Assembly (NCBI RefSeq): GCF_000196175.1
Contig: NC_005363.1
Location: 1,922,001-1,986,000 of the forward strand
Direction of reading: 5' to 3'
Length of the DNA: 64,000 nucleotides
From: Bdellovibrio bacteriovorus HD100
GTDB lineage: Bacteria; Bdellovibrionota; Bdellovibrionia; Bdellovibrionales; Bdellovibrionaceae
The position numbers were made by a program, and so were the translations under genes. This document shows, one piece after another, positions 1-64,000 of the stretch. The notes under the pieces were generated by a model. It made no database searches. It was not told where the DNA came from and worked only from the letters and a program-made list of their open reading frames with translations. The first letter of the stretch is position 1. The number at the start of each line of letters is the position of its first letter.

Positions 1-385
1 CCGCATCATCAGGGGATGTGAAACGTTCGCTCAGGCAAAGAATGTTGGCGTTGTTATGTTCCCGGGACAGACGGGCGATGTCGGTATTCCAGCAAAGCGC
101 CGCACGGATTTGTGGGAACTTGTTGGCGCGAATGGCCATACCCTGGCCGGAGCCACAGATCAAAAGACCCAAAGCCGGGCCTTTTTGAGAATCAATCAGG
201 TTGTTTTTTTGATTTTGAAGCTCCACTTTAACAACTTCACGGCACACCTGATCGGCATAGTCCGGATAGTCGACAGAGTCAGCGGAGTGAGTGCCCATGT
301 CCTTCCATTGGATATCTGGAAGAGCCGCCATCACTTTAAGTTTTAAATCCAACCCAGCGTGATCGCAACCAACATAGACAATCAT
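1..385 (-). CDS. rpiB: Ribose-5-phosphate isomerase B (3' end outside window)
   Basis: Interconverts ribose 5-phosphate and ribulose 5-phosphate in the pentose phosphate pathway. The reading frame starts at ATG 385 and is still open at base 1, so only the first 128 residues are present. Diagnostic RpiB segments are visible: the N-terminal VGCDHAG, the YPDYA stretch, and CGSGQGMAIRANK, where the cysteine is the usual isomerisation base, followed by a region with WNTDIARLSREHNNANILCL (N-A-N motif). It lies only 3 bases after the fabF stop, so it is very probably the last visible gene of the fab operon. The frame and family are clear; only the C-terminus is missing. Confidence 0.93.
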   Translation of the reverse strand, partial: MIVYVGCDHAGLDLKLKVMAALPDIQWKDMGTHSADSVDYPDYADQVCREVVKVELQNQKNNLIDSQKGPALGLLICGSGQGMAIRANKFPQIRAALCWNTDIARLSREHNNANILCLSERFTSPDDA

Positions 386-388
386 TTC

Positions 389-1660
389 TTATCCTTCGTA
401 TTTAGAGAAGATCATGGAGGCGTTGGTTCCACCGAAACCAAAGCTGTTGTTGATGACATTGGTGATTTTACCTTTACGTGCCTCATTAGGAACGTAATCC
501 AAATCACAGTCTTCACTTGGATTTTCCAAGTTGATCGTTGGAGGAGCCACCTGGTCGCGAATTGCCATCACACAGAAAGCAGATTCAATTGCGCCAGCTG
601 CGCCCAACGCGTGACCCATCATGGACTTGGTGCTGGAAACCCAGACCTTTTTCGCATGATCACCCAGCAGGCGTTTGATTGCCGCGGTTTCAAGGCCGTC
701 ACCCACCGGCGTACTTGTGCCGTGAGCGTTGATATAGTTGATGTCTTCCGCTTTCAGACCGGAGTCTTTCAAAGCCATGGACATCGCCGCATAACCACCA
801 GCGCCTTCCGGAGCCGGGGAAGTCATGTGGTAAGCATCGGAGGAAACTCCGTAGCCTGTGATTTCGCAAAGAATATTGGCGCCACGTTTGACCGCGTGCT
901 CAAGGGATTCGATGCAAAGAACCGCCGCACCCTCTGCCAAAACAAATCCGTCACGGTCTTTATCCCAAGGACGGCTGGCTTTTTCAGGAGCATCGTTGCG
1001 GGTGGACAGGGCGCGCATGGAAGCAAAGCCTCCAACAGCCAGTCCGCAGATCGTGCTTTCTGCGCCACCTGCAAGCATCACATCAGTCACGCCGTCGCGA
1101 ATATAGCGAACCGCATCTCCGATAGAGTGAACACCTGAAGCACACGCGGAAGTCACAGAATAGTTAGGACCTTTCAGTCCCAATGAGATCGTCACCTGAC
1201 CCGCGGCCAGGTTCGTGATCACAGAAGGGATGAAGAACGGACTGATACGGCCCGGTCCTCTTTCCTTCATTTTTATGGCGGTTTCTTCGATGTTCGCAAG
1301 ACCACCGATACCGACACCAATAATCACTCCCGCTTGATTCTTCACTTCTTCGGTCAGTTCCAGCTTGGCCATTTCCACGGCCATTTTGGAAGCTGCGATC
1401 GAGTAGTGAATGAACTCGTCCATTTTCTTTTGCTCTTTTTTCTCGACGTATTGGTCTGTGTTGAAACCTTTTACTTCGCCGGCAAAAGTCACATCGAAGC
1501 CTGTCGTGTCGAATTTGGTGATCTTGGCGATCCCAGATTGACCACGGATTGCGGCAGCCCAGCTGTCCTCAATGGTATTACCAAGGGGAGTGACTGCGCC
1601 TACTCCGGTGACGACAACTCTTCTTTGTGGTTTGGATGGACGTTCAAATCGGGAGTTCAT
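389..1660 (-). CDS. fabF: Beta-ketoacyl-ACP synthase II
   Basis: Elongating condensing enzyme of type II fatty-acid synthesis; it joins malonyl-ACP to acyl-ACP in the cytoplasm. The 423-residue length is close to the family norm, with about 12 extra polar residues before the VVVTGVGAVTPLG start of the thiolase fold. The catalytic triad is visible: Cys173 in SACASG, His313 in NAHGTSTP and His350 in MMGHALGAAG. A GFGGTNAS motif closes the protein. It follows acpP by 6 bases, the common acpP-fabF pairing, and precedes rpiB by 3 bases, so it is expressed as part of the fab operon. Confidence 0.97.
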   Translation of the reverse strand: MNSRFERPSKPQRRVVVTGVGAVTPLGNTIEDSWAAAIRGQSGIAKITKFDTTGFDVTFAGEVKGFNTDQYVEKKEQKKMDEFIHYSIAASKMAVEMAKLELTEEVKNQAGVIIGVGIGGLANIEETAIKMKERGPGRISPFFIPSVITNLAAGQVTISLGLKGPNYSVTSACASGVHSIGDAVRYIRDGVTDVMLAGGAESTICGLAVGGFASMRALSTRNDAPEKASRPWDKDRDGFVLAEGAAVLCIESLEHAVKRGANILCEITGYGVSSDAYHMTSPAPEGAGGYAAMSMALKDSGLKAEDINYINAHGTSTPVGDGLETAAIKRLLGDHAKKVWVSSTKSMMGHALGAAGAIESAFCVMAIRDQVAPPTINLENPSEDCDLDYVPNEARKGKITNVINNSFGFGGTNASMIFSKYEG

Positions 1661-1666
1661 AATGAA

Positions 1667-1903
1667 TTAAGCTTTTCCTTTTTTCTCAAGGTAAGAAGCT
1701 ACGTCTTGAACTGTCTTCAGCTTTTCAGCGTCTTCGTCAGGGATTTCAAGATCGAATTCTTCTTCCATTGCCATCACAAGTTCAACGATATCCAAGCTGT
1801 CTGCGCCCAGATCGTCGATGAAAGAAGCTTCCGCTTTAACTTTATCTGGATCTACGCCAAGTTGTTCAACGATGATATCTTTAACCTTTGGATGAATAGC
1901 CAT
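1667..1903 (-). CDS. acpP: Acyl carrier protein
   Basis: Small acidic carrier (78 residues) that holds growing acyl chains on a 4'-phosphopantetheine arm. The attachment serine is Ser36 in the [10 protein letters not shown] motif at the start of helix II. The size, acidity (many Glu/Asp) and position between fabG and fabF are typical. A strong GGAGG-like ribosome-binding site (bases 1909-1913 on the complementary strand) precedes the ATG. The 115-base gap to fabG upstream is the longest in the operon after fabG and could hold an internal promoter or processing site; this is inference. Confidence 0.97.
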
Positions 1904-2018
1904 TTATGCCTCCTAATAGTGCGTTCAATATTACTTAAATTACAAGTCTAGTCTAGTGTTAGAACTCTATCATGTCGCTCCTAGGCGATATGAAGTATTC
2001 GCGAGTTTATTCGCGAGC

Positions 2019-2768
2019 TTAGTTCATGTGCATTCCGCCGTTCACATCCAAGGTGTGACCGGTGATGTACTTGGATTCGTCGCTCAAAAGGAAGCGCACG
2101 GCTTGCGCCACGTCGGATCCTTCGCCGATTTTTGCCAAGGGAATTTTCTCCATCATTTTGGATTTCACATCTTCAGAAAGAACATCTGTCATTTCCGTTG
2201 CGATGTATCCAGGGGCCACGTTGTTCACGCGCACATTGCGGGAACCCAGCTCCAGCGCCACGGATTTGCTAAACGCAATCGTGCCGGCTTTGGAAGCGGC
2301 ATAGTTTGCCTGACCGGCGTTGCCAGTCTCACCAATGATAGACACGATGTTCACGATGGAACCTTTGCGCGCTTTCATCATGGGTTTGGTAAAGGCTTTG
2401 GTCACCAGGAAGGTGCCGCGCAGGTTGGTGTTCACCACAGAATCGAAATCTTCTGATTTCATGCGCAGAAGCAACCCGTCTTTGGTGATGCCGGCATTGT
2501 TCACAACGCCGTCGATGTCGCTCCATTTTTCCAGAATGTGATCTACAGCAGAGTTCACAGATTCTTCGTTCGCGATGTCCATTTTGATGTAAAAGTGACC
2601 TTCGCCGGTCAAAGAGTGAGCCACCTGTTGAGCGGCCTCTTCGCGGGAAGAGTAAGTGAAGGCAACTTGAGCGCCTTCATCAGCAAGAAGCTTAACGATA
2701 GCAGCGCCAATTCCGCGGCTGCCACCAGTGACAACAATTTTCTTTCCTTGAAGCGACTTTCCGCTCAT
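2019..2768 (-). CDS. fabG: 3-oxoacyl-ACP reductase
   Basis: NADPH-dependent short-chain dehydrogenase that reduces 3-oxoacyl-ACP in each elongation cycle. The Rossmann motif TGGSRGIG lies near residue 14, NNAG in the middle, and the catalytic YAASK motif follows the Ser-bearing strand IVNIVSIIGETG. I chose ATG 2768, giving 249 residues, because an AAAGGA site sits about 8 bases upstream; an in-frame ATG 21 bases further up (2789) lacks a comparable site. It sits between fabD and acpP in the operon. Confidence 0.96.
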   Translation of the reverse strand: MSGKSLQGKKIVVTGGSRGIGAAIVKLLADEGAQVAFTYSSREEAAQQVAHSLTGEGHFYIKMDIANEESVNSAVDHILEKWSDIDGVVNNAGITKDGLLLRMKSEDFDSVVNTNLRGTFLVTKAFTKPMMKARKGSIVNIVSIIGETGNAGQANYAASKAGTIAFSKSVALELGSRNVRVNNVAPGYIATEMTDVLSEDVKSKMMEKIPLAKIGEGSDVAQAVRFLLSDESKYITGHTLDVNGGMHMN

Positions 2769-2846
2769 GTGCAAAATCCTTTTAAGCAATAACCTGTGTT
2801 GTTTTCAGCACACTTTGACCGAACTCCGAATAAAGCTCAAGAAATT

Positions 2847-3821
2847 TTAATGACTCGTAGCTTTCAGAAATTCTTCAATAATTTTCACATCTTCGATGGA
2901 AGTTGTGGTCATGACTTTGAAGAAATCTCCATCAATTTTTTTAAGCAGACCTTGAAGGACTTTACCAGCGCCACACTCGATAACTTGAGAGTGACCCATG
3001 CCTTTAAGAACTTCCATGCTCTGAGTCCAGCGCACAGGGGCTGACACCTGACGAATCAGATTTTCACGCAAGATGGAACCATCGGTTTCAGCTTTGGCGT
3101 GGAAGTTTTGAATGATCGGGAAGGCCGCCGTTTCAAATTTCATCGCGGTCAGGACTTCTCTCATCTTGTCTTCGGCCGGCTTCATCATTTCACAATGGAA
3201 AGGCGCTGAAACCGTCAGTGGGATGAGCTTTGCGCGTTTTGGCGCTTCCGCAAAAATCGCTTCTGGCTTGAAATTGTCCTTCAGCCAGTTGATGGCTTTT
3301 TGAGAACCAGAGATAACGATTTGTCCTGGAGAATTGAAGTTGGCAGCTGACAGAGGGCCCACGCCGGAGTTTTTCACAACGTAGTTACACAGTGTCTCGA
3401 CCTGATCAGGCTCAAGGCCCAAGACAGCGACCATTCCGCCTTGACCCACAGGAACTGCAGACTGCATCGCCTGACCACGGGTTTTCACAGCACGCATGGA
3501 TTCGTCAAAACGAGTCACACCGGCTGCAACAAGGGCCGCGTATTCACCGATAGAGTGACCGGCCGCCACAGAGGCTTTTACGCCGAACTCTTTCGTCAGC
3601 ACACGTTGAGTGGCTGTGGAAACCAGCAGCAGTGCCGGCTGTGTGTTCTCGGTCAAAGCCAAGTCGGCTTCAGAGCCCTCGAAGCACAGTTTTTTCATGT
3701 CTTGTTTCAAAGCTTCAGAACCTTCTTCGAAAGTTTCTTGAGCGATCTTGAAGTTTTCAAACAAAAAGCGGCCCATGCCAGGTTGCTGGCTGCCTTGTCC
3801 TGGGAATACAAGTGTAAACAT
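2847..3821 (-). CDS. fabD: Malonyl-CoA:ACP transacylase
   Basis: Transfers malonyl from CoA to ACP to supply the extender unit for fatty-acid synthesis. The 324 residues carry the N-terminal VFPGQGSQ signature and the nucleophile elbow GHSIGEYAAL with Ser90. A later histidine in the SAPFHCEMM motif completes the dyad. The start lies 3 bases from the fabH stop, implying translational coupling. Length and motifs are standard for the family. Confidence 0.96.
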   Translation of the reverse strand: MFTLVFPGQGSQQPGMGRFLFENFKIAQETFEEGSEALKQDMKKLCFEGSEADLALTENTQPALLLVSTATQRVLTKEFGVKASVAAGHSIGEYAALVAAGVTRFDESMRAVKTRGQAMQSAVPVGQGGMVAVLGLEPDQVETLCNYVVKNSGVGPLSAANFNSPGQIVISGSQKAINWLKDNFKPEAIFAEAPKRAKLIPLTVSAPFHCEMMKPAEDKMREVLTAMKFETAAFPIIQNFHAKAETDGSILRENLIRQVSAPVRWTQSMEVLKGMGHSQVIECGAGKVLQGLLKKIDGDFFKVMTTTSIEDVKIIEEFLKATSH

Positions 3822-3824
3822 TTT

Positions 3825-4820
3825 TTAGTACCTCAATAGAATACTGCCGGAAGTAAGACCTGCACCGAAGGCGGTAAGCAAAATAGTCTGACCCCGTTTG
3901 ATCTTGCCGTTTTTAACAGCCCAATCGAATGCAAGAGGGATGGAAGCAGCGGATGTGTTACCAGTTTCCTGAAGGTAGACAATCACGCGTTCCATTGGGA
4001 ATTTAAATTGATCAGCAACCGCTTCAATAATGCGCTTGTTGGCCTGGTGAGGAACAATCCAGTCGACCTGTTCAGGTGCAACCTTGTTGTGCTCCAGAGC
4101 CTCCTGGCAACAGGACGCCATCGTGCGAACCGCGTTCTTGAAGATATCACGGCCCTTCATGGTCATGAAGTTCAGACCTTTGTCGATAGCCTCGTGAGAT
4201 TGCGGGATTTTGCTGCCACCGGCTGGAAGGATCAGAAGATCCGCCAGAGTGCCGTCGGCACGCAGGTGAGAGCTTTCAATAACGTTTGTCTGGCCTTCGG
4301 CTGCACGGGACATGACCCACGCACCAGCACCGTCTCCGAAAAGAATGCAGGTTTCGCGGTCTTTGTAGTTCATGTAGCGGGAAAGGACTTCCGCACCGAT
4401 AACCAGGATGTTTTTATACATGCCTGTGCGGATGAATTGGTCGGCAATGCTGACGCCGTAAAGGAAGCCGGAGCAAGCTGCGTTCAAATCCACAGCCATG
4501 ATGTTTTTTGCTCCAAGTTTCGCTTGGACAAAGCACGCAGTGGACGGCATCTGATGGTCACCAGTGACGGTGCCCACCAGAATCATATCGATATCTTCGA
4601 CTTTAAGATTAGCGTCTTCCAGAGCGCGCTTGGCGGCGATGACACAAAGATCAGAAGTGGCCTGATCTTCAGAGGCGATATGGCGGCGTTCGATCCCGGT
4701 TCTTTCAACGATCCACTGATCGTTGGTTTCTACCATTTTTTCCAGATCCTTATTTGAAAGAATCTTTTCCGGTAGATAGGAGCCTATCCCTGAAACTCGA
4801 GATCGATACATTCCTGCCAT
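3825..4820 (-). CDS. fabH: Beta-ketoacyl-ACP synthase III
   Basis: Initiates fatty-acid synthesis by condensing acetyl-CoA (or a branched primer) with malonyl-ACP. The 331 residues contain Cys116 in NAACSGFLYG, the histidine in IVPHQANKRI and the asparagine in GNTSAAS, the Cys-His-Asn triad of FabH. A second ATG three codons in (4811) is possible, but its AGGA is too close to the codon to serve as a binding site. In many bacteria plsX lies directly upstream of fabH; here rpmF does. Confidence 0.96.
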   Translation of the reverse strand: MAGMYRSRVSGIGSYLPEKILSNKDLEKMVETNDQWIVERTGIERRHIASEDQATSDLCVIAAKRALEDANLKVEDIDMILVGTVTGDHQMPSTACFVQAKLGAKNIMAVDLNAACSGFLYGVSIADQFIRTGMYKNILVIGAEVLSRYMNYKDRETCILFGDGAGAWVMSRAAEGQTNVIESSHLRADGTLADLLILPAGGSKIPQSHEAIDKGLNFMTMKGRDIFKNAVRTMASCCQEALEHNKVAPEQVDWIVPHQANKRIIEAVADQFKFPMERVIVYLQETGNTSAASIPLAFDWAVKNGKIKRGQTILLTAFGAGLTSGSILLRY

Positions 4821-4850
4821 GGAGTCAACCTATTCTGTTATGAAGCGAGA

Positions 4851-5036
4851 TTACTTCGCTGCGCTGATTTGTTTGCCTTTGTAGTACAAAGCACCGTCAG
4901 CACCTTTGTGTGCGCGGTGAGGGCGAACAAGTTCACCAGTCTTTTTTTCTACAGCGATAGCTGGAGCAGTAAGACCGTCGTGAGAGCGGCGCATGTCACG
5001 CTTGGAGCGGGATGTTTTCTTCTTAGGAGTTGGCAT
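4851..5036 (-). CDS. rpmF: 50S ribosomal protein L32
   Basis: Small basic ribosomal protein of 61 residues. It begins MPTPKKKTSRSKRDMRRSHD, the near-universal L32 N-terminus, and carries the later HRAHKG segment. The zinc-binding cysteines found in many L32 proteins are absent here, so this is a C-minus (zinc-independent) form. It lies between the DUF177 gene and fabH, the conserved link of ribosome and lipid genes in bacteria. Confidence 0.96.
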   Translation of the reverse strand: MPTPKKKTSRSKRDMRRSHDGLTAPAIAVEKKTGELVRPHRAHKGADGALYYKGKQISAAK

Positions 5037-5108
5037 TTCAAACCTCGTTTTAAATCAGTATTTAGCAAAGCACGTTAATTTAACCAAAGAACAATAAAAA
5101 TCAACAAT

Positions 5109-5666
5109 TTAATTGAGTTTTAAATTCTTTAGAGCTGCAAATGGATTCTGCGGCTTTTCCACAGGCATTTGTTCGTTGTAGATAAGACCTTGTCCTGACT
5201 CGGGAATTCTGCAATCTGAGGGTTTCCCGTCTTCGCCAATTTCCGGACATGCCGGATTAAAAGGCGCAGCAAGAGCCACCACTTCATGCAGGAATTCGCT
5301 CATATCAAAGACCATGTTCTCGTATTCAGAAACCTCAGGACCGCCCTCTGGCAGATCGCTGACGTGGTTCACCTTGGAATACTTGCTGGCGCGGGGCTGT
5401 TCGCGCTTGGGGATCAGGATTTCGTGGAATCTTTCGTTGACCGGCAGATTGAAATCATTACCGCAGCGGGAGCAGACTTCCGGGGATTTGGTCTTGATTT
5501 TCCCGGTCAGCTCGAAGTCCTTGGAATTCAAAGGTTTAATGAAAAACTCAGCATCGTAGACGTTTTTGCCCACGATGTCGGCCAAAACCGCATTGGCTTC
5601 GCCAGTTTGAGTGGTCCAGTGATAGGCGCGGCCTTCTTCTGGGACTTCAGTCAATTTGATCTTCAT
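5109..5666 (-). CDS. yceD: DUF177 / YceD-family protein
   Basis: Homologue of the YceD (DUF177) family that is almost always encoded directly upstream of rpmF; its suggested role is in 23S rRNA or ribosome maturation. The likely start is ATG 5666 (185 residues), with a GAGGAG site 6 bases upstream; the frame stays open to 5762, but that extension overlaps the probable promoter. A CSRCGND cysteine pair and a later Cys pair (in CPEIGEDGKPSDC) form the usual zinc-ribbon-like signature. It is the first gene of the fab operon. Confidence 0.88.
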   Translation of the reverse strand: MKIKLTEVPEEGRAYHWTTQTGEANAVLADIVGKNVYDAEFFIKPLNSKDFELTGKIKTKSPEVCSRCGNDFNLPVNERFHEILIPKREQPRASKYSKVNHVSDLPEGGPEVSEYENMVFDMSEFLHEVVALAAPFNPACPEIGEDGKPSDCRIPESGQGLIYNEQMPVEKPQNPFAALKNLKLN

Positions 5667-5733
5667 AGAAACTCCTCGGGTTCCCCAAAAGGCCTCTCGG
5701 GGCCCACAGTGCATTGTAATAGGGGAACGGAAG

Positions 5734-5762
5734 TTTGTAGTTAATTTGAAGCGGTTGGTCAA
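5734..5762 (-). promoter_or_regulatory. Putative sigma-70 promoter of the yceD-rpmF-fab operon
   Basis: On the minus strand TTGACC (bases 5762-5757) is followed after 17 bases by TACAAA (5739-5734). This would start transcription near 5727 and leave a leader of about 60 bases before the yceD ATG. It is the only convincing -35/-10 pair seen upstream of this eight-gene operon. It is a by-eye match with two mismatches in the -10 box. Confidence 0.45.
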
Positions 5763-5839
5763 GGACTGATTTCGTCCAGTGGGCCTTGCGGGCCCCCACG
5801 GTGGGAGTAGGCTTTAATTGGAAGCAAAAGGGGGTCTAT

Positions 5840-6703
5840 ATGGCTACTTTAAAACTGCATGGACATGAGTATTACTATGAAGATCATGGCCCCAAAGACG
5901 CCCCCTGCATCGTGCTGAGTCCTCTTGTTTATACAGACACCACTGTTTATGAGCCCATCGCCCGCATCCTGGCGGATGACTATCGTGTGATCACCTATGA
6001 TCACCGCGGCTTGGGTCGCAGTGAACACACTGTCAGCCCCAGCCTGGAAAGCAGCGCCAAGGATGTGGCCGCGCTTATTGAGCAACTGGGTGTCGGACCC
6101 TGCCACTTTGTAGGGAACTGTCTGGGAGCCTATATCGGCCTTCGACTGGCCATCCATCGATCTGACCTGTTGAAAAGCTGCACTTTGATGGGTGCGGTCG
6201 CTGAAGGTGAAAGTGACGAAACAATCAAAGCCATGGAAGGCTTTGTCGCCAATATCAAGAAAGAAGGTATGAAAGCCGGAGTCAATGACTTCGCCAAAAT
6301 GTGGTTCGGAGACACTTTCCGCGCCACGAAAGATCCTATTCAAGTCAGCCGTCGTGAAAAATGGCTGAGTCATATCAAACACATGAAACCAGACGAAATG
6401 GATTCGGCTTTGCAGATCTTCCGTCGCACCGACATGAGTGAAGACCTGAACAAAGTCCATTGTGCCGTTCTGGTTCTGGCCGGTGACGAGGATTCACCTT
6501 CCAATCTGGAAGCTTACCGCCGAATGGCGAAAGCTCTTCCGGCTGGTGAATACAAAACCATCCACCACGCGGGCTTTGCCCTTGTGATCGAACAACCTGA
6601 AGAGGTCGCCGAAAACATCCGCACCTTCGTGGGCAAAGTGGAACGTCATCTGCAACATCAATACAAACAAGCTCCACGGGACTTTGACGCCCGTATGATG
6701 TGA
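5840..6703 (+). CDS. Alpha/beta-hydrolase fold protein with Cys nucleophile elbow
   Basis: Cytoplasmic alpha/beta hydrolase of 287 residues; the substrate is unknown. The start ATG 5840 is preceded by a G-rich site (AAAAGGGGG). The oxyanion and early strand motif YDHRGLGRSE is typical. The nucleophile elbow is VGNCLGAY, so Cys94 replaces the usual Ser, as in dienelactone hydrolase. An Asp in VLAGDEDSP and a His in HHAGFALVIEQPEEV complete the triad. It is a single gene ahead of a bidirectional terminator. It could be a Cys-dependent esterase or a non-hydrolytic member of the fold. Confidence 0.8.
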   Translation: MATLKLHGHEYYYEDHGPKDAPCIVLSPLVYTDTTVYEPIARILADDYRVITYDHRGLGRSEHTVSPSLESSAKDVAALIEQLGVGPCHFVGNCLGAYIGLRLAIHRSDLLKSCTLMGAVAEGESDETIKAMEGFVANIKKEGMKAGVNDFAKMWFGDTFRATKDPIQVSRREKWLSHIKHMKPDEMDSALQIFRRTDMSEDLNKVHCAVLVLAGDEDSPSNLEAYRRMAKALPAGEYKTIHHAGFALVIEQPEEVAENIRTFVGKVERHLQHQYKQAPRDFDARMM

Positions 6704-6717
6704 TGAAGTTGAGCTCC

Positions 6718-6743
6718 AAAGCCCTCTCGAAAGAGAGGGCTTT
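6718..6743. terminator. Bidirectional intrinsic terminator
   Basis: GCCCTCTC (6721-6728), a GAAA loop and GAGAGGGC (6733-6740), flanked by AAA and TTT, form an 8-11 bp hairpin. It lies between the converging hydrolase and CsoR-family genes and can serve both. Confidence 0.8.
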
Positions 6744-6747
6744 CTTA

Positions 6748-7008
6748 TCAGATATACTTGGTGATTTCCTTGATTTCGTCCAAATCAAGTTCCTCGTGGT
6801 TGCCATCCAGGCAGTGCTCAATGTGATCGTGAATATAAACGCTTTTTGCTGCTGACAAAGCCTTGGTGACGGCATGCAGTTGGCGGGCCACATCCACGCA
6901 CGGGCGTTCGTCAGCAATCATTTTAATAACAGTTTCCAGGTGGCCTTTGGCGCGTTTCAGGCGTTTTGAGACATCCTCGTGACTTGCGTGTTGCTTTTTG
7001 TGTGACAT
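6748..7008 (-). CDS. CsoR/RcnR-family metal-sensing repressor
   Basis: All-helical, metal-responsive DNA-binding repressor of 86 residues. ATG 7008 gives the MSHKKQH start usual for this family; a longer open frame upstream would overlap ferroportin. Metal ligands in the CsoR register are visible: Cys37, His62 (+25) and Cys66 (+29), the Cys-His-Cys set known for Cu(I) CsoR and Ni(II) InrS, plus an N-terminal His3 as in RcnR. It is divergent from the ferroportin gene, with a palindrome between them, so it most likely represses ferroportin and itself until metal binds. Which metal it senses cannot be decided from sequence. Confidence 0.88.
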   Translation of the reverse strand: MSHKKQHASHEDVSKRLKRAKGHLETVIKMIADERPCVDVARQLHAVTKALSAAKSVYIHDHIEHCLDGNHEELDLDEIKEITKYI

Positions 7009-7017
7009 GAATCTAGC

Positions 7018-7034
7018 ATCCCCTCCCGGGGGAT
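7018..7034. promoter_or_regulatory. Putative CsoR-family operator
   Basis: ATCCCC (7018-7023), a 5-base spacer and GGGGAT (7029-7034) form an inverted G/C-tract repeat. This resembles the G-tract operators of the CsoR/RcnR family. It fills most of the 35 bases between the divergent repressor and ferroportin start codons and overlaps both ribosome-binding regions. Confidence 0.6.
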
Positions 7035-7043
7035 AGGATGTCA

Positions 7044-8366
7044 ATGAAAGTCCAGAGCTTGTTGCGAATTGAAACCCAACTGTTGTTGGGAAGATTGTTA
7101 ACCAGATCCGGGGATCAGGCCTGGGACTTTGTGGTGCCATTTGCTTTGTTGGTGATCTTTCCTGGGAAGCTGCAGGTCGCGGCGTTTTACTATCTTATAG
7201 TGAAGATCGGGACCTTTCTTTTGACCCCTTCCAGCGGGAAATGGATCGACACTCATCCGCGCATTCAGGTGGTGAAGTGGGGAGTCTGGCTGCAGTTCTT
7301 TGCCATTCTTGCCGGCATGGTGTTTTTTGGAATGCTGGATGGTCTTGTTCGTGCGGGCGGCCGTGAGTCGTGGCTGTTGTCTGTCCTTTTTATCGCTCTG
7401 GCTTTGTCGGGGGTGATGGCTTCATTGGGGTCGCAGATCACAGACATCTCAGTTGGGAATGATCTGGCGCCATCCCTGGTGGCCCCGGAAAAACTGACCC
7501 ACTTCAACAGCTGGTTGCGCCGAATCGATCTGGCCACCGAGGTGGGGGCGCCCATCCTGGCCGGAGCTTTATTTGCATTTCACCCAGAACAACTTCCGCT
7601 GGCTGGTTTGTTCCTGATTGGTCTTTGGAATCTGGTTTCTTTTGTTCCTGAATACTTTCTTTTGCGGAATGTGATTCAAAGGTCGGGCTTGAAGATCAAG
7701 GTTCTGACGGAGGCGCAAAGCTGGAAAGACACTTTTCACATCAATCTGCGCGGCTCTTTCAGCGATCCTATTTTCTGGCTGATCTTAAGTTATGCGTTGT
7801 TGTGGCTTTCGGTGTTAAGTCCTCATGGGGTTTTGCTGGCAGCCTACCTGAAGGATGAGATGAGACTTCCCGAAACAGAGATTGGCCTTTTCCGTGGGTT
7901 GGGTGCCGTCTTTGGTTTGATCTCCACTGTGAGTTTTCCCTATCTGGTCCGTCGCCTGGGATTGATCAGCAGTTCAAGATGGCATCTGGGATTTCAGGGA
8001 GTGACACTGGGAATTGCAGTCACCGCTTTTGCGATGGGATCGACGGCCTCGGTCTATGTGTTTTTGGGATGTATTCTGCTTTCGCGGGTGGGTCTTTATG
8101 GGTTTTCCAACGGGGAGTTTGAACTTCGCCAAAGACTTATCCCTGAAGGGCGTCGCGGGGAATTGAACTCGCTAAGTTCTTTGACCACAACGTCTGCCAC
8201 CTTGATTTTATTTTCGGCCGGCAGTTTGCTGCCACAAACGGAAGACTTTAAGTATCTGGTTTATGTCTCACTTGCCGCCGTGCTTTTGGCAAATGTGGTT
8301 TTTATCAAATGGTCCAGCAGGCAGGGCGTGGTGACATCAGGCGCTGCTGAACCCGTTGAATCCTGA
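7044..8366 (+). CDS. Ferroportin-family divalent metal exporter (matches BbFPN)
   Basis: Twelve-helix major-facilitator-fold exporter in the inner membrane, homologous to human ferroportin (SLC40A1). Counting from ATG 7044 (440 residues; AGGA site 5 bases upstream), Thr20, Asp24, Asn196, Ser199, Phe200 and His261 occur exactly at the positions I recall as the metal and gating residues of the Bdellovibrio bacteriovorus ferroportin crystal structures. An ATG two codons earlier would shift this numbering and is less likely. BbFPN is known to move Fe(II) and some related divalent ions. The divergent CsoR-type repressor suggests induction by a metal, possibly not iron. Confidence 0.95.
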   Translation: MKVQSLLRIETQLLLGRLLTRSGDQAWDFVVPFALLVIFPGKLQVAAFYYLIVKIGTFLLTPSSGKWIDTHPRIQVVKWGVWLQFFAILAGMVFFGMLDGLVRAGGRESWLLSVLFIALALSGVMASLGSQITDISVGNDLAPSLVAPEKLTHFNSWLRRIDLATEVGAPILAGALFAFHPEQLPLAGLFLIGLWNLVSFVPEYFLLRNVIQRSGLKIKVLTEAQSWKDTFHINLRGSFSDPIFWLILSYALLWLSVLSPHGVLLAAYLKDEMRLPETEIGLFRGLGAVFGLISTVSFPYLVRRLGLISSSRWHLGFQGVTLGIAVTAFAMGSTASVYVFLGCILLSRVGLYGFSNGEFELRQRLIPEGRRGELNSLSSLTTTSATLILFSAGSLLPQTEDFKYLVYVSLAAVLLANVVFIKWSSRQGVVTSGAAEPVES

Positions 8367-8369
8367 AGT

Positions 8370-9302
8370 TTATTTTACGTAAAGGTCTGCGGCTTTTGGA
8401 GTGGACTTGATCAGTTTTAGTTTTTTCATCTGCTGAACCAGGGTGTCCCAGCGGTCATCGGTCATGGAGCCCACAGTAGTACCAGCTGTTTCAATCAAGG
8501 GCTTTTGAATATCGGCGGCCTTGTTAAAAGTCTCCAGATCAATGGCTTTGTTCAATTTGGCCATGTGTTCATTGGTGGCTTTGGGATCTTTCAGATAGTG
8601 CGCCCAGCCTTCGCGCGTGGCTGCCAGAACCTTTTGTACCAGCTCCGGTTTGTTTTTCAGGGTTTCTTCCGTGGTGGCTAGTACCACCAGGTAAGGATTA
8701 AAACCTTCATCCGCAATCAGGAAGTTTTTAACTTTGGCGCCGGCTTTTTCGGCGCTCAAAGGCTCAATGGTGATAAAGCCCTGCTGGGAAAAGGTCATGT
8801 CGTTGACAAAGTTGCTAACTCCACCCAAATAAGGCACGACACGGACTTTGGGCTTTCCGAATTTTTGCACCAAATACTGATAATATGGCAGCCCTGATTG
8901 CATGGACAGGAAGCCTTCGTTGGTGAAAACATCCTTCAGGCTTTTAAAGTTTCTTTCTGCGTGGGTCATCACGATGTAAGGGGATTTTTGATAAACCGCG
9001 AACAGGGCTTTGACCTTGTTCACTTTGTTTTTGTCCTGGGAAATGATCAGTTCATCGGCGCTGACGATGGCAAAATCAACTTTGTTGTTTGCAAGCATCT
9101 GCACGGTGGGTGTTCCAGACCCGCCCTCAAGCACTTTTACATCCAGACCTTGCGCTTTATAGAAGCCCTGCAAAGAGGCGGCGTAGAACCCACCAAACTC
9201 AGGCTCCGCTTTCCAGTTCAGTGCCAATGTCACAGGAGTGTTGGCAGCAAAGGCTGTCGATGTCATCAGCATAGAAAATAAAAGGGTGATAATGGTTTTC
9301 AT
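8370..9302 (-). CDS. NMT1/Thi5-type ABC transporter substrate-binding protein
   Basis: Periplasmic solute receptor of 310 residues. Residues 1-19 form a signal peptide ending AFA. The mature start LALNWKAEPEFGGFYAA matches the NMT1/ThiY-like family, whose members bind thiamine pyrimidine precursors, riboflavin, nitrate or sulfonates. The VLEGGSGTPTVQML and DFAIVSADELI segments are the usual ligand-cleft stretches. It is the last gene of a four-gene operon, overlapping the permease by 4 bases. The ligand cannot be named; the operon's oxygenase hints at an organic substrate that is oxidised after uptake. Confidence 0.85.
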   Translation of the reverse strand: MKTIITLLFSMLMTSTAFAANTPVTLALNWKAEPEFGGFYAASLQGFYKAQGLDVKVLEGGSGTPTVQMLANNKVDFAIVSADELIISQDKNKVNKVKALFAVYQKSPYIVMTHAERNFKSLKDVFTNEGFLSMQSGLPYYQYLVQKFGKPKVRVVPYLGGVSNFVNDMTFSQQGFITIEPLSAEKAGAKVKNFLIADEGFNPYLVVLATTEETLKNKPELVQKVLAATREGWAHYLKDPKATNEHMAKLNKAIDLETFNKAADIQKPLIETAGTTVGSMTDDRWDTLVQQMKKLKLIKSTPKAADLYVK

Positions 9303-10060
9303 AATTCTCCTTGTGTGGAAGAGGCCAGGGGGCGGCGGCTAAGTATAAATTTATGAAGCAAAGCCCAGGTGCCCATTAAAAGAAGTCCCATCAGTGATAA
9401 CAACAAAAGGGCGCCAAAGACAATATCGACCCGCTGTTGGGTGCGCGCAGAATCAATCAGAGCACCCAAACCCCCGCCAGCCACAAACTCCCCGGCGATG
9501 GCACCGATAATCGACAGACCGGTCGAGATTTTAAGGCCGGAATAGATATAGCTGTAAGCATGGGGAAGTTTTAACTTCCACAGAGTCTGCATACGAGTGG
9601 CGCGGTAAATCCTGAATAAATCTTTTTGTGATTCACTGACACTTTCAAGACCCATCAGGGTGTTGGCGATAATCGGGAACAGTGAAACAATAAAACTTGA
9701 AGCAATGACGGTGGGGGCACCAAAGCCGAAATAGATCACCAACAAAGGGGCAATCGCAATGATTGGCACTGTCTGGAAAAACACCGCAAACGGCAAAATC
9801 GCCCGCTTCAAGGTTTCCGACATTGAAAACACAAATGAAATCAAGCCGCCCACAAGAACACTTAAACCCAATCCCGCAAGAACATTGATCAGGGTTTCTT
9901 TGAAGGCCACCGCAAAATCAGCGCGAAGCTCCTGCAAAGTTGCAACGATCATGGAAGGGGAGGGAAGCAGGGTCTCACTCACCCACCCGCCACGAACCAG
10001 AATTTCAAGACTTAAGGTCAACACAATAAAACTGATAAAGGCCGGCAGAAAACGTTTCAT
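9299..10060 (-). CDS. ABC transporter permease (SsuC/TauC/ThiX type)
   Basis: Inner-membrane permease of 253 residues with about six hydrophobic segments. The EAA-like loop for ATPase contact is visible as IYRATRMQTLWKLKLPHA. The pattern FVAGGGLGALIDSA late in the protein is typical of the TauC/SsuC/ThiX group. Both ends overlap neighbours by 4 bases (ATGA junctions), showing translational coupling with the ATPase and the binding protein. Confidence 0.88.
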   Translation of the reverse strand: MKRFLPAFISFIVLTLSLEILVRGGWVSETLLPSPSMIVATLQELRADFAVAFKETLINVLAGLGLSVLVGGLISFVFSMSETLKRAILPFAVFFQTVPIIAIAPLLVIYFGFGAPTVIASSFIVSLFPIIANTLMGLESVSESQKDLFRIYRATRMQTLWKLKLPHAYSYIYSGLKISTGLSIIGAIAGEFVAGGGLGALIDSARTQQRVDIVFGALLLLSLMGLLLMGTWALLHKFILSRRPLASSTQGEL

Positions 10061-10803
10061 GCGCGCAGCCTTTCAGAAAGCCCTTCAACGATCTTATTGA
10101 AGCCTTCGGAGGTTCTTAAGTGTTCCTGCCGTCTTTCTGGCAGCGCCAGTTTTTGGTCAAAGACGATGGGCGCTCCCGGCCCTTTGAGCATCACCACTCG
10201 TTCAGACAAAAATGCGGATTCAAACAAAGAATGCGTCACAAACACGACCGTCATACGTTCGGAATGCCAAAGCTCGTGAAGCTGGTTTTGCATTTCAAAG
10301 CGGGTGCTTTCATCCAAAGCCGCAAAGGGTTCGTCCATCAACAAAAGCTTTGGGGAATTGACCAGCGCACGCGCCAAAGACACACGCATCTTCATCCCGC
10401 CGGACAATTGATGCGGGAAAAGATGCTGGGCCTCTGTCAGGTGGACTTTTTTCAGTGCCGCCTGGACTTTGTTTTTGCGTTCTTCATCCGGCAGGTTTTT
10501 AAAAGCATGATTCAGTTCAAAAGGCAGATGCACGTTTTCATTAACGGTTCGCCACGCCAGCAGGTTGGGTTCTTGAAAGACAAAACTGGAAGGGGCGTCA
10601 GGCAAGGTCAGTTTTACACTGCCAGAACTGGTGGCCTCAAGTCCTGCCATAAGTCTTAACAGTGTGGACTTGCCGCACCCTGAAGGTCCGACAATTGAAA
10701 TGAACGAACCGGGTTCGACCATCAGGTCCATGTTTTCAATCACAGACCTTTTGCCGAAGCTTTTGTTCAATTTTTCAATTTGAATCCCCTGGGCTCCGCT
10801 CAC
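10057..10803 (-). CDS. ABC transporter ATPase (SsuB/TauB/ThiZ type)
   Basis: Cytoplasmic ATPase of the importer. I placed the start at GTG 10803 (248 residues), 1 base after the oxygenase stop, because the protein then begins just ahead of IQIEKLNKSFG as in other family members; an open extension to 10902 would lie entirely inside the oxygenase gene. It carries Walker A GPSGCGKST, the Q-loop FVFQEPNLLAW, signature LSGGMKMRVSLARAL, Walker B LLLMDEPFAALD and the switch His in FVTHSLFES. Complete and probably functional. Confidence 0.9.
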   Translation of the reverse strand: MSGAQGIQIEKLNKSFGKRSVIENMDLMVEPGSFISIVGPSGCGKSTLLRLMAGLEATSSGSVKLTLPDAPSSFVFQEPNLLAWRTVNENVHLPFELNHAFKNLPDEERKNKVQAALKKVHLTEAQHLFPHQLSGGMKMRVSLARALVNSPKLLLMDEPFAALDESTRFEMQNQLHELWHSERMTVVFVTHSLFESAFLSERVVMLKGPGAPIVFDQKLALPERRQEHLRTSEGFNKIVEGLSERLRA

Positions 10804-10804
10804 T

Positions 10805-11416
10805 TTACACCCAGTCGTAGTTAAAGCTGATGCTGATGCGTTCTTTGTCCGAATCATTTTTGGGTACTTCATGGCGCAGCCAGGATTCAAACAGCACCAC
10901 ATGGCCTTCCTGAGGCTCTAGTGAGTGATAGCGCTGGTTGTGTACCTTGGCGTTGTGTTTGCGTGGTGGTGACGCCATAAACGAATCCAGACGCGGGTCC
11001 TCGAATTTGATCGCCGAGCAGTTTTTCGGCGTCTGAACATAATAAGTCCCGCTGATTACAGACAGTGGATGCAAGTGCATGGTGTGAATAACGTCGGTGG
11101 GCATAATGTTCACCCAGCACGAAGACATGCGCAGTTCTTTCGGGTCGATGTCCATTTCAAGATGTTTTACGAACTTGCGAACGTGCTTGTTGATTTCTTT
11201 TTCCAGATCCCCAAAGGTGGATGAAAACTGGTGCAATTGGCTCATGGAACCGTAAGAGGTGAAGCCGCCTTTGTAGTTCTTTTGCGACCAGACCTGACCT
11301 TCTTCATCGACTTCGGCAATTTTCAGGGACTCTTGCTTGAGGTCCTTGTTCAGGGATTTGTCTTTGCTCGCCAAAGGAGCATAGTAAACGAAGGTGGGGA
11401 AGAGTGTTTTTATCAT
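10805..11416 (-). CDS. Putative 2-oxoglutarate/Fe(II)-dependent oxygenase (TIGR02466-like)
   Basis: Predicted cytoplasmic oxygenase of 203 residues. It has the LFPTFVYY start, a central HTMHLHPLSVISGTYYV segment with candidate iron-binding His residues, and a C-terminal LFESWLRHEVPKN plus RISISFNY. These match the pattern of the PF13759/TIGR02466 family of putative 2OG-Fe(II) oxygenases. It is the first gene of the ABC importer operon, 1 base from the ATPase start. By analogy with tauABC-tauD it may act on the imported compound, but that is inference; hydroxylation of a macromolecule is also possible. Confidence 0.78.
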   Translation of the reverse strand: MIKTLFPTFVYYAPLASKDKSLNKDLKQESLKIAEVDEEGQVWSQKNYKGGFTSYGSMSQLHQFSSTFGDLEKEINKHVRKFVKHLEMDIDPKELRMSSCWVNIMPTDVIHTMHLHPLSVISGTYYVQTPKNCSAIKFEDPRLDSFMASPPRKHNAKVHNQRYHSLEPQEGHVVLFESWLRHEVPKNDSDKERISISFNYDWV

Positions 11417-11562
11417 TTTGAGACACCTAAATGCTTGTAATTGCGTGCTTTCAACATAGGTCTAAATCTGTGTCATTACAAGAATTGATAACTACTTCTT
11501 TGACAGTTGTAAGGGGCTTTTGCGGCGGAGCGACCTCTAAAGCAATAGAATCGCTGCCCGGG

Positions 11563-11578
11563 TGGCATCCCCCTTGCT
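11563..11578 (+). promoter_or_regulatory. Sigma-54 (RpoN) type -24/-12 promoter
   Basis: TGGCATC-N4-TTGCT with GG at 11564-11565 and GC at 11576-11577, exactly 10 bases apart, matches the consensus TGGCACG-N4-TTGCW at all but two positions. Transcription would start near 11588, about 20 bases before the ATG of the next gene. It would require an activator ATPase; no obvious activator site was identified. Confidence 0.7.
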
Positions 11579-11608
11579 TTATAAGTCTGTATCAGCAAGG
11601 AGCTAAGT

Positions 11609-11941
11609 ATGAAGAAGCAAGTAGTTATCGCCGTAATGACCCTGATCCCAGCAATCAGTTTTGCCAAGATCTCGGATTTCAACGCTTTGATCAGCGAGAA
11701 TTCCAAGGCGCAAAACGAGCTTCATAATACGGTTCAACACAACCTGGAAGCGTCCCGCGAACAAGCCGCAGCGGCGGAAGTGCGCGAGCGTATCGTGGTG
11801 GTGGAAAACTCCGGCTCTTCTTATAATGCTCCAACTAAAAAAGACCTTTTGGCCTTCAAAAAGGAAAAGATCAGCCACCGCGCTTCGGAAGAAAAGCAGT
11901 TTGACCGCTTGGCTTCTGAAATCCGCGGTATGGAAGAGTAA
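11609..11941 (+). CDS. Small secreted protein, unknown function
   Basis: Exported protein of 110 residues with a signal peptide (MKKQVVIAVMTLIPAISFA) and a highly charged, helix-prone mature part rich in Glu, Lys, Arg and Ala. It has no cysteines and no motif I recognise. An AAGGAG site lies 6 bases upstream of the ATG and a sigma-54 type promoter 32 bases upstream. It is monocistronic: its stop codon abuts the stop of the converging recombinase gene. The charged helical mature region could be a periplasmic coiled coil. Confidence 0.8.
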   Translation: MKKQVVIAVMTLIPAISFAKISDFNALISENSKAQNELHNTVQHNLEASREQAAAAEVRERIVVVENSGSSYNAPTKKDLLAFKKEKISHRASEEKQFDRLASEIRGMEE

Positions 11942-12475
11942 TTAAAGAATCAACTTACGTAGCTCTTGCTGAGAATATACGTAATCTGCATAAACCATGG
12001 TGTTGGTGATGTTTCGATGTCCCAACGCCACCTGGACCAGTCGCAAATCCTTCGTTTTCTGATACAGCTCAATCGCAAACGTGTGCCTTAAAGCGTGAAA
12101 CTTCTTTGGTACGGGGCGATACATTTCCCAGACCTGATAAAGCCGATTGTACGAAATAGGAAAAACCGACGTTCCGCCCTGACTTTCGGCGAAGCGATGA
12201 AGTCGGCTGAAAAGATCGGAATGAACCGGAATTTCGCGGTCATTCGACCCCTTTAGGCCTCTAATGAATATGCTTTCATCGTAGGGGTTCAAATCTGCCC
12301 GTTGGATATTGAGAACTTCCTGAGCCCGGGCCCCGGTCCGCAAAGCCGTCCAAATCATCAAACAATTGCGGGGATCCTTGTCCTGAAAATCCGTGAGGAT
12401 TTTTCGCAAACGTTCTGATTCGGGTGCGAGAAGATACTTGTTCTTATTAAGTTGATACCGAGGTGCCGTGGCCAT
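11942..12475 (-). CDS. Short tyrosine recombinase (catalytic domain only)
   Basis: Site-specific DNA recombinase/integrase family protein of only 177 residues. The catalytic residues are visible: Arg in RTGARAQEVLNI, the HALRHTFAIELYQ box, LGHRNITNTMVYADY with the His/Arg and the nucleophilic Tyr. The usual N-terminal SAM-like arm-binding domain is missing, because only about 35 residues precede the catalytic fold. No excisionase, flanking tRNA or direct repeat was seen, so it may be a small stand-alone recombinase or a shortened remnant. The catalytic set looks intact. Confidence 0.87.
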   Translation of the reverse strand: MATAPRYQLNKNKYLLAPESERLRKILTDFQDKDPRNCLMIWTALRTGARAQEVLNIQRADLNPYDESIFIRGLKGSNDREIPVHSDLFSRLHRFAESQGGTSVFPISYNRLYQVWEMYRPVPKKFHALRHTFAIELYQKTKDLRLVQVALGHRNITNTMVYADYVYSQQELRKLIL

Positions 12476-12858
12476 AACTCATCATTCAAAAGTCGAGATG
12501 GCTTTGACAAGGGGATAATCGCAACGCGTCGCATCCAAATTGTTGATAGGTAAATAATTTGTGTTTAGTTGCGATGCGCCGATCATATACACGGTGCGCC
12601 ATGAGACAACACCCAAATATGCTGCGTAAAAATAATCAATAAAAACAGATACTTAATACTAATGCTTATAACTATAAGCTTTAGGCGGATTTGAAAAAGG
12701 GGTGCCCAGGGTACCCTTGGAAAGATTCTTTTGTGGTTTCAATGACTTAGCTTGACCCTGTAAAGACCCTTCTGGAAAGATATCTGTATTATACAACGCT
12801 ATTTATTGTGAATAACAACACAAATATTGCGAAATACAACGGTCCAGAAGGGGTTTGT
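12476..12858. other. 383-base intergenic region with a perfect palindrome
   Basis: This is the longest non-coding stretch in the window and is AT-rich. It contains the palindrome GCTTATA-AC-TATAAGC at 12664-12679 and, nearer the recombinase, an inverted pair CGCATC (12530-12535) / GATGCG (12573-12578). It separates the divergent recombinase and HTH genes and must hold both promoters; the clearest -10-like box is TATTAT at 12787-12792. No RNA gene or supported open frame was seen. Confidence 0.5.
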
Positions 12859-13449
12859 ATGCAGGATGAGATCCAGGGTCCAGGTGAGGATCAGCTTCAA
12901 AAGGGGGCGTTTGACGAGGGGTTTATCGAGGATGATTTGAACCCCCGATCCAAGACGTCTTTGCGTATGAATTACGAAGCTCAGGTGGCAGTCATCCAAA
13001 GGCAGATCGGCAATCTGGAACAAATTCGGGGGGATTTAGGGCTTTCCCAACGCAAAATTTCGCAACTTTTAATGGTCGATCCATCCAGTTGGACCCGCTG
13101 GGTAAAACAAGGCGATGAAGCTCCCCCGCATATTTGGAGAGCTTTGCAGTGGTATTTGGCCCTGCGGGAAAAGATCCCCGGGCTCACGCCGAATTATTTC
13201 CTGGGTTCCAGCCCCCAGGTTCTGCATCAAAAAGCCCTTCAGGAAGTCGATTTGGAACGTCAGGCCCGCCGCGAAGAGATTGAAAAGCTGTCTTTAGAGC
13301 TTCGTGGAGTGTTTTCTGAGCGTGAAAAGCTGAAATCAGAGCTTCAGGAATTGAAAAAAGACCTGAAATTCCACAGAAATATCAGTATAGTTGTCCTTCT
13401 TATTGGTCTGGCTTGGGCTGGCGTATTTTTCTTCTGGAAAGGTCTATGA
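12859..13449 (+). CDS. HTH, coiled-coil, C-terminally membrane-anchored protein
   Basis: Protein of 196 residues with an unusual layout. Residues about 50-100 hold an XRE-like helix-turn-helix (LGLSQRKISQLLMVDPSSWTR). A Glu/Lys-rich coiled coil follows at about 130-175. A single transmembrane helix (ISIVVLLIGLAWAGVFFFW) ends the chain, so the HTH faces the cytoplasm. I chose ATG 12859 because of the AAGGGG site 6 bases upstream; a GTG at 12808 is also in frame. The stop overlaps the argS start (ATGA), so the two are co-translated. It may tether DNA or regulate from the membrane; no function is known to me. Confidence 0.8.
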   Translation: MQDEIQGPGEDQLQKGAFDEGFIEDDLNPRSKTSLRMNYEAQVAVIQRQIGNLEQIRGDLGLSQRKISQLLMVDPSSWTRWVKQGDEAPPHIWRALQWYLALREKIPGLTPNYFLGSSPQVLHQKALQEVDLERQARREEIEKLSLELRGVFSEREKLKSELQELKKDLKFHRNISIVVLLIGLAWAGVFFFWKGL

Positions 13450-15188
13450 TTAAACACGACTCCATTCGATTGCTTGCGACGAACTTACTTAAAGATGCGA
13501 TTGGCCGCGCTTATCCGGATTTTTCTGCTTCTGAAGACGATATTTATAAGGCTTTGGTAAATCCCCCAAAATCAGATCTGGGTGACCTGGCTTTTGGTTG
13601 CTTCATTTTGGCGAAGGCATTGAAAACTGCTCCTCCACAAGTGGCCACGGCAGTTGCCGCTCAAATGAAAGGGGCCACCGCGGTAGCGGCGGGTCCTTAT
13701 ATTAATATCCGTTTTGACGAACAAACTCATGGTGAACAGGTGTTGGCGACGATCCTGGATGGCAGCTATTTCAAAAAGCCGCTGATGGAAAAATCCCCTA
13801 AAACCATGATCGAATATTCCCAGCCAAACACGCACAAAGAACTTCACGTGGGTCATATGCGCAACCTTTGTTTGGGCGACGCGATTGTTCGCATGCTTCG
13901 TTATAGCGGCCGTGAGATCGTTTCTTCGACCTTCCCGGGCGACATGGGTACGCACGTGGCGAAGTGTCTTTGGTACATGAAAAAACACAATCAAGAGCCA
14001 GTGCCTGAAACTGAAAAAGGCGAATGGCTGGGCCGCATGTATTCCAAGGCCAATTTGCTGTTGGAAGATCAAAACGGCACACCTCAGGAGGACATCAACC
14101 GCCAGGAGCTGACGGCAATCTTGCATCAGTTGGAAGGCAAAACCGGTCCTTATTATGACCTGTGGTTAGAAACCCGCGAATGGTCCATCGAATTGATGAA
14201 AAAGGTCTATGCCTGGGCGGATGTGACTTTTGATGAATGGTACTTTGAATCTGAAATGGATTCTCCGTCGGCGGCTTGGGTGAAGCAACTGTATGCTGAA
14301 GGCAAGCTTGAGATGTCTCAAGGGGCCATCGGTAAAGATCTGGAGTCTGAGAAATTAGGCTTCTGTATGCTTTTGAAATCCGACGGCACGGGTCTTTACG
14401 CGACGAAAGATTTGTTGTTGGCAAAACACAAGTTTGAAGATGTGAAGATTGAAAAAAGTGTTTATGTCGTCGACATGCGCCAGGCTTTGCACTTTAAACA
14501 GGTCTTCCGCGTTTTGGAAATCCTGGGCTTTGAGCAGGCGAAAAACTGCTTCCACCTTCAGTACAACTATGTCGAGCTTCCGGATGGTGCGATGAGTTCC
14601 CGTAAGGGCAATATCGTTCCGCTGCGTGAACTGGTTCACCGCATGGAAGATCACGTGAAGACCACGTACCTGAGTCGCTATAAAGGTGAATGGTCTGAAG
14701 AGGATGTTGAGAAGATCGCCGGCCAAGTGGCCAAAGGTGCTATTTTCTATGGCATGCTTCGTATGGATACGAACAAAAAGATCGTCTTTGATATGAACGA
14801 ATGGTTGAAACTGGACGGAGAGTCCGGTCCGTTTGTGCAATATTCTTACGCACGTATTTCCAGTCTGGGGCGCAAGTTCCCGCGCACGGCCGGTGCAAAA
14901 ATTGACTGGAGTCGCCTGAATCACGCTTCTGAAAGACAGCTGATGCAGTCTTTGGGGGGCTTTAACACGGCGGTCGCGGCGGCAGCGGAAAACTTCAAGC
15001 CTTCAGCGATTTGCACTTATTTGTATGATCTGGCGAAGAGCTTTAACGTCTTTTATCACGAGTGCCCGATCGGCACAGAAGCTGACGTGGCAACGCGCGA
15101 AGCTCGCCTGGCATTGAGCGAAGCAGTCGGTTTGACTCTGAAAAATGGTCTGGCGGTTTTGGGTATGCCTGCACCGGAAAAAATGTAG
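13446..15188 (+). CDS. argS: Arginyl-tRNA synthetase
   Basis: Class I synthetase that charges tRNA-Arg. Length is 580 residues, standard for the family. The N-terminal Add-1 domain leads to the HIGH-type motif HVGH (134-137), and the KMSKS-equivalent is the MSSRKGN segment. The C-terminal alpha-helical anticodon-binding domain begins near SGPFVQYSYARI. The start overlaps the stop of the HTH-membrane protein by 4 bases; an upstream ATG at 13413 is inside that gene and lacks a binding site. Confidence 0.96.
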   Translation: MIKHDSIRLLATNLLKDAIGRAYPDFSASEDDIYKALVNPPKSDLGDLAFGCFILAKALKTAPPQVATAVAAQMKGATAVAAGPYINIRFDEQTHGEQVLATILDGSYFKKPLMEKSPKTMIEYSQPNTHKELHVGHMRNLCLGDAIVRMLRYSGREIVSSTFPGDMGTHVAKCLWYMKKHNQEPVPETEKGEWLGRMYSKANLLLEDQNGTPQEDINRQELTAILHQLEGKTGPYYDLWLETREWSIELMKKVYAWADVTFDEWYFESEMDSPSAAWVKQLYAEGKLEMSQGAIGKDLESEKLGFCMLLKSDGTGLYATKDLLLAKHKFEDVKIEKSVYVVDMRQALHFKQVFRVLEILGFEQAKNCFHLQYNYVELPDGAMSSRKGNIVPLRELVHRMEDHVKTTYLSRYKGEWSEEDVEKIAGQVAKGAIFYGMLRMDTNKKIVFDMNEWLKLDGESGPFVQYSYARISSLGRKFPRTAGAKIDWSRLNHASERQLMQSLGGFNTAVAAAAENFKPSAICTYLYDLAKSFNVFYHECPIGTEADVATREARLALSEAVGLTLKNGLAVLGMPAPEKM

Positions 15189-15204
15189 TTTTAGATGAGA
15201 AAAC

Positions 15205-15232
15205 AGGCCTCCAAATGAAAATCTGGAGGCCT
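15205..15232. terminator. Hairpin after argS, no U-tract
   Basis: AGGCCTCCA (15205-15213) and TGGAGGCCT (15224-15232) form a perfect 9-bp stem with a 10-base loop. There is no run of T afterwards, so it is either a weak terminator or a transcript-stabilising structure between argS and the dehydrogenase gene. Confidence 0.5.
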
Positions 15233-15316
15233 CCGCTTATACCCCGCATTAACGCTAGTCTTTTTACTCAATTGGACCCATGATCGTCCGGCAATTCAAA
15301 AATGAAGGAGCCTACA

Positions 15317-16432
15317 TTGGGAACTTTTGAGATTATCTCTAAGCATGGTGATCATGAGCAGGTTGTTTTCTGTAACGACCCTCATGTTGGTTTGAAAGCG
15401 ATCATCGCTATTCATAACACCTCTTTGGGGCCTGCACTTGGCGGCACCCGTATGTGGAACTACAAGAACGAAGACGAGGCTCTTGTTGACGTTCTTCGTT
15501 TGTCCAAAGGTATGACTTACAAAGCTGCTGCTTCCGGCCTGAATCTGGGTGGTGGTAAAGCAGTTATCATCGGCGATCCTAAGACTCAAAAGTCTGAAGG
15601 TTTGTTCCGCGCTTTCGGTCAGTTCGTGAACTCTCTGAATGGTAAATACATCACTGCTGAAGACGTTGGTACGTCTGTCCAGGACATGGAGCACATCTAC
15701 ATGGAGACTCCTTGGGTGACTGGTATCCCTAAGGATTTCGGTGGTTCCGGCGATCCATCTCCATACACTGCACACGGTGTATTGATGGGTATTAAAGCTT
15801 CCGCTAAAGAAAAATTCGGCACAGACTCTTTGAAAGGCATCCATATCGCCGTTCAAGGTCTGGGTAACGTGGGTTCCAACCTGGTGAAATACCTGGTTGA
15901 AGAAGGCGCTGTGATCACAGTGGCTGATATCGACATGAACCGCACCAAAAGCGTGGCTGACAAGTTCGGCGCAAAAGCGGTGAGCTCTGACGACATCCTT
16001 TTCACTGAGTGCGACATTTTGGCTCCTTGCGCCCTGGGCGCCATCGTGAACGATCAGACGATCACGAAGCTTAAAACCAAAGTTATCGCTGGTGGCGCGA
16101 ACAACGTATTGGCTGAAGCCCGCCACGGTGACCAGTTGAAAGAACTGGGCATCTTGTATGCTCCAGACTATGTCATCAACGCTGGTGGTTTGATGAACGT
16201 CTTCGTTGAGCTTGAGGGCTACTCTCCAGAGCGCGCCTTCGAAAAGACAAAACGCGTTTACGACAACATCCTTAAAGTTTACGAAATCGCAAAACGTGAC
16301 GGTATCGGTACCCACACTGCTGCGGACCGTCTGGCTGAAGAGCGTATCAACACAATTGGTCGCCTGAAACAGCGCCACCCGGGCAAATCTTCCCGCGCGT
16401 TCACCACACTGCGTGAAGTGCACAACAGATAG
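15317..16432 (+). CDS. Leucine dehydrogenase (Glu/Leu/Phe/Val dehydrogenase family)
   Basis: NAD-dependent oxidative deamination of branched-chain amino acids. It has [11 protein letters not shown], the catalytic-lysine segments [19 protein letters not shown] and the Asp in [13 protein letters not shown]. The Rossmann motif is [11 protein letters not shown], and GGANNVLAE lies near the C-terminus. I placed the start at TTG 15317 (371 residues) because AAGGAG (15305-15310) lies 6 bases upstream of it; the in-frame ATG at 15302 overlaps that very site. In a predator it could feed prey-derived amino acids into carbon metabolism. Its transcript ends at a strong terminator. Confidence 0.88.
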
Positions 16433-16436
16433 TTTT

Positions 16437-16462
16437 AAAGGGGTCGAAAGACCCCTTTTTTT
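16437..16462 (+). terminator. Intrinsic terminator after leucine dehydrogenase
   Basis: AAAGGGGTC, a GAAA tetraloop and GACCCCTTT, followed by a T run to 16462: a textbook Rho-independent terminator four bases after the stop codon. Confidence 0.92.
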
Positions 16463-16499
16463 ATGCGCCGAGTGATAGCATTCATTACGGCCCGTTTTC

Positions 16500-16528
16500 T
16501 TGACATCCCCTCGGGACCAAAGAACAAT
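16500..16528 (+). promoter_or_regulatory. Putative sigma-70 promoter for the yfgM-bamB operon
   Basis: A perfect TTGACA (16500-16505), a 17-base spacer and AACAAT (16523-16528) lie between the dehydrogenase terminator and the next gene. Transcription would start near 16535, about 30 bases before the TTG start codon. Confidence 0.6.
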
Positions 16529-16566
16529 CTTTCCTCGTAAGTATTTATTAACAGCGAGGAATTATC

Positions 16567-17373
16567 TTGAGCACTAAAATTTCTAAAGACGATTTGAAGT
16601 CCCCGGATCAGGTCACTCAAACTTTGAGAAAAGGTTTTGTCTGGACCACTGGTCACTCCAAAATTGTAATCGCAGCCGTTGCTGCCTTCATCGTGTTGGG
16701 TGTGGGTTATTCCATCGCCACTTACTTGTCTGACAAAAAAGAAATAGCTCAACAGGAAAAATACTTCCTGCTGGAAAAAGCCTATAGCGCGAAAAAGCAA
16801 GGCTTTGAAGAAGCCGCTCGTGCTGAGCAGATCAATGCTCAAAGCAAAGACAAAAAGAACGTTCCTGCCTTCGATCCGGCTAAAAAAGCTTCCGGCGACC
16901 TGCAGAAGGACTACGGCACGATCGTGGCGAACTTTGAATCCTTCATCAATGACGCTCCAAAGACCAAAGCGGCTCAAATGGCAGCTTTGAACCTGAGCGA
17001 AATCTATCTGACTTACAAAAAAAACGATGAAGCTTCGGCCGTATTGGCGAAAGTCGAGCCGGGCCTGAAAAGCGGTGATGTTCTGACAGCTTTGGTGCTG
17101 ATGCAGACTGGTAATATTCAAGCGGACAAAGGTGACTGCAAAGCGGCTGTTGAAAAATGGCAGAAGCTGGCTGACACCAAGGCTTTGGCGTTTGCTCATG
17201 ATGAAGCTAAATTGCGCATGGGTCTTTGCTTTGAATCCATGAACGATCTGGCAAAAGCCGAAGCGCTTTACACTGAGATCGCTAAAAAAGAAGACATGAA
17301 CACAACTGACTTCGCGGCAGCCAAAGAAGCGCAGAAATACCTGCGTTTGCTTAAAGCCAAGAAGAACCTTTAA
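16567..17373 (+). CDS. YfgM-like membrane-anchored tetratricopeptide protein
   Basis: Protein of 268 residues with an N-terminal cytoplasmic stub, one transmembrane helix (IVIAAVAAFIVLGVGYSIATYL, about residues 37-58) and a large periplasmic helical part. The latter reads as tetratricopeptide repeats (AQMAALNLSEIYLTYKK, LRMGLCFESMNDLAKAEALY). Start is TTG 16567 with GAGGA 7 bases upstream. It directly precedes bamB, as yfgM does in Escherichia coli, where YfgM links the Sec translocon to periplasmic chaperones. A similar role here is inferred from order and architecture. Confidence 0.8.
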   Translation: MSTKISKDDLKSPDQVTQTLRKGFVWTTGHSKIVIAAVAAFIVLGVGYSIATYLSDKKEIAQQEKYFLLEKAYSAKKQGFEEAARAEQINAQSKDKKNVPAFDPAKKASGDLQKDYGTIVANFESFINDAPKTKAAQMAALNLSEIYLTYKKNDEASAVLAKVEPGLKSGDVLTALVLMQTGNIQADKGDCKAAVEKWQKLADTKALAFAHDEAKLRMGLCFESMNDLAKAEALYTEIAKKEDMNTTDFAAAKEAQKYLRLLKAKKNL

Positions 17374-17385
17374 TCCGGGGAATTC

Positions 17386-18534
17386 ATGAAGATTGTCCTG
17401 TTCGGAACTCTATTGCTGACACTGGTTGGATGCACCACTTTAAACTCGGGTTTGGAGAAATGGAGCTCTTTAAACAACAGCAAGCGTGAGTACGAGGTCA
17501 AGGCCGCGTGGATCCGTCGCACCACTGAAAAAGACAATCTGGGCTTCCGCAAGATCAACCGTATGACGCCGGTTCTGGCCGGCGATCTGGTGATCCAGGG
17601 GAATGGTCTGGACGGTATCGTGGCCTACAGCCGCGACAACGGTCAGGAACGCTGGAGACTGCCGATTGAAAACGGTGCTGAACCCAGTGCAACCCTGATC
17701 CGGGATCGTCTGTTTGTGGGTGCCAGCGATGGAAACTTCTATTCCATCGAGGCCAGCACGGGCACCGTCCAGTGGACGTTCAACACCAAGTCTGAAAATC
17801 TGGCGGCACCGCTGCTGGAAGACGGCATCGTGTACTTCCTGGCGGGCAACAGCGTGTTTTATGCGCTGGATGCAGCGACCGGACGTCAAATCTGGTTGCA
17901 CTCTCGCCAGGACACGTCCCAGTTCTCTATCCGCGGGGGCAGTCAGGCCGCTTTAAACAATGGTATTTTGTATGTGGGCTTCTCTGATGGCTCTGTGGTG
18001 GCGTTGAATGCGAAGACGGGTTCTTCCCTGTGGGAAGTTCAACTGAACCGCAATAAGCGTTTCCGTGACATTGATGCGACCCCGGTGGTTGAGGGCAATC
18101 AGCTTTATGTGGCGGGTTATGACGACAAGCTGTATTGCCTTTCTGTCGACAAAGGTGAAGTCCTTTGGCGCATCGAAGGTGGCGGCTATAGCGGTGTCAC
18201 GGTGGTCGGCGACAAATTGATCTATCCAACGACCAACGGCGAAGTCCAGGCTTTGAACAAGGCTTCTGGCGACAAGTTGTGGTCTTATAAGCTGAAGGAC
18301 GGCATTGCAACGCAGGTAAGAACCTACAAAGGGGTCCTTGTGTTCGGTGAATCCCAAGGCTCTTTGCGCTTCCTGGATGCCAATGCCGGCACCGAAGTGG
18401 GATCTTTTGAGCCGGGTCGTGGAATCCTTTCCTCCCCCCAAGTGGATGAAAAGGCGGGCCGAGTTTACTTTATTTCCGGCGAAGCGAATTTGTATGCGAT
18501 CGACGCCGGATGGATCAGAACCCCTTACTTTTAG
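17386..18534 (+). CDS. bamB: Outer membrane assembly lipoprotein BamB
   Basis: Eight-bladed beta-propeller lipoprotein that supports BamA in inserting outer-membrane proteins. A lipobox (LTLVGC) ends the signal peptide. PQQ-like repeats with the GxVxALDAxTGxxxW pattern recur through the chain, for example YALDAATGRQIW, VALNAKTGSSLW, YCLSVDKGEVLW and QALNKASGDKLW. The 382 residues match the family length. It lies 12 bases after the YfgM-like gene, probably in one operon with the next lipoprotein. Confidence 0.92.
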   Translation: MKIVLFGTLLLTLVGCTTLNSGLEKWSSLNNSKREYEVKAAWIRRTTEKDNLGFRKINRMTPVLAGDLVIQGNGLDGIVAYSRDNGQERWRLPIENGAEPSATLIRDRLFVGASDGNFYSIEASTGTVQWTFNTKSENLAAPLLEDGIVYFLAGNSVFYALDAATGRQIWLHSRQDTSQFSIRGGSQAALNNGILYVGFSDGSVVALNAKTGSSLWEVQLNRNKRFRDIDATPVVEGNQLYVAGYDDKLYCLSVDKGEVLWRIEGGGYSGVTVVGDKLIYPTTNGEVQALNKASGDKLWSYKLKDGIATQVRTYKGVLVFGESQGSLRFLDANAGTEVGSFEPGRGILSSPQVDEKAGRVYFISGEANLYAIDAGWIRTPYF

Positions 18535-18543
18535 GAGTAAGTC

Positions 18544-18924
18544 ATGAAAAAGCTTTTGTTGGTTTTGTCAGTTATGGGATCTTTGGCAGCGTGCAGTCAC
18601 GGGAACTGCCGCGCCCAGAAGGAAGCTCAGAAAAACGCCCCTAAAAGCGAGGTTGTTGTGGAAAAATCCAAAGCCACGGATCGTGTGAAGGTGTTTAAGT
18701 ACGACGGATCTTTGCAGTGCGGTCAGGGTAAAAAAATCGCCCCGGCTGAAATGCAAAAAGACCTCAAGGGTATTGAGGTCTTTTCTTCATCCAATCAGAA
18801 TGACGGGATGATGCGTATTCAACTTTGCGGAAGCCCGACAGGCAACGCCAATGTCTACGAGATCGATCGTAAGGACCTGGACGCTGCCCTGAAGCTGGGC
18901 TTTAAAGAGTGGTTGGCTGAATAA
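18544..18924 (+). CDS. Small lipoprotein, unknown function
   Basis: Lipoprotein of 126 residues. The signal peptide ends in the lipobox SLAAC. The mature part has a Lys/Glu-rich linker, then a small domain with three further cysteines (NCRAQ, LQCGQ, LCGS) that could form a disulfide in the periplasm. It lies 9 bases after bamB and so is probably co-transcribed. Its last 23 bases overlap the end of the converging Fic-domain gene. No family recognised. Confidence 0.8.
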   Translation: MKKLLLVLSVMGSLAACSHGNCRAQKEAQKNAPKSEVVVEKSKATDRVKVFKYDGSLQCGQGKKIAPAEMQKDLKGIEVFSSSNQNDGMMRIQLCGSPTGNANVYEIDRKDLDAALKLGFKEWLAE

Positions 18925-21214
18925 GCAAACGCTCTTTGATTCTTTCTGTCGGGAGAGGACCTTCTCCCGGCACGTAGCGACCATCGATCACCATCACTTC
19001 ATTTGGTTTCTCAACGTTTCTTAGAAGCGTTTCCATTACTTTACCAGCGGCATCCAGTCTTTGGATCAGCATCACCGCATCTGGATCTGTACCACCGATA
19101 CCCATAACTTCTGCCTGACGGCCGTACGTGTAGGCGAATTCAGGGTCGAATGCTTTCAGACGGCCCAGATCCACGTCTTTCATCGCTCTGTAAGAAGCCA
19201 CGTTGATACGGGACTTCAACTGGGACTGAAGAGCTGGATCCATGTGCTTGCCGTATTCACCAACAACCATCGCACCCATTGCGAAGGCTTTACCGACCAC
19301 TTCACGTTTGGAAGTGGAGTAACCATAGGACACACCGTACTTCGGACCGCTTCTATGGTGGTCAATGGCCATTTCAACCATGTCACCATTCAGAGACTCT
19401 TTGTTATACAGAGCAAAGTCATTCTTGATCGCCTCGACCAGCGGAGTGCCGGAACGAAGTGCTCTTAATACACTGTTGGACACCAGGTGAGATGTTGGTT
19501 TTTTGAAGTAATCCAACAGCTCTTGACGAGTCGGCTCTTTGGTTCTGTTGGAAAGACCGCGCCATACCAGCAGCTCTTTGTCATACCAACGGTTCATTTT
19601 TGCATCCCAAAGGGCTTTGGAACCGGAACGATTTACACCGAACAGATCAATAAAGTCAGGATCCACCAGGCGCAGGCCGATCTGGCGTTCGCCATCTTTA
19701 TCGTGGATGTAGCGCACTGTTTTTGATCTGTAGTATTCAACGAACAGGTCTGCAATACGGGACATGGCACGCAGACGGTTGTTCTGGATCTCAACTTTCA
19801 GTTCAGGGTGGGCCTGAACCAGGGTTTTGATGAAGGCGTTGAACTGCTCACTGTCAACTTTTGCTTGAGCGTAGTTTTCAACGACTTTGGTTTTGCCCTG
19901 TTGTTTCAGGGAGATGTTCACCATTTCTGGCAGGCCTGGATACAGCAACTCTGGAGAGTGCTCTACAGTCAGACCATTTTTCACACGGAACAGAACATCG
20001 GCTTGCAACTGGGCGTTGTTAACAACACCTTTGTGAACGTATTCGCGCCATTCTTTCTGGGAAACCTGAACATCCAGGAAAGGATCCACCAGGCGAACTG
20101 GAGGCAGGCCTTCTTTTGTCAGAAGATAGTTCATCAACAAACGAGTCGTACGGCCGTTGCCATTCAGAACCGGGTGGATTGCCACCAGGTCACGCTGAAG
20201 GTCCGCTACGATGTCGATATATCTGTGTTCATTAATACCGATTTTAACTTCGCCCAAAGCGGCGCGCTCAGCATTGAATCTTTCGAAACGCTGTTCGACC
20301 AGAGCTTTTGTGAAGGCTTGCTCCAGGGCTGCAGGACCTTGACCTTCATAGGAGGTGCCGTGCTGCTGGCGGTATTCCATGACCTGCTTGTAGACTTCCG
20401 GGTGGGAAGTTTTGATCAGATCAACAGTCTCCTGCTTTGGAGTTGTAACAAACGGATAGTGAATGCGACCGCTTACCAAAGTCGTGTCGCCATTTTCCAC
20501 AACCATGTCACGTTTGGAACCCCAGATCTTCACTTTCTTCCATACGCCTTCGTTCAAAGTGCTGCCTTCGCGAGCGCTTTCGACAAAGTCCAGATATGGA
20601 TTTTCTTTCACGATCTTGGCTTCATTCGGTGTCATTTTGAATGCGCCAGCAACGTTGCCCATCCAGTGGCCATTGCGCCATACACCCAGTTGATCTGGAC
20701 GGATGCCTTCAACGCCGTTTTCCATAATGCGTCTATGGATCTCTGGCAGAAGTTCTGCTGTGATTGGAGGTTGTTCTTTTCTTAGGAAGTTGTCGCGAGC
20801 ACTCAGGAAACCTTTAAAAGGAGCCGCTTCGCCTTCGTTCCAGCGATCATAAATCTTGGAGAAGTCCATCGCTTCGCGTTTGCCTTCAAGGAAGTTCGGC
20901 AAAAGCTTGTCAGCGGTGTGCGTGTAATCGAAGAACTCAACGGAAGCCAGCAGATGTTCGATCTGGGCTTTGCGCTGGGATGGAATCTTTTCCAGAGTGG
21001 CCCAGAGTTCAGACTTAATTGATTTGAATTGCAGGAGTTCGCGTGGTGTTTCCGGCTGTTTCGCTTCAGAACGCAGGCCGAAGTCCACACCGCGGGCTTT
21101 AACCTGAGGATCTGTAAAGACATATTCACACATCTGAGCGGCTTGCGCCGGGCTCATGAAGCTGATTGTCAGCAACAGGGACAGGATGAACTTAAACATG
21201 TTATGCACAGGCAT
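18902..21214 (-). CDS. Exported Fic-domain protein with ADP-ribosyltransferase-like C-terminus
   Basis: Exported protein of 770 residues. Residues 1-26 form a signal peptide ending AQA-A. A Fic core is centred on HPVLNGNGRTTR (His347-Arg358), with the helical surroundings usual for Fic AMP-transferases; the acidic metal-binding position of the motif is Asn351. Residues about 540-750 look like an R-S-E type ADP-ribosyltransferase: Arg552 in VWRGL, Ser-Thr-Ser 633-635 in YGYSTSK, and candidate glutamates in QAEV (702) or PNEV (739). An AGAGGAG site precedes ATG 21214. The Fic part is clear; the second domain is a motif-level inference. The substrate and whether it leaves the cell are unknown. 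Confidence 0.82.
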   Translation of the reverse strand: MPVHNMFKFILSLLLTISFMSPAQAAQMCEYVFTDPQVKARGVDFGLRSEAKQPETPRELLQFKSIKSELWATLEKIPSQRKAQIEHLLASVEFFDYTHTADKLLPNFLEGKREAMDFSKIYDRWNEGEAAPFKGFLSARDNFLRKEQPPITAELLPEIHRRIMENGVEGIRPDQLGVWRNGHWMGNVAGAFKMTPNEAKIVKENPYLDFVESAREGSTLNEGVWKKVKIWGSKRDMVVENGDTTLVSGRIHYPFVTTPKQETVDLIKTSHPEVYKQVMEYRQQHGTSYEGQGPAALEQAFTKALVEQRFERFNAERAALGEVKIGINEHRYIDIVADLQRDLVAIHPVLNGNGRTTRLLMNYLLTKEGLPPVRLVDPFLDVQVSQKEWREYVHKGVVNNAQLQADVLFRVKNGLTVEHSPELLYPGLPEMVNISLKQQGKTKVVENYAQAKVDSEQFNAFIKTLVQAHPELKVEIQNNRLRAMSRIADLFVEYYRSKTVRYIHDKDGERQIGLRLVDPDFIDLFGVNRSGSKALWDAKMNRWYDKELLVWRGLSNRTKEPTRQELLDYFKKPTSHLVSNSVLRALRSGTPLVEAIKNDFALYNKESLNGDMVEMAIDHHRSGPKYGVSYGYSTSKREVVGKAFAMGAMVVGEYGKHMDPALQSQLKSRINVASYRAMKDVDLGRLKAFDPEFAYTYGRQAEVMGIGGTDPDAVMLIQRLDAAGKVMETLLRNVEKPNEVMVIDGRYVPGEGPLPTERIKERLLIQPTTL

Positions 21215-21244
21215 AATAACTCCTCTTATTCAGAAGATTACTAA

Positions 21245-21260
21245 AGCAATGCCCGTGCTA
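21245..21260 (-). promoter_or_regulatory. Near-consensus sigma-54 type promoter ahead of the Fic gene
   Basis: Read on the minus strand, TAGCACG-N4-TTGCT runs from 21260 to 21245. It matches the -24/-12 consensus except that the -24 element is AG rather than GG. The 10-base spacing to GC (21247-21246) is exact, and it sits 32 bases from the ATG, the same distance as the clear sigma-54 site at 11563. The AG change lowers confidence. Confidence 0.4.
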
Positions 21261-21357
21261 GGTCATAAGCACTACAATGGACTTGAACGGGGAGGGGGAA
21301 AGGACTCCCCGTCTCATTCTGAGAAAGAAGCAATTTGCGTCGACAGCCGTCGATGGA

Positions 21358-22539
21358 TTAGACGAACTTGGAAAGCGTTGAAATAGCGGAATCAAGTTCT
21401 TCCCTGGTGTTATGAATATGCGGGGTCAGTCTTAAAACAGGCCACCCGGGAACCCTTGGCAGGCCGACCTGCAGCTGTGGTTTCGAATGACGGACAAACA
21501 GGCCGTCAAACTCGATCCCGGGGAAACTTCCGACCTTGTAACATAATAGACTTGAAGCAATATCTGAATGCCGGCCTTTAAGTGATTTGATCTTGAATTG
21601 ATTTAAGCCGTCTTCAAGATAGTTCATACGTTTTTGAATTTCAGTTCTGATGAATTCAGATCCAGCCTGATCCCAGAAATCAAAGCACGATTCCAAACCA
21701 TACAGGCTTGCATAACTCATTGAATGCGACCACAGCATGCGTGCTGCAAACGGATGATCACAATAAGCACCCATACCAGGCAGAATCTTTTCTTCGGTGG
21801 TCCAAGATCCATAAGCCGGCTGCATCTGATCCTGAAACAAAGGATTCACCCAGCCAAATGCGGTGCCTTTGGGACCCATAAACCATTTGTGCAGATTCCC
21901 GGCATAATAATCGACGTTTTTAAGCTCGTTTGTGAAGTTTAAATCCAATAAACCTGGCGCATGAGCCCCATCAACCACCAATAAAACGTCTCTGGCTCTT
22001 AAAGCTGTCGCCAGTTTTTCCAAAGGCATGGTCAGACCGTTGCCAGTAAAGACATGGCTGACAACGAAGACGCGGGTTTTGTCCGAGATTTGCGAAACGA
22101 TCTTTGAAACCGCTTCATCCGCCGAGATTTCATCATACATAAAATCCGCGTTGATAAAGCGCACAGAAAGACGGTCTTTGCGGGCCTTGAAATGCAGAAT
22201 GTTAACAACCGCACCGTATTCAAAGCTGGTGGAAAGAATTTCGGAGTCTGCAGGCAGTTGCAAACCCATGATAATTTCATTTAATGCCAAAGTGACATTG
22301 GGGCGAAGAAACAGATCCTGAGGTCGGGCTTTGATGAAACGCCCCAGACGCTCTTGCAGGGCCCACAGACGAGCCCAGGCTGCACCATACCCAGTAGATG
22401 TGTTGTGTTCAAAAGTGCCCAGCTCGGCCTTTTGCTGATCAATAACAACCGAAGGACACAGCCCCAAAGTGCCGTTGTTGAGATTCACGAAAAACGTGTC
22501 TTTGTACTTCTCAAAAGCGGCGGAAAAATCCTGAAACAT
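21358..22539 (-). CDS. Class V aminotransferase-fold PLP enzyme
   Basis: PLP-dependent enzyme of 393 residues related to isopenicillin N epimerase and cysteine-desulfurase-like proteins. The N-terminal FVNLNNGTLGLCP is the usual substrate loop. VVDGAHAPG holds the Asp that contacts the PLP ring nitrogen, and the Schiff-base lysine is in GNLHKWFMGPKG. There is no sulfur-accepting Cys loop of the NifS/SufS type. It has no signal peptide, unlike both its neighbours. The start lies 2 bases from the NADAR stop, so they are coupled. Its reaction is not identifiable. Confidence 0.83.
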   Translation of the reverse strand: MFQDFSAAFEKYKDTFFVNLNNGTLGLCPSVVIDQQKAELGTFEHNTSTGYGAAWARLWALQERLGRFIKARPQDLFLRPNVTLALNEIIMGLQLPADSEILSTSFEYGAVVNILHFKARKDRLSVRFINADFMYDEISADEAVSKIVSQISDKTRVFVVSHVFTGNGLTMPLEKLATALRARDVLLVVDGAHAPGLLDLNFTNELKNVDYYAGNLHKWFMGPKGTAFGWVNPLFQDQMQPAYGSWTTEEKILPGMGAYCDHPFAARMLWSHSMSYASLYGLESCFDFWDQAGSEFIRTEIQKRMNYLEDGLNQFKIKSLKGRHSDIASSLLCYKVGSFPGIEFDGLFVRHSKPQLQVGLPRVPGWPVLRLTPHIHNTREELDSAISTLSKFV

Positions 22540-22541
22540 AA

Positions 22542-23318
22542 TTACTTATTACGACCTTTGCAGGTTTTCAAAGACAGATCTTCGCCGGTCACCAAAGACA
22601 ACTGATTGTTTTTCAGCTGTTCGCGGATATCCATCCACAGCAGATAGTAATGCCATTCGCGGGGGGATTTTTCCGAAACTCCATGGTCGGGGAGAAGTTT
22701 CAGATCATTTGTCTTCACCAGAACATCCAAAACTTCAGGATTCTGGCGCAGTTTTTCGATCAGAGCTTCGAAGATCAGATTGTAATGTTCGGCTGGTTCT
22801 TTGGTCGCAAATGGAAACACCTTGCCTTCAAAGGTCACCCAGTTGGCATCGTTTTTTTCCATCAGGAAGTTGGCATAACCACCGGCACTTTTCGCGGCAT
22901 AGCCATTCATCTGGGAAACTTGTTCGCGCGTGTATTTCCAGTTCTTGGCCCACGCCCAGCGCGGATCATTTTCAGTCTCTGGATATTTCATCATCTGCCA
23001 GAAGGCTTCAACCGTTGGATAACAAACACCATGGAATACAAAAGAAGCTTCGGCAAAGTTTGAAAGCAGGCCCAGCTCGTTTCTTTTGCTTAAAACAACT
23101 TCCATGCGGCCGGCATCTTGCGGAAGGATTTCCCAGGATTTGGCTTCTTCACGCGGAACTTCTTTCCACCAGTGTGCAGGATACGGAGCTTTCCAGGAGT
23201 CGTCTGATTTTGCGGCAGGTTTTACACCTTGGGTGGGCTTTTTATTGCTGGAATCAGAACAAGAAACCAGAAATGCTGTCAGAAGCACAAACAAAGAAAC
23301 AAATGTCGTTTTAGCCAT
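22542..23318 (-). CDS. NADAR (YbiA-like) domain lipoprotein
   Basis: Lipoprotein of 258 residues: the signal peptide ends with LVSC (Cys20), then a short polar linker. From about residue 80 the chain reads LGLLSNFAEASFVFHGVCYPTVEAFWQMMKY when joined in pieces, the hallmark LSNF...YPTVE.FWQ.MK pattern of NADAR/YbiA proteins. This fold is linked to NAD/ADP-ribose chemistry, and some members remove ADP-ribose from nucleic acid bases. Known members are cytoplasmic, so an exported lipoprotein form is unusual. It lies two genes upstream of the Fic/ART-like exported protein. Confidence 0.82.
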   Translation of the reverse strand: MAKTTFVSLFVLLTAFLVSCSDSSNKKPTQGVKPAAKSDDSWKAPYPAHWWKEVPREEAKSWEILPQDAGRMEVVLSKRNELGLLSNFAEASFVFHGVCYPTVEAFWQMMKYPETENDPRWAWAKNWKYTREQVSQMNGYAAKSAGGYANFLMEKNDANWVTFEGKVFPFATKEPAEHYNLIFEALIEKLRQNPEVLDVLVKTNDLKLLPDHGVSEKSPREWHYYLLWMDIREQLKNNQLSLVTGEDLSLKTCKGRNK

Positions 23319-23453
23319 AAATCCCCCTTACGCAAAAACGCCCGCAAAGACTAGCGGACCTTCCGCGTGAATACAATTCTGACCGCGCGCATAAAAGGTC
23401 AAAATACGGTCAGATTTAGGGCTATTCTAAAGAAAAGCAACAAAGGGGAGTCT

Positions 23454-24812
23454 ATGGAGATCGGATTTTTAGGAGCTGCCGGCACTGTGACAGGGTCCAA
23501 GTTTCTGGTACATAATAACGACACCCGAATTTTGGTCGACTGTGGCATGTTCCAGGGCTTTAAGGAACTTCGAGAACTCAATTGGGAGGATTTCCCATTT
23601 GATCCACGCGATATTCAGGCTGTCGTGCTGACTCACGCCCATCTGGATCACTGCGGAGCTTTGCCTTTGTTGGTTAAAAAAGGTTTTAAAGGTCCGATTT
23701 ATTGTACTGAACCGACACTGGAGCTGACGAAAATCATTCTGCTGGATTCAGCCAAGATCCAGGAAGAAGATGCGGACTACGCCAACAAAAAAGGCTTCTC
23801 AAAACACAGTCCGGCTCTGGCGTTGTATACAACGGAAGATGTCGAAAGAACTTTGCCGCTGCTGCGGCCCGTGAATCTGCATACTCAATTTGAAATCGGC
23901 TCCCTGAAGGTTTGTTTTTACAGCAGCGGCCATATCCTGGGGGCGGCTTCAGCAACGATTTCAAACGGCGAAAAAAGCATCCACTTTTCCGGTGATTTAG
24001 GCCGATATAATGATCCTTTGATGCCAGCTCCTGAACCACCGGCCAAAGCTGATTATCTCGTGATGGAATCAACCTATGGTGACCGCGATCATTCTCCGAA
24101 AACCTCCAAAGAAGTTCTTAAAGAATGCATCTTGGAAATCGTGAAATCACGGGGAGTCCTGCTGATTCCAAGTTTTGCTGTGGGTCGTGCACAGAATCTG
24201 CTGTTTGAAATAACGGAGCTAAAAAGAGACGGGGAGGTCCCCGCCCAAATCCCCGTTTATTTTAATTCTCCTATGGGCCATGAAGTCGCCCTCCTTTACG
24301 AAAAATACCACCCATTCCATCGTCTGGGTTCCGGTCAGTTCGCTGAGGTTATGTCAGAAGTTCATACGATTAAAACCGCTGAAGAATCCAGGGCCCTGAA
24401 TGATGATAAATCCGGGCCCAAGATCATCATCGCAGCCAGCGGTATGTTGACTGGCGGCCGGGTTTTGCATCATTTAAAAGCTTTTGGACCTGATTCCAGG
24501 AACATTGTTTTACTGGCAGGATTCCAAAGCCCCGGAACCCGTGGATTCAGCTTGTTGAATGGCGCCAGAGAAATCAAAATCCATGGTCTATATGTGGAGA
24601 TAAACTGCAAAGTGATTCCATCTGATTCATTTTCAGCTCATGCAGACAGAAGTGATTTGATGACCTGGTTAAAACAGGCTCCAGAGATCCCCAAAAGGAT
24701 GTTTTTAGTGCATGGGGAACCGGTGGCGGCCGATGAGCTTCGAAAACGCATCGATAAAGAATTAAAATGGTACGTTACAGTGCCTAGAATGGGTCAGATT
24801 ATAAGCACTTAG
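23454..24812 (+). CDS. Metallo-beta-lactamase/beta-CASP RNA exonuclease-like protein
   Basis: Cytoplasmic beta-CASP nuclease-like protein of 452 residues. ATG 23454 is preceded by GGGGAG; an ATG at 23367 gives an unconvincing extension. Metal-binding motifs are complete: LTHAHLDHCGALP, the His in SSGHILGAAS, and GDLGRY. The beta-CASP region carries ESTYGDRDH (motif A), and FSAHADRSDL and LVHGEP follow (motifs B and C). Family members process or degrade RNA (CPSF73/YSH1-like). It is divergent from the NADAR gene and probably monocistronic. Confidence 0.9.
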   Translation: MEIGFLGAAGTVTGSKFLVHNNDTRILVDCGMFQGFKELRELNWEDFPFDPRDIQAVVLTHAHLDHCGALPLLVKKGFKGPIYCTEPTLELTKIILLDSAKIQEEDADYANKKGFSKHSPALALYTTEDVERTLPLLRPVNLHTQFEIGSLKVCFYSSGHILGAASATISNGEKSIHFSGDLGRYNDPLMPAPEPPAKADYLVMESTYGDRDHSPKTSKEVLKECILEIVKSRGVLLIPSFAVGRAQNLLFEITELKRDGEVPAQIPVYFNSPMGHEVALLYEKYHPFHRLGSGQFAEVMSEVHTIKTAEESRALNDDKSGPKIIIAASGMLTGGRVLHHLKAFGPDSRNIVLLAGFQSPGTRGFSLLNGAREIKIHGLYVEINCKVIPSDSFSAHADRSDLMTWLKQAPEIPKRMFLVHGEPVAADELRKRIDKELKWYVTVPRMGQIIST

Positions 24813-24969
24813 GGGTTTTAGCCCAAAAAGACCCCTCTACTTACCGTTACATAATATAACTTATCAGAAGATTATATATCCCACTTCAACCGTGGGTATT
24901 CCCATCGAATTGACCCATAACCAGTTCTGGAATTACATTCAAAAGCATCTCTTTAAAGGCTTAATTAAT

Positions 24970-25620
24970 ATGGAATCTTGTCCACTTTGTTCAAATCAAT
25001 CTCAACTTCATTCCGAACCGTTGTTTCCGGCTTGGATGAATGCTTCTGAAAACCCGACTTTGAATATCTGTGGGACCTGCCAAACACGCTTTGAACGAAA
25101 TGCCATCTTCACGCTGGAGATTTTCAAAGAGCGCGCATTCTTGAAGAAAACCAATGAGCCTGATTATTACGACACTTTCTATGGTTCAGAACTTCATCTT
25201 AAAAGATCCCGTATCGCTTTGTTGTATTTCCTGGTGGGATTGAATTTGAAACAACATTTGATTCTGGCAGCTCAGGGCGAAGACCTTTTAGGTGGCAGCT
25301 TTGAACGTTTATCCCATGATTTTAATGGCCGTTTTATCGAAGAAAACGACTATCACCTTTGGGCCGCATTCAATCCAGAACATGTTGAGACACTTTCAGC
25401 TCCGGTGCGCACCCGTATTGAAGGTTTAAACGCCACGGAATCCTGCATTTTGGGATATCATTTCTTCCTGATCACAGATCAGCGTCCATTGCCTGCAAAG
25501 TCTTTGATTCTGCAACTGGAACAAGAACAAGAACTGACCATTATGCATGCTGGAATCGAAAAAGACCTCTATGAGGACTTCGAAGCTTTCATGGAAGAGT
25601 TCATCAGCCGCAAAAAATAG
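24970..25620 (+). CDS. Zinc-ribbon-containing protein, unknown function
   Basis: Cytoplasmic protein of 216 residues starting with MESCPLCSN. CPLC and CGTC pairs about 30 residues apart should bind zinc. No other recognisable domain follows; the chain is mixed alpha/beta and acidic at the C-terminus. An AAAGG lies about 9 bases before ATG 24970. A GTG at 24892 would add 26 residues but has no binding site and crosses a likely promoter (TATAAC/TTATATAT stretch). Confidence 0.7.
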   Translation: MESCPLCSNQSQLHSEPLFPAWMNASENPTLNICGTCQTRFERNAIFTLEIFKERAFLKKTNEPDYYDTFYGSELHLKRSRIALLYFLVGLNLKQHLILAAQGEDLLGGSFERLSHDFNGRFIEENDYHLWAAFNPEHVETLSAPVRTRIEGLNATESCILGYHFFLITDQRPLPAKSLILQLEQEQELTIMHAGIEKDLYEDFEAFMEEFISRKK

Positions 25621-25631
25621 TTTTGTATCAA

Positions 25632-25661
25632 ACGGGGATAGTGAGCAACATCTCTCCCCGT
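25632..25661. terminator. Hairpin between converging genes
   Basis: ACGGGGA (25632-25638) and TCCCCGT (25655-25661) form a 7-bp stem with a 16-base loop, between the zinc-ribbon gene and the converging membrane-protein gene. No T run follows. A nearly identical stem occurs at 21287-21312. Confidence 0.45.
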
Positions 25662-25682
25662 CTTCCCCTGCTGATTTTATTC

Positions 25683-26219
25683 TTAAAAAGCTTCGGGATT
25701 CAGGAAGATTTCCTGTCCATCTGATGTGATCGCTTTTAAGTATTCATCGCCGGCATTCAACCCCAGACTGACTGTGGCGACTTCATATAAATTCCCGTGC
25801 TGGTCTTTCAGGATTAAATGCTCAATGGGACCAGAGCCTGAATCCAGGGTTTTAATTCCATGTTTTGTTACGGCGATCATTTTTACGATTTCAAAATCCA
25901 GATTTGAACCCGCATCCACGGTCTCGGTTTGCAGGTTTTCAATCTGATACCGGTAATGGCTAGCGTGTTTTGCTTCAACAATCTTGTTGGTGATCGCACC
26001 CATTTCAGCCAGGCACTGATATTCTTTGTCGATCCCGCGCAAAACAGCTGCCGGACGAATCAAACGGACTTTTGCACTGGAAAATTGGGCCGGGACCGCT
26101 TGAATTTCTTCAGTATAAACACAGGTTCCAAGCAGGGATCCATAGTAGCAATAGCGCAGACCCAACAACAGGCCGGCCACAATCACGATCCACAAGGCGA
26201 TTTTCCATTTGAATTTCAC
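25683..26219 (-). CDS. Single-pass membrane protein, unknown function
   Basis: Protein of 178 residues with a short basic N-terminus, one transmembrane helix (IALWIVIVAGLLLGLRYCY) and a periplasmic mixed domain. I prefer GTG 26219 (GGGAG 5 bases upstream); an earlier GTG at 26231 overlaps the HAD gene. It follows the HAD phosphatase almost without a gap and is probably co-transcribed. No family recognised. Confidence 0.7.
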   Translation of the reverse strand: MKFKWKIALWIVIVAGLLLGLRYCYYGSLLGTCVYTEEIQAVPAQFSSAKVRLIRPAAVLRGIDKEYQCLAEMGAITNKIVEAKHASHYRYQIENLQTETVDAGSNLDFEIVKMIAVTKHGIKTLDSGSGPIEHLILKDQHGNLYEVATVSLGLNAGDEYLKAITSDGQEIFLNPEAF

Positions 26220-26220
26220 T

Positions 26221-26940
26221 CTAACTCCCACGTCCCTGCCCAGTTGAACCTGGACCCAGCAACTTTCTTAGTTCTGAAAGATGAGTGATCTCCAATTGTG
26301 GAGCGACTTCATGAGGTTCAATTTTGGTCTTTGCTGGATTAAACCAGCAGGAATCAATACCGAAATGATGTGCTCCCAGGATGTCCGTTTCCAGCTTGTC
26401 TCCAACCATCAAGGTCGATTTTTTATCAAACTTGCGGGCCTGCTTGACGGTGTATTCAAAGAATCGGACATCGGGCTTGGCATAGCCAGCCTCTTCAGAT
26501 ACAGCCATAAAGCTGATAAACGGAGCCAGTTTGGAGCGACTGAGGCGCTGAACCTGGGTGGTTTGAATCCCATTGGTGATAATTCCAAGTTCTCCTTTGC
26601 CACTTAAAAAATCACACAGTTCCACGGCGTGATCGATCAGCACAACAGCTTCCGGCAACGCATCCAGATATCTGTTCGCGGTCAATACAGGATCGATTTC
26701 AATGGCGTGGATATCAAACAGCTTGCGGAAGCGTTCGACCTTTAAAAGATCCTTGGTGGTTTTTCCCTGTTCAAATTGCTTCCATAAAGCGGCATTTTCA
26801 ATTTGATAGGTGCGAAAAAGGTTGTCCAGATCTGTTGTCAGCCCGACAGAATTCATCGCCGAAACAAAGGACAGTTTTTCAGACGCTTTAAAGTCCAGCA
26901 AGGTGTCGTCCAAATCAAAAAGAAACAAATCGTATTTCAT
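26221..26940 (-). CDS. HAD-superfamily phosphatase (YjjG/nucleotidase-like)
   Basis: Cytoplasmic HAD hydrolase of 239 residues. Motif I is FLFDLDDTLLDF with the nucleophile and acid Asp residues. Motif II is IITNG, Lys is in YAKPDVRFFEY, and motif IV is VGDKLETDILGA. The helical cap placed between motifs I and II and the overall pattern resemble the YjjG-type pyrimidine 5'-nucleotidases, but HAD substrates cannot be predicted reliably. Confidence 0.86.
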   Translation of the reverse strand: MKYDLFLFDLDDTLLDFKASEKLSFVSAMNSVGLTTDLDNLFRTYQIENAALWKQFEQGKTTKDLLKVERFRKLFDIHAIEIDPVLTANRYLDALPEAVVLIDHAVELCDFLSGKGELGIITNGIQTTQVQRLSRSKLAPFISFMAVSEEAGYAKPDVRFFEYTVKQARKFDKKSTLMVGDKLETDILGAHHFGIDSCWFNPAKTKIEPHEVAPQLEITHLSELRKLLGPGSTGQGRGS

Positions 26941-26996
26941 ACATTGATCTTAAATCACTCCGAGTTATCAGGCTACTCGTTTAAAAGGGATCCAGA

Positions 26997-27737
26997 TCAA
27001 TCTGCGTATCGATTGAAAACAAATTTGAGGTCTCCGTTTTCACGGATTCTTTTCAGGGATTTATTAAACAGATCCCTCATTTTTTTATCCCGAAAGGCCA
27101 CTGAATACTGGGATTTTTCAAACAAGGCGTGTTTTTCAACTTCTGGCAAAGGTTGGTTGGAGGCTTTTCGAAGAATTTCCTGGTTCATGCGGAAGGTGCG
27201 CTCTTCACAGATGATTACATCCACCCGGTCCATCATGAGCATCTTTATCTGCCTTCTTTGCTCGGCATACTCCTGATAGTCTGAGCTTTTACTGATGGCC
27301 GCGCTAAACTCCGGGCCCAGAAAATAACGGGCATTTTGAAAAGCAATGACACTTCTTTTGCCCAGATCACTTAATGCATTCAACCGAAAGGATTTCGACT
27401 TCAGGGTCCAGGCGAAATTCTGAAATGTGATATAGGAATCCGACAAATGGAATTTAGGCATATTGGTGATGGTCGCCATGGCCGCAACACGTCCCAACTC
27501 CAGACTGCGCACCGAACGTGCCGGAGGCTGAAACACCGGGATCATCTCATAGCCCATATCCAGAAACACCTGGCGCAAAAGTTCCACTTCCAGACCACTG
27601 GATGTTTCATGAATGACATAAGGAGGTTTGTCGAGAGAAAAAGCCACCCGCAGCAGGGGAAGTGCCCAACCCCAGGATGACACAAGTAAAATTGCAACGA
27701 ACAAAAGGGTCTTCAAGCAAGACCTCCAGAATTCCAT
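26997..27737 (-). CDS. Periplasmic SBP_bac_3-like solute-binding protein
   Basis: Exported protein of 246 residues with a signal peptide ending at about GWA. Mature motifs LRVAFSLDKPPYVIHETSSGLEVELLRQV joined in pieces match type II (amino-acid type) binding proteins. The C-terminus MRDLFNKSLKRIRENGDLKFVFNRY is the usual closing segment. No permease or ATPase gene lies nearby, so it may serve a transporter elsewhere or act as a sensor or orphan receptor. Confidence 0.82.
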   Translation of the reverse strand: MEFWRSCLKTLLFVAILLVSSWGWALPLLRVAFSLDKPPYVIHETSSGLEVELLRQVFLDMGYEMIPVFQPPARSVRSLELGRVAAMATITNMPKFHLSDSYITFQNFAWTLKSKSFRLNALSDLGKRSVIAFQNARYFLGPEFSAAISKSSDYQEYAEQRRQIKMLMMDRVDVIICEERTFRMNQEILRKASNQPLPEVEKHALFEKSQYSVAFRDKKMRDLFNKSLKRIRENGDLKFVFNRYAD

Positions 27738-27812
27738 TATCTCTCTGAAGGCCCGGACATTGAAGAAATAATCAGCTTTTAAACATTACAATTTGTCTGG
27801 CAACAAGGGATC

Positions 27813-29141
27813 TTAGATCTTTCGCGAAACTCGAATGGCCACCTGAAAATCTTCATGGTTTAAACCATTCACTTTGTTGGCGCTGTCAATGTAGTCTTCT
27901 GCCACCTGAATTTGCAGGATGATATTCTGGTTTTCCCGCACCAAAGCCAGACCAAAGCGACGGTCCGGACGGAACATGGCCATTCTGGCCTGACGGTCCA
28001 CAAAGCGACCTTGAGTGTTCTGGGTGTAGTCGGCCTCATCAAGATAAGAGCTGTTCTGGGATCCAAAGGCCAGTAAGGAAGTCTTGCCTTTTAAATCAGA
28101 ATCCACACGGGTCAACCCAATTGAAACATTCGAAGTCAGACTAAGATCCATAGCTCCATCATAGTGTTGATATCCGCGGCTGATATTTTTCTGAACATTC
28201 GCCCCCAGCCCGAGGGCGAAATGCATCAGCCACTGCCGGGCGACCTCACGGGTGAAAGACAAGTTGGCATAGGTGCCAGCGCCGGCCTGCTGAAATTGGG
28301 AGGCCACTGGCACCTGCCCCTGAACTCCGGCATTTAAAGTCAGCAGTTCTTTGTCGCTTTCATACAGCTTCTTAAAGTGGGAATAGTCCACCAGCAGGGG
28401 AAGGACATAGGTCTCCCCGTCTTGCATCTGAAACGACTCCCCGCCGGAATCCCGCATGTCCACAACCACCCGATCCAGTCCTTTTTCGTGACGGGCATAA
28501 GGATCATTCAGATTTCTTAAGGAATGGACTTTTTCGATAAAGCGGTCCGAGACCGGATACAGAGCCAGATTTCCGGAAGCACTGCCTGCAATGCTTAACA
28601 AACGCAGACTGAGTTTCAACTGCCGCACCTGATCGCCTTGAGTCAGGGAAATCTCTGTCGCTTTTCCCAGGTGATCCACATAGTGATAGCGGGCCCCACC
28701 GTCTTTGCCTTGCAAAGCTGCGGGGTGAATCATCGTGTTGGCGACCGAGGTCGTGACCGAAGTTTCAGACTGAGGGGCGGATTGAGTCCTGAACTGATTG
28801 GGCAGGCGGAACAATAGAAACACCGCCGCGTGGGAAGGATGCTGATAGTTGGGATGACTTAATCTCTGCAGAGTCTGATCACTGATTTTTTGCTTTTTAA
28901 TGACCACCGGAACCTGAGCCGAGTCCGACTCATCCACAGAAATCTGTGCGCGAAGCTGGATGCGTTCCAGGGATTTTTTAACATCGCTGTCGAACAAGGC
29001 ATTGTATTTTTGCTGCTGTTCAAATGCGATGTTTTCCGGTTGATTCGGATCAAGAATGTTTTGCGCCTGAAAGCCTTGGGCACCGCAGACCTCGGCACTG
29101 AGCAGACCGGCCACCAAAAGCATGATTTCTTTTTTTAACAC
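27813..29141 (-). CDS. Secreted protein, unknown function
   Basis: Exported protein of 442 residues. Start GTG 29141 has CAGGAG 5 bases upstream and gives the signal peptide MLKKEIMLLVAGLLSAEVCGAQG. The N-terminal third is polar (Gln/Asn/Ser). The C-terminal half has alternating hydrophobic stretches (YANLSFTREVARQWLM, LSLTSNVSIGLTRV, LALVRENQNIILQIQVAED) compatible with a beta-rich or outer-membrane protein. No family recognised. It stands alone. Confidence 0.75.
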   Translation of the reverse strand: MLKKEIMLLVAGLLSAEVCGAQGFQAQNILDPNQPENIAFEQQQKYNALFDSDVKKSLERIQLRAQISVDESDSAQVPVVIKKQKISDQTLQRLSHPNYQHPSHAAVFLLFRLPNQFRTQSAPQSETSVTTSVANTMIHPAALQGKDGGARYHYVDHLGKATEISLTQGDQVRQLKLSLRLLSIAGSASGNLALYPVSDRFIEKVHSLRNLNDPYARHEKGLDRVVVDMRDSGGESFQMQDGETYVLPLLVDYSHFKKLYESDKELLTLNAGVQGQVPVASQFQQAGAGTYANLSFTREVARQWLMHFALGLGANVQKNISRGYQHYDGAMDLSLTSNVSIGLTRVDSDLKGKTSLLAFGSQNSSYLDEADYTQNTQGRFVDRQARMAMFRPDRRFGLALVRENQNIILQIQVAEDYIDSANKVNGLNHEDFQVAIRVSRKI

Positions 29142-29369
29142 AACAACTCCTGACGTTGGCAATCAAACAGATGCAAAGTCAGAACCGCCATCCCAAGTGA
29201 TTTAAACAACCCCGAAGTGTCGGCGAGATAGACACAGACACATTTACGTCCCTGTGTCCCCATACCGAAGCCACAGTGGGAACAGACACAGTCCAACGTC
29301 CAGCAAACTTCATCTTTGTTGGTTTATTGCCGATGAATCATAAACAACCGGACTCAGCGGGAGGTTTAT
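29142..29369. other. Intergenic region with three GACACAG repeats
   Basis: The gap between two divergent envelope genes holds GACACAG at 29231-29237, its inverse CTGTGTC at 29252-29258, and another GACACAG at 29285-29291. The first two could pair as a hairpin or form a protein-binding site. No gene was seen. Confidence 0.4.
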
Positions 29370-29939
29370 ATGAAAATTCAAATCCTGACAGCCTTTTTGG
29401 CCTTGGCAGTAAGCTCTGTGGCATCCGCCCGTCAGTTCACTCTGGTGAAGGGCTCGGGCTATGCCATTGAACCTTTGTATGGGTATGAAACCGTCTATCG
29501 CAGCAGCCCAAGTCCACATATCGCCACACGCGCCATGTACGGGGTGCGTCTGTCTGCAGGCGTGGATTTGCTTTCAGGAGAAGCGGAATACTCCAGAGCT
29601 TCTGACACAGAAACCTTTTCTTCCGCCCCGGAAAAGATCTATCACGAGGATGAAAACTACAAACTGGGAATTCGCTCCACCTACAGATTCAATCAGTACT
29701 TCTTTTCTTCCGCGCGCCTGGGGGCTCAGGCCACCAAAGGTTTTGAAGAATCCACGTCCAGTGGCGTGACAACAAGAAAGGAAAAAGACCTGAAATACAA
29801 TCCCTATGCCGGCGCCCAGGTCGGATTGAAACTTGGCGTATTTTCAGTGAATCTCAGCGCCACGATGGTTTTCAGGGACTATTCCGACCTGTCCAAAAAT
29901 GATGTGCAGCACACGCTGTCTTTTGGTGTGGGCTACTAA
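29370..29939 (+). CDS. Probable small outer-membrane beta-barrel protein
   Basis: Exported protein of 189 residues with signal peptide ending VASA. The mature part alternates polar and hydrophobic residues in strand-sized blocks (YGVRLSAGVDLLSGEAEY, LGIRSTYRFNQYFFSSARLG, PYAGAQVGLKLGVFSVNLSA). It ends HTLSFGVGY, a C-terminal aromatic that fits the BAM recognition signal. This suggests about eight strands, OmpA/OmpW-like in size. GGGAGG precedes the ATG. Its ligand or role is unknown. Confidence 0.75.
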   Translation: MKIQILTAFLALAVSSVASARQFTLVKGSGYAIEPLYGYETVYRSSPSPHIATRAMYGVRLSAGVDLLSGEAEYSRASDTETFSSAPEKIYHEDENYKLGIRSTYRFNQYFFSSARLGAQATKGFEESTSSGVTTRKEKDLKYNPYAGAQVGLKLGVFSVNLSATMVFRDYSDLSKNDVQHTLSFGVGY

Positions 29940-30796
29940 AAGGATTCTTTAAAAGTGCTGGGCTGACTGAAGGCGAACTCCAGCAGGGCCCGGCCCGCGA
30001 CGAAGCGATCCTGATTGCTGGGCGCCCCCAAAACAACCGCAATATAACGCTCGGACTTTTTATCCGGGCGTTTGTTTTTTCGCGCACTGACCATCACACA
30101 CCAGCCTGCCGCTTTGATATGTCCCGTCTTCATGCCATCCACCGGCAGTTTCGAAAACAGCAAGTCATTGGTGTTTTTCTTGTGAAAATCGCGAAAGGTC
30201 AGCTCTTTACTGGACGAGTATTCAAAGTACTCGGGGAACTCTTGAGAAATCCGCACTGCCAACAACCCCAGATCTTTCGCGGTGGAATAATGTTTTTCCG
30301 TGTACAGCCCTGAAGAGTTGGCAAACAGACTTTGAGTCATCCCCAGTTTTTGCGCCGTCTTGTTCATTTGCTCTGTAAAAGCTTTCTGACTTCCTGAAAC
30401 GACTTCGGCCAGAACAAGGGCCGCGTCGTTGGCGGAAGCCACAATAAGGCCGCGCAGAAGCTCTTCCACCGTCACGAACTCCCCGACCCTCAAATACATA
30501 CTGGACTCTTCCGGGCGTCGAATGATCGCCTGCTCAGAAACCTTCACCCGATCCATGCGGGAAAGCCGTCCCTCGCGAATCTCGGAAAAGACCATATAAG
30601 CCGTCATCACTTTGGTTAAAGAAGCCGGGGGAAGTCTTTGATCTTTATTAAGTTCTGCCAGAATCTGCCCACTGGAGGCATCCAGCAAAACCCAGGACAG
30701 GGCCTTCACCGAAGGCAGGGCTTGCGCCTTCAAATACAAGAAACACACCAAAAGAAGAAGCAACCCCCTCAGGCATTCCATAAAGCCATCATACAC
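29936..30796 (-). CDS. D-alanyl-D-alanine carboxypeptidase (penicillin-binding protein 5/6 type)
   Basis: Peptidoglycan DD-carboxypeptidase of 286 residues. The catalytic motifs are Ser59-Leu-Thr-Lys62, Ser121-Ala-Asn123 and Lys223-Thr-Gly225. A signal peptide covers about residues 1-27. It is shorter than DacA because the C-terminal beta domain and amphipathic anchor are missing, so it is probably soluble in the periplasm. The start could be ATG 30796 or ATG 30781; both leave the signal peptide. It overlaps the barrel-protein stop by 4 bases. It may trim the cell's own wall or prey wall. Confidence 0.9.
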   Translation of the reverse strand: MYDGFMECLRGLLLLLVCFLYLKAQALPSVKALSWVLLDASSGQILAELNKDQRLPPASLTKVMTAYMVFSEIREGRLSRMDRVKVSEQAIIRRPEESSMYLRVGEFVTVEELLRGLIVASANDAALVLAEVVSGSQKAFTEQMNKTAQKLGMTQSLFANSSGLYTEKHYSTAKDLGLLAVRISQEFPEYFEYSSSKELTFRDFHKKNTNDLLFSKLPVDGMKTGHIKAAGWCVMVSARKNKRPDKKSERYIAVVLGAPSNQDRFVAGRALLEFAFSQPSTFKESF

Positions 30797-30809
30797 CTTG
30801 CGGAATATT

Positions 30810-31781
30810 TTAAAGGGTCTTTGTCAGTTGTGCCCAGACTTCAGAGAAGGGTTTGTAAGGGGTGTCGGGAATAAACACGCGGGCGCGCTCATTGCCATGA
30901 AGATAGATTTCTTCCTGAGCCCAGACATAGTGATCACAATGACAGCCCCAGGCTTTCGCACCATCTTCAAGTTCTTCCTGAGGCAATGGATTTAAAGCCA
31001 TATAAGCTTCCAGAAAGGCCATGGTCAGATCCCGCTTCAGATCAAACATGTAAGACGCCACACGAGCCACTTCAAAACCACGGGGCATATACACCGCTTG
31101 GTCCCAGTCGATCACGCCACAGACAGTTTCTTTTTGAAAAAACAAATTTCCCTGATGATAGTCTCCATGCAGAACTTGAGCTGAATACTTTGGAACATAA
31201 GAATGCAGACACGCAGGATTTCGCATCCACTCTCGCTGATCTTTAAGCCGGTACAGGACCCATTGATCCGCCTCGGACTGATGAGGTCTTTGCAAAAGGG
31301 CCGTTTCAATCTTATCCAAACGGGCAATCCATTCCCGGGCATCCCAGTTCAAGGAGTACTTGCGATAGCCGGCATCTGGCAATGGTTTTAAGATCTTATG
31401 AAGTTGAGCTAACATGGTTCCTGAGGCCCGGGCATGGACCTCCGTCAGATCCGTTTTTTTCACCTGGTGCCCCGGAGCTTCAAAATACAGGGCGCCATAC
31501 TTTCCCTGATATTCAATCAATGAAGTTCCGAAACGCGATGGCAGGGTTTGCACAGCTGGCAGATTGTGAGCCGCCACATATTCGATCAATGCGTGCTCCC
31601 GCAATACCCGTCCACGATCTTCGGTCTTGTAAAGACGCAGATAAAAATTCCCCAGACTGGCTTCAATGCGGAAGACCTGGTTCACAGCACCATTTAAAAT
31701 CTCCGTCACGGACCTCACGCCCCCCAGGGGCCAGAAATCCAGAACGGGTTGCAGTCTTTCAATTTCATTCTGTGAACTCAT
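30810..31781 (-). CDS. Aminoglycoside phosphotransferase-family (APH/choline-kinase fold) kinase
   Basis: Kinase-fold protein of 323 residues. It has the glycine-loop-like LNGAVNQVFRI, catalytic HGDYHQGNLFF and metal-binding IDWDQA. The set matches the APH family, which includes homoserine kinase type II, choline kinase and spectinomycin kinases; the substrate is not predictable. ATG 31781 has GAGG 4 bases upstream; the longer TTG start at 31811 is less likely. It lies 13 bases before the carboxypeptidase and may be co-transcribed. Confidence 0.8.
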   Translation of the reverse strand: MSSQNEIERLQPVLDFWPLGGVRSVTEILNGAVNQVFRIEASLGNFYLRLYKTEDRGRVLREHALIEYVAAHNLPAVQTLPSRFGTSLIEYQGKYGALYFEAPGHQVKKTDLTEVHARASGTMLAQLHKILKPLPDAGYRKYSLNWDAREWIARLDKIETALLQRPHQSEADQWVLYRLKDQREWMRNPACLHSYVPKYSAQVLHGDYHQGNLFFQKETVCGVIDWDQAVYMPRGFEVARVASYMFDLKRDLTMAFLEAYMALNPLPQEELEDGAKAWGCHCDHYVWAQEEIYLHGNERARVFIPDTPYKPFSEVWAQLTKTL

Positions 31782-31842
31782 GGACCTCAGGATAAAGGGG
31801 ATGGGGGCCAATTTCCAAGTGCTAAAAACACAGGATTTCGTT

Positions 31843-32286
31843 TTATTTGTTCAAGGGGATGTGGTTATTGGAAATCACCACACCCGTGATGGGATGGACA
31901 AGTTCCAGATGAACATGGGGTTTATGCGGGCTGTGATTGCCGATCAGCGAGCCATTGTCGATTCGAAAACGGCGACGACCATCAGCACTGACAAAGACAC
32001 CACTGTTGTCCTTGCCGATCTGGCGGTAACCGGCTCCCAACCACCGCTCGCCCGCTGCCAAAGCCTCGGCCTGATTGATGCTGTAGCGGCTGGAGAAATT
32101 CCCGGCCCCCTCCAGGGTTTCCGTCAGAACTCCATCGACCTTACCCTGTGAAACCAATTCGCCACTGAAGGCAAAAAGATCCCCGCAACGAGGAGCTGCC
32201 TGCAAAGCTGCAGGCACCCCCATAACAAGAGCCGCACTCAGCAGCAGGGAAATCGATTTAAGCACCCAGGACAATTTCATCAACAA
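31843..32286 (-). CDS. Secreted protein resembling Rhs/polymorphic-toxin C-terminal domains
   Basis: Exported protein of 147 residues; the signal peptide ends ALQA-A. The mature part reads EALAAGERWLGAGYRQIG, GVFVSADGRRRFRID, then HSPHKPHVHLELV and NNHIPL. This order (GE.WLG.GY.EI, VF.SADG.RQFR, GSH....HVHFE, N.HVPL) reminds me of a domain often found at the C-termini of Rhs-type proteins. A free-standing secreted version would be unusual. The match is from memory, and its biochemical activity, nuclease or otherwise, is unknown. Confidence 0.6.
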   Translation of the reverse strand: MLMKLSWVLKSISLLLSAALVMGVPAALQAAPRCGDLFAFSGELVSQGKVDGVLTETLEGAGNFSSRYSINQAEALAAGERWLGAGYRQIGKDNSGVFVSADGRRRFRIDNGSLIGNHSPHKPHVHLELVHPITGVVISNNHIPLNK

Positions 32287-32391
32287 ACCTCAAGACTTCT
32301 CAAGCTTTGCCAACTTCATGCCACGCTCCCGGCACCCATGACAGTCCTCACCTGCCATAAAATAGGCAGCGGGACAATTTGGGCCCAACCC

Positions 32392-33426
32392 CTAGAAGGA
32401 ATTCAGCGTCAGATCCGCCAGAGAGTCAATTGTCCAGGTGAACGAGGTCCCCAGTGTCACGTTGCTGGGTGCTGCGATATTGCCACAGCCCGCACTCGTG
32501 TTGTTGGTGGCAAGACTGATGCACTCACTGCTGCCTGAGGCAATGGCCGTGGTGTTATCCAAGTTGGCGTCCCCCTGATCGAAGATATAGTGAACCTTGA
32601 CCAGGCCTGTAGAGGCATTTCCCTGCAACCCAAAGGCAGAACCCTCGTCGTTGCCGGCGCTGTTGTCCTGATTTCTGAAAAGGAAAAGATCATAGTTGGT
32701 TTCATCGTTGGTCTTGAACTGGACTGCGGCTTTCTCGGTGTAAGAACTGCCAGCATAGCTCATATAGAAGTCAAGGAAGCCATCTTGCCCGGTCACATCC
32801 CGCAGGAAGTGCAGCTCCATGTCGCGGGCCCCATCATCCTCTGAGGCCGTCAAACGCACATAACCGGAACTGACGCCTGAGCTTTCACAATTGAACTCGG
32901 TTTTCAGCATCGGAACAGAGTTCACAGAAATACTCACGGATTTACTATAACTTCCGCCCCCATGCGAACCATAGTGGGCCGGGATGGTCTTGGCAGGAGT
33001 GCTGAAGCTGATGGTGAATGTCTCGGCGCCCTCTGTTGCCGAGGTGGAACCACTGCTGGGAATAGAGGCGCAATCCGTGTAACCCATCTGATACAGGGCT
33101 CCCCCAATACCTTGTGAACCCATCACCTGTTTGATCACCCCAACAAGCCCTTCAGGACCAGGGCCATTGGGAATGGAGTAATCCGCTGTGGGACCCACCA
33201 CCATAAAATACAAGAACCTGATAAAGTCAGCACGACCACCGACAGTTCCCAGATTCATCGTGCTGGGATCCAGAACCGTTGCTGCCATGGCCTTTTGCAC
33301 CTGCAGAGCACTGCTTTCAGCAGCACGCAATCGCGCACCCACAGAGTAGTTGGAAAGATCTGATTTGACCGACAAAGTCAGTGGCAAGGACAATGCTGCC
33401 AGACTTAGAAAAGCTAATTTTCTCAT
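32392..33426 (-). CDS. Secreted protein, unknown function
   Basis: Exported protein of 344 residues. ATG 33426 has GAGG 5 bases upstream and yields a signal peptide ending near LTLSVKS. The mature part is rich in Ser, Gly, Thr and Asn and low in charge, typical of surface or outer-membrane-linked proteins. Four cysteines (CASIP, NCESS, ECISL, GCGNI) may form disulfides. A 47-residue lipoprotein gene lies 12 bases upstream, so the two are probably one unit. Confidence 0.72.
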   Translation of the reverse strand: MRKLAFLSLAALSLPLTLSVKSDLSNYSVGARLRAAESSALQVQKAMAATVLDPSTMNLGTVGGRADFIRFLYFMVVGPTADYSIPNGPGPEGLVGVIKQVMGSQGIGGALYQMGYTDCASIPSSGSTSATEGAETFTISFSTPAKTIPAHYGSHGGGSYSKSVSISVNSVPMLKTEFNCESSGVSSGYVRLTASEDDGARDMELHFLRDVTGQDGFLDFYMSYAGSSYTEKAAVQFKTNDETNYDLFLFRNQDNSAGNDEGSAFGLQGNASTGLVKVHYIFDQGDANLDNTTAIASGSSECISLATNNTSAGCGNIAAPSNVTLGTSFTWTIDSLADLTLNSF

Positions 33427-33438
33427 AGACACCTCATC

Positions 33439-33582
33439 CTAAAGGCAAGAGCTTTCGCCGCATTTAACATCGACCTCAGGCAGCGGACTGCCAATCAACT
33501 CTGCGGGTTCGTCGACTTTTTCTGCGCAGGCAACCAGCCCGCTCAACAACACAGCTGCCAGTATCAATCGTAGATAATTCAT
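33439..33582 (-). CDS. 47-residue lipoprotein
   Basis: Tiny lipoprotein: signal peptide with lipobox LVAC at about residue 18, then an acidic tail of about 29 residues ending in a CGESSCL cysteine pair. A very strong AGGAGG site lies 4 bases before ATG 33582. It leads the operon with the 344-residue secreted protein. The start and binding site support real translation despite the size. Confidence 0.7.
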   Translation of the reverse strand: MNYLRLILAAVLLSGLVACAEKVDEPAELIGSPLPEVDVKCGESSCL

Positions 33583-33740
33583 TCTTCCTCCTGAATGATG
33601 GTTGTTAGGACCCACAACTAGTCGGCTCTCGCCCATTCAGGCTAAAGACAAAAGTAAAGCCTTTGCGAAAATGTGATTTGATTCAACAACTGGAGTTTAG
33701 ATTCATTGCCTGAATGAAAATATCGTCTTTATTTTGGGAC

Positions 33741-34085
33741 TTATTTTGAGACAAAAGAAGTTCCTGCTTTTGCAGAAAACTTTCTCCAGGTGCGCCACAG
33801 GCAACCCAAAATTGAAACAACAAACAAAAATAAAACGACACGATTCACATCGGAATCCGCATAGGAAAAACCCAGCTTCTGCAGAATGTATTGAATATAG
33901 GAATCGGGAAGCGACAGCTCACCCCGTTTTGATTTGATTTGCCACTGCCATTCCGTCAAAAAGCAGTAGCCCCACCCATAGCGATACCCCAACCCCACCC
34001 AGGAAATCAGAGTCATGGCCAGCGTGATTTGCGCCAGCCACAAAGTTTTACGAAACCACCACAGAAATAAATTGCTGAACATCAC
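33741..34085 (-). CDS. Small membrane protein, DUF2784-like
   Basis: Membrane protein with about three to four hydrophobic segments and the pattern GYGWGYCFLTEWQW-QIKSKRG-ELSLPDSYIQYILQKLG (read with gaps), similar to DUF2784-type proteins. The shown start (GTG/ATG 34085/34082) gives up to 114 residues and cuts the first helix short. The same frame stays open upstream and encodes DPLAVLDIFLHALHLG, which looks like the missing N-terminal helix, but no ATG, GTG or TTG is available there; an ATT at 34136 has AAGAGG 8 bases upstream. The start is therefore uncertain. Confidence 0.62.
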   Translation of the reverse strand: MMFSNLFLWWFRKTLWLAQITLAMTLISWVGLGYRYGWGYCFLTEWQWQIKSKRGELSLPDSYIQYILQKLGFSYADSDVNRVVLFLFVVSILGCLWRTWRKFSAKAGTSFVSK

Positions 34086-34152
34086 CCCAAGATGAAGAGC
34101 ATGAAGAAAAATATCCAGAACGGCCAGAGGGTCAATCGGAAGGACCTCTTGC

Positions 34153-34464
34153 TTAAACCGGAATTTCGACGATGGAACGAATGCCAGTTCGCGCCGTCAT
34201 CGCATGCACCACGGCCCGCAGGCCCATGATGGTCTTACCTTGAGTCCCGATCACTTGCCCCAGATTTTCTTTGGCACAATTCACGCGGTACACCGTGGTC
34301 TTGGGCCCCACATAGGTGCTGACTGTCACTGTGTCAGGGTGATCCACCAGCAATCGCACCATGTGCTCAATCAGCTGACGAATCTCCTCTCGATATTTTT
34401 CCTGGTCAATATCTGCGCCTTTGCTTTTACGTTCTTCATACTTAAAGGCTTCGATGTCATTCAT
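34153..34464 (-). CDS. KH-domain RNA-binding protein (KhpA-like)
   Basis: RNA-binding protein of 103 residues. The KH domain occupies about the last 70 residues, with the GxxG loop as VIGTQGKTIMGLR. This is like KhpA, a small KH protein that often pairs with KhpB/Jag in RNA regulation. Compared with KhpA (about 75-80 residues) it has an extra charged N-terminal helix of about 25 residues. It lies 5 bases after the esterase stop, in the same direction. Confidence 0.82.
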   Translation of the reverse strand: MNDIEAFKYEERKSKGADIDQEKYREEIRQLIEHMVRLLVDHPDTVTVSTYVGPKTTVYRVNCAKENLGQVIGTQGKTIMGLRAVVHAMTARTGIRSIVEIPV

Positions 34465-34469
34465 AGAAC

Positions 34470-35375
34470 CTAGTCCCCCATGATGAAATTGGCTGTGCCT
34501 ATACGCTTAAAGTTGCAATGTGGTCCCGGGACTGGCACCCAGCTAAACAGGAAGGAAAACGACTGAGCCCTTTTGATAAAGGCGGCAGAGCCCTCCTGGA
34601 ATCCATAACCATCATTGCGCCCGATGGAAACAAAGAACCTTGGCTTTTTGCCCTTGGGGTACTTTTTGATCAGCTTCAGCGGATCATGATTATCCCAGTC
34701 CTTTTTATCCACGAACACGGATTTAGAAATACGCAGCATTTTCTCAACTAAAAAACGGAAAGCACCGGTGCGCCGGATGTACGCATCAATCTCCCGGTCA
34801 CTGGCAAAGGGACCTATGGTCGCAATGGCCGGACACAATAAGGCCACCCGCGAAAACATGCCCGGATTCTTCAGCGAAATCGCTGCGGCATTAAATCCCC
34901 CCATGGATTGACCGATCACATGGCGCTGTCCACCTTGCAGCCCTCCGACCTTTTTCTCCAGATAAGGCATAATCACCCGGGTGAAATAAGGAATCAGAGG
35001 AAATCGTTTGTTATTAACCAAAAGCCACTGCGGACCAAAAGACACCGAAATGATCCGAGGCCGATATCCGCGAAGCTCCCACCAGTCCTGTATGGTCCTG
35101 GTTCCCAAAAACTGGCGGTGCCAGGTTTTCTCTGAACCATTCAGTCCATGAAAGAAATAGACTATATCGCTGTTGTTCGCGCTGCCTGGATCCCGGTAAC
35201 AGTACTTAAACCGAAGGCCCTGCAATTCCTCAGAATCACAGAAAAACCTTCCACGGCGAAAATCAACTTCCGGAACATCCGCTTCTGCCAGCAGATAATC
35301 CTCGGTTACATCTTCAGACGCATGAGTACACAGTGAAACGCACAGAAGGAGAAAAGCTAGAGTCAAACTCTTCAT
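34470..35375 (-). CDS. Exported esterase-family alpha/beta hydrolase
   Basis: Exported hydrolase of 301 residues. The signal peptide is about residues 1-19 (ends THA-S). The nucleophile elbow GQSMGGFNAA contains Ser, and the pattern FFHGLNGSEKTW near the N-terminus gives the oxyanion loop. The closing PGPHCNF supplies the His. It resembles the esterase D/antigen 85-like family (PF00756). It may act on lipid or carbohydrate esters in the periplasm or in prey; the substrate is unknown. Confidence 0.82.
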   Translation of the reverse strand: MKSLTLAFLLLCVSLCTHASEDVTEDYLLAEADVPEVDFRRGRFFCDSEELQGLRFKYCYRDPGSANNSDIVYFFHGLNGSEKTWHRQFLGTRTIQDWWELRGYRPRIISVSFGPQWLLVNNKRFPLIPYFTRVIMPYLEKKVGGLQGGQRHVIGQSMGGFNAAAISLKNPGMFSRVALLCPAIATIGPFASDREIDAYIRRTGAFRFLVEKMLRISKSVFVDKKDWDNHDPLKLIKKYPKGKKPRFFVSIGRNDGYGFQEGSAAFIKRAQSFSFLFSWVPVPGPHCNFKRIGTANFIMGD

Positions 35376-35423
35376 AGACCCCCCTCTACACAGAGGAAAG
35401 GGTCGCTTGAGGTCTATGAAAAA

Positions 35424-35822
35424 TCAATTTGCAATATCGAAATCTTCGCGAACTCTGTGCTTAGACACGAGAACTTGTTCGCCCGTGTTCAGACAGCGCA
35501 GATAGAAGTGATTGAAGCCTCTGTTGGTTACCACAAAACGGCGAGGCTCAGCAGGAGATATCTTTTTGGCAAGAACAGATCCCACATCCAGATTCTCGTA
35601 TTTACTTAGAAGCTTGCCCGCCACATGGGCTCGCAGAACATGGATCAAAATGGCACCACAGACAAACACAAATGCCGCACCCAGCGCAACCGCCCAATGA
35701 ACTTTTTCATCCATCAGCCAGGTGAACGACACCGGTGCCATCACCGAAAGCAGCACCAAGGCTCCGGTCAAAAGGCGTTCTTGTCTTTGATATTTTTTGA
35801 ATTCTTCCACAAAAGAGGACAT
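35424..35822 (-). CDS. Two-helix membrane protein, unknown function
   Basis: Protein of 132 residues: a charged N-terminal helix (SSFVEEFKKYQRQERL), two transmembrane helices (LLTGALVLLSVMAPVSFTWL and VALGAAFVFVCGAILIHVL), then a cytoplasmic domain of about 60 residues with the segment RRFVVTNRGFNHFYLRCLNTGE. Both ends face the cytoplasm by charge. No family recognised; single gene. Confidence 0.68.
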   Translation of the reverse strand: MSSFVEEFKKYQRQERLLTGALVLLSVMAPVSFTWLMDEKVHWAVALGAAFVFVCGAILIHVLRAHVAGKLLSKYENLDVGSVLAKKISPAEPRRFVVTNRGFNHFYLRCLNTGEQVLVSKHRVREDFDIAN

Positions 35823-35973
35823 GTGCAGGAAACCTCGCTCCTCAAAGAGACCCTTATAAAATCACAATCGGTTAGTACAGATCGAGTCCAGATTCTGTTA
35901 TTTTCCTTGCCGCTCTGCCTCCCCAGCTGACAGCCTGAATTGGCTGGGTTCTGCTTACAACAAAGAGGTGCAC

Positions 35974-36675
35974 ATGAAATTGCTTTTGAACGTTCTTCTT
36001 CTTTCCACCGTTGGATCGGCTTCCGCAATGGCTTTCGACTCCCAGGCAGTTTGTCAGGATATCGTTGAGAGACGTGGCAGCATCCAGGTCCAGATGATTT
36101 CTTCCTCTGATGGCGACAACTGCTATGTCTCCGTCCACAACCGCAAAGCTCAGGGACTGCTTTACCGTGATTATCTTTTCACGGCGGACGGTGAACTGAT
36201 GATTTTCAACTCTTTGGGATATGGGGATGAGTCCTCGACCACGGGAGCTCGCGAATTCTTCCTGTTCCCAAGAATCAATCCGGTTCCCACTTTTGAATGG
36301 AATGATGAAACCCGCCGCCTGATTGTAACGACAGTCAACGGCAACAAGGCTTCTTTCGACTATGAAGACGCCGAACTGGTTGAAATGACCGGGGCTGAAA
36401 TCAAAAGAGCCGCAGAAATCCGTCCGGACAACCGCGGTGGCGTTGAAATCAATAAATATCAGGGGCTTAAACTGGACTCCGGCTTTAAATTGGGTTCCGC
36501 ACCGACAGCCGTTTCCGGAAACAGCTCAGTTTTCACCGATAAAAACGGTAAAACCTGCAGCGTGAAGAATTATGAAATCTTTAAATACACGTCCGACGGG
36601 GATGTGCGCTTCAAGTTCTCTGACAACGGACTAAAAAGCTTCCTGAAAAACCGCTGCTCTTCGCTTACTTTCTAA
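35974..36675 (+). CDS. Secreted protein, unknown function
   Basis: Exported protein of 233 residues with signal peptide ending SASA. ATG 35974 has AGAGG 5 bases upstream. The mature part is beta-rich with four cysteines (VCQD, NCYV, TCSV, RCSS), probably two disulfides. The text DNCYVSVHNRK and TCSVKNYEIFKYTSDG suggest two similar small lobes. No family recognised. It ends at a strong bidirectional terminator. Confidence 0.74.
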   Translation: MKLLLNVLLLSTVGSASAMAFDSQAVCQDIVERRGSIQVQMISSSDGDNCYVSVHNRKAQGLLYRDYLFTADGELMIFNSLGYGDESSTTGAREFFLFPRINPVPTFEWNDETRRLIVTTVNGNKASFDYEDAELVEMTGAEIKRAAEIRPDNRGGVEINKYQGLKLDSGFKLGSAPTAVSGNSSVFTDKNGKTCSVKNYEIFKYTSDGDVRFKFSDNGLKSFLKNRCSSLTF

Positions 36676-36696
36676 AATACCTCTCTTGATAAAACA

Positions 36697-36730
36697 AAAA
36701 AGCCAGTCCGGGGATCCTGACTGGCTTTTT
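36697..36730. terminator. Bidirectional intrinsic terminator
   Basis: AAAAAGCCAGTC (36697-36708) and GACTGGCTTTTT (36719-36730) form a 12-bp stem with an A run on one side and a T run on the other, placed between the secreted-protein gene and the converging M28 peptidase gene. Confidence 0.92.
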
Positions 36731-36736
36731 TATTTT

Positions 36737-39661
36737 CTATTCTTTCAGCTTCGGAGTGATCTTCAGCTCCAGAATCCTGCCATCACGAAGAACTTTCATA
36801 ATTGTCTCCTGGTTGGGTTTCACAGATTGCAGGGTGTAGACATAGTCATACAGGTTTTCAATCTTGGTTCCGCCAAACTCGGTGATGATATCCTTGTCTT
36901 TCAATCCCGCTTTCTCAGCAGGACTGTCTTTGGATGCACCGGAAATTCGCACCCCTTTAACACCTTCCTGGGAATAGTCCGGCACTGTGCCCAAATAAAC
37001 CCGGAAGCTGCGGCCTTCCATGCGGTTCTGAGCGCCGGCCACTTTCACGTATTTCACCATTGGCAGTTTGGTATCAACCAAAAGGTCCGTCAGGCTTGCC
37101 ACGGCTTTTAATACGCGGGCAACACCTTCATAGTTCACCAACTCAGGAATATCCCGAGGACTGTGGTATTCAGCATGGGAACCTGTAAAGAAGTTCGCCG
37201 TCGGAACTCCAGCCAGATAGAACGCCAAAGAATCCGTTGGCAAATACGGGTCCTCTTGGACGATCATTGGAACCGCACTGCGCACGCCCACTTCTTCCGC
37301 CAGACGAGTCCAGTTGTCCGCGGACCCTAATCCCTGCAAAAAGACGCGATCTTTGAATCGGCCGATCATGTCCATGTTGATATAGGACGTAATATTATGT
37401 TTCGCCATGTTTTTGGTGAAATGGGACGATCCCAGATTTCCCAATTCCTCGCCGGACCAGATGCCGAAATAGATATTCTTCTGCAGCAGCCCCGGCTTCG
37501 ACGCTTTTAGATTTGCATAATAGTGCGCAAGCTCCATCACCCCGGACACACCAGAAGCATTGTCATCAGCGCCCACATGGGCTTTACCAGCTTCTCCGGT
37601 TTTAGCCAGACTGCTGCCGAATTGACCGTGACCCAAGTGATCCCCGTGGGCACCGATCATGACGGCGGACTTAGCACCCGGCACAGCCAATTTCGCCACG
37701 ACATTGATGCCTTGAGCTTTCTGGAACTGCAAATCCACCTGCGCTTTGATATAGGCCGATGGAATCGCAAAACCTTCAAGTGCTTCGCCTTTATCCAGCT
37801 TCATCTGCAAAGAAATCAGATCCTGACCGGCATAACGAATCATCTCCTGCGCGGCCGGCGTCGACAGACGCAAAACGGCCAGAGTGCTTTCAGACAGTGA
37901 CCCTTCAAATTTGATCTTGCCGAATTTATCCGGCAGACCGCTTTCAGGTCCGTTGGTCACAATAACACCCACGGCACCTTCATTTTTTGCCACCGTCACT
38001 TTGTGCTGCAAACGAGAATACATATTTAAGTAATGACGACGTTGCGGAGGCACATTCGCCGGAAGATCCGACAACACCAGCACCCATTTGCCTTTAACAT
38101 CCAGACCTTTGTAAGAGTTGTATTCAGCCTCTTTGTCGCTGGCCGGAGCTTTAATGCCGTAACCTGCAAACACCACCGGGGCTTCGCGGAAGTCTCCGGT
38201 TTTAGAGAAGGACACCGGCTCGAAATCTTTGGAAACGGTGTATTTCTTTTTAAATGAACCCACCACTTCAAGGGAGTTGGCAGCACCCAGACCTACACCT
38301 GAAGTGAATTCGAAGGTTTCAAAGAACGACCCCTTCGGACCTGCTCCCGTCAAACCCCAGGACTTCAAGAGTTGCGCGAGCTTTTCGGTGTAAATCTTTT
38401 CTTCGCCTGTGCCAGTGCCACGCCCCTGAAGCTGCGGGGAGGCCAGATAGTAAACCCATTTCTTGATGTCTTCGACTTTCACTTCCGGACTCAAAGAGCC
38501 CGCCGCCGGATCCTGAGCTGGCAGTCCCAAAAGCTTTCGGGCCTGAGCATCATCCCACTTCGCGATAAAGATCTGCGAATCACCCTTTTCATTTCGATGA
38601 GTCCAGGACAGACTGTTGCCATCCGGAGTGAATACCGGAAGGCCGTCAAAACCCTCATCCGACGTCACACGCACTGGGGCTTTTTTGCCTTCTGCATCGA
38701 CGATGAAAAGTTCAAAGTTGTGATAACCCAGAACACTGGAACCAAAGATGATGTAATCCCCTGATGGATGGAAGTACGGAGCCCAGGACATGGACTTCAG
38801 CTTCGTGACTTGTTTCTGCTCAGAACCATCCACGTTCATGGTGAAAATTTCAGCCGTAGACCCATTCGGGGAGAAGCGTCGCCAAGTGATTTTCTTGCCA
38901 TCCGCACTGAAGAACGGACCGCCATCATAACCCTTGGAATCGGTCAGACGCTTCACTTGGGTGCCGTCAGCTTTCATGATGTAGATGTCCATCATATAGG
39001 AAGGATCCTGCTCAAACAGCTTCTTATCCTCCCCTTCCAGTTTTTCGCTGTAACCGGCGCGATTGGAGGCAAAAGCGATCCATTGACCATCCGGAGAATA
39101 AGACCCCTCGGCATCGTAGCCTTTTTCACGGGTCAGGCGTTGGATGTTTTTTCCGCTCAGATCAGAACTGAAGACGTCGTAGCTGTCATCAAAGCTCCAG
39201 GAATAGCGGGCTTTAACCGCTTTTTTGCGGTTGTCATATTCCTCCTGGGTTTTCTTTTTCGTCTCCAGATCCAGATGAGTGGAAGAGTAAAGCACCTTCT
39301 TCATGGACGGGTGAATCCAGCCGCAGGTGGTTTTACCGTGACCTGGAGAAACTCGCGTCGTGTCCCCGGTGATCAGATCCAGAATATACATCTGATAGAA
39401 CGGATTGCCGGGCTCACGCTCACTTTGAAAAATCATCTTTTTGCCGTCCGGACTGAAATAACCTTCACCTGACTTAGGACCTGTGAAGGTCAGCTGACGG
39501 GCTTCCCCCACCAAGGTGTGCGGCTCATTGGAAAAGGCCCCTGAGGCGGCAGTCTCAGTTTTGGAAACAGCGGACTTGGTGTCCTTCATCTGGCACGCCA
39601 CCAGGCCGGAAATTAGCGAGAAAATGCAGGCACTTGTAAGAAGAACTTTCACTTTTTTCAT
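36737..39661 (-). CDS. Lipoprotein with TolB-like propeller, M28 aminopeptidase and PDZ domain
   Basis: Envelope peptidase of 974 residues. The lipobox is LVAC (Cys23). Residues about 50-370 hold TolB/WD40-like PD40 repeats (FSPDGKKMIF, YSPDGQWIAFAS, FFSADGKKITW, FTPDGNSLSW). A PA-type insert lies at about 490-610. The M28 zinc peptidase has His672 (GAHGDHLGHG), Asp699 (GADDNASG), Glu737/738 (WSGEELG), Asp763 and His833. A PDZ domain closes the chain (about 885-970). The combination suggests an outer-membrane-attached exopeptidase, useful for digesting prey peptides. All zinc ligands are present. Confidence 0.92.
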   Translation of the reverse strand: MKKVKVLLTSACIFSLISGLVACQMKDTKSAVSKTETAASGAFSNEPHTLVGEARQLTFTGPKSGEGYFSPDGKKMIFQSEREPGNPFYQMYILDLITGDTTRVSPGHGKTTCGWIHPSMKKVLYSSTHLDLETKKKTQEEYDNRKKAVKARYSWSFDDSYDVFSSDLSGKNIQRLTREKGYDAEGSYSPDGQWIAFASNRAGYSEKLEGEDKKLFEQDPSYMMDIYIMKADGTQVKRLTDSKGYDGGPFFSADGKKITWRRFSPNGSTAEIFTMNVDGSEQKQVTKLKSMSWAPYFHPSGDYIIFGSSVLGYHNFELFIVDAEGKKAPVRVTSDEGFDGLPVFTPDGNSLSWTHRNEKGDSQIFIAKWDDAQARKLLGLPAQDPAAGSLSPEVKVEDIKKWVYYLASPQLQGRGTGTGEEKIYTEKLAQLLKSWGLTGAGPKGSFFETFEFTSGVGLGAANSLEVVGSFKKKYTVSKDFEPVSFSKTGDFREAPVVFAGYGIKAPASDKEAEYNSYKGLDVKGKWVLVLSDLPANVPPQRRHYLNMYSRLQHKVTVAKNEGAVGVIVTNGPESGLPDKFGKIKFEGSLSESTLAVLRLSTPAAQEMIRYAGQDLISLQMKLDKGEALEGFAIPSAYIKAQVDLQFQKAQGINVVAKLAVPGAKSAVMIGAHGDHLGHGQFGSSLAKTGEAGKAHVGADDNASGVSGVMELAHYYANLKASKPGLLQKNIYFGIWSGEELGNLGSSHFTKNMAKHNITSYINMDMIGRFKDRVFLQGLGSADNWTRLAEEVGVRSAVPMIVQEDPYLPTDSLAFYLAGVPTANFFTGSHAEYHSPRDIPELVNYEGVARVLKAVASLTDLLVDTKLPMVKYVKVAGAQNRMEGRSFRVYLGTVPDYSQEGVKGVRISGASKDSPAEKAGLKDKDIITEFGGTKIENLYDYVYTLQSVKPNQETIMKVLRDGRILELKITPKLKE

Positions 39662-39724
39662 AGTCTGTGTAGGCTAAAAGCAGGACCATCTTAAGTCAAA
39701 CCCAAGCGAAGAAAAGAGAAACTC

Positions 39725-40354
39725 ATGCGCCGCACGTTTCACTTGGCTCTCATCTGTCTTTCACTGACCGCCTGCGCCACCTCGTCGCCTTACAAGCTTT
39801 CCAGTCTTAGTTACTCCGAAGAAGAGCTAAAGCCGAAAGCCACCCGCGGGATTGCTTCCGTTGAACACAAAGAAAAGTCCTATCTGTCTTTGGATCTGCC
39901 TTACGCGGCCTTTGAAAAAATGCGCCATGAGGTGGAGAAAAACCAGAATGTCCAACTTCAACATCGCGGCGAAGCCCATATCACGGTGATTTCCCCGGTC
40001 GAATTCACAAAACTGAAAAAAAGAATCTCGATGAAAGAGATCAATGCCCTGGCTGAGCGCATGGATATGGCTAAAAGCCCTTATCACTTGCTGTGTGTGG
40101 GTAAAGGGGCTGTGAAAGAAGATGCGACCTATTACGCGGTGGTGGAATCAGACCGTCTGTTCCAGATCAGAAAAGCCGTGCATGTGCTTTACACCCAAAA
40201 AGGTGGCAAAGCCGAGGACTTCAATCCTGAACAGTACTATCCACATGTGACATTGGGTTTTACAAAGAAGGATCTGCACCTGGAAGATGGTGTGATCAAG
40301 GACGCAAGTTCTTGTATCTATTCCCTGCGCCCGTCTGAATCGGTGAAAAATTAG
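39725..40354 (+). CDS. Lipoprotein with two 2H-phosphoesterase motifs
   Basis: Lipoprotein of 209 residues: lipobox SLTAC near residue 17. Two H-x-T-x motifs, HITVI (about residue 89) and HVTLGF (about residue 177), have the roughly 90-residue spacing and strand context of the 2H phosphoesterase superfamily (LigT, CNPase-like, AKAP7). Such enzymes open 2',3'- or 1'',2''-cyclic phosphates on RNA ends or nucleotides. An exported, lipid-anchored form is unusual. It is divergent from the M28 peptidase and could be monocistronic. Family membership rests on the two motifs. Confidence 0.72.
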   Translation: MRRTFHLALICLSLTACATSSPYKLSSLSYSEEELKPKATRGIASVEHKEKSYLSLDLPYAAFEKMRHEVEKNQNVQLQHRGEAHITVISPVEFTKLKKRISMKEINALAERMDMAKSPYHLLCVGKGAVKEDATYYAVVESDRLFQIRKAVHVLYTQKGGKAEDFNPEQYYPHVTLGFTKKDLHLEDGVIKDASSCIYSLRPSESVKN

Positions 40355-40788
40355 TAAGTGCTTGAAAGAGCTTTGTCCAAGCCCTGAGTTGTCCCGGCAC
40401 CAGGGCCCAGCCACAACGTGGTTTCCTCAATCAAAGAACCATCCGAGAACTTGCAGACATTGAATGTCTGACCGTCCGTATCCTTGCCTTGCAGAACTTC
40501 CGCATCGAAAGATCCGCAGATCCCACCGCGCGCCGAAGAGGCATTGCGGTTTTTATAGGCCACTACCGCCTCTGGAACACCGGCTTTGGATTTAAACAAA
40601 AACAGGGCTTCAGCGCCCAGCGCGGATTCACCAAAGAAACACATGGCGTATTCCTCAGAGCCGGCTTTTAGAACCCAGAACTGCCCCGCCTCGATACGGC
40701 ATGTGCGCATCCAAGGGTTGTTATTGGCAGCAAAAGAGGAAACTCCCGCAAAAATGATCATGCTAGCAAGCAATAAAATTCTCACCAT
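40351..40788 (-). CDS. Secreted protein, unknown function
   Basis: Exported protein of about 145 residues. Translation probably begins at ATG 40788 or the adjacent GTG 40785, just after GGGGGA; a longer frame to 40854 has no better site. The signal peptide ends SSFA-A. The mature part has four cysteines (TCRIE, MCFFG, ICGSF, VCKFS), likely two disulfides. It overlaps the end of the converging lipoprotein gene by 4 bases. No family recognised. Confidence 0.7.
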   Translation of the reverse strand: MVRILLLASMIIFAGVSSFAANNNPWMRTCRIEAGQFWVLKAGSEEYAMCFFGESALGAEALFLFKSKAGVPEAVVAYKNRNASSARGGICGSFDAEVLQGKDTDGQTFNVCKFSDGSLIEETTLWLGPGAGTTQGLDKALSSTY

Positions 40789-40853
40789 TCCCCCATTAGT
40801 TTTGATAAGATAGGTTTTTCTTATAACAGCGAAATTGCCGGGGCAAGCACTCA

Positions 40854-42020
40854 ATGCCGAACTTTCAGAAATTCGAAACCTTTGACAAACTGACCACCGT
40901 GCCTTGTCCCTACGCCCCGGACTGTGGCGGATGTCAGCATATCGGCGTGCCTTACGGACATCAGGCTCAGAACAAAATAAACGACCTTTCAGGGCTGTTT
41001 ACCGCCGCAGAGGTCGCATTTCCAAAGCCCCTCAAAGTTCTTTCTGCCGGCCCCGCCCATTTGCGTGACCGTTTGGATTTCAGCCTGCAAGACGGCCGCC
41101 TGGGGCTTTATCGCACGGATCGTCATGAGATTCTGGATATCGAAGTCTGCGCCCAGCTCAGTCCGGCACTGCAAGGATGGCTGTCTGAGTTTAGAAAAAT
41201 CCAGTGGCCCTTTAAGCGTGGCTCGTTCCGACTGCGCGTCGGACCGGAAGGACAGCGTGGACTGTGGATTGACCTGGCCAATGTGGATATCAAAACCCTT
41301 TTGGATGAGCAGAACATCCTGCGTTCTTTGCAACAGCAGGCTTTTGTGGAAATCGGCCAGCGCCGTAAAGTTCCGGTTTGGACCGGAAATGAATTTAAAC
41401 TGCGCGATCCCGAGCACCACGTGTGGTTCCAGTCCTGGATGAACGACATTCCCGTAAATCTGTACTGTCAGGTGGCGAGCTTCACTCAGCCCAGCCACAC
41501 CGCCAATAAGATCATTTGCGATGTGATTTACGATTGGGTGAAACGCTATAAAGCCCAGCGCCTGATCGAGTTCGGCTCTGGCATCGGCAACCTGACCTTC
41601 CCGGCTTTGGCGGGGGCAGAGAGTGTTCTGGCGTGTGAAATCGACGAACTGTCTCTGCAAGGCCTGGAGCGCTCTTTAAACGAGCTTCCGGCAAGCATGT
41701 CCCATCTGAAGGATCGCGTGACTATTTATCGCAGGGACTTCCAGAAAAAACTGACTCAGGATTTTTCTCAGTTTGATGGGGTGCTGGCGAATCCACCAAG
41801 ATCGGGCCTGATGGGCTTTTTGAATCCGCTAAAAAGCCTTGCGCCCGAACAGCGGCCCGAGTTCTTTATTTATATGTCCTGTTATCCTGAATCCATGGCC
41901 CGGGATCTGGTGACCCTGCAGGAATGCGGATACCGCATGCAAGAGGTCTATATCGTCGACCAATTCCCGCAAACGGATCACTATGAGGTTTTGGGACTAC
42001 TTCAAAGAGAAAAGGCGTAA
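40854..42020 (+). CDS. RNA m5U methyltransferase, RumA/TrmA family
   Basis: SAM-dependent uracil-5 methyltransferase of 388 residues. The N-terminal CPYAPDCGGCQH (Cys18, Cys24, Cys27) is the iron-sulfur ligand set of the RlmD/RumA group. The SAM site is EFGSGIGNLTFPAL, the catalytic region NPPRSGL, and the nucleophile Cys is in YMSCYPESMARDL. It lacks the N-terminal TRAM domain of RlmD, more like RlmC. Whether it modifies 23S rRNA or tRNA cannot be settled. Its end overlaps the RDD gene by 24 bases. Confidence 0.88.
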   Translation: MPNFQKFETFDKLTTVPCPYAPDCGGCQHIGVPYGHQAQNKINDLSGLFTAAEVAFPKPLKVLSAGPAHLRDRLDFSLQDGRLGLYRTDRHEILDIEVCAQLSPALQGWLSEFRKIQWPFKRGSFRLRVGPEGQRGLWIDLANVDIKTLLDEQNILRSLQQQAFVEIGQRRKVPVWTGNEFKLRDPEHHVWFQSWMNDIPVNLYCQVASFTQPSHTANKIICDVIYDWVKRYKAQRLIEFGSGIGNLTFPALAGAESVLACEIDELSLQGLERSLNELPASMSHLKDRVTIYRRDFQKKLTQDFSQFDGVLANPPRSGLMGFLNPLKSLAPEQRPEFFIYMSCYPESMARDLVTLQECGYRMQEVYIVDQFPQTDHYEVLGLLQREKA

Positions 42021-42632
42021 GCCTGAAAGCGCGCCAGCCAGATCTTTTCCGGCCAACAGTGAAAGCAGCGGCAACGTCACAATTCCGGTGATTAAAATCA
42101 AGGAACTGCGCAAAGTCACACGGAAGATATAACTGATTTGCAGACGCTCATGAGGCTGCCCCAATCGCAGATCACACGCCCATTCCCCGATAGTGGAACC
42201 CATCAGGCTGCGCACTGTGATCATATACACCCAGGCAAACATCACAAAGACTTCAGCAAAGAATGTCAGCTGATGCTGACTGTGGAACAAATGATTCAAG
42301 AGCGCACCCACCGGTGTTTTCACGATCATCGAAAACATCAGCATGAACACGCAACTGACCGCAATCAGAATCAAAGCATCAATGAAAGACGCCAGCCACG
42401 ACCACAGCGCAAGTTTATAACCCTTGCGGCGTGCGGAAGGTCCGCCATGAAAACCCGTCCCCTGTTCAAAACTCAGATCCCGGCGATCCTTGAACAAGCC
42501 GTTCACTCGTGACGGAGCCGGCGTTGCCGGCCCACGACGACGCGGGGCTGGGCCCCTTAACGGCACAGGGGCTTCCCTTTTCTGGGGAGCCCGCTGTGGA
42601 ATGTTTTTCTCTTGATGCTTGTCGATATTCAC
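41997..42632 (-). CDS. RDD-family membrane protein
   Basis: Inner-membrane protein of 211 residues. A long Pro/Arg-rich cytoplasmic tail (about 70 residues) leads into the RDD domain: the motif SWLASFIDALILIA contains the conserved Asp, and MGSTIGEWACDLRL precedes the last helices. RDD proteins are often linked to ion or osmotic tolerance. It follows the 609-residue Cys-rich protein by 12 bases and is probably its operon partner. Confidence 0.8.
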   Translation of the reverse strand: MNIDKHQEKNIPQRAPQKREAPVPLRGPAPRRRGPATPAPSRVNGLFKDRRDLSFEQGTGFHGGPSARRKGYKLALWSWLASFIDALILIAVSCVFMLMFSMIVKTPVGALLNHLFHSQHQLTFFAEVFVMFAWVYMITVRSLMGSTIGEWACDLRLGQPHERLQISYIFRVTLRSSLILITGIVTLPLLSLLAGKDLAGALSGLRLFSLK

Positions 42633-42644
42633 TTTTTAAGTTTC

Positions 42645-44474
42645 CTAACGAACCCCACCCGCACGGATGGAAGTGTCAGTAGTTGTTCCGCCCTCGGAAT
42701 CCGGGGTCGGCGGAGGCACCACCACGACCGGCACACACACGTTGTTGATCAACTGGTTCGGAGCCGGGCACGGAGCCGTTGGTGGAGGATCAACCACCGG
42801 AGGTGTCGTCACCGTCGTTGTTGCCGTTGGCTCTGGTTCCGGAGCCGGTGCTGGTGGCACATACTCTGGAGACTTGGAGTCAGATTTTGATTTCTTGCTG
42901 AACAACCACCAGAAAGCACCCAGGGCCAGCAAACCGATACCGACTGGGATGATCCAGTTTTTATTACGGCACCAGAAGCCACAGCTGTCGTCTTTGCCGA
43001 CTTCTGTTTTACCACCTGGCAGATCCCCCTCGCCACCGGCTTCGATCACCAGACAGCTTGGACGGGATTCACTTTCACTTGGTTCACTTTCTTTAGTTCC
43101 CTCAGGACATACGCAGCCTTTGCCGCCTTCGCCTGGTACGGAACCTGGTTTTTCAACAGAACAATCGCCACCAGCAATCGGACCTGGAGGATGCGGAGGC
43201 TCTGGAGACACCACGAAGGACTGCAGGGAGAACGCACGGGTTTTGATCTCGTTACAAGCGGACATTTGATCATCACGCTGTTGCGCAATTTTTTGAAGTG
43301 GCGCCTGACCACACTCTGCTACGGCAGAGTTGATGAAGTTTTGCAGATCCCCCAGGTAAGAGGAAATTTGATCATACTGCTCCTGAGAAATCTTGCCTTC
43401 TTCGTTCAACACCAGATTGATATCCTGGCCTTTCACTTTTTTCAGGTAAGATTCGATGATACGCTTCTTGTCCTCGCCTTCGGATTTCGCATCACCTGTG
43501 CGCAACGGGGATTTACCATTACAAACGCGGGTTGCATATTTCACTTCAGAGCGGGACACGCAGTGAGGTGCGCCGTTGGCACTGAAGCCGTAAACCATCG
43601 GGTTACAGGAAACACCATTGTTCAAACAAGTGGCGCTGTTAACTTCCATTTTGTTTTTCAAATCGATCGCACCCTGCTTGCTGCCGCCGCAGGAGCCGTT
43701 TTCACCGTAGATCGACAGATAACCGGCCACGATACAAGGTTTACCCGTCAGGCTTGCCGCCTGAGCTTCTTCCCCGAACAGGAATGAGGCCGCCCACTCG
43801 TGACGTTTGTTGATTTCATTCAACGCCTGAGTGCCGTATATTTTAGTATAAACTTTCTGAGCGGACTCCAAAGCCGCACGCATGCGCACGAAGTACTCCG
43901 CTTTCTGACGTGGAGTCAGACGCGTGTATTCTTTGTAGGTCAGTACAAAGTTTTTGCTCAGAGGTTTTTGTTTGCCTTTTTTCAGAGCCTTGCCCACAAC
44001 AGGATCCAGCTTCGCCATTTTTCCGGCGATCGCATTGAAGTTGTTATAGTTCATCAGCTCTTTACGCTTGAAGTTGACGCCGTTTACTTTCAGTGGATTT
44101 TCTTCATCGCCCGTGAAAGTCAAAGTGGAGGTCTGACCAGCATGAGTCAAAGTCAAACGCACTTGTTCTTTTCCGTCAGAGCCTTTGTAAGTGGACGCTT
44201 CCACAGCAGGCATCATTTCATGACGATTCAGTTCAACCCATTGATCCATCTGCTTTTGCAGTTTGTGCGGATAAACGTGGCGAACCATGCGGTAGAATTC
44301 ACCGACGGTCATTTTCTTTGTCGTGAGCCCTGTTTCTTTCAGGTATTGATTGATCAGCTTCTTCTGATCCTGTGCCGCCGCCCCCTGGGCGACTGGCGCC
44401 ATACACATCGTGAATGCCGATGCGCTGGCTGCAAGACTTTTCATCAATGACTTCGGATTCAACTTCCATCTCAT
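42645..44474 (-). CDS. Large exported Cys-rich protein with C-terminal TM and Pro-rich tail
   Basis: Protein of 609 residues starting at ATG 44474 (GAGG 5 bases upstream). A signal peptide ends VAQG-A. A helical region (about 50-250) is followed by a Cys-rich stretch (about 250-350: GKPCIVAG, NGSCGGS, ATCLNNGVSCN, RVCNGKS). A second Cys-rich part (GKGCVCPEG, PSCLV) leads to one transmembrane helix (NWIIPVGIGLLALGAFWWLF, about 515-534) and then a Pro/Thr/Glu-rich tail with another Cys pair. The layout suggests a surface-facing domain anchored in a membrane. No family recognised. Confidence 0.75.
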   Translation of the reverse strand: MRWKLNPKSLMKSLAASASAFTMCMAPVAQGAAAQDQKKLINQYLKETGLTTKKMTVGEFYRMVRHVYPHKLQKQMDQWVELNRHEMMPAVEASTYKGSDGKEQVRLTLTHAGQTSTLTFTGDEENPLKVNGVNFKRKELMNYNNFNAIAGKMAKLDPVVGKALKKGKQKPLSKNFVLTYKEYTRLTPRQKAEYFVRMRAALESAQKVYTKIYGTQALNEINKRHEWAASFLFGEEAQAASLTGKPCIVAGYLSIYGENGSCGGSKQGAIDLKNKMEVNSATCLNNGVSCNPMVYGFSANGAPHCVSRSEVKYATRVCNGKSPLRTGDAKSEGEDKKRIIESYLKKVKGQDINLVLNEEGKISQEQYDQISSYLGDLQNFINSAVAECGQAPLQKIAQQRDDQMSACNEIKTRAFSLQSFVVSPEPPHPPGPIAGGDCSVEKPGSVPGEGGKGCVCPEGTKESEPSESESRPSCLVIEAGGEGDLPGGKTEVGKDDSCGFWCRNKNWIIPVGIGLLALGAFWWLFSKKSKSDSKSPEYVPPAPAPEPEPTATTTVTTPPVVDPPPTAPCPAPNQLINNVCVPVVVVPPPTPDSEGGTTTDTSIRAGGVR

Positions 44475-44537
44475 AACGACCTCATGCTTTTGAGTCTTTT
44501 CGGTACACATTCTAAAAAACTTAAAAAGAACCCGGAC

Positions 44538-45272
44538 TTAACTTAACTTTTCCCCGTTTGTCTCAATCTGAGACCGCAACCAGTCCTGCAAATATAACCG
44601 GTCCCGCTCTGTAAGTTCTTTAAACTTCAGGCGAAGCACGTTATCGCGATATTCCACGACTCGACTTTTGACCTTCATATTACGAATGTCCGGGAAAATC
44701 ACATCCACGAAACGCAACCCTTGGGACCCCTCAAGATCCCGCTGCAGGCGCACGCGCGCGCCACTGACAGAAATCGATTCTGTGACACCATCAAAGATAT
44801 CCTGAGCCACCACATTTACCGGAGTACGAAAATCATAGCGGGACGCCGCCGGAAACAACCACTGCGCACGGCGGTCCAGATATGGAAAGCGGAAATAAAA
44901 CGCCAATAACAAAACAAAGGCCGTGATCAGGCACGACATGAAAAGCTGTCCGTGAACCAGCAGACCACTGTCGGAAAACTCGCCATTACCCCAGCGGTAC
45001 AAGTTGATGAACAGCACCAGCATCAACGTGCCGATAGCCAAAGTCCATGTCGCCTTATGAGCGCGCAAAAGCAAAACCCCGGTCAGAAGCAAAAGCCCCA
45101 GCCACATCCAATCCAAATTTGAAACTGATTGCGCGAAAGAGACAAAACCGCTTTGTGAATTAACATATTCAGAGCTTACAAAACTGATCAGAAGATTACC
45201 CAATGGAGCCAGAATAAAAAGAATCGCCATCAGGTACATTCCCGTTGGCCTTTTTAGCTGTTCTTCCCCCAT
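44538..45272 (-). CDS. Membrane protein with C-terminal PilZ (cyclic-di-GMP) domain
   Basis: Protein of 244 residues with four transmembrane helices in the first 130 residues, then a cytoplasmic PilZ domain. The cyclic-di-GMP motifs are RYDFR (Arg145-Arg149, RxxxR) and SISVSG (166-171); the usual D/N of (D/N)xSxxG is Ser166, so binding strength is uncertain. It probably relays cyclic-di-GMP level to a membrane process. It lies upstream of the Cys-rich protein gene, on the same strand with a 63-base gap. Confidence 0.82.
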   Translation of the reverse strand: MGEEQLKRPTGMYLMAILFILAPLGNLLISFVSSEYVNSQSGFVSFAQSVSNLDWMWLGLLLLTGVLLLRAHKATWTLAIGTLMLVLFINLYRWGNGEFSDSGLLVHGQLFMSCLITAFVLLLAFYFRFPYLDRRAQWLFPAASRYDFRTPVNVVAQDIFDGVTESISVSGARVRLQRDLEGSQGLRFVDVIFPDIRNMKVKSRVVEYRDNVLRLKFKELTERDRLYLQDWLRSQIETNGEKLS

Positions 45273-45345
45273 GAAACCTCCTCAAGTATGTTAAACGATA
45301 GCAACTTGACGGGGCATCAATTCTTGCGGTCTCTGGACCTTAGTT

Positions 45346-46314
45346 ATGACAAAAACAGCAAAACAAATCCTCATTTTATTGGTGTCCCTTTTATCAACCC
45401 ACAGCTTTGCCGCCCCGACCGGGAAAATCTCGGACTCCCTGGTGGAAAATCTGGCCTGTGACCGGATTTCGACCGATGAAATCTATCGACGCATCCGCCC
45501 CGAGTCTTTAGGCAGCAGCTATCACACTCTGTCAGTGAACTGGCCGTTTTCAGCCGGGCTGTATGATCTGGCGGCGTGCTGGTCCTTGTCGCGCACGCAG
45601 CGTCTGTTCTTTTATCTGTCGCGCTGGAATCAGCACAGCGATCCAACGCCTCAGCAGACAACTGAAATCCTGGATATGGTGCGCGGCAGTCGTCCGTACG
45701 CTTCAGGCAGCGGACTGAAAGAAACGGCATTGAGTGAATTTAAAGTTTTCAGCCAAAAAGATTCCCAGTGGCGCACTAATACGCCGTTGTGGTCGCAGAT
45801 GCAGTACGGGTTTTCCCAGAATTTTTCAAACGGCAAAACAATGTACCGCGCCTGGAAGCATGAAATTGAACACTATCAAAAAGAGCGCTTTCATGAGTTT
45901 GCAAAAAACCTGAAATTCGTGATTGGTGATGACGCCCGCAGTGGTCGCAAGAACCGCCAGACCCGTGATGTGCTTTTAAGAAACCTTGAATCCCACCGTC
46001 TGACTTTGCTTTTGTTACGCCCCACCCGCACCGCCCAGCACATTGTGGTGGCCAAGTCCTTTGAAATTAAAAGCAACGGCCGGATCGAAATCCGCGTCTA
46101 TGATTCCAATCAGCCTCTCCGGGATCAGATCGTGGTTTTTGATGGACGCGAGAACGACTTCTATGCACCCGACATCGTGCGAGGGCTGCCTCGGGTGAAG
46201 AACGCGAACGACGCTATCGGTGTCTTTATCGTGGATGAATACGAACGAAGCCTGGTCGACACGGCCTTACTGAAACACTACAAAAAAGCTTGCTCAGCCC
46301 CGACCGGAACGTAA
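45346..46314 (+). CDS. Secreted protein, unknown function
   Basis: Exported protein of 322 residues with signal peptide ending HSFA-A. The mature part contains SFEIKSNGRIEIRVYDSN and many Arg, with patterns of a mixed alpha/beta enzyme-like fold; HIVVAKSFEI-YDSNQP could be a cysteine-protease-like His-Asn arrangement (C1/C39-like), but the matching Cys is only tentatively YDLAACWSLSR. No family is certain. It ends at a bidirectional terminator shared with the L,D-transpeptidase gene. Confidence 0.68.
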   Translation: MTKTAKQILILLVSLLSTHSFAAPTGKISDSLVENLACDRISTDEIYRRIRPESLGSSYHTLSVNWPFSAGLYDLAACWSLSRTQRLFFYLSRWNQHSDPTPQQTTEILDMVRGSRPYASGSGLKETALSEFKVFSQKDSQWRTNTPLWSQMQYGFSQNFSNGKTMYRAWKHEIEHYQKERFHEFAKNLKFVIGDDARSGRKNRQTRDVLLRNLESHRLTLLLLRPTRTAQHIVVAKSFEIKSNGRIEIRVYDSNQPLRDQIVVFDGRENDFYAPDIVRGLPRVKNANDAIGVFIVDEYERSLVDTALLKHYKKACSAPTGT

Positions 46315-46330
46315 GCTGAAGCAGAAATAA

Positions 46331-46358
46331 AAAAGCCACCCTTATCAGGTGGCTTTTT
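46331..46358. terminator. Bidirectional intrinsic terminator
   Basis: GCCACC (46335-46340) and GGTGGC (46348-46353), with an A run before and a T run after, form a hairpin between converging genes. Confidence 0.88.
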
Positions 46359-46386
46359 CTTTGAAACGTACCGAAATATTTGAAAT

Positions 46387-47001
46387 TTAGTTGCCGGACA
46401 TTTTGCAGATTTCAATCAAAGTCTTTTCTTTGACAAGAGAATAAATCTCTTCGATCTCCGGATTGGTCACGGCCACACACCCTTGGGTCCAGTTCATTGG
46501 ATGGATCAAACCCACCGCCTGGCCCTTGCGCTCTTCCGAAGGCAGACCGTGGATCATAATATCGCCACCCGCGGATTTTCCCTGCGCTTTTGCAAACTCC
46601 ACATCCGCTTTGTTCGGATAGGAAACATGCAGAGCTTTTGTGTACTGACTTTGAGGATTTTTATAGTCGATAGAGTACAAACCTTCCGGCGTCTTGTTGT
46701 CACCCTCGAACTGTTTGTGACCGACAGGGTTTCTGCCGAAGGCCACCGGGTACACTTTCAACAGAGTCTCGCCAGAGATCAGATAAAGCTCTTTACGGTC
46801 TTTAGAGACCACAATTCTTTCCACCTTCAACTCTTCAGCCTGAAGACGGTCCACGCTTTCACGGCTGCGATCCAGAAGTTTGTCAACCTGGGAAATGTCT
46901 TGGCAATAGCGGAAAGACTTATCCAGAGCCTTGGAACCGGCAGCAAAAGAGTTTGTAGCAAACAGACTTAGAGCAATAAGGGGAAGCAATGTCTTTTTCA
47001 T
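46387..47001 (-). CDS. L,D-transpeptidase (YkuD domain)
   Basis: Periplasmic L,D-transpeptidase of 204 residues with signal peptide ending SFA-A. The YkuD motif is present: His151 in IMIHGLP and Cys175 in MNWTQGCVAV; the usual SHGC box reads TQGC. The substrate loop DNKTPEGLYSID is typical. These enzymes form 3-3 crosslinks or exchange D-amino acids; predatory Bdellovibrio use such activity to strengthen bdelloplast walls, so a similar role is plausible but unproven here. Confidence 0.9.
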   Translation of the reverse strand: MKKTLLPLIALSLFATNSFAAGSKALDKSFRYCQDISQVDKLLDRSRESVDRLQAEELKVERIVVSKDRKELYLISGETLLKVYPVAFGRNPVGHKQFEGDNKTPEGLYSIDYKNPQSQYTKALHVSYPNKADVEFAKAQGKSAGGDIMIHGLPSEERKGQAVGLIHPMNWTQGCVAVTNPEIEEIYSLVKEKTLIEICKMSGN

Positions 47002-47091
47002 GACGAGAGTTATATCACACTCAGCACCCGTTCACATCCACCCCTAAAAGATATTTTTTTGTAATGACTTTTCAGTCGTAAAAACCAAATA

Positions 47092-47120
47092 AAAAGGTCC
47101 CCGTGATTTTCACGGAGACC
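47092..47120 (-). terminator. Probable terminator for the NlpC/P60-like gene
   Basis: GGTCCCCGTG and CACGGAGACC (47097-47120) can fold into a stem with one mismatch. On the minus strand it is followed by TTTTTATTT, as expected for an intrinsic terminator downstream of the gene ending at 47215. Confidence 0.65.
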
Positions 47121-47214
47121 CCTATTGTCACTCTGTCAAAAAGTTATTCATTGGCGCCAGCCGGCAGAGCAGCAGGCCCGGTCGGGCCGAAAGCTGAAGC
47201 AGCATCGCCCGGGA

Positions 47215-48783
47215 CTATCTGCGAAGTGAAGAGCAAGAAGATATACAAGCTTCACGGGCCATTTTCACTCGTGGAGCCATACAGTCCGCAGTGCCCTTGT
47301 GGCGAATCACTGACAACGTACCCACGTTCGGAGTGTAGGTCTTGTTGTTCACCTTCGCCAGACACGCATAGTAAGCGTACTTTTCCAGACCCGTCTGCAT
47401 TTTCGCACTGGTTGGCAGGTACACACGAGCATCAAAGAAATTGATACCCACGCCACCCACGTTCGGAGAGCTCTGCGCGACAGTAAAATCAAAACCGCTG
47501 GATTTGATTTTCGAGCAATCACTTTCGGTTTTTGCCGAAGCAATACCGAATGGATCAGAACCCGCTTTATCGATCAATAGAACGTGACCATAAACTGCCA
47601 CGATGTCACCGGCTTTCAGGGATGTCGAAGGTGTCACAGAGATCTTGCTCAAACAAGTCAGTCCGTTGTTCTGAGGCTCAACATAAGAACTGGAGCCCCA
47701 CGCCCAGGAGTCTGAAGCCTTCAGCGCCCGACCCGCCTTCAAACGAAGACCCGCGGTCGCCATGGAGGTGTAAACGTAGCCAGAACAGTCAATGCCCAGA
47801 ACCTTGGTGCCATCACCGTTGTTCTTGAACATATCGATCGGAGAATCGGCGGCAGTTGTGCCGTAAGGCTTACCGCCGTAATCGTAAATCAAAGGATTTG
47901 ATTTAACCGCAAAACAACCTTCACCATATCCTGACACACCCTTGATATAAGGATGAGTCGCCTGAACCTTGGAAAGGCTCGCGATCTCTCGCTTGCTGCC
48001 GACACCGTCGGAGTGCTTGCCCACGATAGAGATACCAGAGATCGTGGGCGTCTGCGCATTCAGATCCGGCAAAGCCACGCTTTGACAGGTCTGATAAGAA
48101 GTCGCAAAGGCCCAACGGGCGCCGAATACAGCCAAAGGCTCCCCGGCACTCAAGGCCTGGGCTTTATGATATTCGTAATCACGGTTTGGCTCCGGAGTCG
48201 GCTCTACGACATTGCTGCCACCTGAACCCGTACCGGCGTCAGTGCTGCCGGAATCAGATCCCGCGTCTGTGCCTGCTGTGGAGTTGTCGCCGGACGGACA
48301 ATTCAACTCAAAGCTTTCCACTGTTTTTGAAAGCTGAGTGAAATTGCCACGCACTTTATCCTGCATGTAGCTTCTGAAGACCGTGGAACGGTCCCCAACG
48401 TCAATCGCCGACAGAAGCATCAAAAGCTGTTCCGGTGTCTCTACACGCTCACCCTTGGGAGCTTCCTCAAGCAAGGATACAACCAGCTTGTCCAGCTGGG
48501 CTTGCAGCTTTGCCTGATCTTCACTTGTCATGCCTGGGTTTTCAGCAGCCAGCTTTTGCACCTGATCGCGCATGGCCTGCTTCAGTGTTTCGGAAGCCGG
48601 GATCTCTTTTTGCTCAATCAGATAGGCCTTCAGACCGTCCCAGAGCTTCATCTCGAGCTTGTTGTCTTTGCAGGCAATGTCATTCCCCACCTGCGAAGCG
48701 ATATTGTTCATGGCCTCATACCCTTGCGGTGCGCAGGCCGTCATCATCATCCCTAAGATCAAAACCATTCCATGTGTTTTCAT
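47215..48783 (-). CDS. NlpC/P60-like lipoprotein (putative wall peptidase)
   Basis: Lipoprotein of 522 residues: lipobox MTAC (Cys17). A helical N-terminal part is followed by a Ser/Gly/Asp/Thr linker (about 165-195). The C-terminal half has Cys333 in LGIDCSGYVY and His400 in AGDIVAVYGHVLLID, the NlpC/P60 Cys-His pair. Family members cleave peptide stems of peptidoglycan. The large insertions and extra cysteines (GCFAV, TCLSK, DCSKI, YYACL, DCMAP) are atypical. It may act on self or prey wall from a membrane anchor. Confidence 0.82.
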   Translation of the reverse strand: MKTHGMVLILGMMMTACAPQGYEAMNNIASQVGNDIACKDNKLEMKLWDGLKAYLIEQKEIPASETLKQAMRDQVQKLAAENPGMTSEDQAKLQAQLDKLVVSLLEEAPKGERVETPEQLLMLLSAIDVGDRSTVFRSYMQDKVRGNFTQLSKTVESFELNCPSGDNSTAGTDAGSDSGSTDAGTGSGGSNVVEPTPEPNRDYEYHKAQALSAGEPLAVFGARWAFATSYQTCQSVALPDLNAQTPTISGISIVGKHSDGVGSKREIASLSKVQATHPYIKGVSGYGEGCFAVKSNPLIYDYGGKPYGTTAADSPIDMFKNNGDGTKVLGIDCSGYVYTSMATAGLRLKAGRALKASDSWAWGSSSYVEPQNNGLTCLSKISVTPSTSLKAGDIVAVYGHVLLIDKAGSDPFGIASAKTESDCSKIKSSGFDFTVAQSSPNVGGVGINFFDARVYLPTSAKMQTGLEKYAYYACLAKVNNKTYTPNVGTLSVIRHKGTADCMAPRVKMAREACISSCSSLRR

Positions 48784-48894
48784 AGGGAACTTATCGGCAG
48801 GCTGACTTGGACAGATTACACTCGGAATGAATTTTAGACTCGACTAGACTAAAAATTAGTCACTATAATCAAAGTTCACGAAGGACATATCAGC

Positions 48895-49950
48895 ATGGCA
48901 GAAAAGTTTATCAAAATTCAGGCACTCTATGGACTCCTTGAACTTGAGCCTTTCATACTTTTGGGGGCGCTGATTGCCATCACCTGGATCTTTTATAAGT
49001 TCTTCCTGAAGGAAGCTTCCGATGAAAGACATCGCAGCATCCGCAATCATTTCCGCACGTTGCTTCGCCACTATGTGATTTTGGCCTTTTTGTTTTTGCT
49101 CTTTATTTTCATGCAGACCTCGGAACCCCAGATCGGACGTTTTGCCAAGTTCATCCCTTATGTCGCCTTCCTGACTTTTATTTGGGGGAACGTGGTGTTT
49201 GTGAAAACATCCCGTCTGATCGTCCTGCAGTACCTGTTCCTGGGGTCGATGAAGCACGGTGTTCCGCTGCTTCTGGTGAACATTTTCTCTCTGATCCTGT
49301 CGATCGTTTTGGTGTTCTGGGGCATCACTCATGTGTTTGGCCTGGAGGTCGGACCGCTGCTGGCGACGTCGGCGGCGGCCTCGGTGATTCTGGGTCTGGC
49401 GCTGCAGGACACTTTGGGAAATCTGTTTGCGGGTATTTCTTTGCAGCTGGATCGCAACTTTGAAATCGGCGACTGGCTGGAAATCACGAGCGGTATTCAG
49501 AAAGCCACCGGCCAGGTGCGCGAGATCACCTGGCGCTCCACCACGCTGGTGGGTTTTTCAGATGAGCTGATCACCTTCCCGAACCGTTTTATGGCCAATG
49601 CTCAGATTTCAAACTTCTCCCCGCCGGACAACCCTATCGTCCGTCGCCAGATCTTCCGCCTGGCATTTGGGCAGAATATTGAACTGGCCAAACAGATTCT
49701 GGAGCGCACCGTTGCTGGAGTCGGCGAAATCCGAGGCATTCCGGCACCTTGGGCCTATGTCAGTGACACCAACGAACACTGGGTGGAAGTCAAAATCATC
49801 TACTTCATTGATAACTACGGCTCTCAATTTAACATTGGCGACAAGGTTTATGTGCGTGGGATTGAGGCGCTGAAGGCTCAGGGCATCAAATTAGCTCGAC
49901 AAGTGGTTGAGCTTTCGGATACAAACCAAGGCCATGAAATCAGCCGTTAA
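48895..49950 (+). CDS. MscS-family mechanosensitive channel
   Basis: Inner-membrane channel of 351 residues with about five transmembrane helices. The pore helix TSAAASVILGLALQDTLGNLFAG is the MscS TM3 signature, followed by the beta domain DRNFEIGDWLEI and TWRSTTLVGFSDELITFPN. It opens under membrane tension and releases solutes; this would suit osmotic shifts during prey entry and exit. The last 17 bases overlap ttcA, so they are co-translated. A TATAAT box at 48864-48869 may belong to its promoter. Confidence 0.92.
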   Translation: MAEKFIKIQALYGLLELEPFILLGALIAITWIFYKFFLKEASDERHRSIRNHFRTLLRHYVILAFLFLLFIFMQTSEPQIGRFAKFIPYVAFLTFIWGNVVFVKTSRLIVLQYLFLGSMKHGVPLLLVNIFSLILSIVLVFWGITHVFGLEVGPLLATSAAASVILGLALQDTLGNLFAGISLQLDRNFEIGDWLEITSGIQKATGQVREITWRSTTLVGFSDELITFPNRFMANAQISNFSPPDNPIVRRQIFRLAFGQNIELAKQILERTVAGVGEIRGIPAPWAYVSDTNEHWVEVKIIYFIDNYGSQFNIGDKVYVRGIEALKAQGIKLARQVVELSDTNQGHEISR

Positions 49951-50713
49951 TTTTGAACTTCCCCTGGCGGTAAAAATCCGCAAACAGATCGTGCAGGCCT
50001 TGAACGACTTCAACATGATTGAAGACGGCGACAAGGTCATGGTCTGCGTTTCCGGCGGCAAAGATTCCAGTGTATTGCTGGCCCTGCTGACCGAAATCCA
50101 AAGACGCTCTGAGCGCAAATTCCAAATCGAAGCTGCCATCCTGGATCAAAAACAACCCGGCTTTGATGTGTCCAAATTCAAAGTTTGGGTGGAAAGCCTG
50201 GGCGTGCCTTTTCATATCGTTGAAAAAGACACTTATTCCATCGTGAAAGAAAAAGTTCAGGGCGGAACGTTCTGCTCCCTTTGCTCGCGTCTGCGCCGTG
50301 CGATTCTTTATGATTTTGCGCACGCCAACGGCTTTACCAAACTGGCGCTGGGTCATCACCGCGATGACGTCGTTCACACGGCCTTGCTGAACATGTTCTA
50401 TGTCGGCACCACGGCGGCCATGCCACCAAAACTGAAATCTGACGACGAACGCAACATTCTGGTCCGCCCGCTGTGCTATGTTTCTGAAAGAGATATCGAA
50501 GAGCTGGCCGCCGAATGGGCCTTCCCGGTGATCCCGTGCAATCTGTGCGGATCCCAGGACGGACTGAAACGTCAGCGTATCAAGAAGCTTGTTCGAGACC
50601 TCGAAAAAGAGATCCCGAACATCTATGCCTCCATCCAGACTTCCATGACGAATATCAAACCAAGTCAGCTGATGGATCAGGATTTGTGGGACTTTAAGAA
50701 CCTCAAGACCTAG
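49934..50713 (+). CDS. ttcA: tRNA 2-thiocytidine biosynthesis protein TtcA
   Basis: ATP-dependent enzyme that thiolates cytidine 32 of certain tRNAs. It has the PP-loop VSGGKDS, then CSLCSRLRR and CNLCGSQ, the conserved CxxC pairs that hold the iron-sulfur cluster. ATG 49934 (259 residues) has AAGG just upstream and fits the family start; an ATG at 49907 would add 9 residues inside the MscS gene. It overlaps MscS at its start and converges with the YcnI gene, overlapping by 4 bases. Confidence 0.93.
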   Translation: MKSAVNFELPLAVKIRKQIVQALNDFNMIEDGDKVMVCVSGGKDSSVLLALLTEIQRRSERKFQIEAAILDQKQPGFDVSKFKVWVESLGVPFHIVEKDTYSIVKEKVQGGTFCSLCSRLRRAILYDFAHANGFTKLALGHHRDDVVHTALLNMFYVGTTAAMPPKLKSDDERNILVRPLCYVSERDIEELAAEWAFPVIPCNLCGSQDGLKRQRIKKLVRDLEKEIPNIYASIQTSMTNIKPSQLMDQDLWDFKNLKT

Positions 50714-51186
50714 TGGCCCGAGGCTCCTGCAGTGACTTTCAAGCTTGCCGCCGGAGCAGCCAGTTCGTGTTCGTCCTGGCCTGGCGCCGGGATATCAAAC
50801 CAGTCAATCTGACCTTTTTCACAGACCTGCGACACTTTGAAATACAAGATTGAATTCGCCGGGGCTGTGATTTTTGCACGAATCACAAATTCATCGTAAA
50901 ACGCATCCGGCAGATTTCCGCCGCTAAATTTCACTGCCGTGGCAACACCGTTATTGTCGGTTTCCACCGCCACATCCCAGCCTGGTTTCGGCATGGGTTT
51001 AGGCGTGGTGAAGCCCTTGGGCAAATGCACCGTCAGAGACGTGGTGGCTGTGGCATCACAGCCATGAGGAACGCGCACAACAGCCTTGTAATAGCTGCCA
51101 GCAGCGGCTTGAGGGTTTTCCAGGGACACATGGGCCAGGGCTTGAGAGCCCAGTAACAAAGACAGAACAGGGATCATTTTAAGCAC
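50710..51186 (-). CDS. YcnI-family copper-binding periplasmic protein (DUF1775)
   Basis: Exported protein of 158 residues. GTG 51186 has AAGGAGG 5 bases upstream. The signal peptide ends ALA before HVSLENP, so the mature protein starts with His, the copper ligand described for YcnI. The pattern YYKAVVRVPHGC..T..LTVHLPKG and KPGWDV is typical of DUF1775. YcnI genes usually lie next to copper-import or PCuAC genes; none is seen here. Confidence 0.87.
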   Translation of the reverse strand: MLKMIPVLSLLLGSQALAHVSLENPQAAAGSYYKAVVRVPHGCDATATTSLTVHLPKGFTTPKPMPKPGWDVAVETDNNGVATAVKFSGGNLPDAFYDEFVIRAKITAPANSILYFKVSQVCEKGQIDWFDIPAPGQDEHELAAPAASLKVTAGASGH

Positions 51187-51267
51187 AAAGGCCTCCTTGA
51201 TGGATCGATTTTTAATCCACTTCAAGAAAGCCCACAATGCAGCAAACAGTTGCGTGAAAAAAGCCCC

Positions 51268-51879
51268 TTAGGCCATGGCCTTTTGGACTGCAGGGCGCGC
51301 TCCCACCAGCTCGGCCCAGCGCTTAACTGCCGGCTTGTCTTCAAACCAGCCCGGCTGGGCGTGAATAAAGCCTGCCACCCAAGGATAGGTCACCATGTCG
51401 GCAATGGTGTACCCCTCGCCGGACAGATATTTGTTCCCGGAAAGCTGGATTTCCATAACTCCCACCAGGCGGCGCGCCTCTTTTTCAAAACGCTCAATAA
51501 AACCGGGATTGGGTGGAGTCAGCGTGTTCAGCCCATAGTAGTAATTGCCAAAGATGGGACCGATGGCCGACATCTGAAACATCACCCATTGCATGGTGCG
51601 GGTCTTTTCCGGCAGAGACTCGCCCAAAAACTGTCCGTGTTTTTCAGCCAGATAATAAAGAATAGCACCACTTTCAAAAACCGTGGTTTTACCTTCCGGC
51701 CCCTTGTTGTCGATGATTGTCGGAATCTTCCCGTTGGGGTTCATTGCCAGGAACTCAGGCTTTTTCTGCTCCAGATCTTTCAGGTTCACCTTGTGCAGGT
51801 TGTAGGGAAGACCCAGCTCTTCCAAGATGATGGTCACCTTTCGGCCGTTGGGGGTGGAAGCGGTGTAAAAATCGATCAT
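51268..51879 (-). CDS. Glutathione S-transferase (YfcG-like)
   Basis: Cytoplasmic protein of 203 residues with N-terminal thioredoxin-like domain (MIDFYTASTPNGRKVTIILEE in two parts) and C-terminal helical domain. NPNGKIPTI carries the cis-proline and VFESGAILYYLAEKHG binds the glutathione gamma-Glu. The Thr-Pro-Asn-Gly N-terminus matches the YfcG/YghU (Nu) class, which acts as disulfide reductase. ATG 51879 has AAGGAG 7 bases upstream. Confidence 0.9.
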   Translation of the reverse strand: MIDFYTASTPNGRKVTIILEELGLPYNLHKVNLKDLEQKKPEFLAMNPNGKIPTIIDNKGPEGKTTVFESGAILYYLAEKHGQFLGESLPEKTRTMQWVMFQMSAIGPIFGNYYYGLNTLTPPNPGFIERFEKEARRLVGVMEIQLSGNKYLSGEGYTIADMVTYPWVAGFIHAQPGWFEDKPAVKRWAELVGARPAVQKAMA

Positions 51880-52010
51880 AAAAGAACTCCTTAGCTGGAA
51901 GATCCCCAGTTTAAACCTGCTTTCCTTAAAACGGGACCCCTGACCCCCCGCATCCATGATTGCTGGACCCCACTTCTTGGGATACATTTTTATCTCTTTA
52001 TACCACACGT

Positions 52011-52086
52011 GCGGATATAGCGTAGTTGGTAGCGCGCTTCCTTGACATGGAAGAGGTCACTGGTTCAAGTCCAGTTATTCGCACCA
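52011..52086 (+). tRNA. tRNA-Val (anticodon GAC)
   Basis: A 76-base cloverleaf. Acceptor GCGGATA pairs with TATTCGC with one G-U. The D arm contains AGTTGGTAG. The anticodon stem CTTCC/GGAAG encloses loop TTGACAT, giving anticodon GAC (Val, GUC/GUU). The T arm is CTGG-TTCAAGT-CCAG, and CCA is encoded. It is the only tRNA in the window and no integrated element flanks it. Confidence 0.95.
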
Positions 52087-52201
52087 ATTTTCCCTTTCTG
52101 TTTTCAAGCAAATCCAAGTCAGATCACAAAGCGTTTCAACAAACAAAAGCCTTTGCGGCGGCAGATTGATTTTTGCAAGTTTCCTGCGCTATCTTAGTTT
52201 C

Positions 52202-53002
52202 ATGAAAACATTGAGACTTATCGCCCTGCTAATGACTTCCATGCTTATCAGTTGCTCCACTCTGGCACCGAAAGTGAACGAGTCGGATATCAACGCCGAA
52301 GCCGCGAAGGCCTATGCTGAAATCAAAGCCAAATCCAAAATCTCCACCAACAAAGAATGGACCGCGATGGTTCAGCGTGTGGCCGATCGTATCGCCAAGG
52401 CCTCTGGTGAAAACTTCCAGTGGGAAGTCGTTTTGATCGACAGCCCCGAGGTCAACGCTTGGTGCATGCCTGGCGGAAAGATGGCTGTTTATACCGGCAT
52501 CATGCCCGTGCTGAAAACCGAAGGGGCACTGGCGGCGGTGATGGGTCATGAAGTGGCTCACGCAACTTTGCGCCACGGGATGGAAGGTTATATTCGCGCA
52601 AAACAACAAAGTTATGCGGGGATCCTGATTGCGGGCGCCACCGTCGTGGGTGGACAGTTGCTGTGTAAAACCGAAGAGTGCCGTAAATGGAGCGCCCTGG
52701 GCGGAGTCGCGGCAGGTTTTGCCCTGACATTCCTGGAAAGAAAGTTCAGCCGCGGGGATGAAACATCTGCAGATAAAAAAGGTCAGATCTATATGGCCAA
52801 GGCCGGGTACGACCCGAAAGAATCTTTAGTGCTGTGGGATCGCATGAACGCCGCCAAACAAGGCGCGGCCCCACCGGAGTTTATTTCCACGCACCCGTCT
52901 GATCAGACCCGTAAGAACAATCTGAAAAGCTGGCTGCCGGAAGCCGAAGCTGCTTACGCCCAGTCGCCAAGCAAATACGGCCTGGGCGCAGCGATCAAGT
53001 AA
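52202..53002 (+). CDS. M48-family metalloprotease lipoprotein
   Basis: Lipoprotein of 266 residues: lipobox MLISC about residue 18. The zinc site is GHEVAHATLRHG (HExxH), with the third ligand Glu in GDETSADKKG. The NAWCMPGGKMAVYTGI segment is typical of the BepA/LoiP/Oma1-type M48 proteases that clear misfolded outer-membrane proteins. The STHPSDQTR box near the end is also typical. ATG 52202 gives the signal peptide. It is a single gene after tRNA-Val. Confidence 0.92.
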   Translation: MKTLRLIALLMTSMLISCSTLAPKVNESDINAEAAKAYAEIKAKSKISTNKEWTAMVQRVADRIAKASGENFQWEVVLIDSPEVNAWCMPGGKMAVYTGIMPVLKTEGALAAVMGHEVAHATLRHGMEGYIRAKQQSYAGILIAGATVVGGQLLCKTEECRKWSALGGVAAGFALTFLERKFSRGDETSADKKGQIYMAKAGYDPKESLVLWDRMNAAKQGAAPPEFISTHPSDQTRKNNLKSWLPEAEAAYAQSPSKYGLGAAIK

Positions 53003-53004
53003 TC

Positions 53005-53400
53005 CTACCTACAGGACGCGGTGAAGATCACATCCTTTGCCGCGAACTGAACATCATAACGATCTTCAGACTTGTTATGTTTCATCACCAGACGACCCGC
53101 CTCCAGATAAGCGCCACCGAAAGTGTCCTGTAAATCACTGACTGACACCAACGCATCCAAATGCCCTGCTGTCAAAGACTGACTTAAAGAAGAATTATCA
53201 AATGATGAATTCGTGTAGGATGTTTTGCTTTCGCCGTCCATTGAATAAACCGTCACCGTCAGACGCTCATTCCGCCCCTCAAGGGATTCCACGCGAATAT
53301 CCATATCGGCAATATCACCCATACGACAGATCATGGTGGTGTCTGCAAACGCAGCCGCGGAAAGTAAACTGATCAGAATAAAAAGGGACAGATTCATCAT
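53005..53400 (-). CDS. Small secreted protein, unknown function
   Basis: Exported protein of 131 residues starting at ATG 53400 (AGGAG upstream); the following codon is also ATG. The signal peptide ends AFA-D. The mature part is polar and beta-prone, with a cysteine near each end (ICRMG and ASCR at the C-terminus) that probably form one disulfide. Its stop lies two bases from the stop of the converging M48 gene. No family recognised. Confidence 0.72.
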   Translation of the reverse strand: MMNLSLFILISLLSAAAFADTTMICRMGDIADMDIRVESLEGRNERLTVTVYSMDGESKTSYTNSSFDNSSLSQSLTAGHLDALVSVSDLQDTFGGAYLEAGRLVMKHNKSEDRYDVQFAAKDVIFTASCR

Positions 53401-53524
53401 ATATTTCTCCTGCATTGTGTGAAGGCCAGGGAATATAGACAAAGCTGTCGGAAAGATCGAGTTAGGAGATTTTAATAAAGGTGGTCCGGGCAGTGGGAGG
53501 TCCTGCCCGAAAGAGAAACAATTA

Positions 53525-54808
53525 CTATCTTTCAATGATCGCAGCCACACCCATACCACCCGCGGTACAGATGGAGATCAAGCCACGGCCGGAACCTTTT
53601 TGCGCCAGCATCTTGGCAAGACTGGCTACGATTCTTCCGCCGGTTGCCGCAAATGGATGTCCCAAAGCCAGACTTCCGCCTTTGACGTTCATTTTAGAAC
53701 GATCAATGGAACCCAGTGCTTTGCTCCAGCCCAGTTGCGTGCGGCAGTATTCTTCGTCTTCCCAGGCTTTCAAAGTGCAAAGAACCTGACCAGCAAAAGC
53801 TTCGTGAATTTCATAGAAATCAAAATCCTGCAAAGTCAGATTGTTACGACGAAGCAGATTCGCCACTGCGCGAGTCGGCGCCATCAAAAGACCTTCGCCT
53901 TTTACAAAGTCCACCGCAGCATAATCTGCATCGACAAAGTAGGCCAGCACGGGAAGGTTTTTCTCTTTGGCAAACTCTTCACTGCCCAACAAAACTGCGG
54001 ACGCACCATCCGTCAGTGGAGTGCTGTTTCCCGCGGTCAATGTGCCGGTGCCATTGAAATCAAAGGCCGGCTTCAGCTTTGCCAATTTTTCCAGGGTCGT
54101 GTCCGGACGAACAAAGATGTCCTGTTTCAGACCTTTGAAATCAAACACCAAGTCTTTATAGAAACCTTCGGCATAAGCTTTGGCGGCATTCTGATGACTG
54201 TGATACGCCAGTTCATCCTGCGCCTCGCGCGTGATCATCCAGTCTTTCACCATCATCTCAGTGTGATCACCCATGGACTTGCCAGTGCGTGGCTCCTGCA
54301 CGTTCGGGAAACGTGGCTTTAGATACTGAAGTTTTAGTTCGGCGAACTTTTTCAGACGGCCGCCCAGAGTCTTTTCTTTTTGTGCTTCCATCATGATCCA
54401 GGAAAATTCATGCGGTAAAACACCGGCGATATCACTGTTGGTATCAGTCCCGCCACCGATTCCGCTTTCGATCTGGCCCGAGGCGATCTTCAAAGCAATT
54501 TGTGCGACCGTCTCAAGACCCGTGCCGCAAGCGCGTTGTACGTCATAACCCGGCGTGTGCGGGTCAAGTCCTGCCCCCAAAACCGTTTCCCTGGCCAGAT
54601 TCCAGTCCGAGGCGTTTTTCATCACCGCCCCCAAAGACACATCCCCCAGAAGGGCCCCGCGAAGCTGGGTCTTGTCGACCAGATCACGCACGGTGGCTGT
54701 CATCAGCTCACGATTGGAGGTGCGTGAATAATTCGTGAAGGATTTTGTGAACGGAGTTCTGGAGCCGGCCAGGATGGCGACGGGTCTCATGGTTTTACGG
54801 TTGCTCAT
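53525..54808 (-). CDS. Acetyl-CoA C-acyltransferase (FadI-type thiolase)
   Basis: Thiolase of 427 residues for the last step of fatty-acid beta-oxidation. The acyl-binding Cys is in QRACGTGLET, His in IHEAFAGQ, and the second Cys in CTAGGMGVAA. GGSLALGHPFAATG is the usual loop. The length and the insert after the first Cys favour the FadI class over short acetoacetyl-CoA thiolases. No FadJ/FadB partner is adjacent. It is divergent from a TetR regulator, which likely controls it. Confidence 0.9.
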   Translation of the reverse strand: MSNRKTMRPVAILAGSRTPFTKSFTNYSRTSNRELMTATVRDLVDKTQLRGALLGDVSLGAVMKNASDWNLARETVLGAGLDPHTPGYDVQRACGTGLETVAQIALKIASGQIESGIGGGTDTNSDIAGVLPHEFSWIMMEAQKEKTLGGRLKKFAELKLQYLKPRFPNVQEPRTGKSMGDHTEMMVKDWMITREAQDELAYHSHQNAAKAYAEGFYKDLVFDFKGLKQDIFVRPDTTLEKLAKLKPAFDFNGTGTLTAGNSTPLTDGASAVLLGSEEFAKEKNLPVLAYFVDADYAAVDFVKGEGLLMAPTRAVANLLRRNNLTLQDFDFYEIHEAFAGQVLCTLKAWEDEEYCRTQLGWSKALGSIDRSKMNVKGGSLALGHPFAATGGRIVASLAKMLAQKGSGRGLISICTAGGMGVAAIIER

Positions 54809-54859
54809 ATCTACCTGTCCTGTTCTGGTACCTATTCTGGTTACCTGCAGTTATTCTGC

Positions 54860-54889
54860 TTGATACCTACCTACTGATAGGTAGATAAT
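54860..54889 (+). promoter_or_regulatory. Promoter with palindromic operator in its spacer (TetR gene)
   Basis: TTGATA (54860-54865) and GATAAT (54884-54889) are 18 bases apart. The perfect inverted repeat CTACCTA-CTGA-TAGGTAG (54867-54884) fills this spacer. A repressor bound there would block the promoter, so the TetR protein probably represses itself; the thiolase promoter would lie on the other strand nearby. Confidence 0.65.
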
Positions 54890-54933
54890 ATCCCTGTTGG
54901 AGCCCGAATGCAAGGGCTGAAAAGGAATAGAGT

Positions 54934-55488
54934 ATGGACACTAGAACTCGCGCCCTGGACCTGGGACGCCATTATCTGCAAACCCTGGGCTTTAATGGCT
55001 TCAGCTTTCAAACAGTCGCCGATGCCCTGGGGATCCGCAAAGCCAGTCTGCATTACTATTTCGCCTCAAAAGAAGACCTGGGCATGGCCCTGATTGAGGA
55101 ATACCAAAAGTCTTATGCCGACTGGGCCGTAAAAAGAGAGCATCTCTCTGCAGAAGAAAAAATGGAACAACTGATCCAGATGTTTGTCAAAATCGGGGCC
55201 GATCACAAAATCTGTCCCGGAGGCGTTTTGTGCGCGGACTTTGGCAGCGTTTCAAATCCGATGAAGAAAAAACTGCTGCAGTTTCATCTGGGACAAAAAG
55301 CCTGGCTGGTTCGCACTCTCAAACAAGGCATTCAGGAAAAAACTTTCCGAAAAAATCTGCCTGTGGAAGAAACCGCTGATCTGATTCAAGCCAGCATTCA
55401 AGGAGGCCTGCAGGTGGCGCGCATTCGCGGTGAAATGAAAAGCTTCAAGACTTTGGGAAAGACACTGATTCAGAACCTTAAAGCTTGA
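54934..55488 (+). CDS. TetR-family transcriptional regulator
   Basis: DNA-binding regulator of 184 residues. The N-terminal helix-turn-helix is FQTVADALGIRKASLHYYFASKEDL (in two parts), the classic TetR signature. The C-terminal helical ligand pocket has Cys residues in KICPGGVLCADFG, like members that respond to fatty acyl or electrophilic ligands. AAGGA precedes the ATG. It is divergent from the thiolase gene, with a palindrome in between, so it is a likely fatty-acid degradation regulator. Confidence 0.9.
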   Translation: MDTRTRALDLGRHYLQTLGFNGFSFQTVADALGIRKASLHYYFASKEDLGMALIEEYQKSYADWAVKREHLSAEEKMEQLIQMFVKIGADHKICPGGVLCADFGSVSNPMKKKLLQFHLGQKAWLVRTLKQGIQEKTFRKNLPVEETADLIQASIQGGLQVARIRGEMKSFKTLGKTLIQNLKA

Positions 55489-55595
55489 GCAAACTCAGCA
55501 GTCCGTAGGACTCTCTCTCTACGCCCTGCACCGCAAATCACCTATCATTTCCTCTTAGTAATTCCATAATTTACAAAACTTTTGTTACCACCCCT

Positions 55596-55611
55596 TGGCA
55601 CCCCCTTTGCT
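55596..55611 (+). promoter_or_regulatory. Sigma-54 (RpoN) type -24/-12 promoter
   Basis: TTGGCACC-CCCT-TTGCT with GG at 55597-55598 and GC at 55609-55610, exactly 10 bases apart, is nearly perfect consensus. Transcription would start near 55621, about 68 bases before the ATG of the DUF4105-like gene. Confidence 0.78.
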
Positions 55612-55688
55612 CTAAGGACACTGCTTGTGTTTTTTGGAGTCATTGTGCGACCAGCCCACTTCCGTGGACTTTAAGGAATGGTATTCAT

Positions 55689-57587
55689 ATGAAATACAGA
55701 TCTATTACAGCTCTGGGCCTAGTGTTTTTCGCAACGATCTGCTCGAGTGCTGCGTCATTGAACGCCGACTCCGAGGTCAATACGACACTGATCCGGGAGT
55801 TCCTTTCAAAAACGGAAATGCGTCTGCCACCACAAGTGATCAAGTTCGTGGGGCCGCAGACAGTGGACTTTAAAGACATGGGCGCGCTGCCTGGGGATCT
55901 TTGCAGCAAGGATGTGAACTATAAAGATCTGGTTAAAAGCAGCGTTCTGAAATTCCGCAAGCGCATCTATTTGCACAAAGGACTTTTGCCATACTTGAAC
56001 GGATCCAAATCCCCCTGCGGAAACAACAGCATTCATAACATCGCAGCTCGTGCATTGATCTTTGAAATTTCCCGCCTGTATGACCGCTCGGACAAACACT
56101 GGGACAATGCCACCGACAAGGCCGCGCTCTCCAGTTGTGAATTTCAGCATGACACCGATCGCCAGAACGGCAATCTGGCTCCGATCTGCCAATACTATCT
56201 GAAAAGCTCTTACCGCGTTTCCGGATCCCCGTCTTACAAGAATCTTTCTGACTTTAAGGGGAACCGCATTCAAAGCAAAAACGAACTGCCTGTGCGTGTG
56301 GGAAATATCAACGAGCTGGATTCGCCGGACGAACACTTTGCTTACAACTTCACCCAATTTTTGACGGATCCCAGCTATCAATGCCGTAAACCTTCTTTCC
56401 ACACTTACTTCCAGCGCCTGACAGGTTTTGTCCCGTTTACAGCCGACAGCTGCGCCTCCGTCACTCATCTTTACACCAGCACCGGCGCATGGAAGATCGA
56501 CATCGATCCGGCCAAAGTTTACGAAGTGCATTTCCTTTTTGCCTCGAAAGGTGAAGAAATGATGAGCCGCTGGGGACATTCGATGCTGCGCCTGGTGGTG
56601 TGCGCCCCCACACGAAAAACTGTGGGACCCGAGTGTCTGGCGGATGTGGCTTTCCATGTGGTGTTAAGCTATCGCGCCAACATTGATGATGTGATTGTGA
56701 ATTACTGGGACGGTCTGACTGGAAAATATCCTTCCCAGATCATGACCTTTGCCATGAGTGAAGTGATTGATGAATACACCCGCGGTCAATGGCGTGATCT
56801 GATCAGTCTGCCGCTGAAGATATCTGCCACAGAAAAGAAAATTCTGGTGGAAAGCGCCCTGGAACATTACTGGAGCTATGCCGGAGACTACAAATTCCTT
56901 TCCAACAACTGCGCATCCGAAACAGACCAGTTGATGCGTTCGGCTTTACCGAAAAATCATTCGTATCAGGATACGTTTGCGGCAAGTCCTCTGGGCGTGT
57001 ATCGCAATCTGAAATTGCACAATCTGGTGGATGAAAGTCTTTTGAATGACGAAAAGGACGCCAAACGCAAAGGCTACTTTTTCCCAAGCCAGAAAGAATC
57101 CCTGGACAGGGCCTTTAATCACATGCGTCCGTTCTTCCTGGGCTATCGTGATTTGTCCGAGTGGGCAGAGCATTCCAAATCCTTAGAGCGCAACAAAGTC
57201 TATCAAACTCTTGAGACCTTCGAAGATATCGGCAACGCCTACATCCTGGAAAAATACGCCAATCTGGTACAGCAAGGACTGCAGGGAAAACTGATCGCCC
57301 GCCTGCTTCAAGGCGACAACCGCGAAGCTGCGTTTGTGCAGATCATTGCCGGCATCAACCAAGCCTCACAAAACCGACTGCCATGGAAGCTGGCGATAGG
57401 GGGTTACGGAGTCCCCGTAGCGGCGGAAGTGGTTTCTGATGAAGAAGTCATCTTGCGCCTGCAAGATGGCATCAAATGGGGTGGCGCTTACAAAGAATTG
57501 GTAATGAAAAAGTTCCCGGGCATCGACCAGGAACTTGTTGGAATTAAACAGAACCTAGAACTACTAACAAACCGCAGGAGGTTTTAA
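55689..57587 (+). CDS. Exported DUF4105 / Lnb N-terminal-domain-like protein
   Basis: Exported protein of 632 residues with signal peptide ending CSSA-A. The core resembles the DUF4105/Lnb N-terminal periplasmic domain: His297 in SRWGHSMLRL and Cys408 in LSNNCASETDQLM would be the catalytic pair of an NlpC/P60-like papain fold in permuted order. The preceding 280 residues have five or more cysteines and no recognised motif. It is driven by a sigma-54 type promoter and is coupled to the next gene by a TAATG overlap. Lipid, peptide or wall amide cleavage is possible. Confidence 0.75.
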   Translation: MKYRSITALGLVFFATICSSAASLNADSEVNTTLIREFLSKTEMRLPPQVIKFVGPQTVDFKDMGALPGDLCSKDVNYKDLVKSSVLKFRKRIYLHKGLLPYLNGSKSPCGNNSIHNIAARALIFEISRLYDRSDKHWDNATDKAALSSCEFQHDTDRQNGNLAPICQYYLKSSYRVSGSPSYKNLSDFKGNRIQSKNELPVRVGNINELDSPDEHFAYNFTQFLTDPSYQCRKPSFHTYFQRLTGFVPFTADSCASVTHLYTSTGAWKIDIDPAKVYEVHFLFASKGEEMMSRWGHSMLRLVVCAPTRKTVGPECLADVAFHVVLSYRANIDDVIVNYWDGLTGKYPSQIMTFAMSEVIDEYTRGQWRDLISLPLKISATEKKILVESALEHYWSYAGDYKFLSNNCASETDQLMRSALPKNHSYQDTFAASPLGVYRNLKLHNLVDESLLNDEKDAKRKGYFFPSQKESLDRAFNHMRPFFLGYRDLSEWAEHSKSLERNKVYQTLETFEDIGNAYILEKYANLVQQGLQGKLIARLLQGDNREAAFVQIIAGINQASQNRLPWKLAIGGYGVPVAAEVVSDEEVILRLQDGIKWGGAYKELVMKKFPGIDQELVGIKQNLELLTNRRRF

Positions 57588-57985
57588 TGAAAAAACTAGT
57601 ACTGGTCTCTTTGTTGATCATGGGTATCGGCATGGAATCCGCAATGGCTCGCCCTCACCACAGACCGCGCCCCGAGCACGGCCGTGGCCACGGTGGTCAT
57701 CATGGTCACAGCGATTTCGGTGATGGAGTCCTGGCAGGCTTGCTGCTTTCCACATCGGCTCTATTCCTGAGCGACATCACAGCCAACCATTCTCAGGCAG
57801 TTTATCTGCACGCAGATCAGGACGCGGCCACCTTCCTTGCTGAAGGTGGCGAGCCGACTCCGGCATTGGCGCAGGCCATGAACTATGAGCGTGATTTCCT
57901 GGCGCGTGCGCAAGTGGAAGCTTCCGCTGAGCTTTCCGATCAGGAAGTGGCTTATTTGGTTATGAGAAGATCTGAAAGCCTGTAA
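57587..57985 (+). CDS. His-rich secreted protein
   Basis: Exported protein of 132 residues. The signal peptide ends SAMA; the mature protein begins RPHHRPRPEHGRGHGGHHGHS, written here with the final residue included, a metal-binding-like His/Gly/Arg stretch. A hydrophobic segment (VLAGLLLSTSALFL) follows, then an acidic helical end. The start ATG overlaps the upstream stop by one base, so it is produced together with the DUF4105-like protein. It may bind metal or act as a partner; no family recognised. Confidence 0.75.
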   Translation: MKKLVLVSLLIMGIGMESAMARPHHRPRPEHGRGHGGHHGHSDFGDGVLAGLLLSTSALFLSDITANHSQAVYLHADQDAATFLAEGGEPTPALAQAMNYERDFLARAQVEASAELSDQEVAYLVMRRSESL

Positions 57986-58014
57986 TTCAGGTTTTTACTT
58001 CGGACCACGAAAAA

Positions 58015-58041
58015 GGGACTGAGAAATCAGTCCCTTTTTTT
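58015..58041 (+). terminator. Intrinsic terminator
   Basis: GGGACTGA (58015-58022), a GAAA tetraloop and TCAGTCCC (58027-58034), followed by seven T. It ends the sigma-54 driven operon. Confidence 0.93.
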
Positions 58042-58055
58042 ATTGCGGATACGAG

Positions 58056-58084
58056 TTGTTGTTTCGGACAGACAGGACTATAAT
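58056..58084 (+). promoter_or_regulatory. Sigma-70 promoter giving an apparently leaderless transcript
   Basis: TTGTTG (58056-58061), 17-base spacer and perfect TATAAT (58079-58084). Only 6 bases separate the -10 box from ATG 58091, so transcription would start at or beside the start codon. No ribosome-binding site exists in between. Confidence 0.7.
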
Positions 58085-58090
58085 GTGCCT

Positions 58091-59101
58091 ATGTCTGATA
58101 CTAAAAAGCTTTCTGAAATTCAGCTCTCTGTCCTGGACCTTGCGCCCATCATCGACGGTAAATCCGTCGCGGACTCTTTTCACAACACTCTGGATCTGGC
58201 TCAGCACACAGAAAAGTGGGGATACAACCGCTATTGGCTGGCCGAACATCACAACCTGGATGGTATCGCCAGTTCTGCGACCTCTGTGCTGATTGGGTAT
58301 GTGGCAGGCGGGACCAAAACCATCCGCGTGGGCTCTGGCGGCGTGATGCTGCCGAATCATGCGCCGCTGGTCATCGCCGAACAGTTCGGCACGCTTGCGC
58401 ATTTATACCCGGGTCGCATTGACCTGGGGTTGGGACGTGCCCCCGGCACGGATCGTCTGACCATGCACGCTTTACGGCGCGATATGCAGGGAAATGAAAA
58501 CGACTTCCCGGAAAATGTGCGCGAGCTGATCGGATACTTCGCAAAAAGCCATGGACATGAACGTGTGCGCGCCATCCCGGCAATGGGAACCGAAGTTCCG
58601 GTGTGGCTGTTAGGGTCCAGCCTTTACAGTGCTCAACTGGCGGCAGTCATGGGGCTTCCTTATTCCTTTGCCGACCACTTCGCCCCGGAACAAATGGAAG
58701 AGGCGATTCATGTCTACCGCTCGGGTTTCCAGGCTTCACGGTATTTAAAGAAACCTTATGTGATGGTGGGCTTGCAGGTTGTCGCCGCCGACACCAGTGA
58801 AAAAGCCCAGCGCCTGGCTACCACCTTGTATCTGCGATTTTTGGGAATTATTCGCAATCAGCGCGTGAATCTGCTGCCCCCAGTAAGCAGTATGGAGCAG
58901 ATCTGGCGACCAGGGGAAAAAGAAATTGTCTTAAGCAAATTAAGCAACGCCATCATCGGCGACAAAGACGAAGTCAAAGCCGGCCTGGAGCGATTTATCC
59001 AGCGCACCGGGGCTGATGAGGTGATGATTTTGTCTGATATGTACGATCACGCTGATCGCCTGCGCTCTTTTGAACTGACCGCTGAAGTCTGGAAAAGCTA
59101 G
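58091..59101 (+). CDS. LLM-class (luciferase-like) flavin oxidoreductase
   Basis: Flavin-dependent oxidoreductase of 336 residues. Family markers are [10 protein letters not shown] at the N-terminus, [31 protein letters not shown] in two parts, and [13 protein letters not shown]. This is the MsnO8 branch of single-component luciferase-like monooxygenases. ATG 58091 matches the family start; earlier in-frame ATG 58043 falls before the promoter. Substrate unknown. It converges with the binding-protein fusion gene, overlapping by 4 bases. Confidence 0.9.
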
Positions 59102-60900
59102 TCCTGAGACATCAGGTGCCAGTCTTTCAGATTATACTTGTTCAAAATATTGTCCAATTCACCACTTTGCCGGGCCTGCAGGAACCAGTTCTGAAGGTGC
59201 TGGGGAACAGAACCAAACTCGGGCTCTTTAGGCACACTCACCAGAACCAAGGAGCTGAATCCGGTCAACGACGTAGGCACCAGTTTCAGATTCACACCGG
59301 CCTTGCGACCCATGGAATAGCTGAGCAGATTATAGTCCCCCAGCGCCAGATCCACGCGACGATCATTGATCATCTTGATCATTCGATCGGCCACATCTGA
59401 CCCCGTCAGTTTGATCACCCGGGATCCTCCGGAAGTGGAAAACACTTCCGCACTGCCTTCACTCCCCACATCAGCATAGACGATTTTTTTAGTGGCAATG
59501 GATTCACTGTCAATCAGAGAGTCTTTATAGTTCAGAGGCACCAAGGCCCCCAGATAACTCATCCCCAAATCCGGCCCCACGACGCGGATGTTCGAAAGAT
59601 AGCGAACCATATAAGACGGTACGATAATGTAATTCACCTTGCGCGACAGAAGGTTGGAAACCAGACGGGTGTTGGCGATACTTTCCATCTGCAGGATAAA
59701 CCCCTGCTTTTGGGCGATGTCTTTCAGAATATCATAGATATATCCACCCCACACACCAGGACCTTTTTCGCACAAATATGGGCACAACGGAGCCACGCCG
59801 ATCTTCACAATCACCCGGTTGGACGACGATGTCGGAATCGAAGTGGTTTTCACCCGGACCGGAGTTTTTTCCGGCGTCACTGTCACATATTTTGACGAAG
59901 GACGCCCCATCCAACCCGGATAGTCCTTCACGGACTGGGCTGTCACTGGAAATGTGGGCACAAGTTTTTTGGACGGAACTTTTTCTTTTTTAAGATAAGC
60001 AATCAAACTTCGCGCGGTCTCACGCCCCAACTCTGCACAAAACTGGGCAGAATCGATGATCGTCAGTCTTTTGTTTTTGATATTTTCAACCGACTCAGGA
60101 TCGCCGTCAAAAGTGGCATGACGAATCTCGGTGCGCTTTTTTTCCCAAAGGGTCTTCACGATCGTGATGCCGCCCCCGTCATTGACAGTCAAAATCAGAT
60201 CCACACTTCCTTTTTCCGGGAAATCCTTCAGGAACTGCTTTACTGCGACCTCACCCGATGCCGGATCCACGGCCTGATAGCGCTTCAGAACTTTGAAATT
60301 ACGATTGTGTTCGCGAAGAGAATCAAAGAACCCGTCAACCCGGTCCATCGTCGAAGACACCTGCGGGTATTCGAAGACCACAATACGAATTGTGCTGCCT
60401 TTATCAAAGACTTTTTCGATATAGTCGCCATTGTCGCGGCCACCCTGATAGTTGTCGCTGGTTAAAAACGAAGCCAGGTTTCCGTTTACGATATACTGAT
60501 CATACGCGATCACTGGAATGCCCTTGGAGTTGGCCTCTTGCAGACCACGAGCCAGAGCCGAATTGTCTGTGGGTTGAATCACAATCACATTTGGATTTTT
60601 TTTAAGGGCCTCATCCAGCTGGGTTGTCTGATTCAGGATCCCTTTGCGTCCTTCACCAGCCACATAAGGTATTACTTTGATTTTTTCAGAGTTGGATTTG
60701 TTGAATTTTTCAATCTCTTCTTCGAAGCCTTTTCGCATGGCGACCTGGCCTTCAATCTTCATACTCCAGTACAAAGCAGGAACATTCCACGTCGTTGAAG
60801 CGTGTGAAGAAAAAGAGAAAATAAAAGCGCTGATAAAAAAACAAAACGTATTTGTGCCCACACAGCGAGTATATCTGATGCGGGTATGGGCTCCAAACAA
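59098..60900 (-). CDS. Exported fusion of type I (sugar) and type II (amino-acid) periplasmic binding domains
   Basis: Protein of 600 residues. A basic N-terminus and signal-like segment ([17 protein letters not shown]) lead into a Peripla_BP_4 (ribose-binding-like) domain at about 38-330: [31 protein letters not shown] and [16 protein letters not shown] Ser/Thr linker follows. Residues about 365-600 are SBP_bac_3-like ([32 protein letters not shown]). There is no kinase, cyclase or transmembrane domain after it. The start is TTG 60900 or GTG 60861; the former keeps the basic n-region. It may be a two-ligand receptor. No transporter genes are adjacent. Confidence 0.8.
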
Positions 60901-60991
60901 GCAATTTAGAATTGCGACCTGTTAATAAAAGAAAATAGAATGTGTTTATACATAAGAGCGGAACACTGATGTTCCGCAAATATCCGCGACA

Positions 60992-61921
60992 CTAGTACAG
61001 TTCAATGCGATCATTCTCTCTGAATCCAGAGCCAGAATGAATCACCGCAATAGATCCATCGTTACCAAAGTAACTGATAACCTCGAGTGTTCCTTTGAGT
61101 CTGCCTGGAACACGACCAATATGGCCCCCACTTTCCGGATCATACACATCATCACCGTCTTCGGTGACTTTCAAAAGATCACCGACTTGCAAACCCGAAA
61201 TTCTGCCAACGTTCAGATAAATCCTGTCGCCATTGATCGCTGCGATACGACCTTCCCAGGTGACTTTATCCAAAGAGGCCAGCACCTGTGGCGTGAAGTC
61301 GAGGAAAGCATCTTTCACCAGCACCGTGATCATGTCCGGGTTGTTAGCCAGGAACTTGTCGGTTTCGACCCTTTCCGCAACACGCACACCCTGTTCTTCC
61401 ACGGTGACTGTTTTTACCGTGTTAAACACTTCGCGCCCCGCACGTCCCGTCACCACACGCACTTGGGCCACCACTTCAAATGCCGTGGTCAAATGACGAA
61501 CCACGCCCACATTGTCAGCTTTGCGCTTGATACGAATGTCGATGATCTTTCCTTCAAGAACAGTGTTCACACCCAGAGCCTGCGCCGCTTTGGCAACTTC
61601 GGACAACTTGTACTGACCGTTCTCGATCATCTTGGCCAGATCCACTTTCAGCTCACGGCTGTCCAGGGCGATGACTTCGCCGGTGCGGTTTAAATCCGCT
61701 ATGAAGGCCGCACGAGCCTGATCACGCAGCTCCTGCGGGCGTTTGTCGCCAGCATCCAGGAACGGCAGAACCATCATACGCTTACGAGGGGCGGAATCAT
61801 CCTTGCGCGCCTCATAGTTCACGTCCTTGATTTCCCGGCGTGTGGTCGGATTTGCACTGCGATCCAGAGTTGCACACGCAGTCACACAGAAAACAATTGC
61901 CAGACAAAATAACTTTTTCAC
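60992..61921 (-). CDS. FlgT-like lipoprotein (TolB-N-like plus FlgT C-terminal domain)
   Basis: Lipoprotein of 309 residues: GTG 61921 start with AAGGA upstream; lipobox VTAC. The middle (about 48-140: RMMVLPFLDAG, FIADLNRTGEVIALD, ALGVNTVLEGKI) resembles the TolB-N/CsgG-like domain of FlgT. The C-terminus (GRIAAINGDRIYLNVGRISGLQVGD, in two parts, and VPGRLKGTLEVISYF) resembles the SH3-like FlgT C domain. FlgT forms the H/T ring at the base of polar sheathed flagella in Vibrio. It follows a separate FlgT-N-like gene by 13 bases, so the two may together replace one FlgT. Inference. Confidence 0.65.
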   Translation of the reverse strand: MKKLFCLAIVFCVTACATLDRSANPTTRREIKDVNYEARKDDSAPRKRMMVLPFLDAGDKRPQELRDQARAAFIADLNRTGEVIALDSRELKVDLAKMIENGQYKLSEVAKAAQALGVNTVLEGKIIDIRIKRKADNVGVVRHLTTAFEVVAQVRVVTGRAGREVFNTVKTVTVEEQGVRVAERVETDKFLANNPDMITVLVKDAFLDFTPQVLASLDKVTWEGRIAAINGDRIYLNVGRISGLQVGDLLKVTEDGDDVYDPESGGHIGRVPGRLKGTLEVISYFGNDGSIAVIHSGSGFRENDRIELY

Positions 61922-61934
61922 CAGGAGTCCTTTC

Positions 61935-63107
61935 CTACTGAGCCCACTTCAAAACAATCTCATTTTGTCCTTCAGACACACGGGAAAGCCTTTTCCCGTC
62001 GAGATCCAAAGACTCAAGCTTGCCCACCAGTTCGGAAGCCGGCACCGAGGTGTCGACCTCAAAACTGACGCTGTCAGCACTGACCAGACGCTCACGGATG
62101 TTTTTCACCTGAGTCAGCTGCGAACGGATTTTTTCTTTCATGCCCTCCAGAACCGGCAGCGGCTGACGCCCCTGAATGGTCAGGCGGATCATGGAAGTTC
62201 CCAGAGAACCTCTTTGCCAGGCGTCCATCACCTGTACGGCCAGGTCATTGGCCGTGCCTTCCAGAACTTCACGCAGTTTTTTATCAATGGCATTTTCGAA
62301 GGAACCACTGTCCGTATCAAAGCGCCGGGAGACGTCGGCAATGGCACGGCCGTTACTGACCTGCAAAGCCGTCATTTTGATTTCAATGCGGAAGTTGTTG
62401 CGCTCCCCTTTGGTCAGGTTGACTTGTCCATCAACCACGACCGGGGCATTAAAGTACTGCGCAAAGAACTGAGCGTCCTCGCCACCAATTTTTTCATTCT
62501 GGAAGTCCGCCGGGACACTGGCCGCCAGCCCCGCTTCAATCGGTTTGATCAGATAAAAATTATTTTTCTGGAAAGCCCCGCGCAGGGCTTCTTCCAGCAG
62601 GCGGCCTTCCTTGACTAGAAACCCCTGAGGATTCTTGTCCAGCGGCAACCACCAGCGATAACTGCGACCTTCAACACGGTCCTGCCAGCTGACCAGCGGA
62701 AGCACCACTGGCACCGCCTCATTTTCATTCAAAAGAGAATTATCCTGAAGCATCTGCTTCAGATCCTTCAATGACACTTTCATCGCCACGGACATCTTGA
62801 ACTCATCGGCGTTTTGAGTCAGCGCCGATGGTTTTGTAAACGGGATGTAGCGTGCGGAGTTGCGGATGATTTTATTCTGGATCAGGGTTTTATTTTTCAG
62901 GAAGCGGTCGTTACCGATCAGCTCCTGAATGATTTCTTCAGAGACTTTCTGGGAGGCCTCATCCTGAATGACTCTTTTCGCCACCTGCGGATTGGTTTCT
63001 TTGGAAACCCCGGAATAGGTGCGATCCACCAGTTCTGCCTGCTGGGCCAGGGCGGTGCCATTCAAGATCATCATCAACGCTGCTGCAACCACACTTACTA
63101 AACGCAT
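61935..63107 (-). CDS. Exported protein with FlgT N-terminal-like region
   Basis: Exported protein of 390 residues; signal peptide ends LAQ at about residue 22. The first mature 120 residues (NPQVAKRVIQDEASQKVSEEIIQ, NKIIRNSARYIPF, FKMSVAMKVSLKDLKQML) match the style of FlgT N-domain or LPP20-like proteins. The remainder (PLVSWQDR, FNAPVVVDGQVNL, VSRRFDTDSGSFENAID) resembles TolB-N/CsgG-like outer-membrane ring components. It starts 2 bases from the dnaE stop and precedes the FlgT-like lipoprotein. A joint flagellar-base or secretion-ring role is inferred. Confidence 0.6.
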   Translation of the reverse strand: MRLVSVVAAALMMILNGTALAQQAELVDRTYSGVSKETNPQVAKRVIQDEASQKVSEEIIQELIGNDRFLKNKTLIQNKIIRNSARYIPFTKPSALTQNADEFKMSVAMKVSLKDLKQMLQDNSLLNENEAVPVVLPLVSWQDRVEGRSYRWWLPLDKNPQGFLVKEGRLLEEALRGAFQKNNFYLIKPIEAGLAASVPADFQNEKIGGEDAQFFAQYFNAPVVVDGQVNLTKGERNNFRIEIKMTALQVSNGRAIADVSRRFDTDSGSFENAIDKKLREVLEGTANDLAVQVMDAWQRGSLGTSMIRLTIQGRQPLPVLEGMKEKIRSQLTQVKNIRERLVSADSVSFEVDTSVPASELVGKLESLDLDGKRLSRVSEGQNEIVLKWAQ

Positions 63108-63109
63108 TC

Positions 63110-64000
63110 CTAGCTCCTCAACTCGATAAAGTCCGTTCTTCCAAACAGGGAATGAACACCTTCAAAGAATTCATTGTTCACATTGATCCCCTGCGCCTCT
63201 TCCATCTCCATCAGGACACGACGGTTGAGCTCGCCCAACTCGATTTCCAGACTGACCGAGGTTGCTCCCGGATAGTCCTTCATCAAAGACTGCAAACGAG
63301 GGTAATCATCAGGATTAATCTTATCCAATCTTAAGACCATTCGCTTGGTTTTTTTAAGGATATCTTCCAATGGAGAGACCGTATCAACCATGATTTTGGC
63401 GGATCCTTCCTCCACTTCCAGACCACCCCCGACCAGGACCGGCCTTTCATCGCGCAACTGGGCTTCAAATCGCGCATAGGAATCCGGGAAGATCACCAGC
63501 TCGCAGCTGCCCGTCAGGTCCTCGACCTTGCCGAACGCCATGCGAGTTCCCTTTTTAGTGATCAGCTCACGAAGCTCTGTGATTAGCCCCGCCACCACGA
63601 CACGTTTTTTACCCGCATCACGGTTCTTCCAGTCTTTTTTGGCCGCCTTCAGAGCTTCCGCCTCAGGACTGCCCGGAGCCGGCATCTGCGCCGGCAGATC
63701 AATCACTTTGCACGTTGTCCAAAGCTCGGAAAGCGTGTCAAACCCCTTCAAGGGGTGATCACTCAGGTAAAAGCCCAGAACTTCCTTTTCGTAAGTCAAA
63801 GACGCCGTTCGTGCCCAGGGTTTTACTTCTTCCAAAGTCACTTTGGTTTCCGTCGATGGTCCCAGGTCAAACAACGAAGACTGCCCCATTTCACGGTCTT
63901 TTTGCAGACCGATGGCACGATCCAGATATTTCTGATAGCCGGCAACCAACTGCGCACGGTGCGCCCCGAAACCATCAAAAGCCCCGGCCTTGATCAGACA
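63110..64000 (-). CDS. dnaE: DNA polymerase III alpha subunit, C-terminal part (5' end outside window)
   Basis: Replicative polymerase subunit; only the last 296 residues are here and the frame is open at base 64000. It begins CLIKAGAFDGFGAHRAQL, the end of the helix-hairpin-helix region. Then comes LGFYLSDHPLKGF, a classic DnaE motif. The OB domain follows (KKRVVVAGLITELRELITKKG in part, MAFGKVEDLTGSCELVIFP), and a C-terminal domain about 130 residues long. Its stop lies 2 bases from the next start, so it shares an operon with the FlgT-like genes. Confidence 0.95.
   Translation of the reverse strand, partial: CLIKAGAFDGFGAHRAQLVAGYQKYLDRAIGLQKDREMGQSSLFDLGPSTETKVTLEEVKPWARTASLTYEKEVLGFYLSDHPLKGFDTLSELWTTCKVIDLPAQMPAPGSPEAEALKAAKKDWKNRDAGKKRVVVAGLITELRELITKKGTRMAFGKVEDLTGSCELVIFPDSYARFEAQLRDERPVLVGGGLEVEEGSAKIMVDTVSPLEDILKKTKRMVLRLDKINPDDYPRLQSLMKDYPGATSVSLEIELGELNRRVLMEMEEAQGINVNNEFFEGVHSLFGRTDFIELRS

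Follow-up and report, generated by a model that had tools for sequence, protein, structure and literature searches.

The window analysed here is a 64,000-nucleotide stretch of the Bdellovibrio bacteriovorus HD100 genome (contig NC_005363.1, positions 1,922,001 to 1,986,000), within which two genes diverge from a palindrome lying between their start codons. In window coordinates, the features are:

6748-7008, minus strand: DUF156 (CsoR/RcnR-family) repressor gene, 86 aa, assigned from its open reading frame, PF02583, its ligand columns and its place in a tree
7018-7034, no strand assigned: operator palindrome ATCCCCTCCCGGGGGAT (minus strand ATCCCCCGGGAGGGGAT), 17 bp, of a conserved class
7039-7044, minus strand: TTGACA hexamer, a possible -35 element of the repressor gene
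7044-8366, plus strand: BbFPN (Bd2019), a ferroportin of 440 aa, assigned from its match to 5AYM and from PF06963

The open reading frame and the PF02583 match (79.6 bits against a cut-off of 22.8) agree on an 86-residue CsoR/RcnR-family gene divergent from ferroportin, as a sequence-only reading of this DNA had described; among NCBIfam models no family exceeds its cut-off, the best being RicR at 43 against 175 bits. The same reading had placed an ATCCCC-N5-GGGGAT palindrome in a 35-base gap, and it is present at 7018-7034, the 35 bases between start codons holding for the ferroportin start at 7044; an alternative ATG at 7038 would give a ferroportin of 442 aa. The ferroportin matches PF06963 (SLC40) with 210.2 bits and agrees with PDB 5AYM at every residue from 1 to 433, the two differing at aligned residue 434. 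Convergent with it lies an ABC importer operon on the minus strand (8370-10902), comprising an NMT1/THI5-like binding protein, a permease and an ATPase, for which Rfam gave no riboswitch; the Rfam scan of the window returned one tRNA only.

BbFPN serves as a structural model for the transport mechanism of human ferroportin. In liposomes it transports Fe, Co, Mn and Ni, and its crystal contains bound Fe(II) (PMC4633820). In a crystal structure its His261 coordinates the Ni of Ni-EDTA, and the D325H variant of human ferroportin shows raised Ni efflux and abolished Fe efflux (PMC6079014). Because Asp325 has been argued not to bind metal itself (PMC8232785), the nickel parallel between His261 and D325H is suggestive only. 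His261 is invariant, as are Gln84, Asn196, Glu203 and Arg348, in 42 of 42 bacterial ferroportins. A 2025 paper terms the physiological substrate of BbFPN 'still unknown' (PMC11890741), and in the open-licence literature we found no published link of ferroportin to a CsoR/RcnR/NcrB-type repressor or to nickel of the kind proposed below.

The repressor carries Cys37, His62 and Cys66 at the positions first proposed as its ligands, and all three are kept in the 14 distinct ferroportin-linked NcrB-type proteins and the 11 plasmid relatives that we aligned. It also carries His7, His10, His60 and His65, and here too His7, His10 and His65 are present in every row of both sets (14/14 and 11/11). The suggestion that His3 is a further ligand did not hold up: the residue falls outside the column of RcnR His3 and InrS His21, which is occupied by Lys5 in the alignment, and it is kept in only 9 of the 14 distinct ferroportin-linked repressors, against all 14 for His7 and His10. 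The exact W column is Lys5 rather than His, and Klebsiella NcrB likewise has no His there. An RcnR fingerprint (His3-Cys-His-His) was considered and ruled out, since position Z is Cys66 and the His3 column holds Lys5. At position 'A' the window repressor has Pro36 and no Tyr, and at position 'B' it has Glu78; a Tyr at 'A' is typical of Cu(I) CsoR proteins and is absent from the nickel sensor InrS, the same source cautioning that the metal sensed is not predictable from the Cys/His pattern alone (PMC4235346). Both the mycobacterial CsoR and a CopA-linked paralogue in the HD100 genome have this Tyr.

Searching 72,556 plasmid records by tblastn with the repressor gave 649 records with a match. 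The top-ranked matches included a Sulfurospirillum repressor linked to RcnA (59.8% identity) as well as NcrB/NirB nickel repressors from Klebsiella and Enterobacter (55-57%). In a tree of 67 DUF156 proteins (93 usable columns, long branches flagged, one truncated row, L083_441-611, left out), the window repressor groups with NcrB/NirB, MreA and MFS- or RcnA-linked repressors, in a half that is split from the copper-type and RcnR/FrmR proteins with support of 100/99. The mycobacterial copper CsoR, which has 27 of 85 aligned residues in common with the window repressor, is also placed in this half, with a branch length of 2.1, and the record of the MreA relative makes no single-metal assignment. 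As judged from these alignments, the window repressor is an NcrB-type DUF156 protein, apart from the copper-linked DUF156 protein of the same genome.

The operator points the same way. In Leptospirillum, NcrB binds ATCCCCCTGGGGGGGAT, as described from gel shift, footprint and one-hybrid experiments; nickel, the metal tested, disrupts this binding (PMC3046157). Read on its minus strand, the window site shares 15 of 17 bases with the footprinted site. Among the ferroportin-linked NcrB-type genes, 14 of 15 have the looser pattern ATCC-N9-GGAT in the 90 bases upstream (L110 is one base off), as do 9 of 11 plasmid NcrB-type genes (all but L091 and L097); the Klebsiella NcrB site does not fit the pattern. 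None of 11 copper-type upstream regions has it, and shuffled sequences lead one to expect 0.002-0.006 occurrences per sequence. The palindrome occurs once in the window, where shuffles average 0.14 with up to three mismatches allowed, and ATCCCC-N5-GGGGAT occurs once in the 3,782,950-bp genome (one contig), a control pattern giving none. Because the pattern is found nowhere else in the genome, the predicted regulon is the repressor/ferroportin pair alone.

The palindrome also fills the 18-bp spacer between the TTGACA hexamer and a GATGCT hexamer at 7015-7020. TTGACA is present at all 15 divergent loci, and the hexamer past the palindrome-filled 18-bp spacer begins with GAT at 14 of them; we infer that the conserved TTGACA-18-GATACT of the relatives may be the promoter of the repressor gene. 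On the plus strand, TTGCTT-17-TAGCAT is a possible weak promoter. A sigma-70 consensus scan of 6650-7250 found no promoter.

The second DUF156 gene of the genome stands in different surroundings. It ends 6 bp before a gene for a CopA-type ATPase (assigned from its sequence, without a family-library scan), is divergent from a CusA/CzcA-type RND gene, and has the operator TACCCC-N-GGGGGTA, unlike that of the window repressor. The corresponding pattern ACCCC-N(0-6)-GGGGT is found in 10 of the 11 copper-type upstream regions, including that of this second gene. Beside the window repressor there is no copper gene; its neighbour is ferroportin, and CopA adjoins the other DUF156 gene. Neither a NicO/RcnA nor a DmeF exporter exceeds the cut-off anywhere in the HD100 genome, which has two general CDF pumps.

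What NcrB-type repressors accompany elsewhere can be seen at the eleven plasmid loci whose surroundings we read. RcnA or an annotated nickel/cobalt efflux protein adjoins three (L091, L092, L097) and an MFS transporter six (L091, L093, L094, L096, L100, L104), with both types at L091, while at L098 a cation diffusion facilitator is divergent from the repressor gene. The MreA locus (L095) and L101 have neither an RcnA or nickel/cobalt efflux neighbour nor an MFS neighbour, an RND permease lying 2 kb away at L101. HupE/UreJ genes lie near six of these loci (L092, L093, L095, L100, L101, L104). No plasmid-borne ferroportin turned up, the 72,556 records giving no match.

Across the phylum, 34 of 368 genomes have a PF06963 match, which exceeds the cut-off in 33; a scan of GTDB contigs added further loci, including four labelled Pseudomonadota. 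We counted 42 distinct bacterial ferroportin genes, with flanks often of about 1.4 kb, so that counts of distant neighbours are lower bounds. A DUF156 gene adjoins 22 of the 42: fifteen are divergent and NcrB-type, six lie upstream and are RcnR-like, and one ferroportin has only a third kind of DUF156 gene, downstream. At a further eight the only such neighbours are RND/TolC or HupE/UreJ genes (two of these, L038 and L051, are counted on a partial TolC match only), and for the remaining twelve, whose neighbours were read by eye and in some cases also scanned, the available flank holds no DUF156, RND/TolC, CDF or HupE gene. At L046 and L047 an RcnR-like repressor (His-Cys-His-His), DmeF and ferroportin share one operon, the DmeF of L046 scoring 349.6 bits against a cut-off of 250. 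HupE/UreJ together with DUF6488 is found at four NcrB-type ferroportin loci (L049, where Pfam confirmed the pair, L112, L110 and L115), a layout that matches the Sulfurospirillum locus, there divergent to RcnA. Ten ferroportin loci have flanking RND genes, and the four that were tested belong to the CusA/CzcA family. The neighbours of the ferroportins examined, in so far as they were scanned, include no iron regulator. Within the genus, 13 of 24 genomes have a ferroportin and 11 of these 13 have an NcrB-type repressor beside it. All 11 genomes that lack ferroportin also lack an intact repressor of this type; these related genomes are not independent events. One ferroportin-less genome (G144) retains a repressor fragment without its first third (L108, 1548-1718), and no trace of ferroportin turned up in the 4.5 kb searched.

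We consider it likely that the pair forms a two-gene metal-resistance divergon, derepressed by Ni(II) and perhaps Co(II), with ferroportin as the exporter. A homotetrameric NcrB-type repressor (a tetramer by analogy with its family) would sit on the 17-bp palindrome between the start codons, silencing ferroportin as well as its own gene. On a rise in cytosolic Ni(II), and possibly in Co(II), Cys37-His62-Cys66 would take up the metal, possibly with His7 or His10, and the metal-bound repressor would leave the DNA, allowing ferroportin to be made and to export nickel or cobalt across the inner membrane. Ferroportin would here take the role played in plasmid nickel operons by the MFS exporters NirA/NreB or by RcnA. 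In bacteria, BbFPN probably works as a nickel/cobalt pump and not in iron export, because a nickel-type repressor stands back to back with it and its relatives lie in Ni/Co-type efflux clusters. The sequence-only reading had proposed that the cargo may be nickel, cobalt or copper, or a surge of metal from prey, rather than iron alone. Its step away from iron is supported, with a Ni/Co-type sensor and a likely nickel or cobalt cargo, given the NcrB-type repressor and operator, the Ni/Co neighbourhoods of the relatives and the in vitro transport of Fe, Co, Mn and Ni (PMC4633820). Its copper part is not supported, because the paralogue that ends 6 bp before the CopA-type ATPase has the Tyr at 'A' and a different operator.

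The same transport data would also suit a broader system, in which the repressor answers Zn, Cd or Mn besides nickel and cobalt and ferroportin is a general divalent-metal pump. Such breadth would sit well with four metals moved in liposomes (PMC4633820), with the MreA record and its want of a single metal, and with the RND genes at ten loci, the tested ones being CusA/CzcA. Nevertheless, nickel is the metal to which the nearest characterised relatives and the matching operator (PMC3046157) respond, and two ferroportin relatives occur together with DmeF, an equivalog specific for Co/Ni; we regard this breadth as unlikely. Less probable still is an iron-overflow valve, with ferroportin exporting Fe(II) released from prey or by stress and with the repressor sensing iron directly or another regulator acting on the gene as well. 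Fe(II) is both transported and bound in the crystal (PMC4633820), four RcnR-like repressors beside ferroportins elsewhere have no conserved Cys and would suit harder metals, and a ferrochelatase gene is convergent with one ferroportin gene. Yet the window repressor retains the Cys-His-Cys set and the NcrB operator, and the neighbours scanned include no iron regulator. We give very little credence to a Cu(I) sensor, the role implied by the name CsoR, even though Cys-His-Cys is also a Cu(I) set and the mycobacterial copper CsoR sits, on its long branch, in the same half of the tree: copper is an unlikely metal for a repressor that has no Tyr at 'A' and another operator class, in a genome whose other DUF156 gene is the CopA-linked one, and the ions that BbFPN is known to move are divalent (PMC4633820).

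Among the closest known systems to the divergon proposed here are the ncrABC(Y)/nir nickel-resistance operons of Leptospirillum and Klebsiella plasmids, which have a DUF156 repressor with His7/His10-Cys-His-Cys, a 17-bp ATCCCC...GGGGAT operator and a repressor gene beside that of a membrane exporter. The divergon differs in its exporter, a ferroportin (PF06963) encoded divergently from the repressor; NirA carries the annotation of another MFS protein, and RcnA belongs to the NicO proteins. With RcnR-RcnA and DmeR-DmeF it has in common the pairing of a DUF156 repressor with a Ni/Co exporter, and two ferroportin relatives lie in an RcnR-like/DmeF/ferroportin operon; unlike those repressors, the window repressor has Cys in place of His at Z and lacks a His in the His3 column, and HD100 has no NicO or DmeF over the cut-off. 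InrS-NrsD of Synechocystis also has a Cys-His-Cys Ni(II) sensor with no Tyr at 'A' and with Glu at 'B' (PMC4235346). InrS shows lower similarity to the window repressor (35.2 bits). The NrsD exporter of Synechocystis is not known to be a ferroportin. Finally, some eukaryotic ferroportins handle nickel and cobalt, among them the plant IREG/FPN proteins and Aspergillus FpnA, which confers Ni, Co and Ga resistance and is described as having no function in iron homeostasis (PMC11890741). These are vacuolar rather than cell-surface proteins and, being eukaryotic, have no bacterial DUF156 divergon.

If the nickel/cobalt divergon is as we propose, ferroportin joins the bacterial nickel-resistance pumps, and the metal sites of BbFPN, including His261, call for caution before being taken as iron sites. 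More tentatively, and with somewhat less than even confidence, we suggest that ferroportin across bacteria is a nickel/cobalt efflux pump that was recruited several times to nickel/cobalt DUF156 sensors: the NcrB-type, the RcnR-like and an undescribed third kind rich in His. On this view, iron export in animals would be a derived function of a family of pumps originally retained for handling nickel and cobalt.

Several ferroportin loci have features of their own. A ferrochelatase-family gene (L058, 3113-3931) is convergent with a ferroportin gene and overlaps its end. Of the RcnR-like repressors upstream of ferroportin, those at L034 (4342-4668), L041 (4265-4630), L042 (4555-4923) and L044 (4708-4980) have the conserved metal-binding Cys replaced by Pro, Ala or Glu, and their metal could differ from nickel or cobalt. 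The third kind of DUF156 protein, for which the one member tested had no NCBIfam match, has a His-rich N-terminus and is encoded at L034 (4672-4986), L041 (4641-4985), L035 (6209-6610) and L114 (6310-6570). Three of these loci were already counted with another DUF156 gene; the genes of this kind lie on either side of ferroportin, and three of the four proteins have a GSHH end.

What the first reader, a model, noticed from the sequence alone, without database searches (positions are those of the whole stretch)
18902..21214. Exported protein combining a Fic core with an ADP-ribosyltransferase-like domain
Seen: a signal peptide, HPVLNGNGRTTR (347-358), and C-terminal R552, STS 633-635 and candidate E702/E739 motifs in R-S-E order. 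Known: Fic domains transfer AMP or other nucleotide parts; R-S-E ARTs transfer ADP-ribose from NAD. Inference: a two-warhead effector or envelope modifier in a predator. The Fic metal-binding acidic residue is Asn351, so its chemistry may differ from plain AMPylation.
Basis: partly seen in the sequence, partly recalled or inferred. Interest (0 to 1): 0.75.

Follow-up and report, generated by a model that had tools for sequence, protein, structure and literature searches.

The report
Exported Fic–ADP-ribosyltransferase with NADAR partner
A secreted protein of a predatory Bdellovibrio carries an AMP-transferring (Fic) domain and the catalytic signature of an ADP-ribosyltransferase, and sits beside and travels with an exported enzyme of a family that removes ADP-ribose from guanine, suggesting a reversible chemical attack used outside the predator's cytoplasm.

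Summary
Window 18902-21214(-) encodes a 770-aa exported protein with a Fic core (HPVLNGNGRTTR, 347-358) and a C-terminal domain with R552, STS 633-635 and a catalytic-type glutamate. Relatives settle which glutamate: in 54 homologues R552 (52), S633 (52), Q700 (51) and E702 (52) are nearly invariant, with an aromatic at 697. That is R-STS-[φxxQxE], the complete ARTT signature of R-S-E ADP-ribosyltransferases. E739 is not conserved. AlphaFold failed (at most two input sequences allowed) and profile comparison with Pfam ARTs is not significant, so the ART fold is inferred from motifs. Asn351 is no obstacle to AMPylation: CccR (HPFGNGNGRTVR) AMPylates FtsZ.

New here: the gene lies in a conserved three-gene cassette with a lipoprotein of the NADAR family (T4 gp30.3 type, catalytic E/K/H kept), enzymes that remove ADP-ribose from guanine. 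The cassette is all-or-none in 24 Bdellovibrio genomes. Across 369 Bdellovibrionota genomes, exported NADAR occurs in 38/45 with this Fic-ART versus 74/324 without; ordinary PF03496 ARTs show no such link. QxE marks guanine- or asparagine-modifying ARTs. Best reading: an extracytoplasmic Fic-ART effector, probably guanine-directed, coupled to an exported reversal enzyme.

The parts
18902..21214 (-). Fic-ART protein, 770 aa, exported
   Evidence: ORF; Pfam Fic; orthologues
21137..21214 (-). Signal peptide, residues 1-26 (...MSPAQAA)
   Evidence: Sequence; hydrophobic N-terminus and A-x-A kept in the orthologues; many distant relatives have lipoprotein-type signals instead
20141..20176 (-). Fic motif HPVLNGNGRTTR, residues 347-358
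19010..19597 (-). ART-like domain, about residues 540-735
   Evidence: Conserved block in 54 homologues; no Pfam/NCBIfam/PHROG/PDB family recognises it
19559..19561 (-). R552 (W-R-G), first residue of the R-S-E triad
   Evidence: 52 of 54
19310..19318 (-). S633-T634-S635
   Evidence: Ser633 52/54, Ser/Thr635 52/54
19109..19132 (-). ARTT loop Y-T-Y697-G-R-Q700-A-E702 (XX(phi)XXQXE)
   Evidence: Y/F697 in 50 of 51, Q700 51/54, E702 52/54; consensus from PMC7827354
21358..22539 (-). PLP-dependent class V aminotransferase / cysteine-desulfurase-like protein, no signal peptide; second gene of the cassette
   Evidence: Pfam PF00266 E 2e-19; same nine Bdellovibrio genomes
22542..23318 (-). NADAR-family (T4 gp30.3 type) lipoprotein, first gene of the cassette; E104, K111, H212 kept
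   Evidence: PF08010 E 8e-6 to 1e-7 (below Pfam's cut-off); hhalign to T4 gp30.3 84.6%, E 7e-6; alignment

Best explanation
The gene encodes an extracytoplasmic two-domain effector or enzyme. A Sec signal exports it; the Fic domain probably transfers AMP (or another nucleotide part) to a protein; the C-terminal domain is a divergent R-S-E ADP-ribosyltransferase with an R-STS-(phi)xxQxE active site that uses NAD+. Because QxE with an aromatic phi residue is the arrangement of the guanine-modifying enzyme ScARP (and of asparagine-modifying C3), and because the gene is tied to an exported NADAR, whose family removes ADP-ribose from guanine, the ART most likely ADP-ribosylates guanine in nucleotides or nucleic acid released or exposed in the prey. 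The NADAR lipoprotein would reverse this on the predator's own envelope or before nucleotides are taken up. Shown: sequence, motif conservation, cassette, co-occurrence. Inferred: ART fold and activity, guanine target, role in predation, what the NADAR protects.
For: R552, STS, Q700xE702 and phi697 are nearly invariant in 54 homologues down to about 30% identity. Four homologues have lost the Fic motif (L118, L121, L188, L194) but keep the ART residues (S-L-T in place of STS in L194), so the C-terminal domain is selected in its own right. The domain is always at the extreme C-terminus of exported proteins of 650-2,230 aa. A NADAR-PLP-FicART cassette is intact in eight Bdellovibrio genomes, and a ninth keeps NADAR and PLP beside a truncated Fic-ART; 15 lack all three. 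Phylum-wide, exported NADAR is in 38/45 Fic-ART genomes vs 74/324 others (OR 18, Fisher p 1e-15), while PF03496 ARTs show no link (20/68 vs 92/301, OR 0.95); collapsed to genera of family f12, 15/15 vs 11/33, p 7e-6. Two distant Fic-ART loci also lie 2-4 kb from a NADAR (L092, L120). NADARs including T4 gp30.3 hydrolyse guanine-ADP-ribose (PMC11125620, PMC11543638). Gln at the sixth ARTT position contacts guanine in ScARP (PMC7827354).
Against: No fold evidence: AlphaFold with two or one sequences gave pLDDT 34-37. hhalign against an in-phylum PF03496 set was only p about 0.005-0.02, probability 2-7%, although the STS register was right. C3-type QxE enzymes modify asparagine, so guanine is not forced. 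NADAR occurs without Fic-ART in many genomes. Genome counts are not phylogenetically independent. No expression, secretion or activity data were found.
Confidence: 0.6

Rival explanations
1. Same exported Fic-ART, but the ART modifies protein side chains (asparagine/glutamine, as C3-type QxE enzymes do), and the NADAR is a separate housekeeping enzyme that happens to be neighbour and co-inherited.
For: QxE also marks asparagine-modifying C3 enzymes; NADAR stands alone in 74 of 324 genomes without Fic-ART.
Against: Co-occurrence is strong and specific to this ART family, not to PF03496 ARTs; the cassette survives a change of one flank (L025) and tandem duplication.
Confidence: 0.25
2. The C-terminal domain keeps the R-STS-QxE residues but acts mainly as a NAD+ glycohydrolase that destroys prey NAD+, with no specific acceptor.
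For: Several R-S-E ARTs also hydrolyse NAD+ (general knowledge, not tested here); the exported location could give access to prey NAD+ once the prey inner membrane is breached (inference).
Against: Conservation of Q700 and phi697, positions that contact the acceptor in known ARTs, suggests a real acceptor; the NADAR link also points to a product with ADP-ribose attached.
Confidence: 0.15
3. The triad is convergent coincidence and the C-terminal domain is a new non-ART fold that helps the Fic domain (target binding or delivery).
For: No library recognises the domain; the profile-profile match to ARTs is not significant.
Against: Full ARTT consensus plus R and STS in order, 0/200,000 in column shuffles; the domain persists where the Fic motif is lost.
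Confidence: 0.12

Closest known systems
R-S-E class ARTs with QxE: ScARP/SCO5461 (Streptomyces coelicolor) and the pierisin group; C3 exoenzymes
   Same: R, S-T-S type motif and ARTT loop XX(phi)XXQXE in the same order; ScARP is also a secreted protein
   Different: No significant sequence similarity found; R to S is 81 and S to E 69 residues, longer than in the in-phylum PF03496 ARTs; fused behind a Fic domain; own NADAR neighbour
YarT-YbiA (myxobacteria) and DarT1-NADAR toxin-antitoxin pairs (PMC11125620, PMC11543638)
   Same: ART gene next to a NADAR gene, NADAR undoing or proposed to undo the ART's mark
   Different: Those are small antitoxin pairs tested inside E. coli cells, with H-Y-E or DarT-type ARTs; here both partners carry export signals and the ART is a large R-S-E Fic fusion
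Fic AMPylators, e.g. CccR of Yersinia pseudotuberculosis (PMC9755527)
   Same: Fic core with N in place of D/E (HPFGNGNGRTVR); secreted, acts on other bacteria
   Different: CccR carries a DNA-binding domain, not an ART; it is a T6SS effector
T4 gp30.3 / NADAR superfamily (PF08010, PF08719)
   Same: The cassette's lipoprotein keeps E104, K111 and the phage-type His212
   Different: The Bdellovibrionota version has a lipoprotein or signal peptide and an N-terminal WWKxVP...WEILPQ extension

Membership tests
R-S-E ADP-ribosyltransferase | Conserved Arg on the first core strand | tested here: met
   R552 in WRG, 52/54; that it lies on a strand is not shown
R-S-E ADP-ribosyltransferase | S-T-S/T motif between R and E | tested here: met
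   S633 52/54, T634 47/54, S/T635 52/54
R-S-E ADP-ribosyltransferase | ARTT loop XX(phi)XX[E/Q]XE | tested here: met
   Y697-G-R-Q700-A-E702; phi 50/51, Q 51/54, E 52/54
R-S-E ADP-ribosyltransferase | ART fold | tested here: inconclusive
   AlphaFold pLDDT 34 and 37; hhalign to PF03496 set not significant
R-S-E ADP-ribosyltransferase | NAD+-dependent ADP-ribose transfer | not testable with these tools
   Needs purified protein
Fic/Doc (PF02661) | HxFx[D/E]GN[G/K]R motif and Fic profile over cut-off | tested here: met
   32.1 bits vs 24; motif HPVLNGNGRTTR, with V for F and N for D/E; N is active in CccR
Fic/Doc, self-inhibited classes | Inhibitory helix [S/T]xxxE[G/N] | tested here: not met
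   STLNEG at 218 is not conserved in orthologues L024, L025 (first copy) and L026 at that place
NADAR (neighbour protein) | Catalytic Glu and Lys (E88/K95 of C7 NADAR) and E/D/H near the C-terminus | tested here: met
   E104, K111, H212 invariant with T4 gp30.3; hhalign 84.6%; below the Pfam gathering score
ART-NADAR pair | Neighbouring ART and NADAR genes | tested here: met
   Same strand, one PLP gene between, in eight Bdellovibrio genomes; G012 keeps NADAR and PLP beside a truncated Fic-ART
ART-NADAR pair | NADAR neutralises the ART's toxicity | not testable with these tools
   Needs co-expression; both proteins are predicted to be exported

The most novel reading that the evidence does not exclude
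A reversible guanine ADP-ribosylation system that works outside the cytoplasm: predators secrete a Fic-ART that marks guanine nucleotides or nucleic acid in the prey, while an exported NADAR lipoprotein on the predator clears the mark from what it takes up. Versions of the ART protein run up to 2,230 aa across Bdellovibrionota.
Probability: 0.3. Interest if true: 0.85.

Novelty: new variant of a known kind. Interest (0 to 1): 0.66.

Why it matters
The domain is a candidate ART family that no profile library tried here recognises, fused to Fic in a large family of exported proteins across Bdellovibrionota. The NADAR link gives a concrete, testable guess at the product (guanine-ADP-ribose) and would extend ART-NADAR pairing from toxin-antitoxin modules to exported enzymes. 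It also offers named effector candidates for how Bdellovibrio handles prey nucleotides.

Tried and rejected
Relatives in viral contigs: only generic Fic matches. PDB, Pfam, NCBIfam and PHROG scans of the C-terminal domain: nothing. hhalign with in-phylum PF03496 ARTs, with Fic and NADAR decoys and column shuffles: right register at STS, but not significant (the second shuffle control crashed). E739 as catalytic residue: rejected, not conserved. Asn351 as a sign of non-AMPylating chemistry: unproven, CccR precedent. Inhibitory Fic helix at 218: rejected, not conserved. PLP gene as a general partner: rejected, absent from distant Fic-ART loci. Phage tblastn with the NADAR lipoprotein: no match. 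Sigma-70-type promoter scan: fewer hits than shuffles. Literature for a known Fic-ART fusion or Bdellovibrio Fic/NADAR work, and guessed HD100 locus tags: none found in the held library. The whole genome was not available as a file.

Full report
What is there. The ORF at 18902-21214(-) is 770 aa, with AAGAGGAG just upstream of the ATG. The window lies in a single-contig genome of 3,782,950 bases, which matches B. bacteriovorus HD100 in length (from memory); an orthologue at 77% is in B. bacteriovorus strain kdesi. Orthologues at 62-95% exist in seven further Bdellovibrio genomes, one of them with two tandem copies, and an eighth has a truncated remnant. Pfam recognises only Fic, residues 311-365, above its cut-off.

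The C-terminal domain. No library names it: Pfam, NCBIfam, PHROGs and PDB sequences all fail, also when 45 homologues are tried. A phylum-wide search with its profile found it in 45 of 369 Bdellovibrionota genomes and, with a wider profile, in still more distant members. It is always the last domain of proteins of about 650-800, 1,430-1,590 or 2,150-2,230 aa, nearly all with a signal or lipoprotein-type N-terminus, the longer ones with Fic just before it. In 54 aligned sequences R552 is kept in 52, S633 in 52, Q700 in 51 and E702 in 52, and position 697 is Tyr or Phe in 50 of the 51 that have a residue there. The published ARTT-loop consensus of R-S-E ARTs is XX(phi)XX[E/Q]XE (PMC7827354); here it reads Y-T-Y-G-R-Q-A-E. 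The aromatic phi position had not been used to pick the motif, so its match is an independent check. Shuffling the alignment columns 200,000 times never produced the set.

What could not be shown. The ART fold itself is not demonstrated. AlphaFold was limited to the window and one orthologue and failed. Profile-profile comparison with a set of PF03496 ARTs from the same phylum aligned the STS in register, but with probability 2-7%. I therefore call it an ART by active-site signature, not by fold.

The Fic domain. The motif is HPVLNGNGRTTR. Across the family position 351 is Asn in 32 and Asp in 17 of those with a motif. CccR of Yersinia, HPFGNGNGRTVR, AMPylates FtsZ at Thr8 (PMC9755527), so Asn does not argue against AMPylation. 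Four homologues (L118, L121, L188, L194) have lost the Fic motif yet keep the ART residues (S-L-T for STS in L194); two lost both; two with an intact Fic motif have S-F-S and a diverged loop. The ART-like domain is thus the steadier part.

The neighbourhood. Upstream on the same strand lie a PLP enzyme (21358-22539) and a lipoprotein (22542-23318), 2 bp apart; the Fic-ART starts 143 bp after the PLP gene. The lipoprotein matches PF08010 (T4 gp30.3) at 8e-6 to 1e-7, below Pfam's cut-off; a direct profile comparison with T4 gp30.3 gives 84.6%, E 7e-6, and the catalytic Glu, Lys and the phage-type His are invariant (E104, K111, H212). NADARs, gp30.3 among them, remove ADP-ribose from guanine and are antitoxins of DarT1 and probably YarT (PMC11125620, PMC11543638). 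All three genes are present in nine of 24 Bdellovibrio genomes and absent from the other 15; in one of the nine the Fic-ART is truncated. In L025 the cassette keeps one flank but sits next to different genes on the other, with a duplicated Fic-ART; in L024 a gene is inserted between PLP and Fic-ART.

Co-occurrence. In 369 genomes the exported NADAR is present in 38 of 45 with the Fic-ART and 74 of 324 without (OR 18, p 1e-15). PF03496 ARTs, searched in 359 of these, show no such link (20/68 vs 92/301; treated as 369), so genome completeness or ART richness does not explain it. Within family f12, assumed to be handles G040-G168, it is 30/35 vs 25/94, and by genus 15/15 vs 11/33 (p 7e-6, counted by hand from the tables). 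Relatedness is not fully removed. Two distant loci carry a NADAR 2 kb (L092) and 4 kb (L120) from the Fic-ART, against roughly 0.1 expected by my own estimate from genome sizes.

Mechanism. Gln at the sixth ARTT position binds asparagine in C3 and guanine in ScARP. With a guanine-specific hydrolase family as genetic partner, guanine is the better guess. ScARP is itself secreted and modifies guanosine, GTP and related compounds (PMC11209040, PMC7827354). Since both partners are predicted to leave the cytoplasm, I propose that the Fic-ART acts in the bdelloplast on prey nucleotides or nucleic acid and the NADAR protects the predator's periplasm or cleans nucleotides before uptake. The last two steps are inference. 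The PLP enzyme is not found near distant Fic-ARTs and has no assigned role.

A second family. Four exported proteins of about 850 aa in Bdellovibrio and a neighbour genus (L028-L031) also combine Fic (HPF[IV]DGNGRTSM) with R...STS...[E/Q]xE and an aromatic at phi (alignment A3). They do not score significantly against the first family's ART region. Fic-ART fusions may therefore have arisen more than once or diverged very far.

Verdict.

Noticed in passing
L028:3431-6046(-), L029:5076-7625(+), L030:5035-7581(-), L031:4815-7355(-): A second exported Fic + R-STS-[EQ]xE family (about 850 aa) in other Bdellovibrio and a neighbour genus, with canonical Asp in the Fic motif.
   Followed up: partly
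L087:3674-4282(+) and 16 similar loci: In 17 loci with 1,430-2,230-aa Fic-ART giants a small exported protein (about 175 aa) is encoded directly upstream; possible partner, chaperone or immunity protein.
   Followed up: no
L124-L143: Canonical PF03496 ARTs, many with signal peptides, occur in 68 of 359 Bdellovibrionota genomes; no match in the window's own genome.
   Followed up: partly
L025:7144-9612(+) and 9609-11924(+): Tandem duplication of the Fic-ART gene, both copies 64% identical to the window's, one with the HPFRNGNGR motif and the other HPVLNGNGR.
   Followed up: no
L027:7479-8561(+): Fic-ART truncated just before the Fic motif while NADAR and PLP genes stay intact.
   Followed up: no
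L197:1955-4003(-) and L198:108-566(-) (phage T4): In T4 the ART gene alt lies about 3 kb from the NADAR gene 30.3, another ART near a NADAR.
   Followed up: no
window 18902-18924: The Fic-ART 3' end overlaps by 23 bases, tail to tail, a small lipoprotein gene (18544-18924, +); the arrangement is conserved in most orthologues.
   Followed up: no
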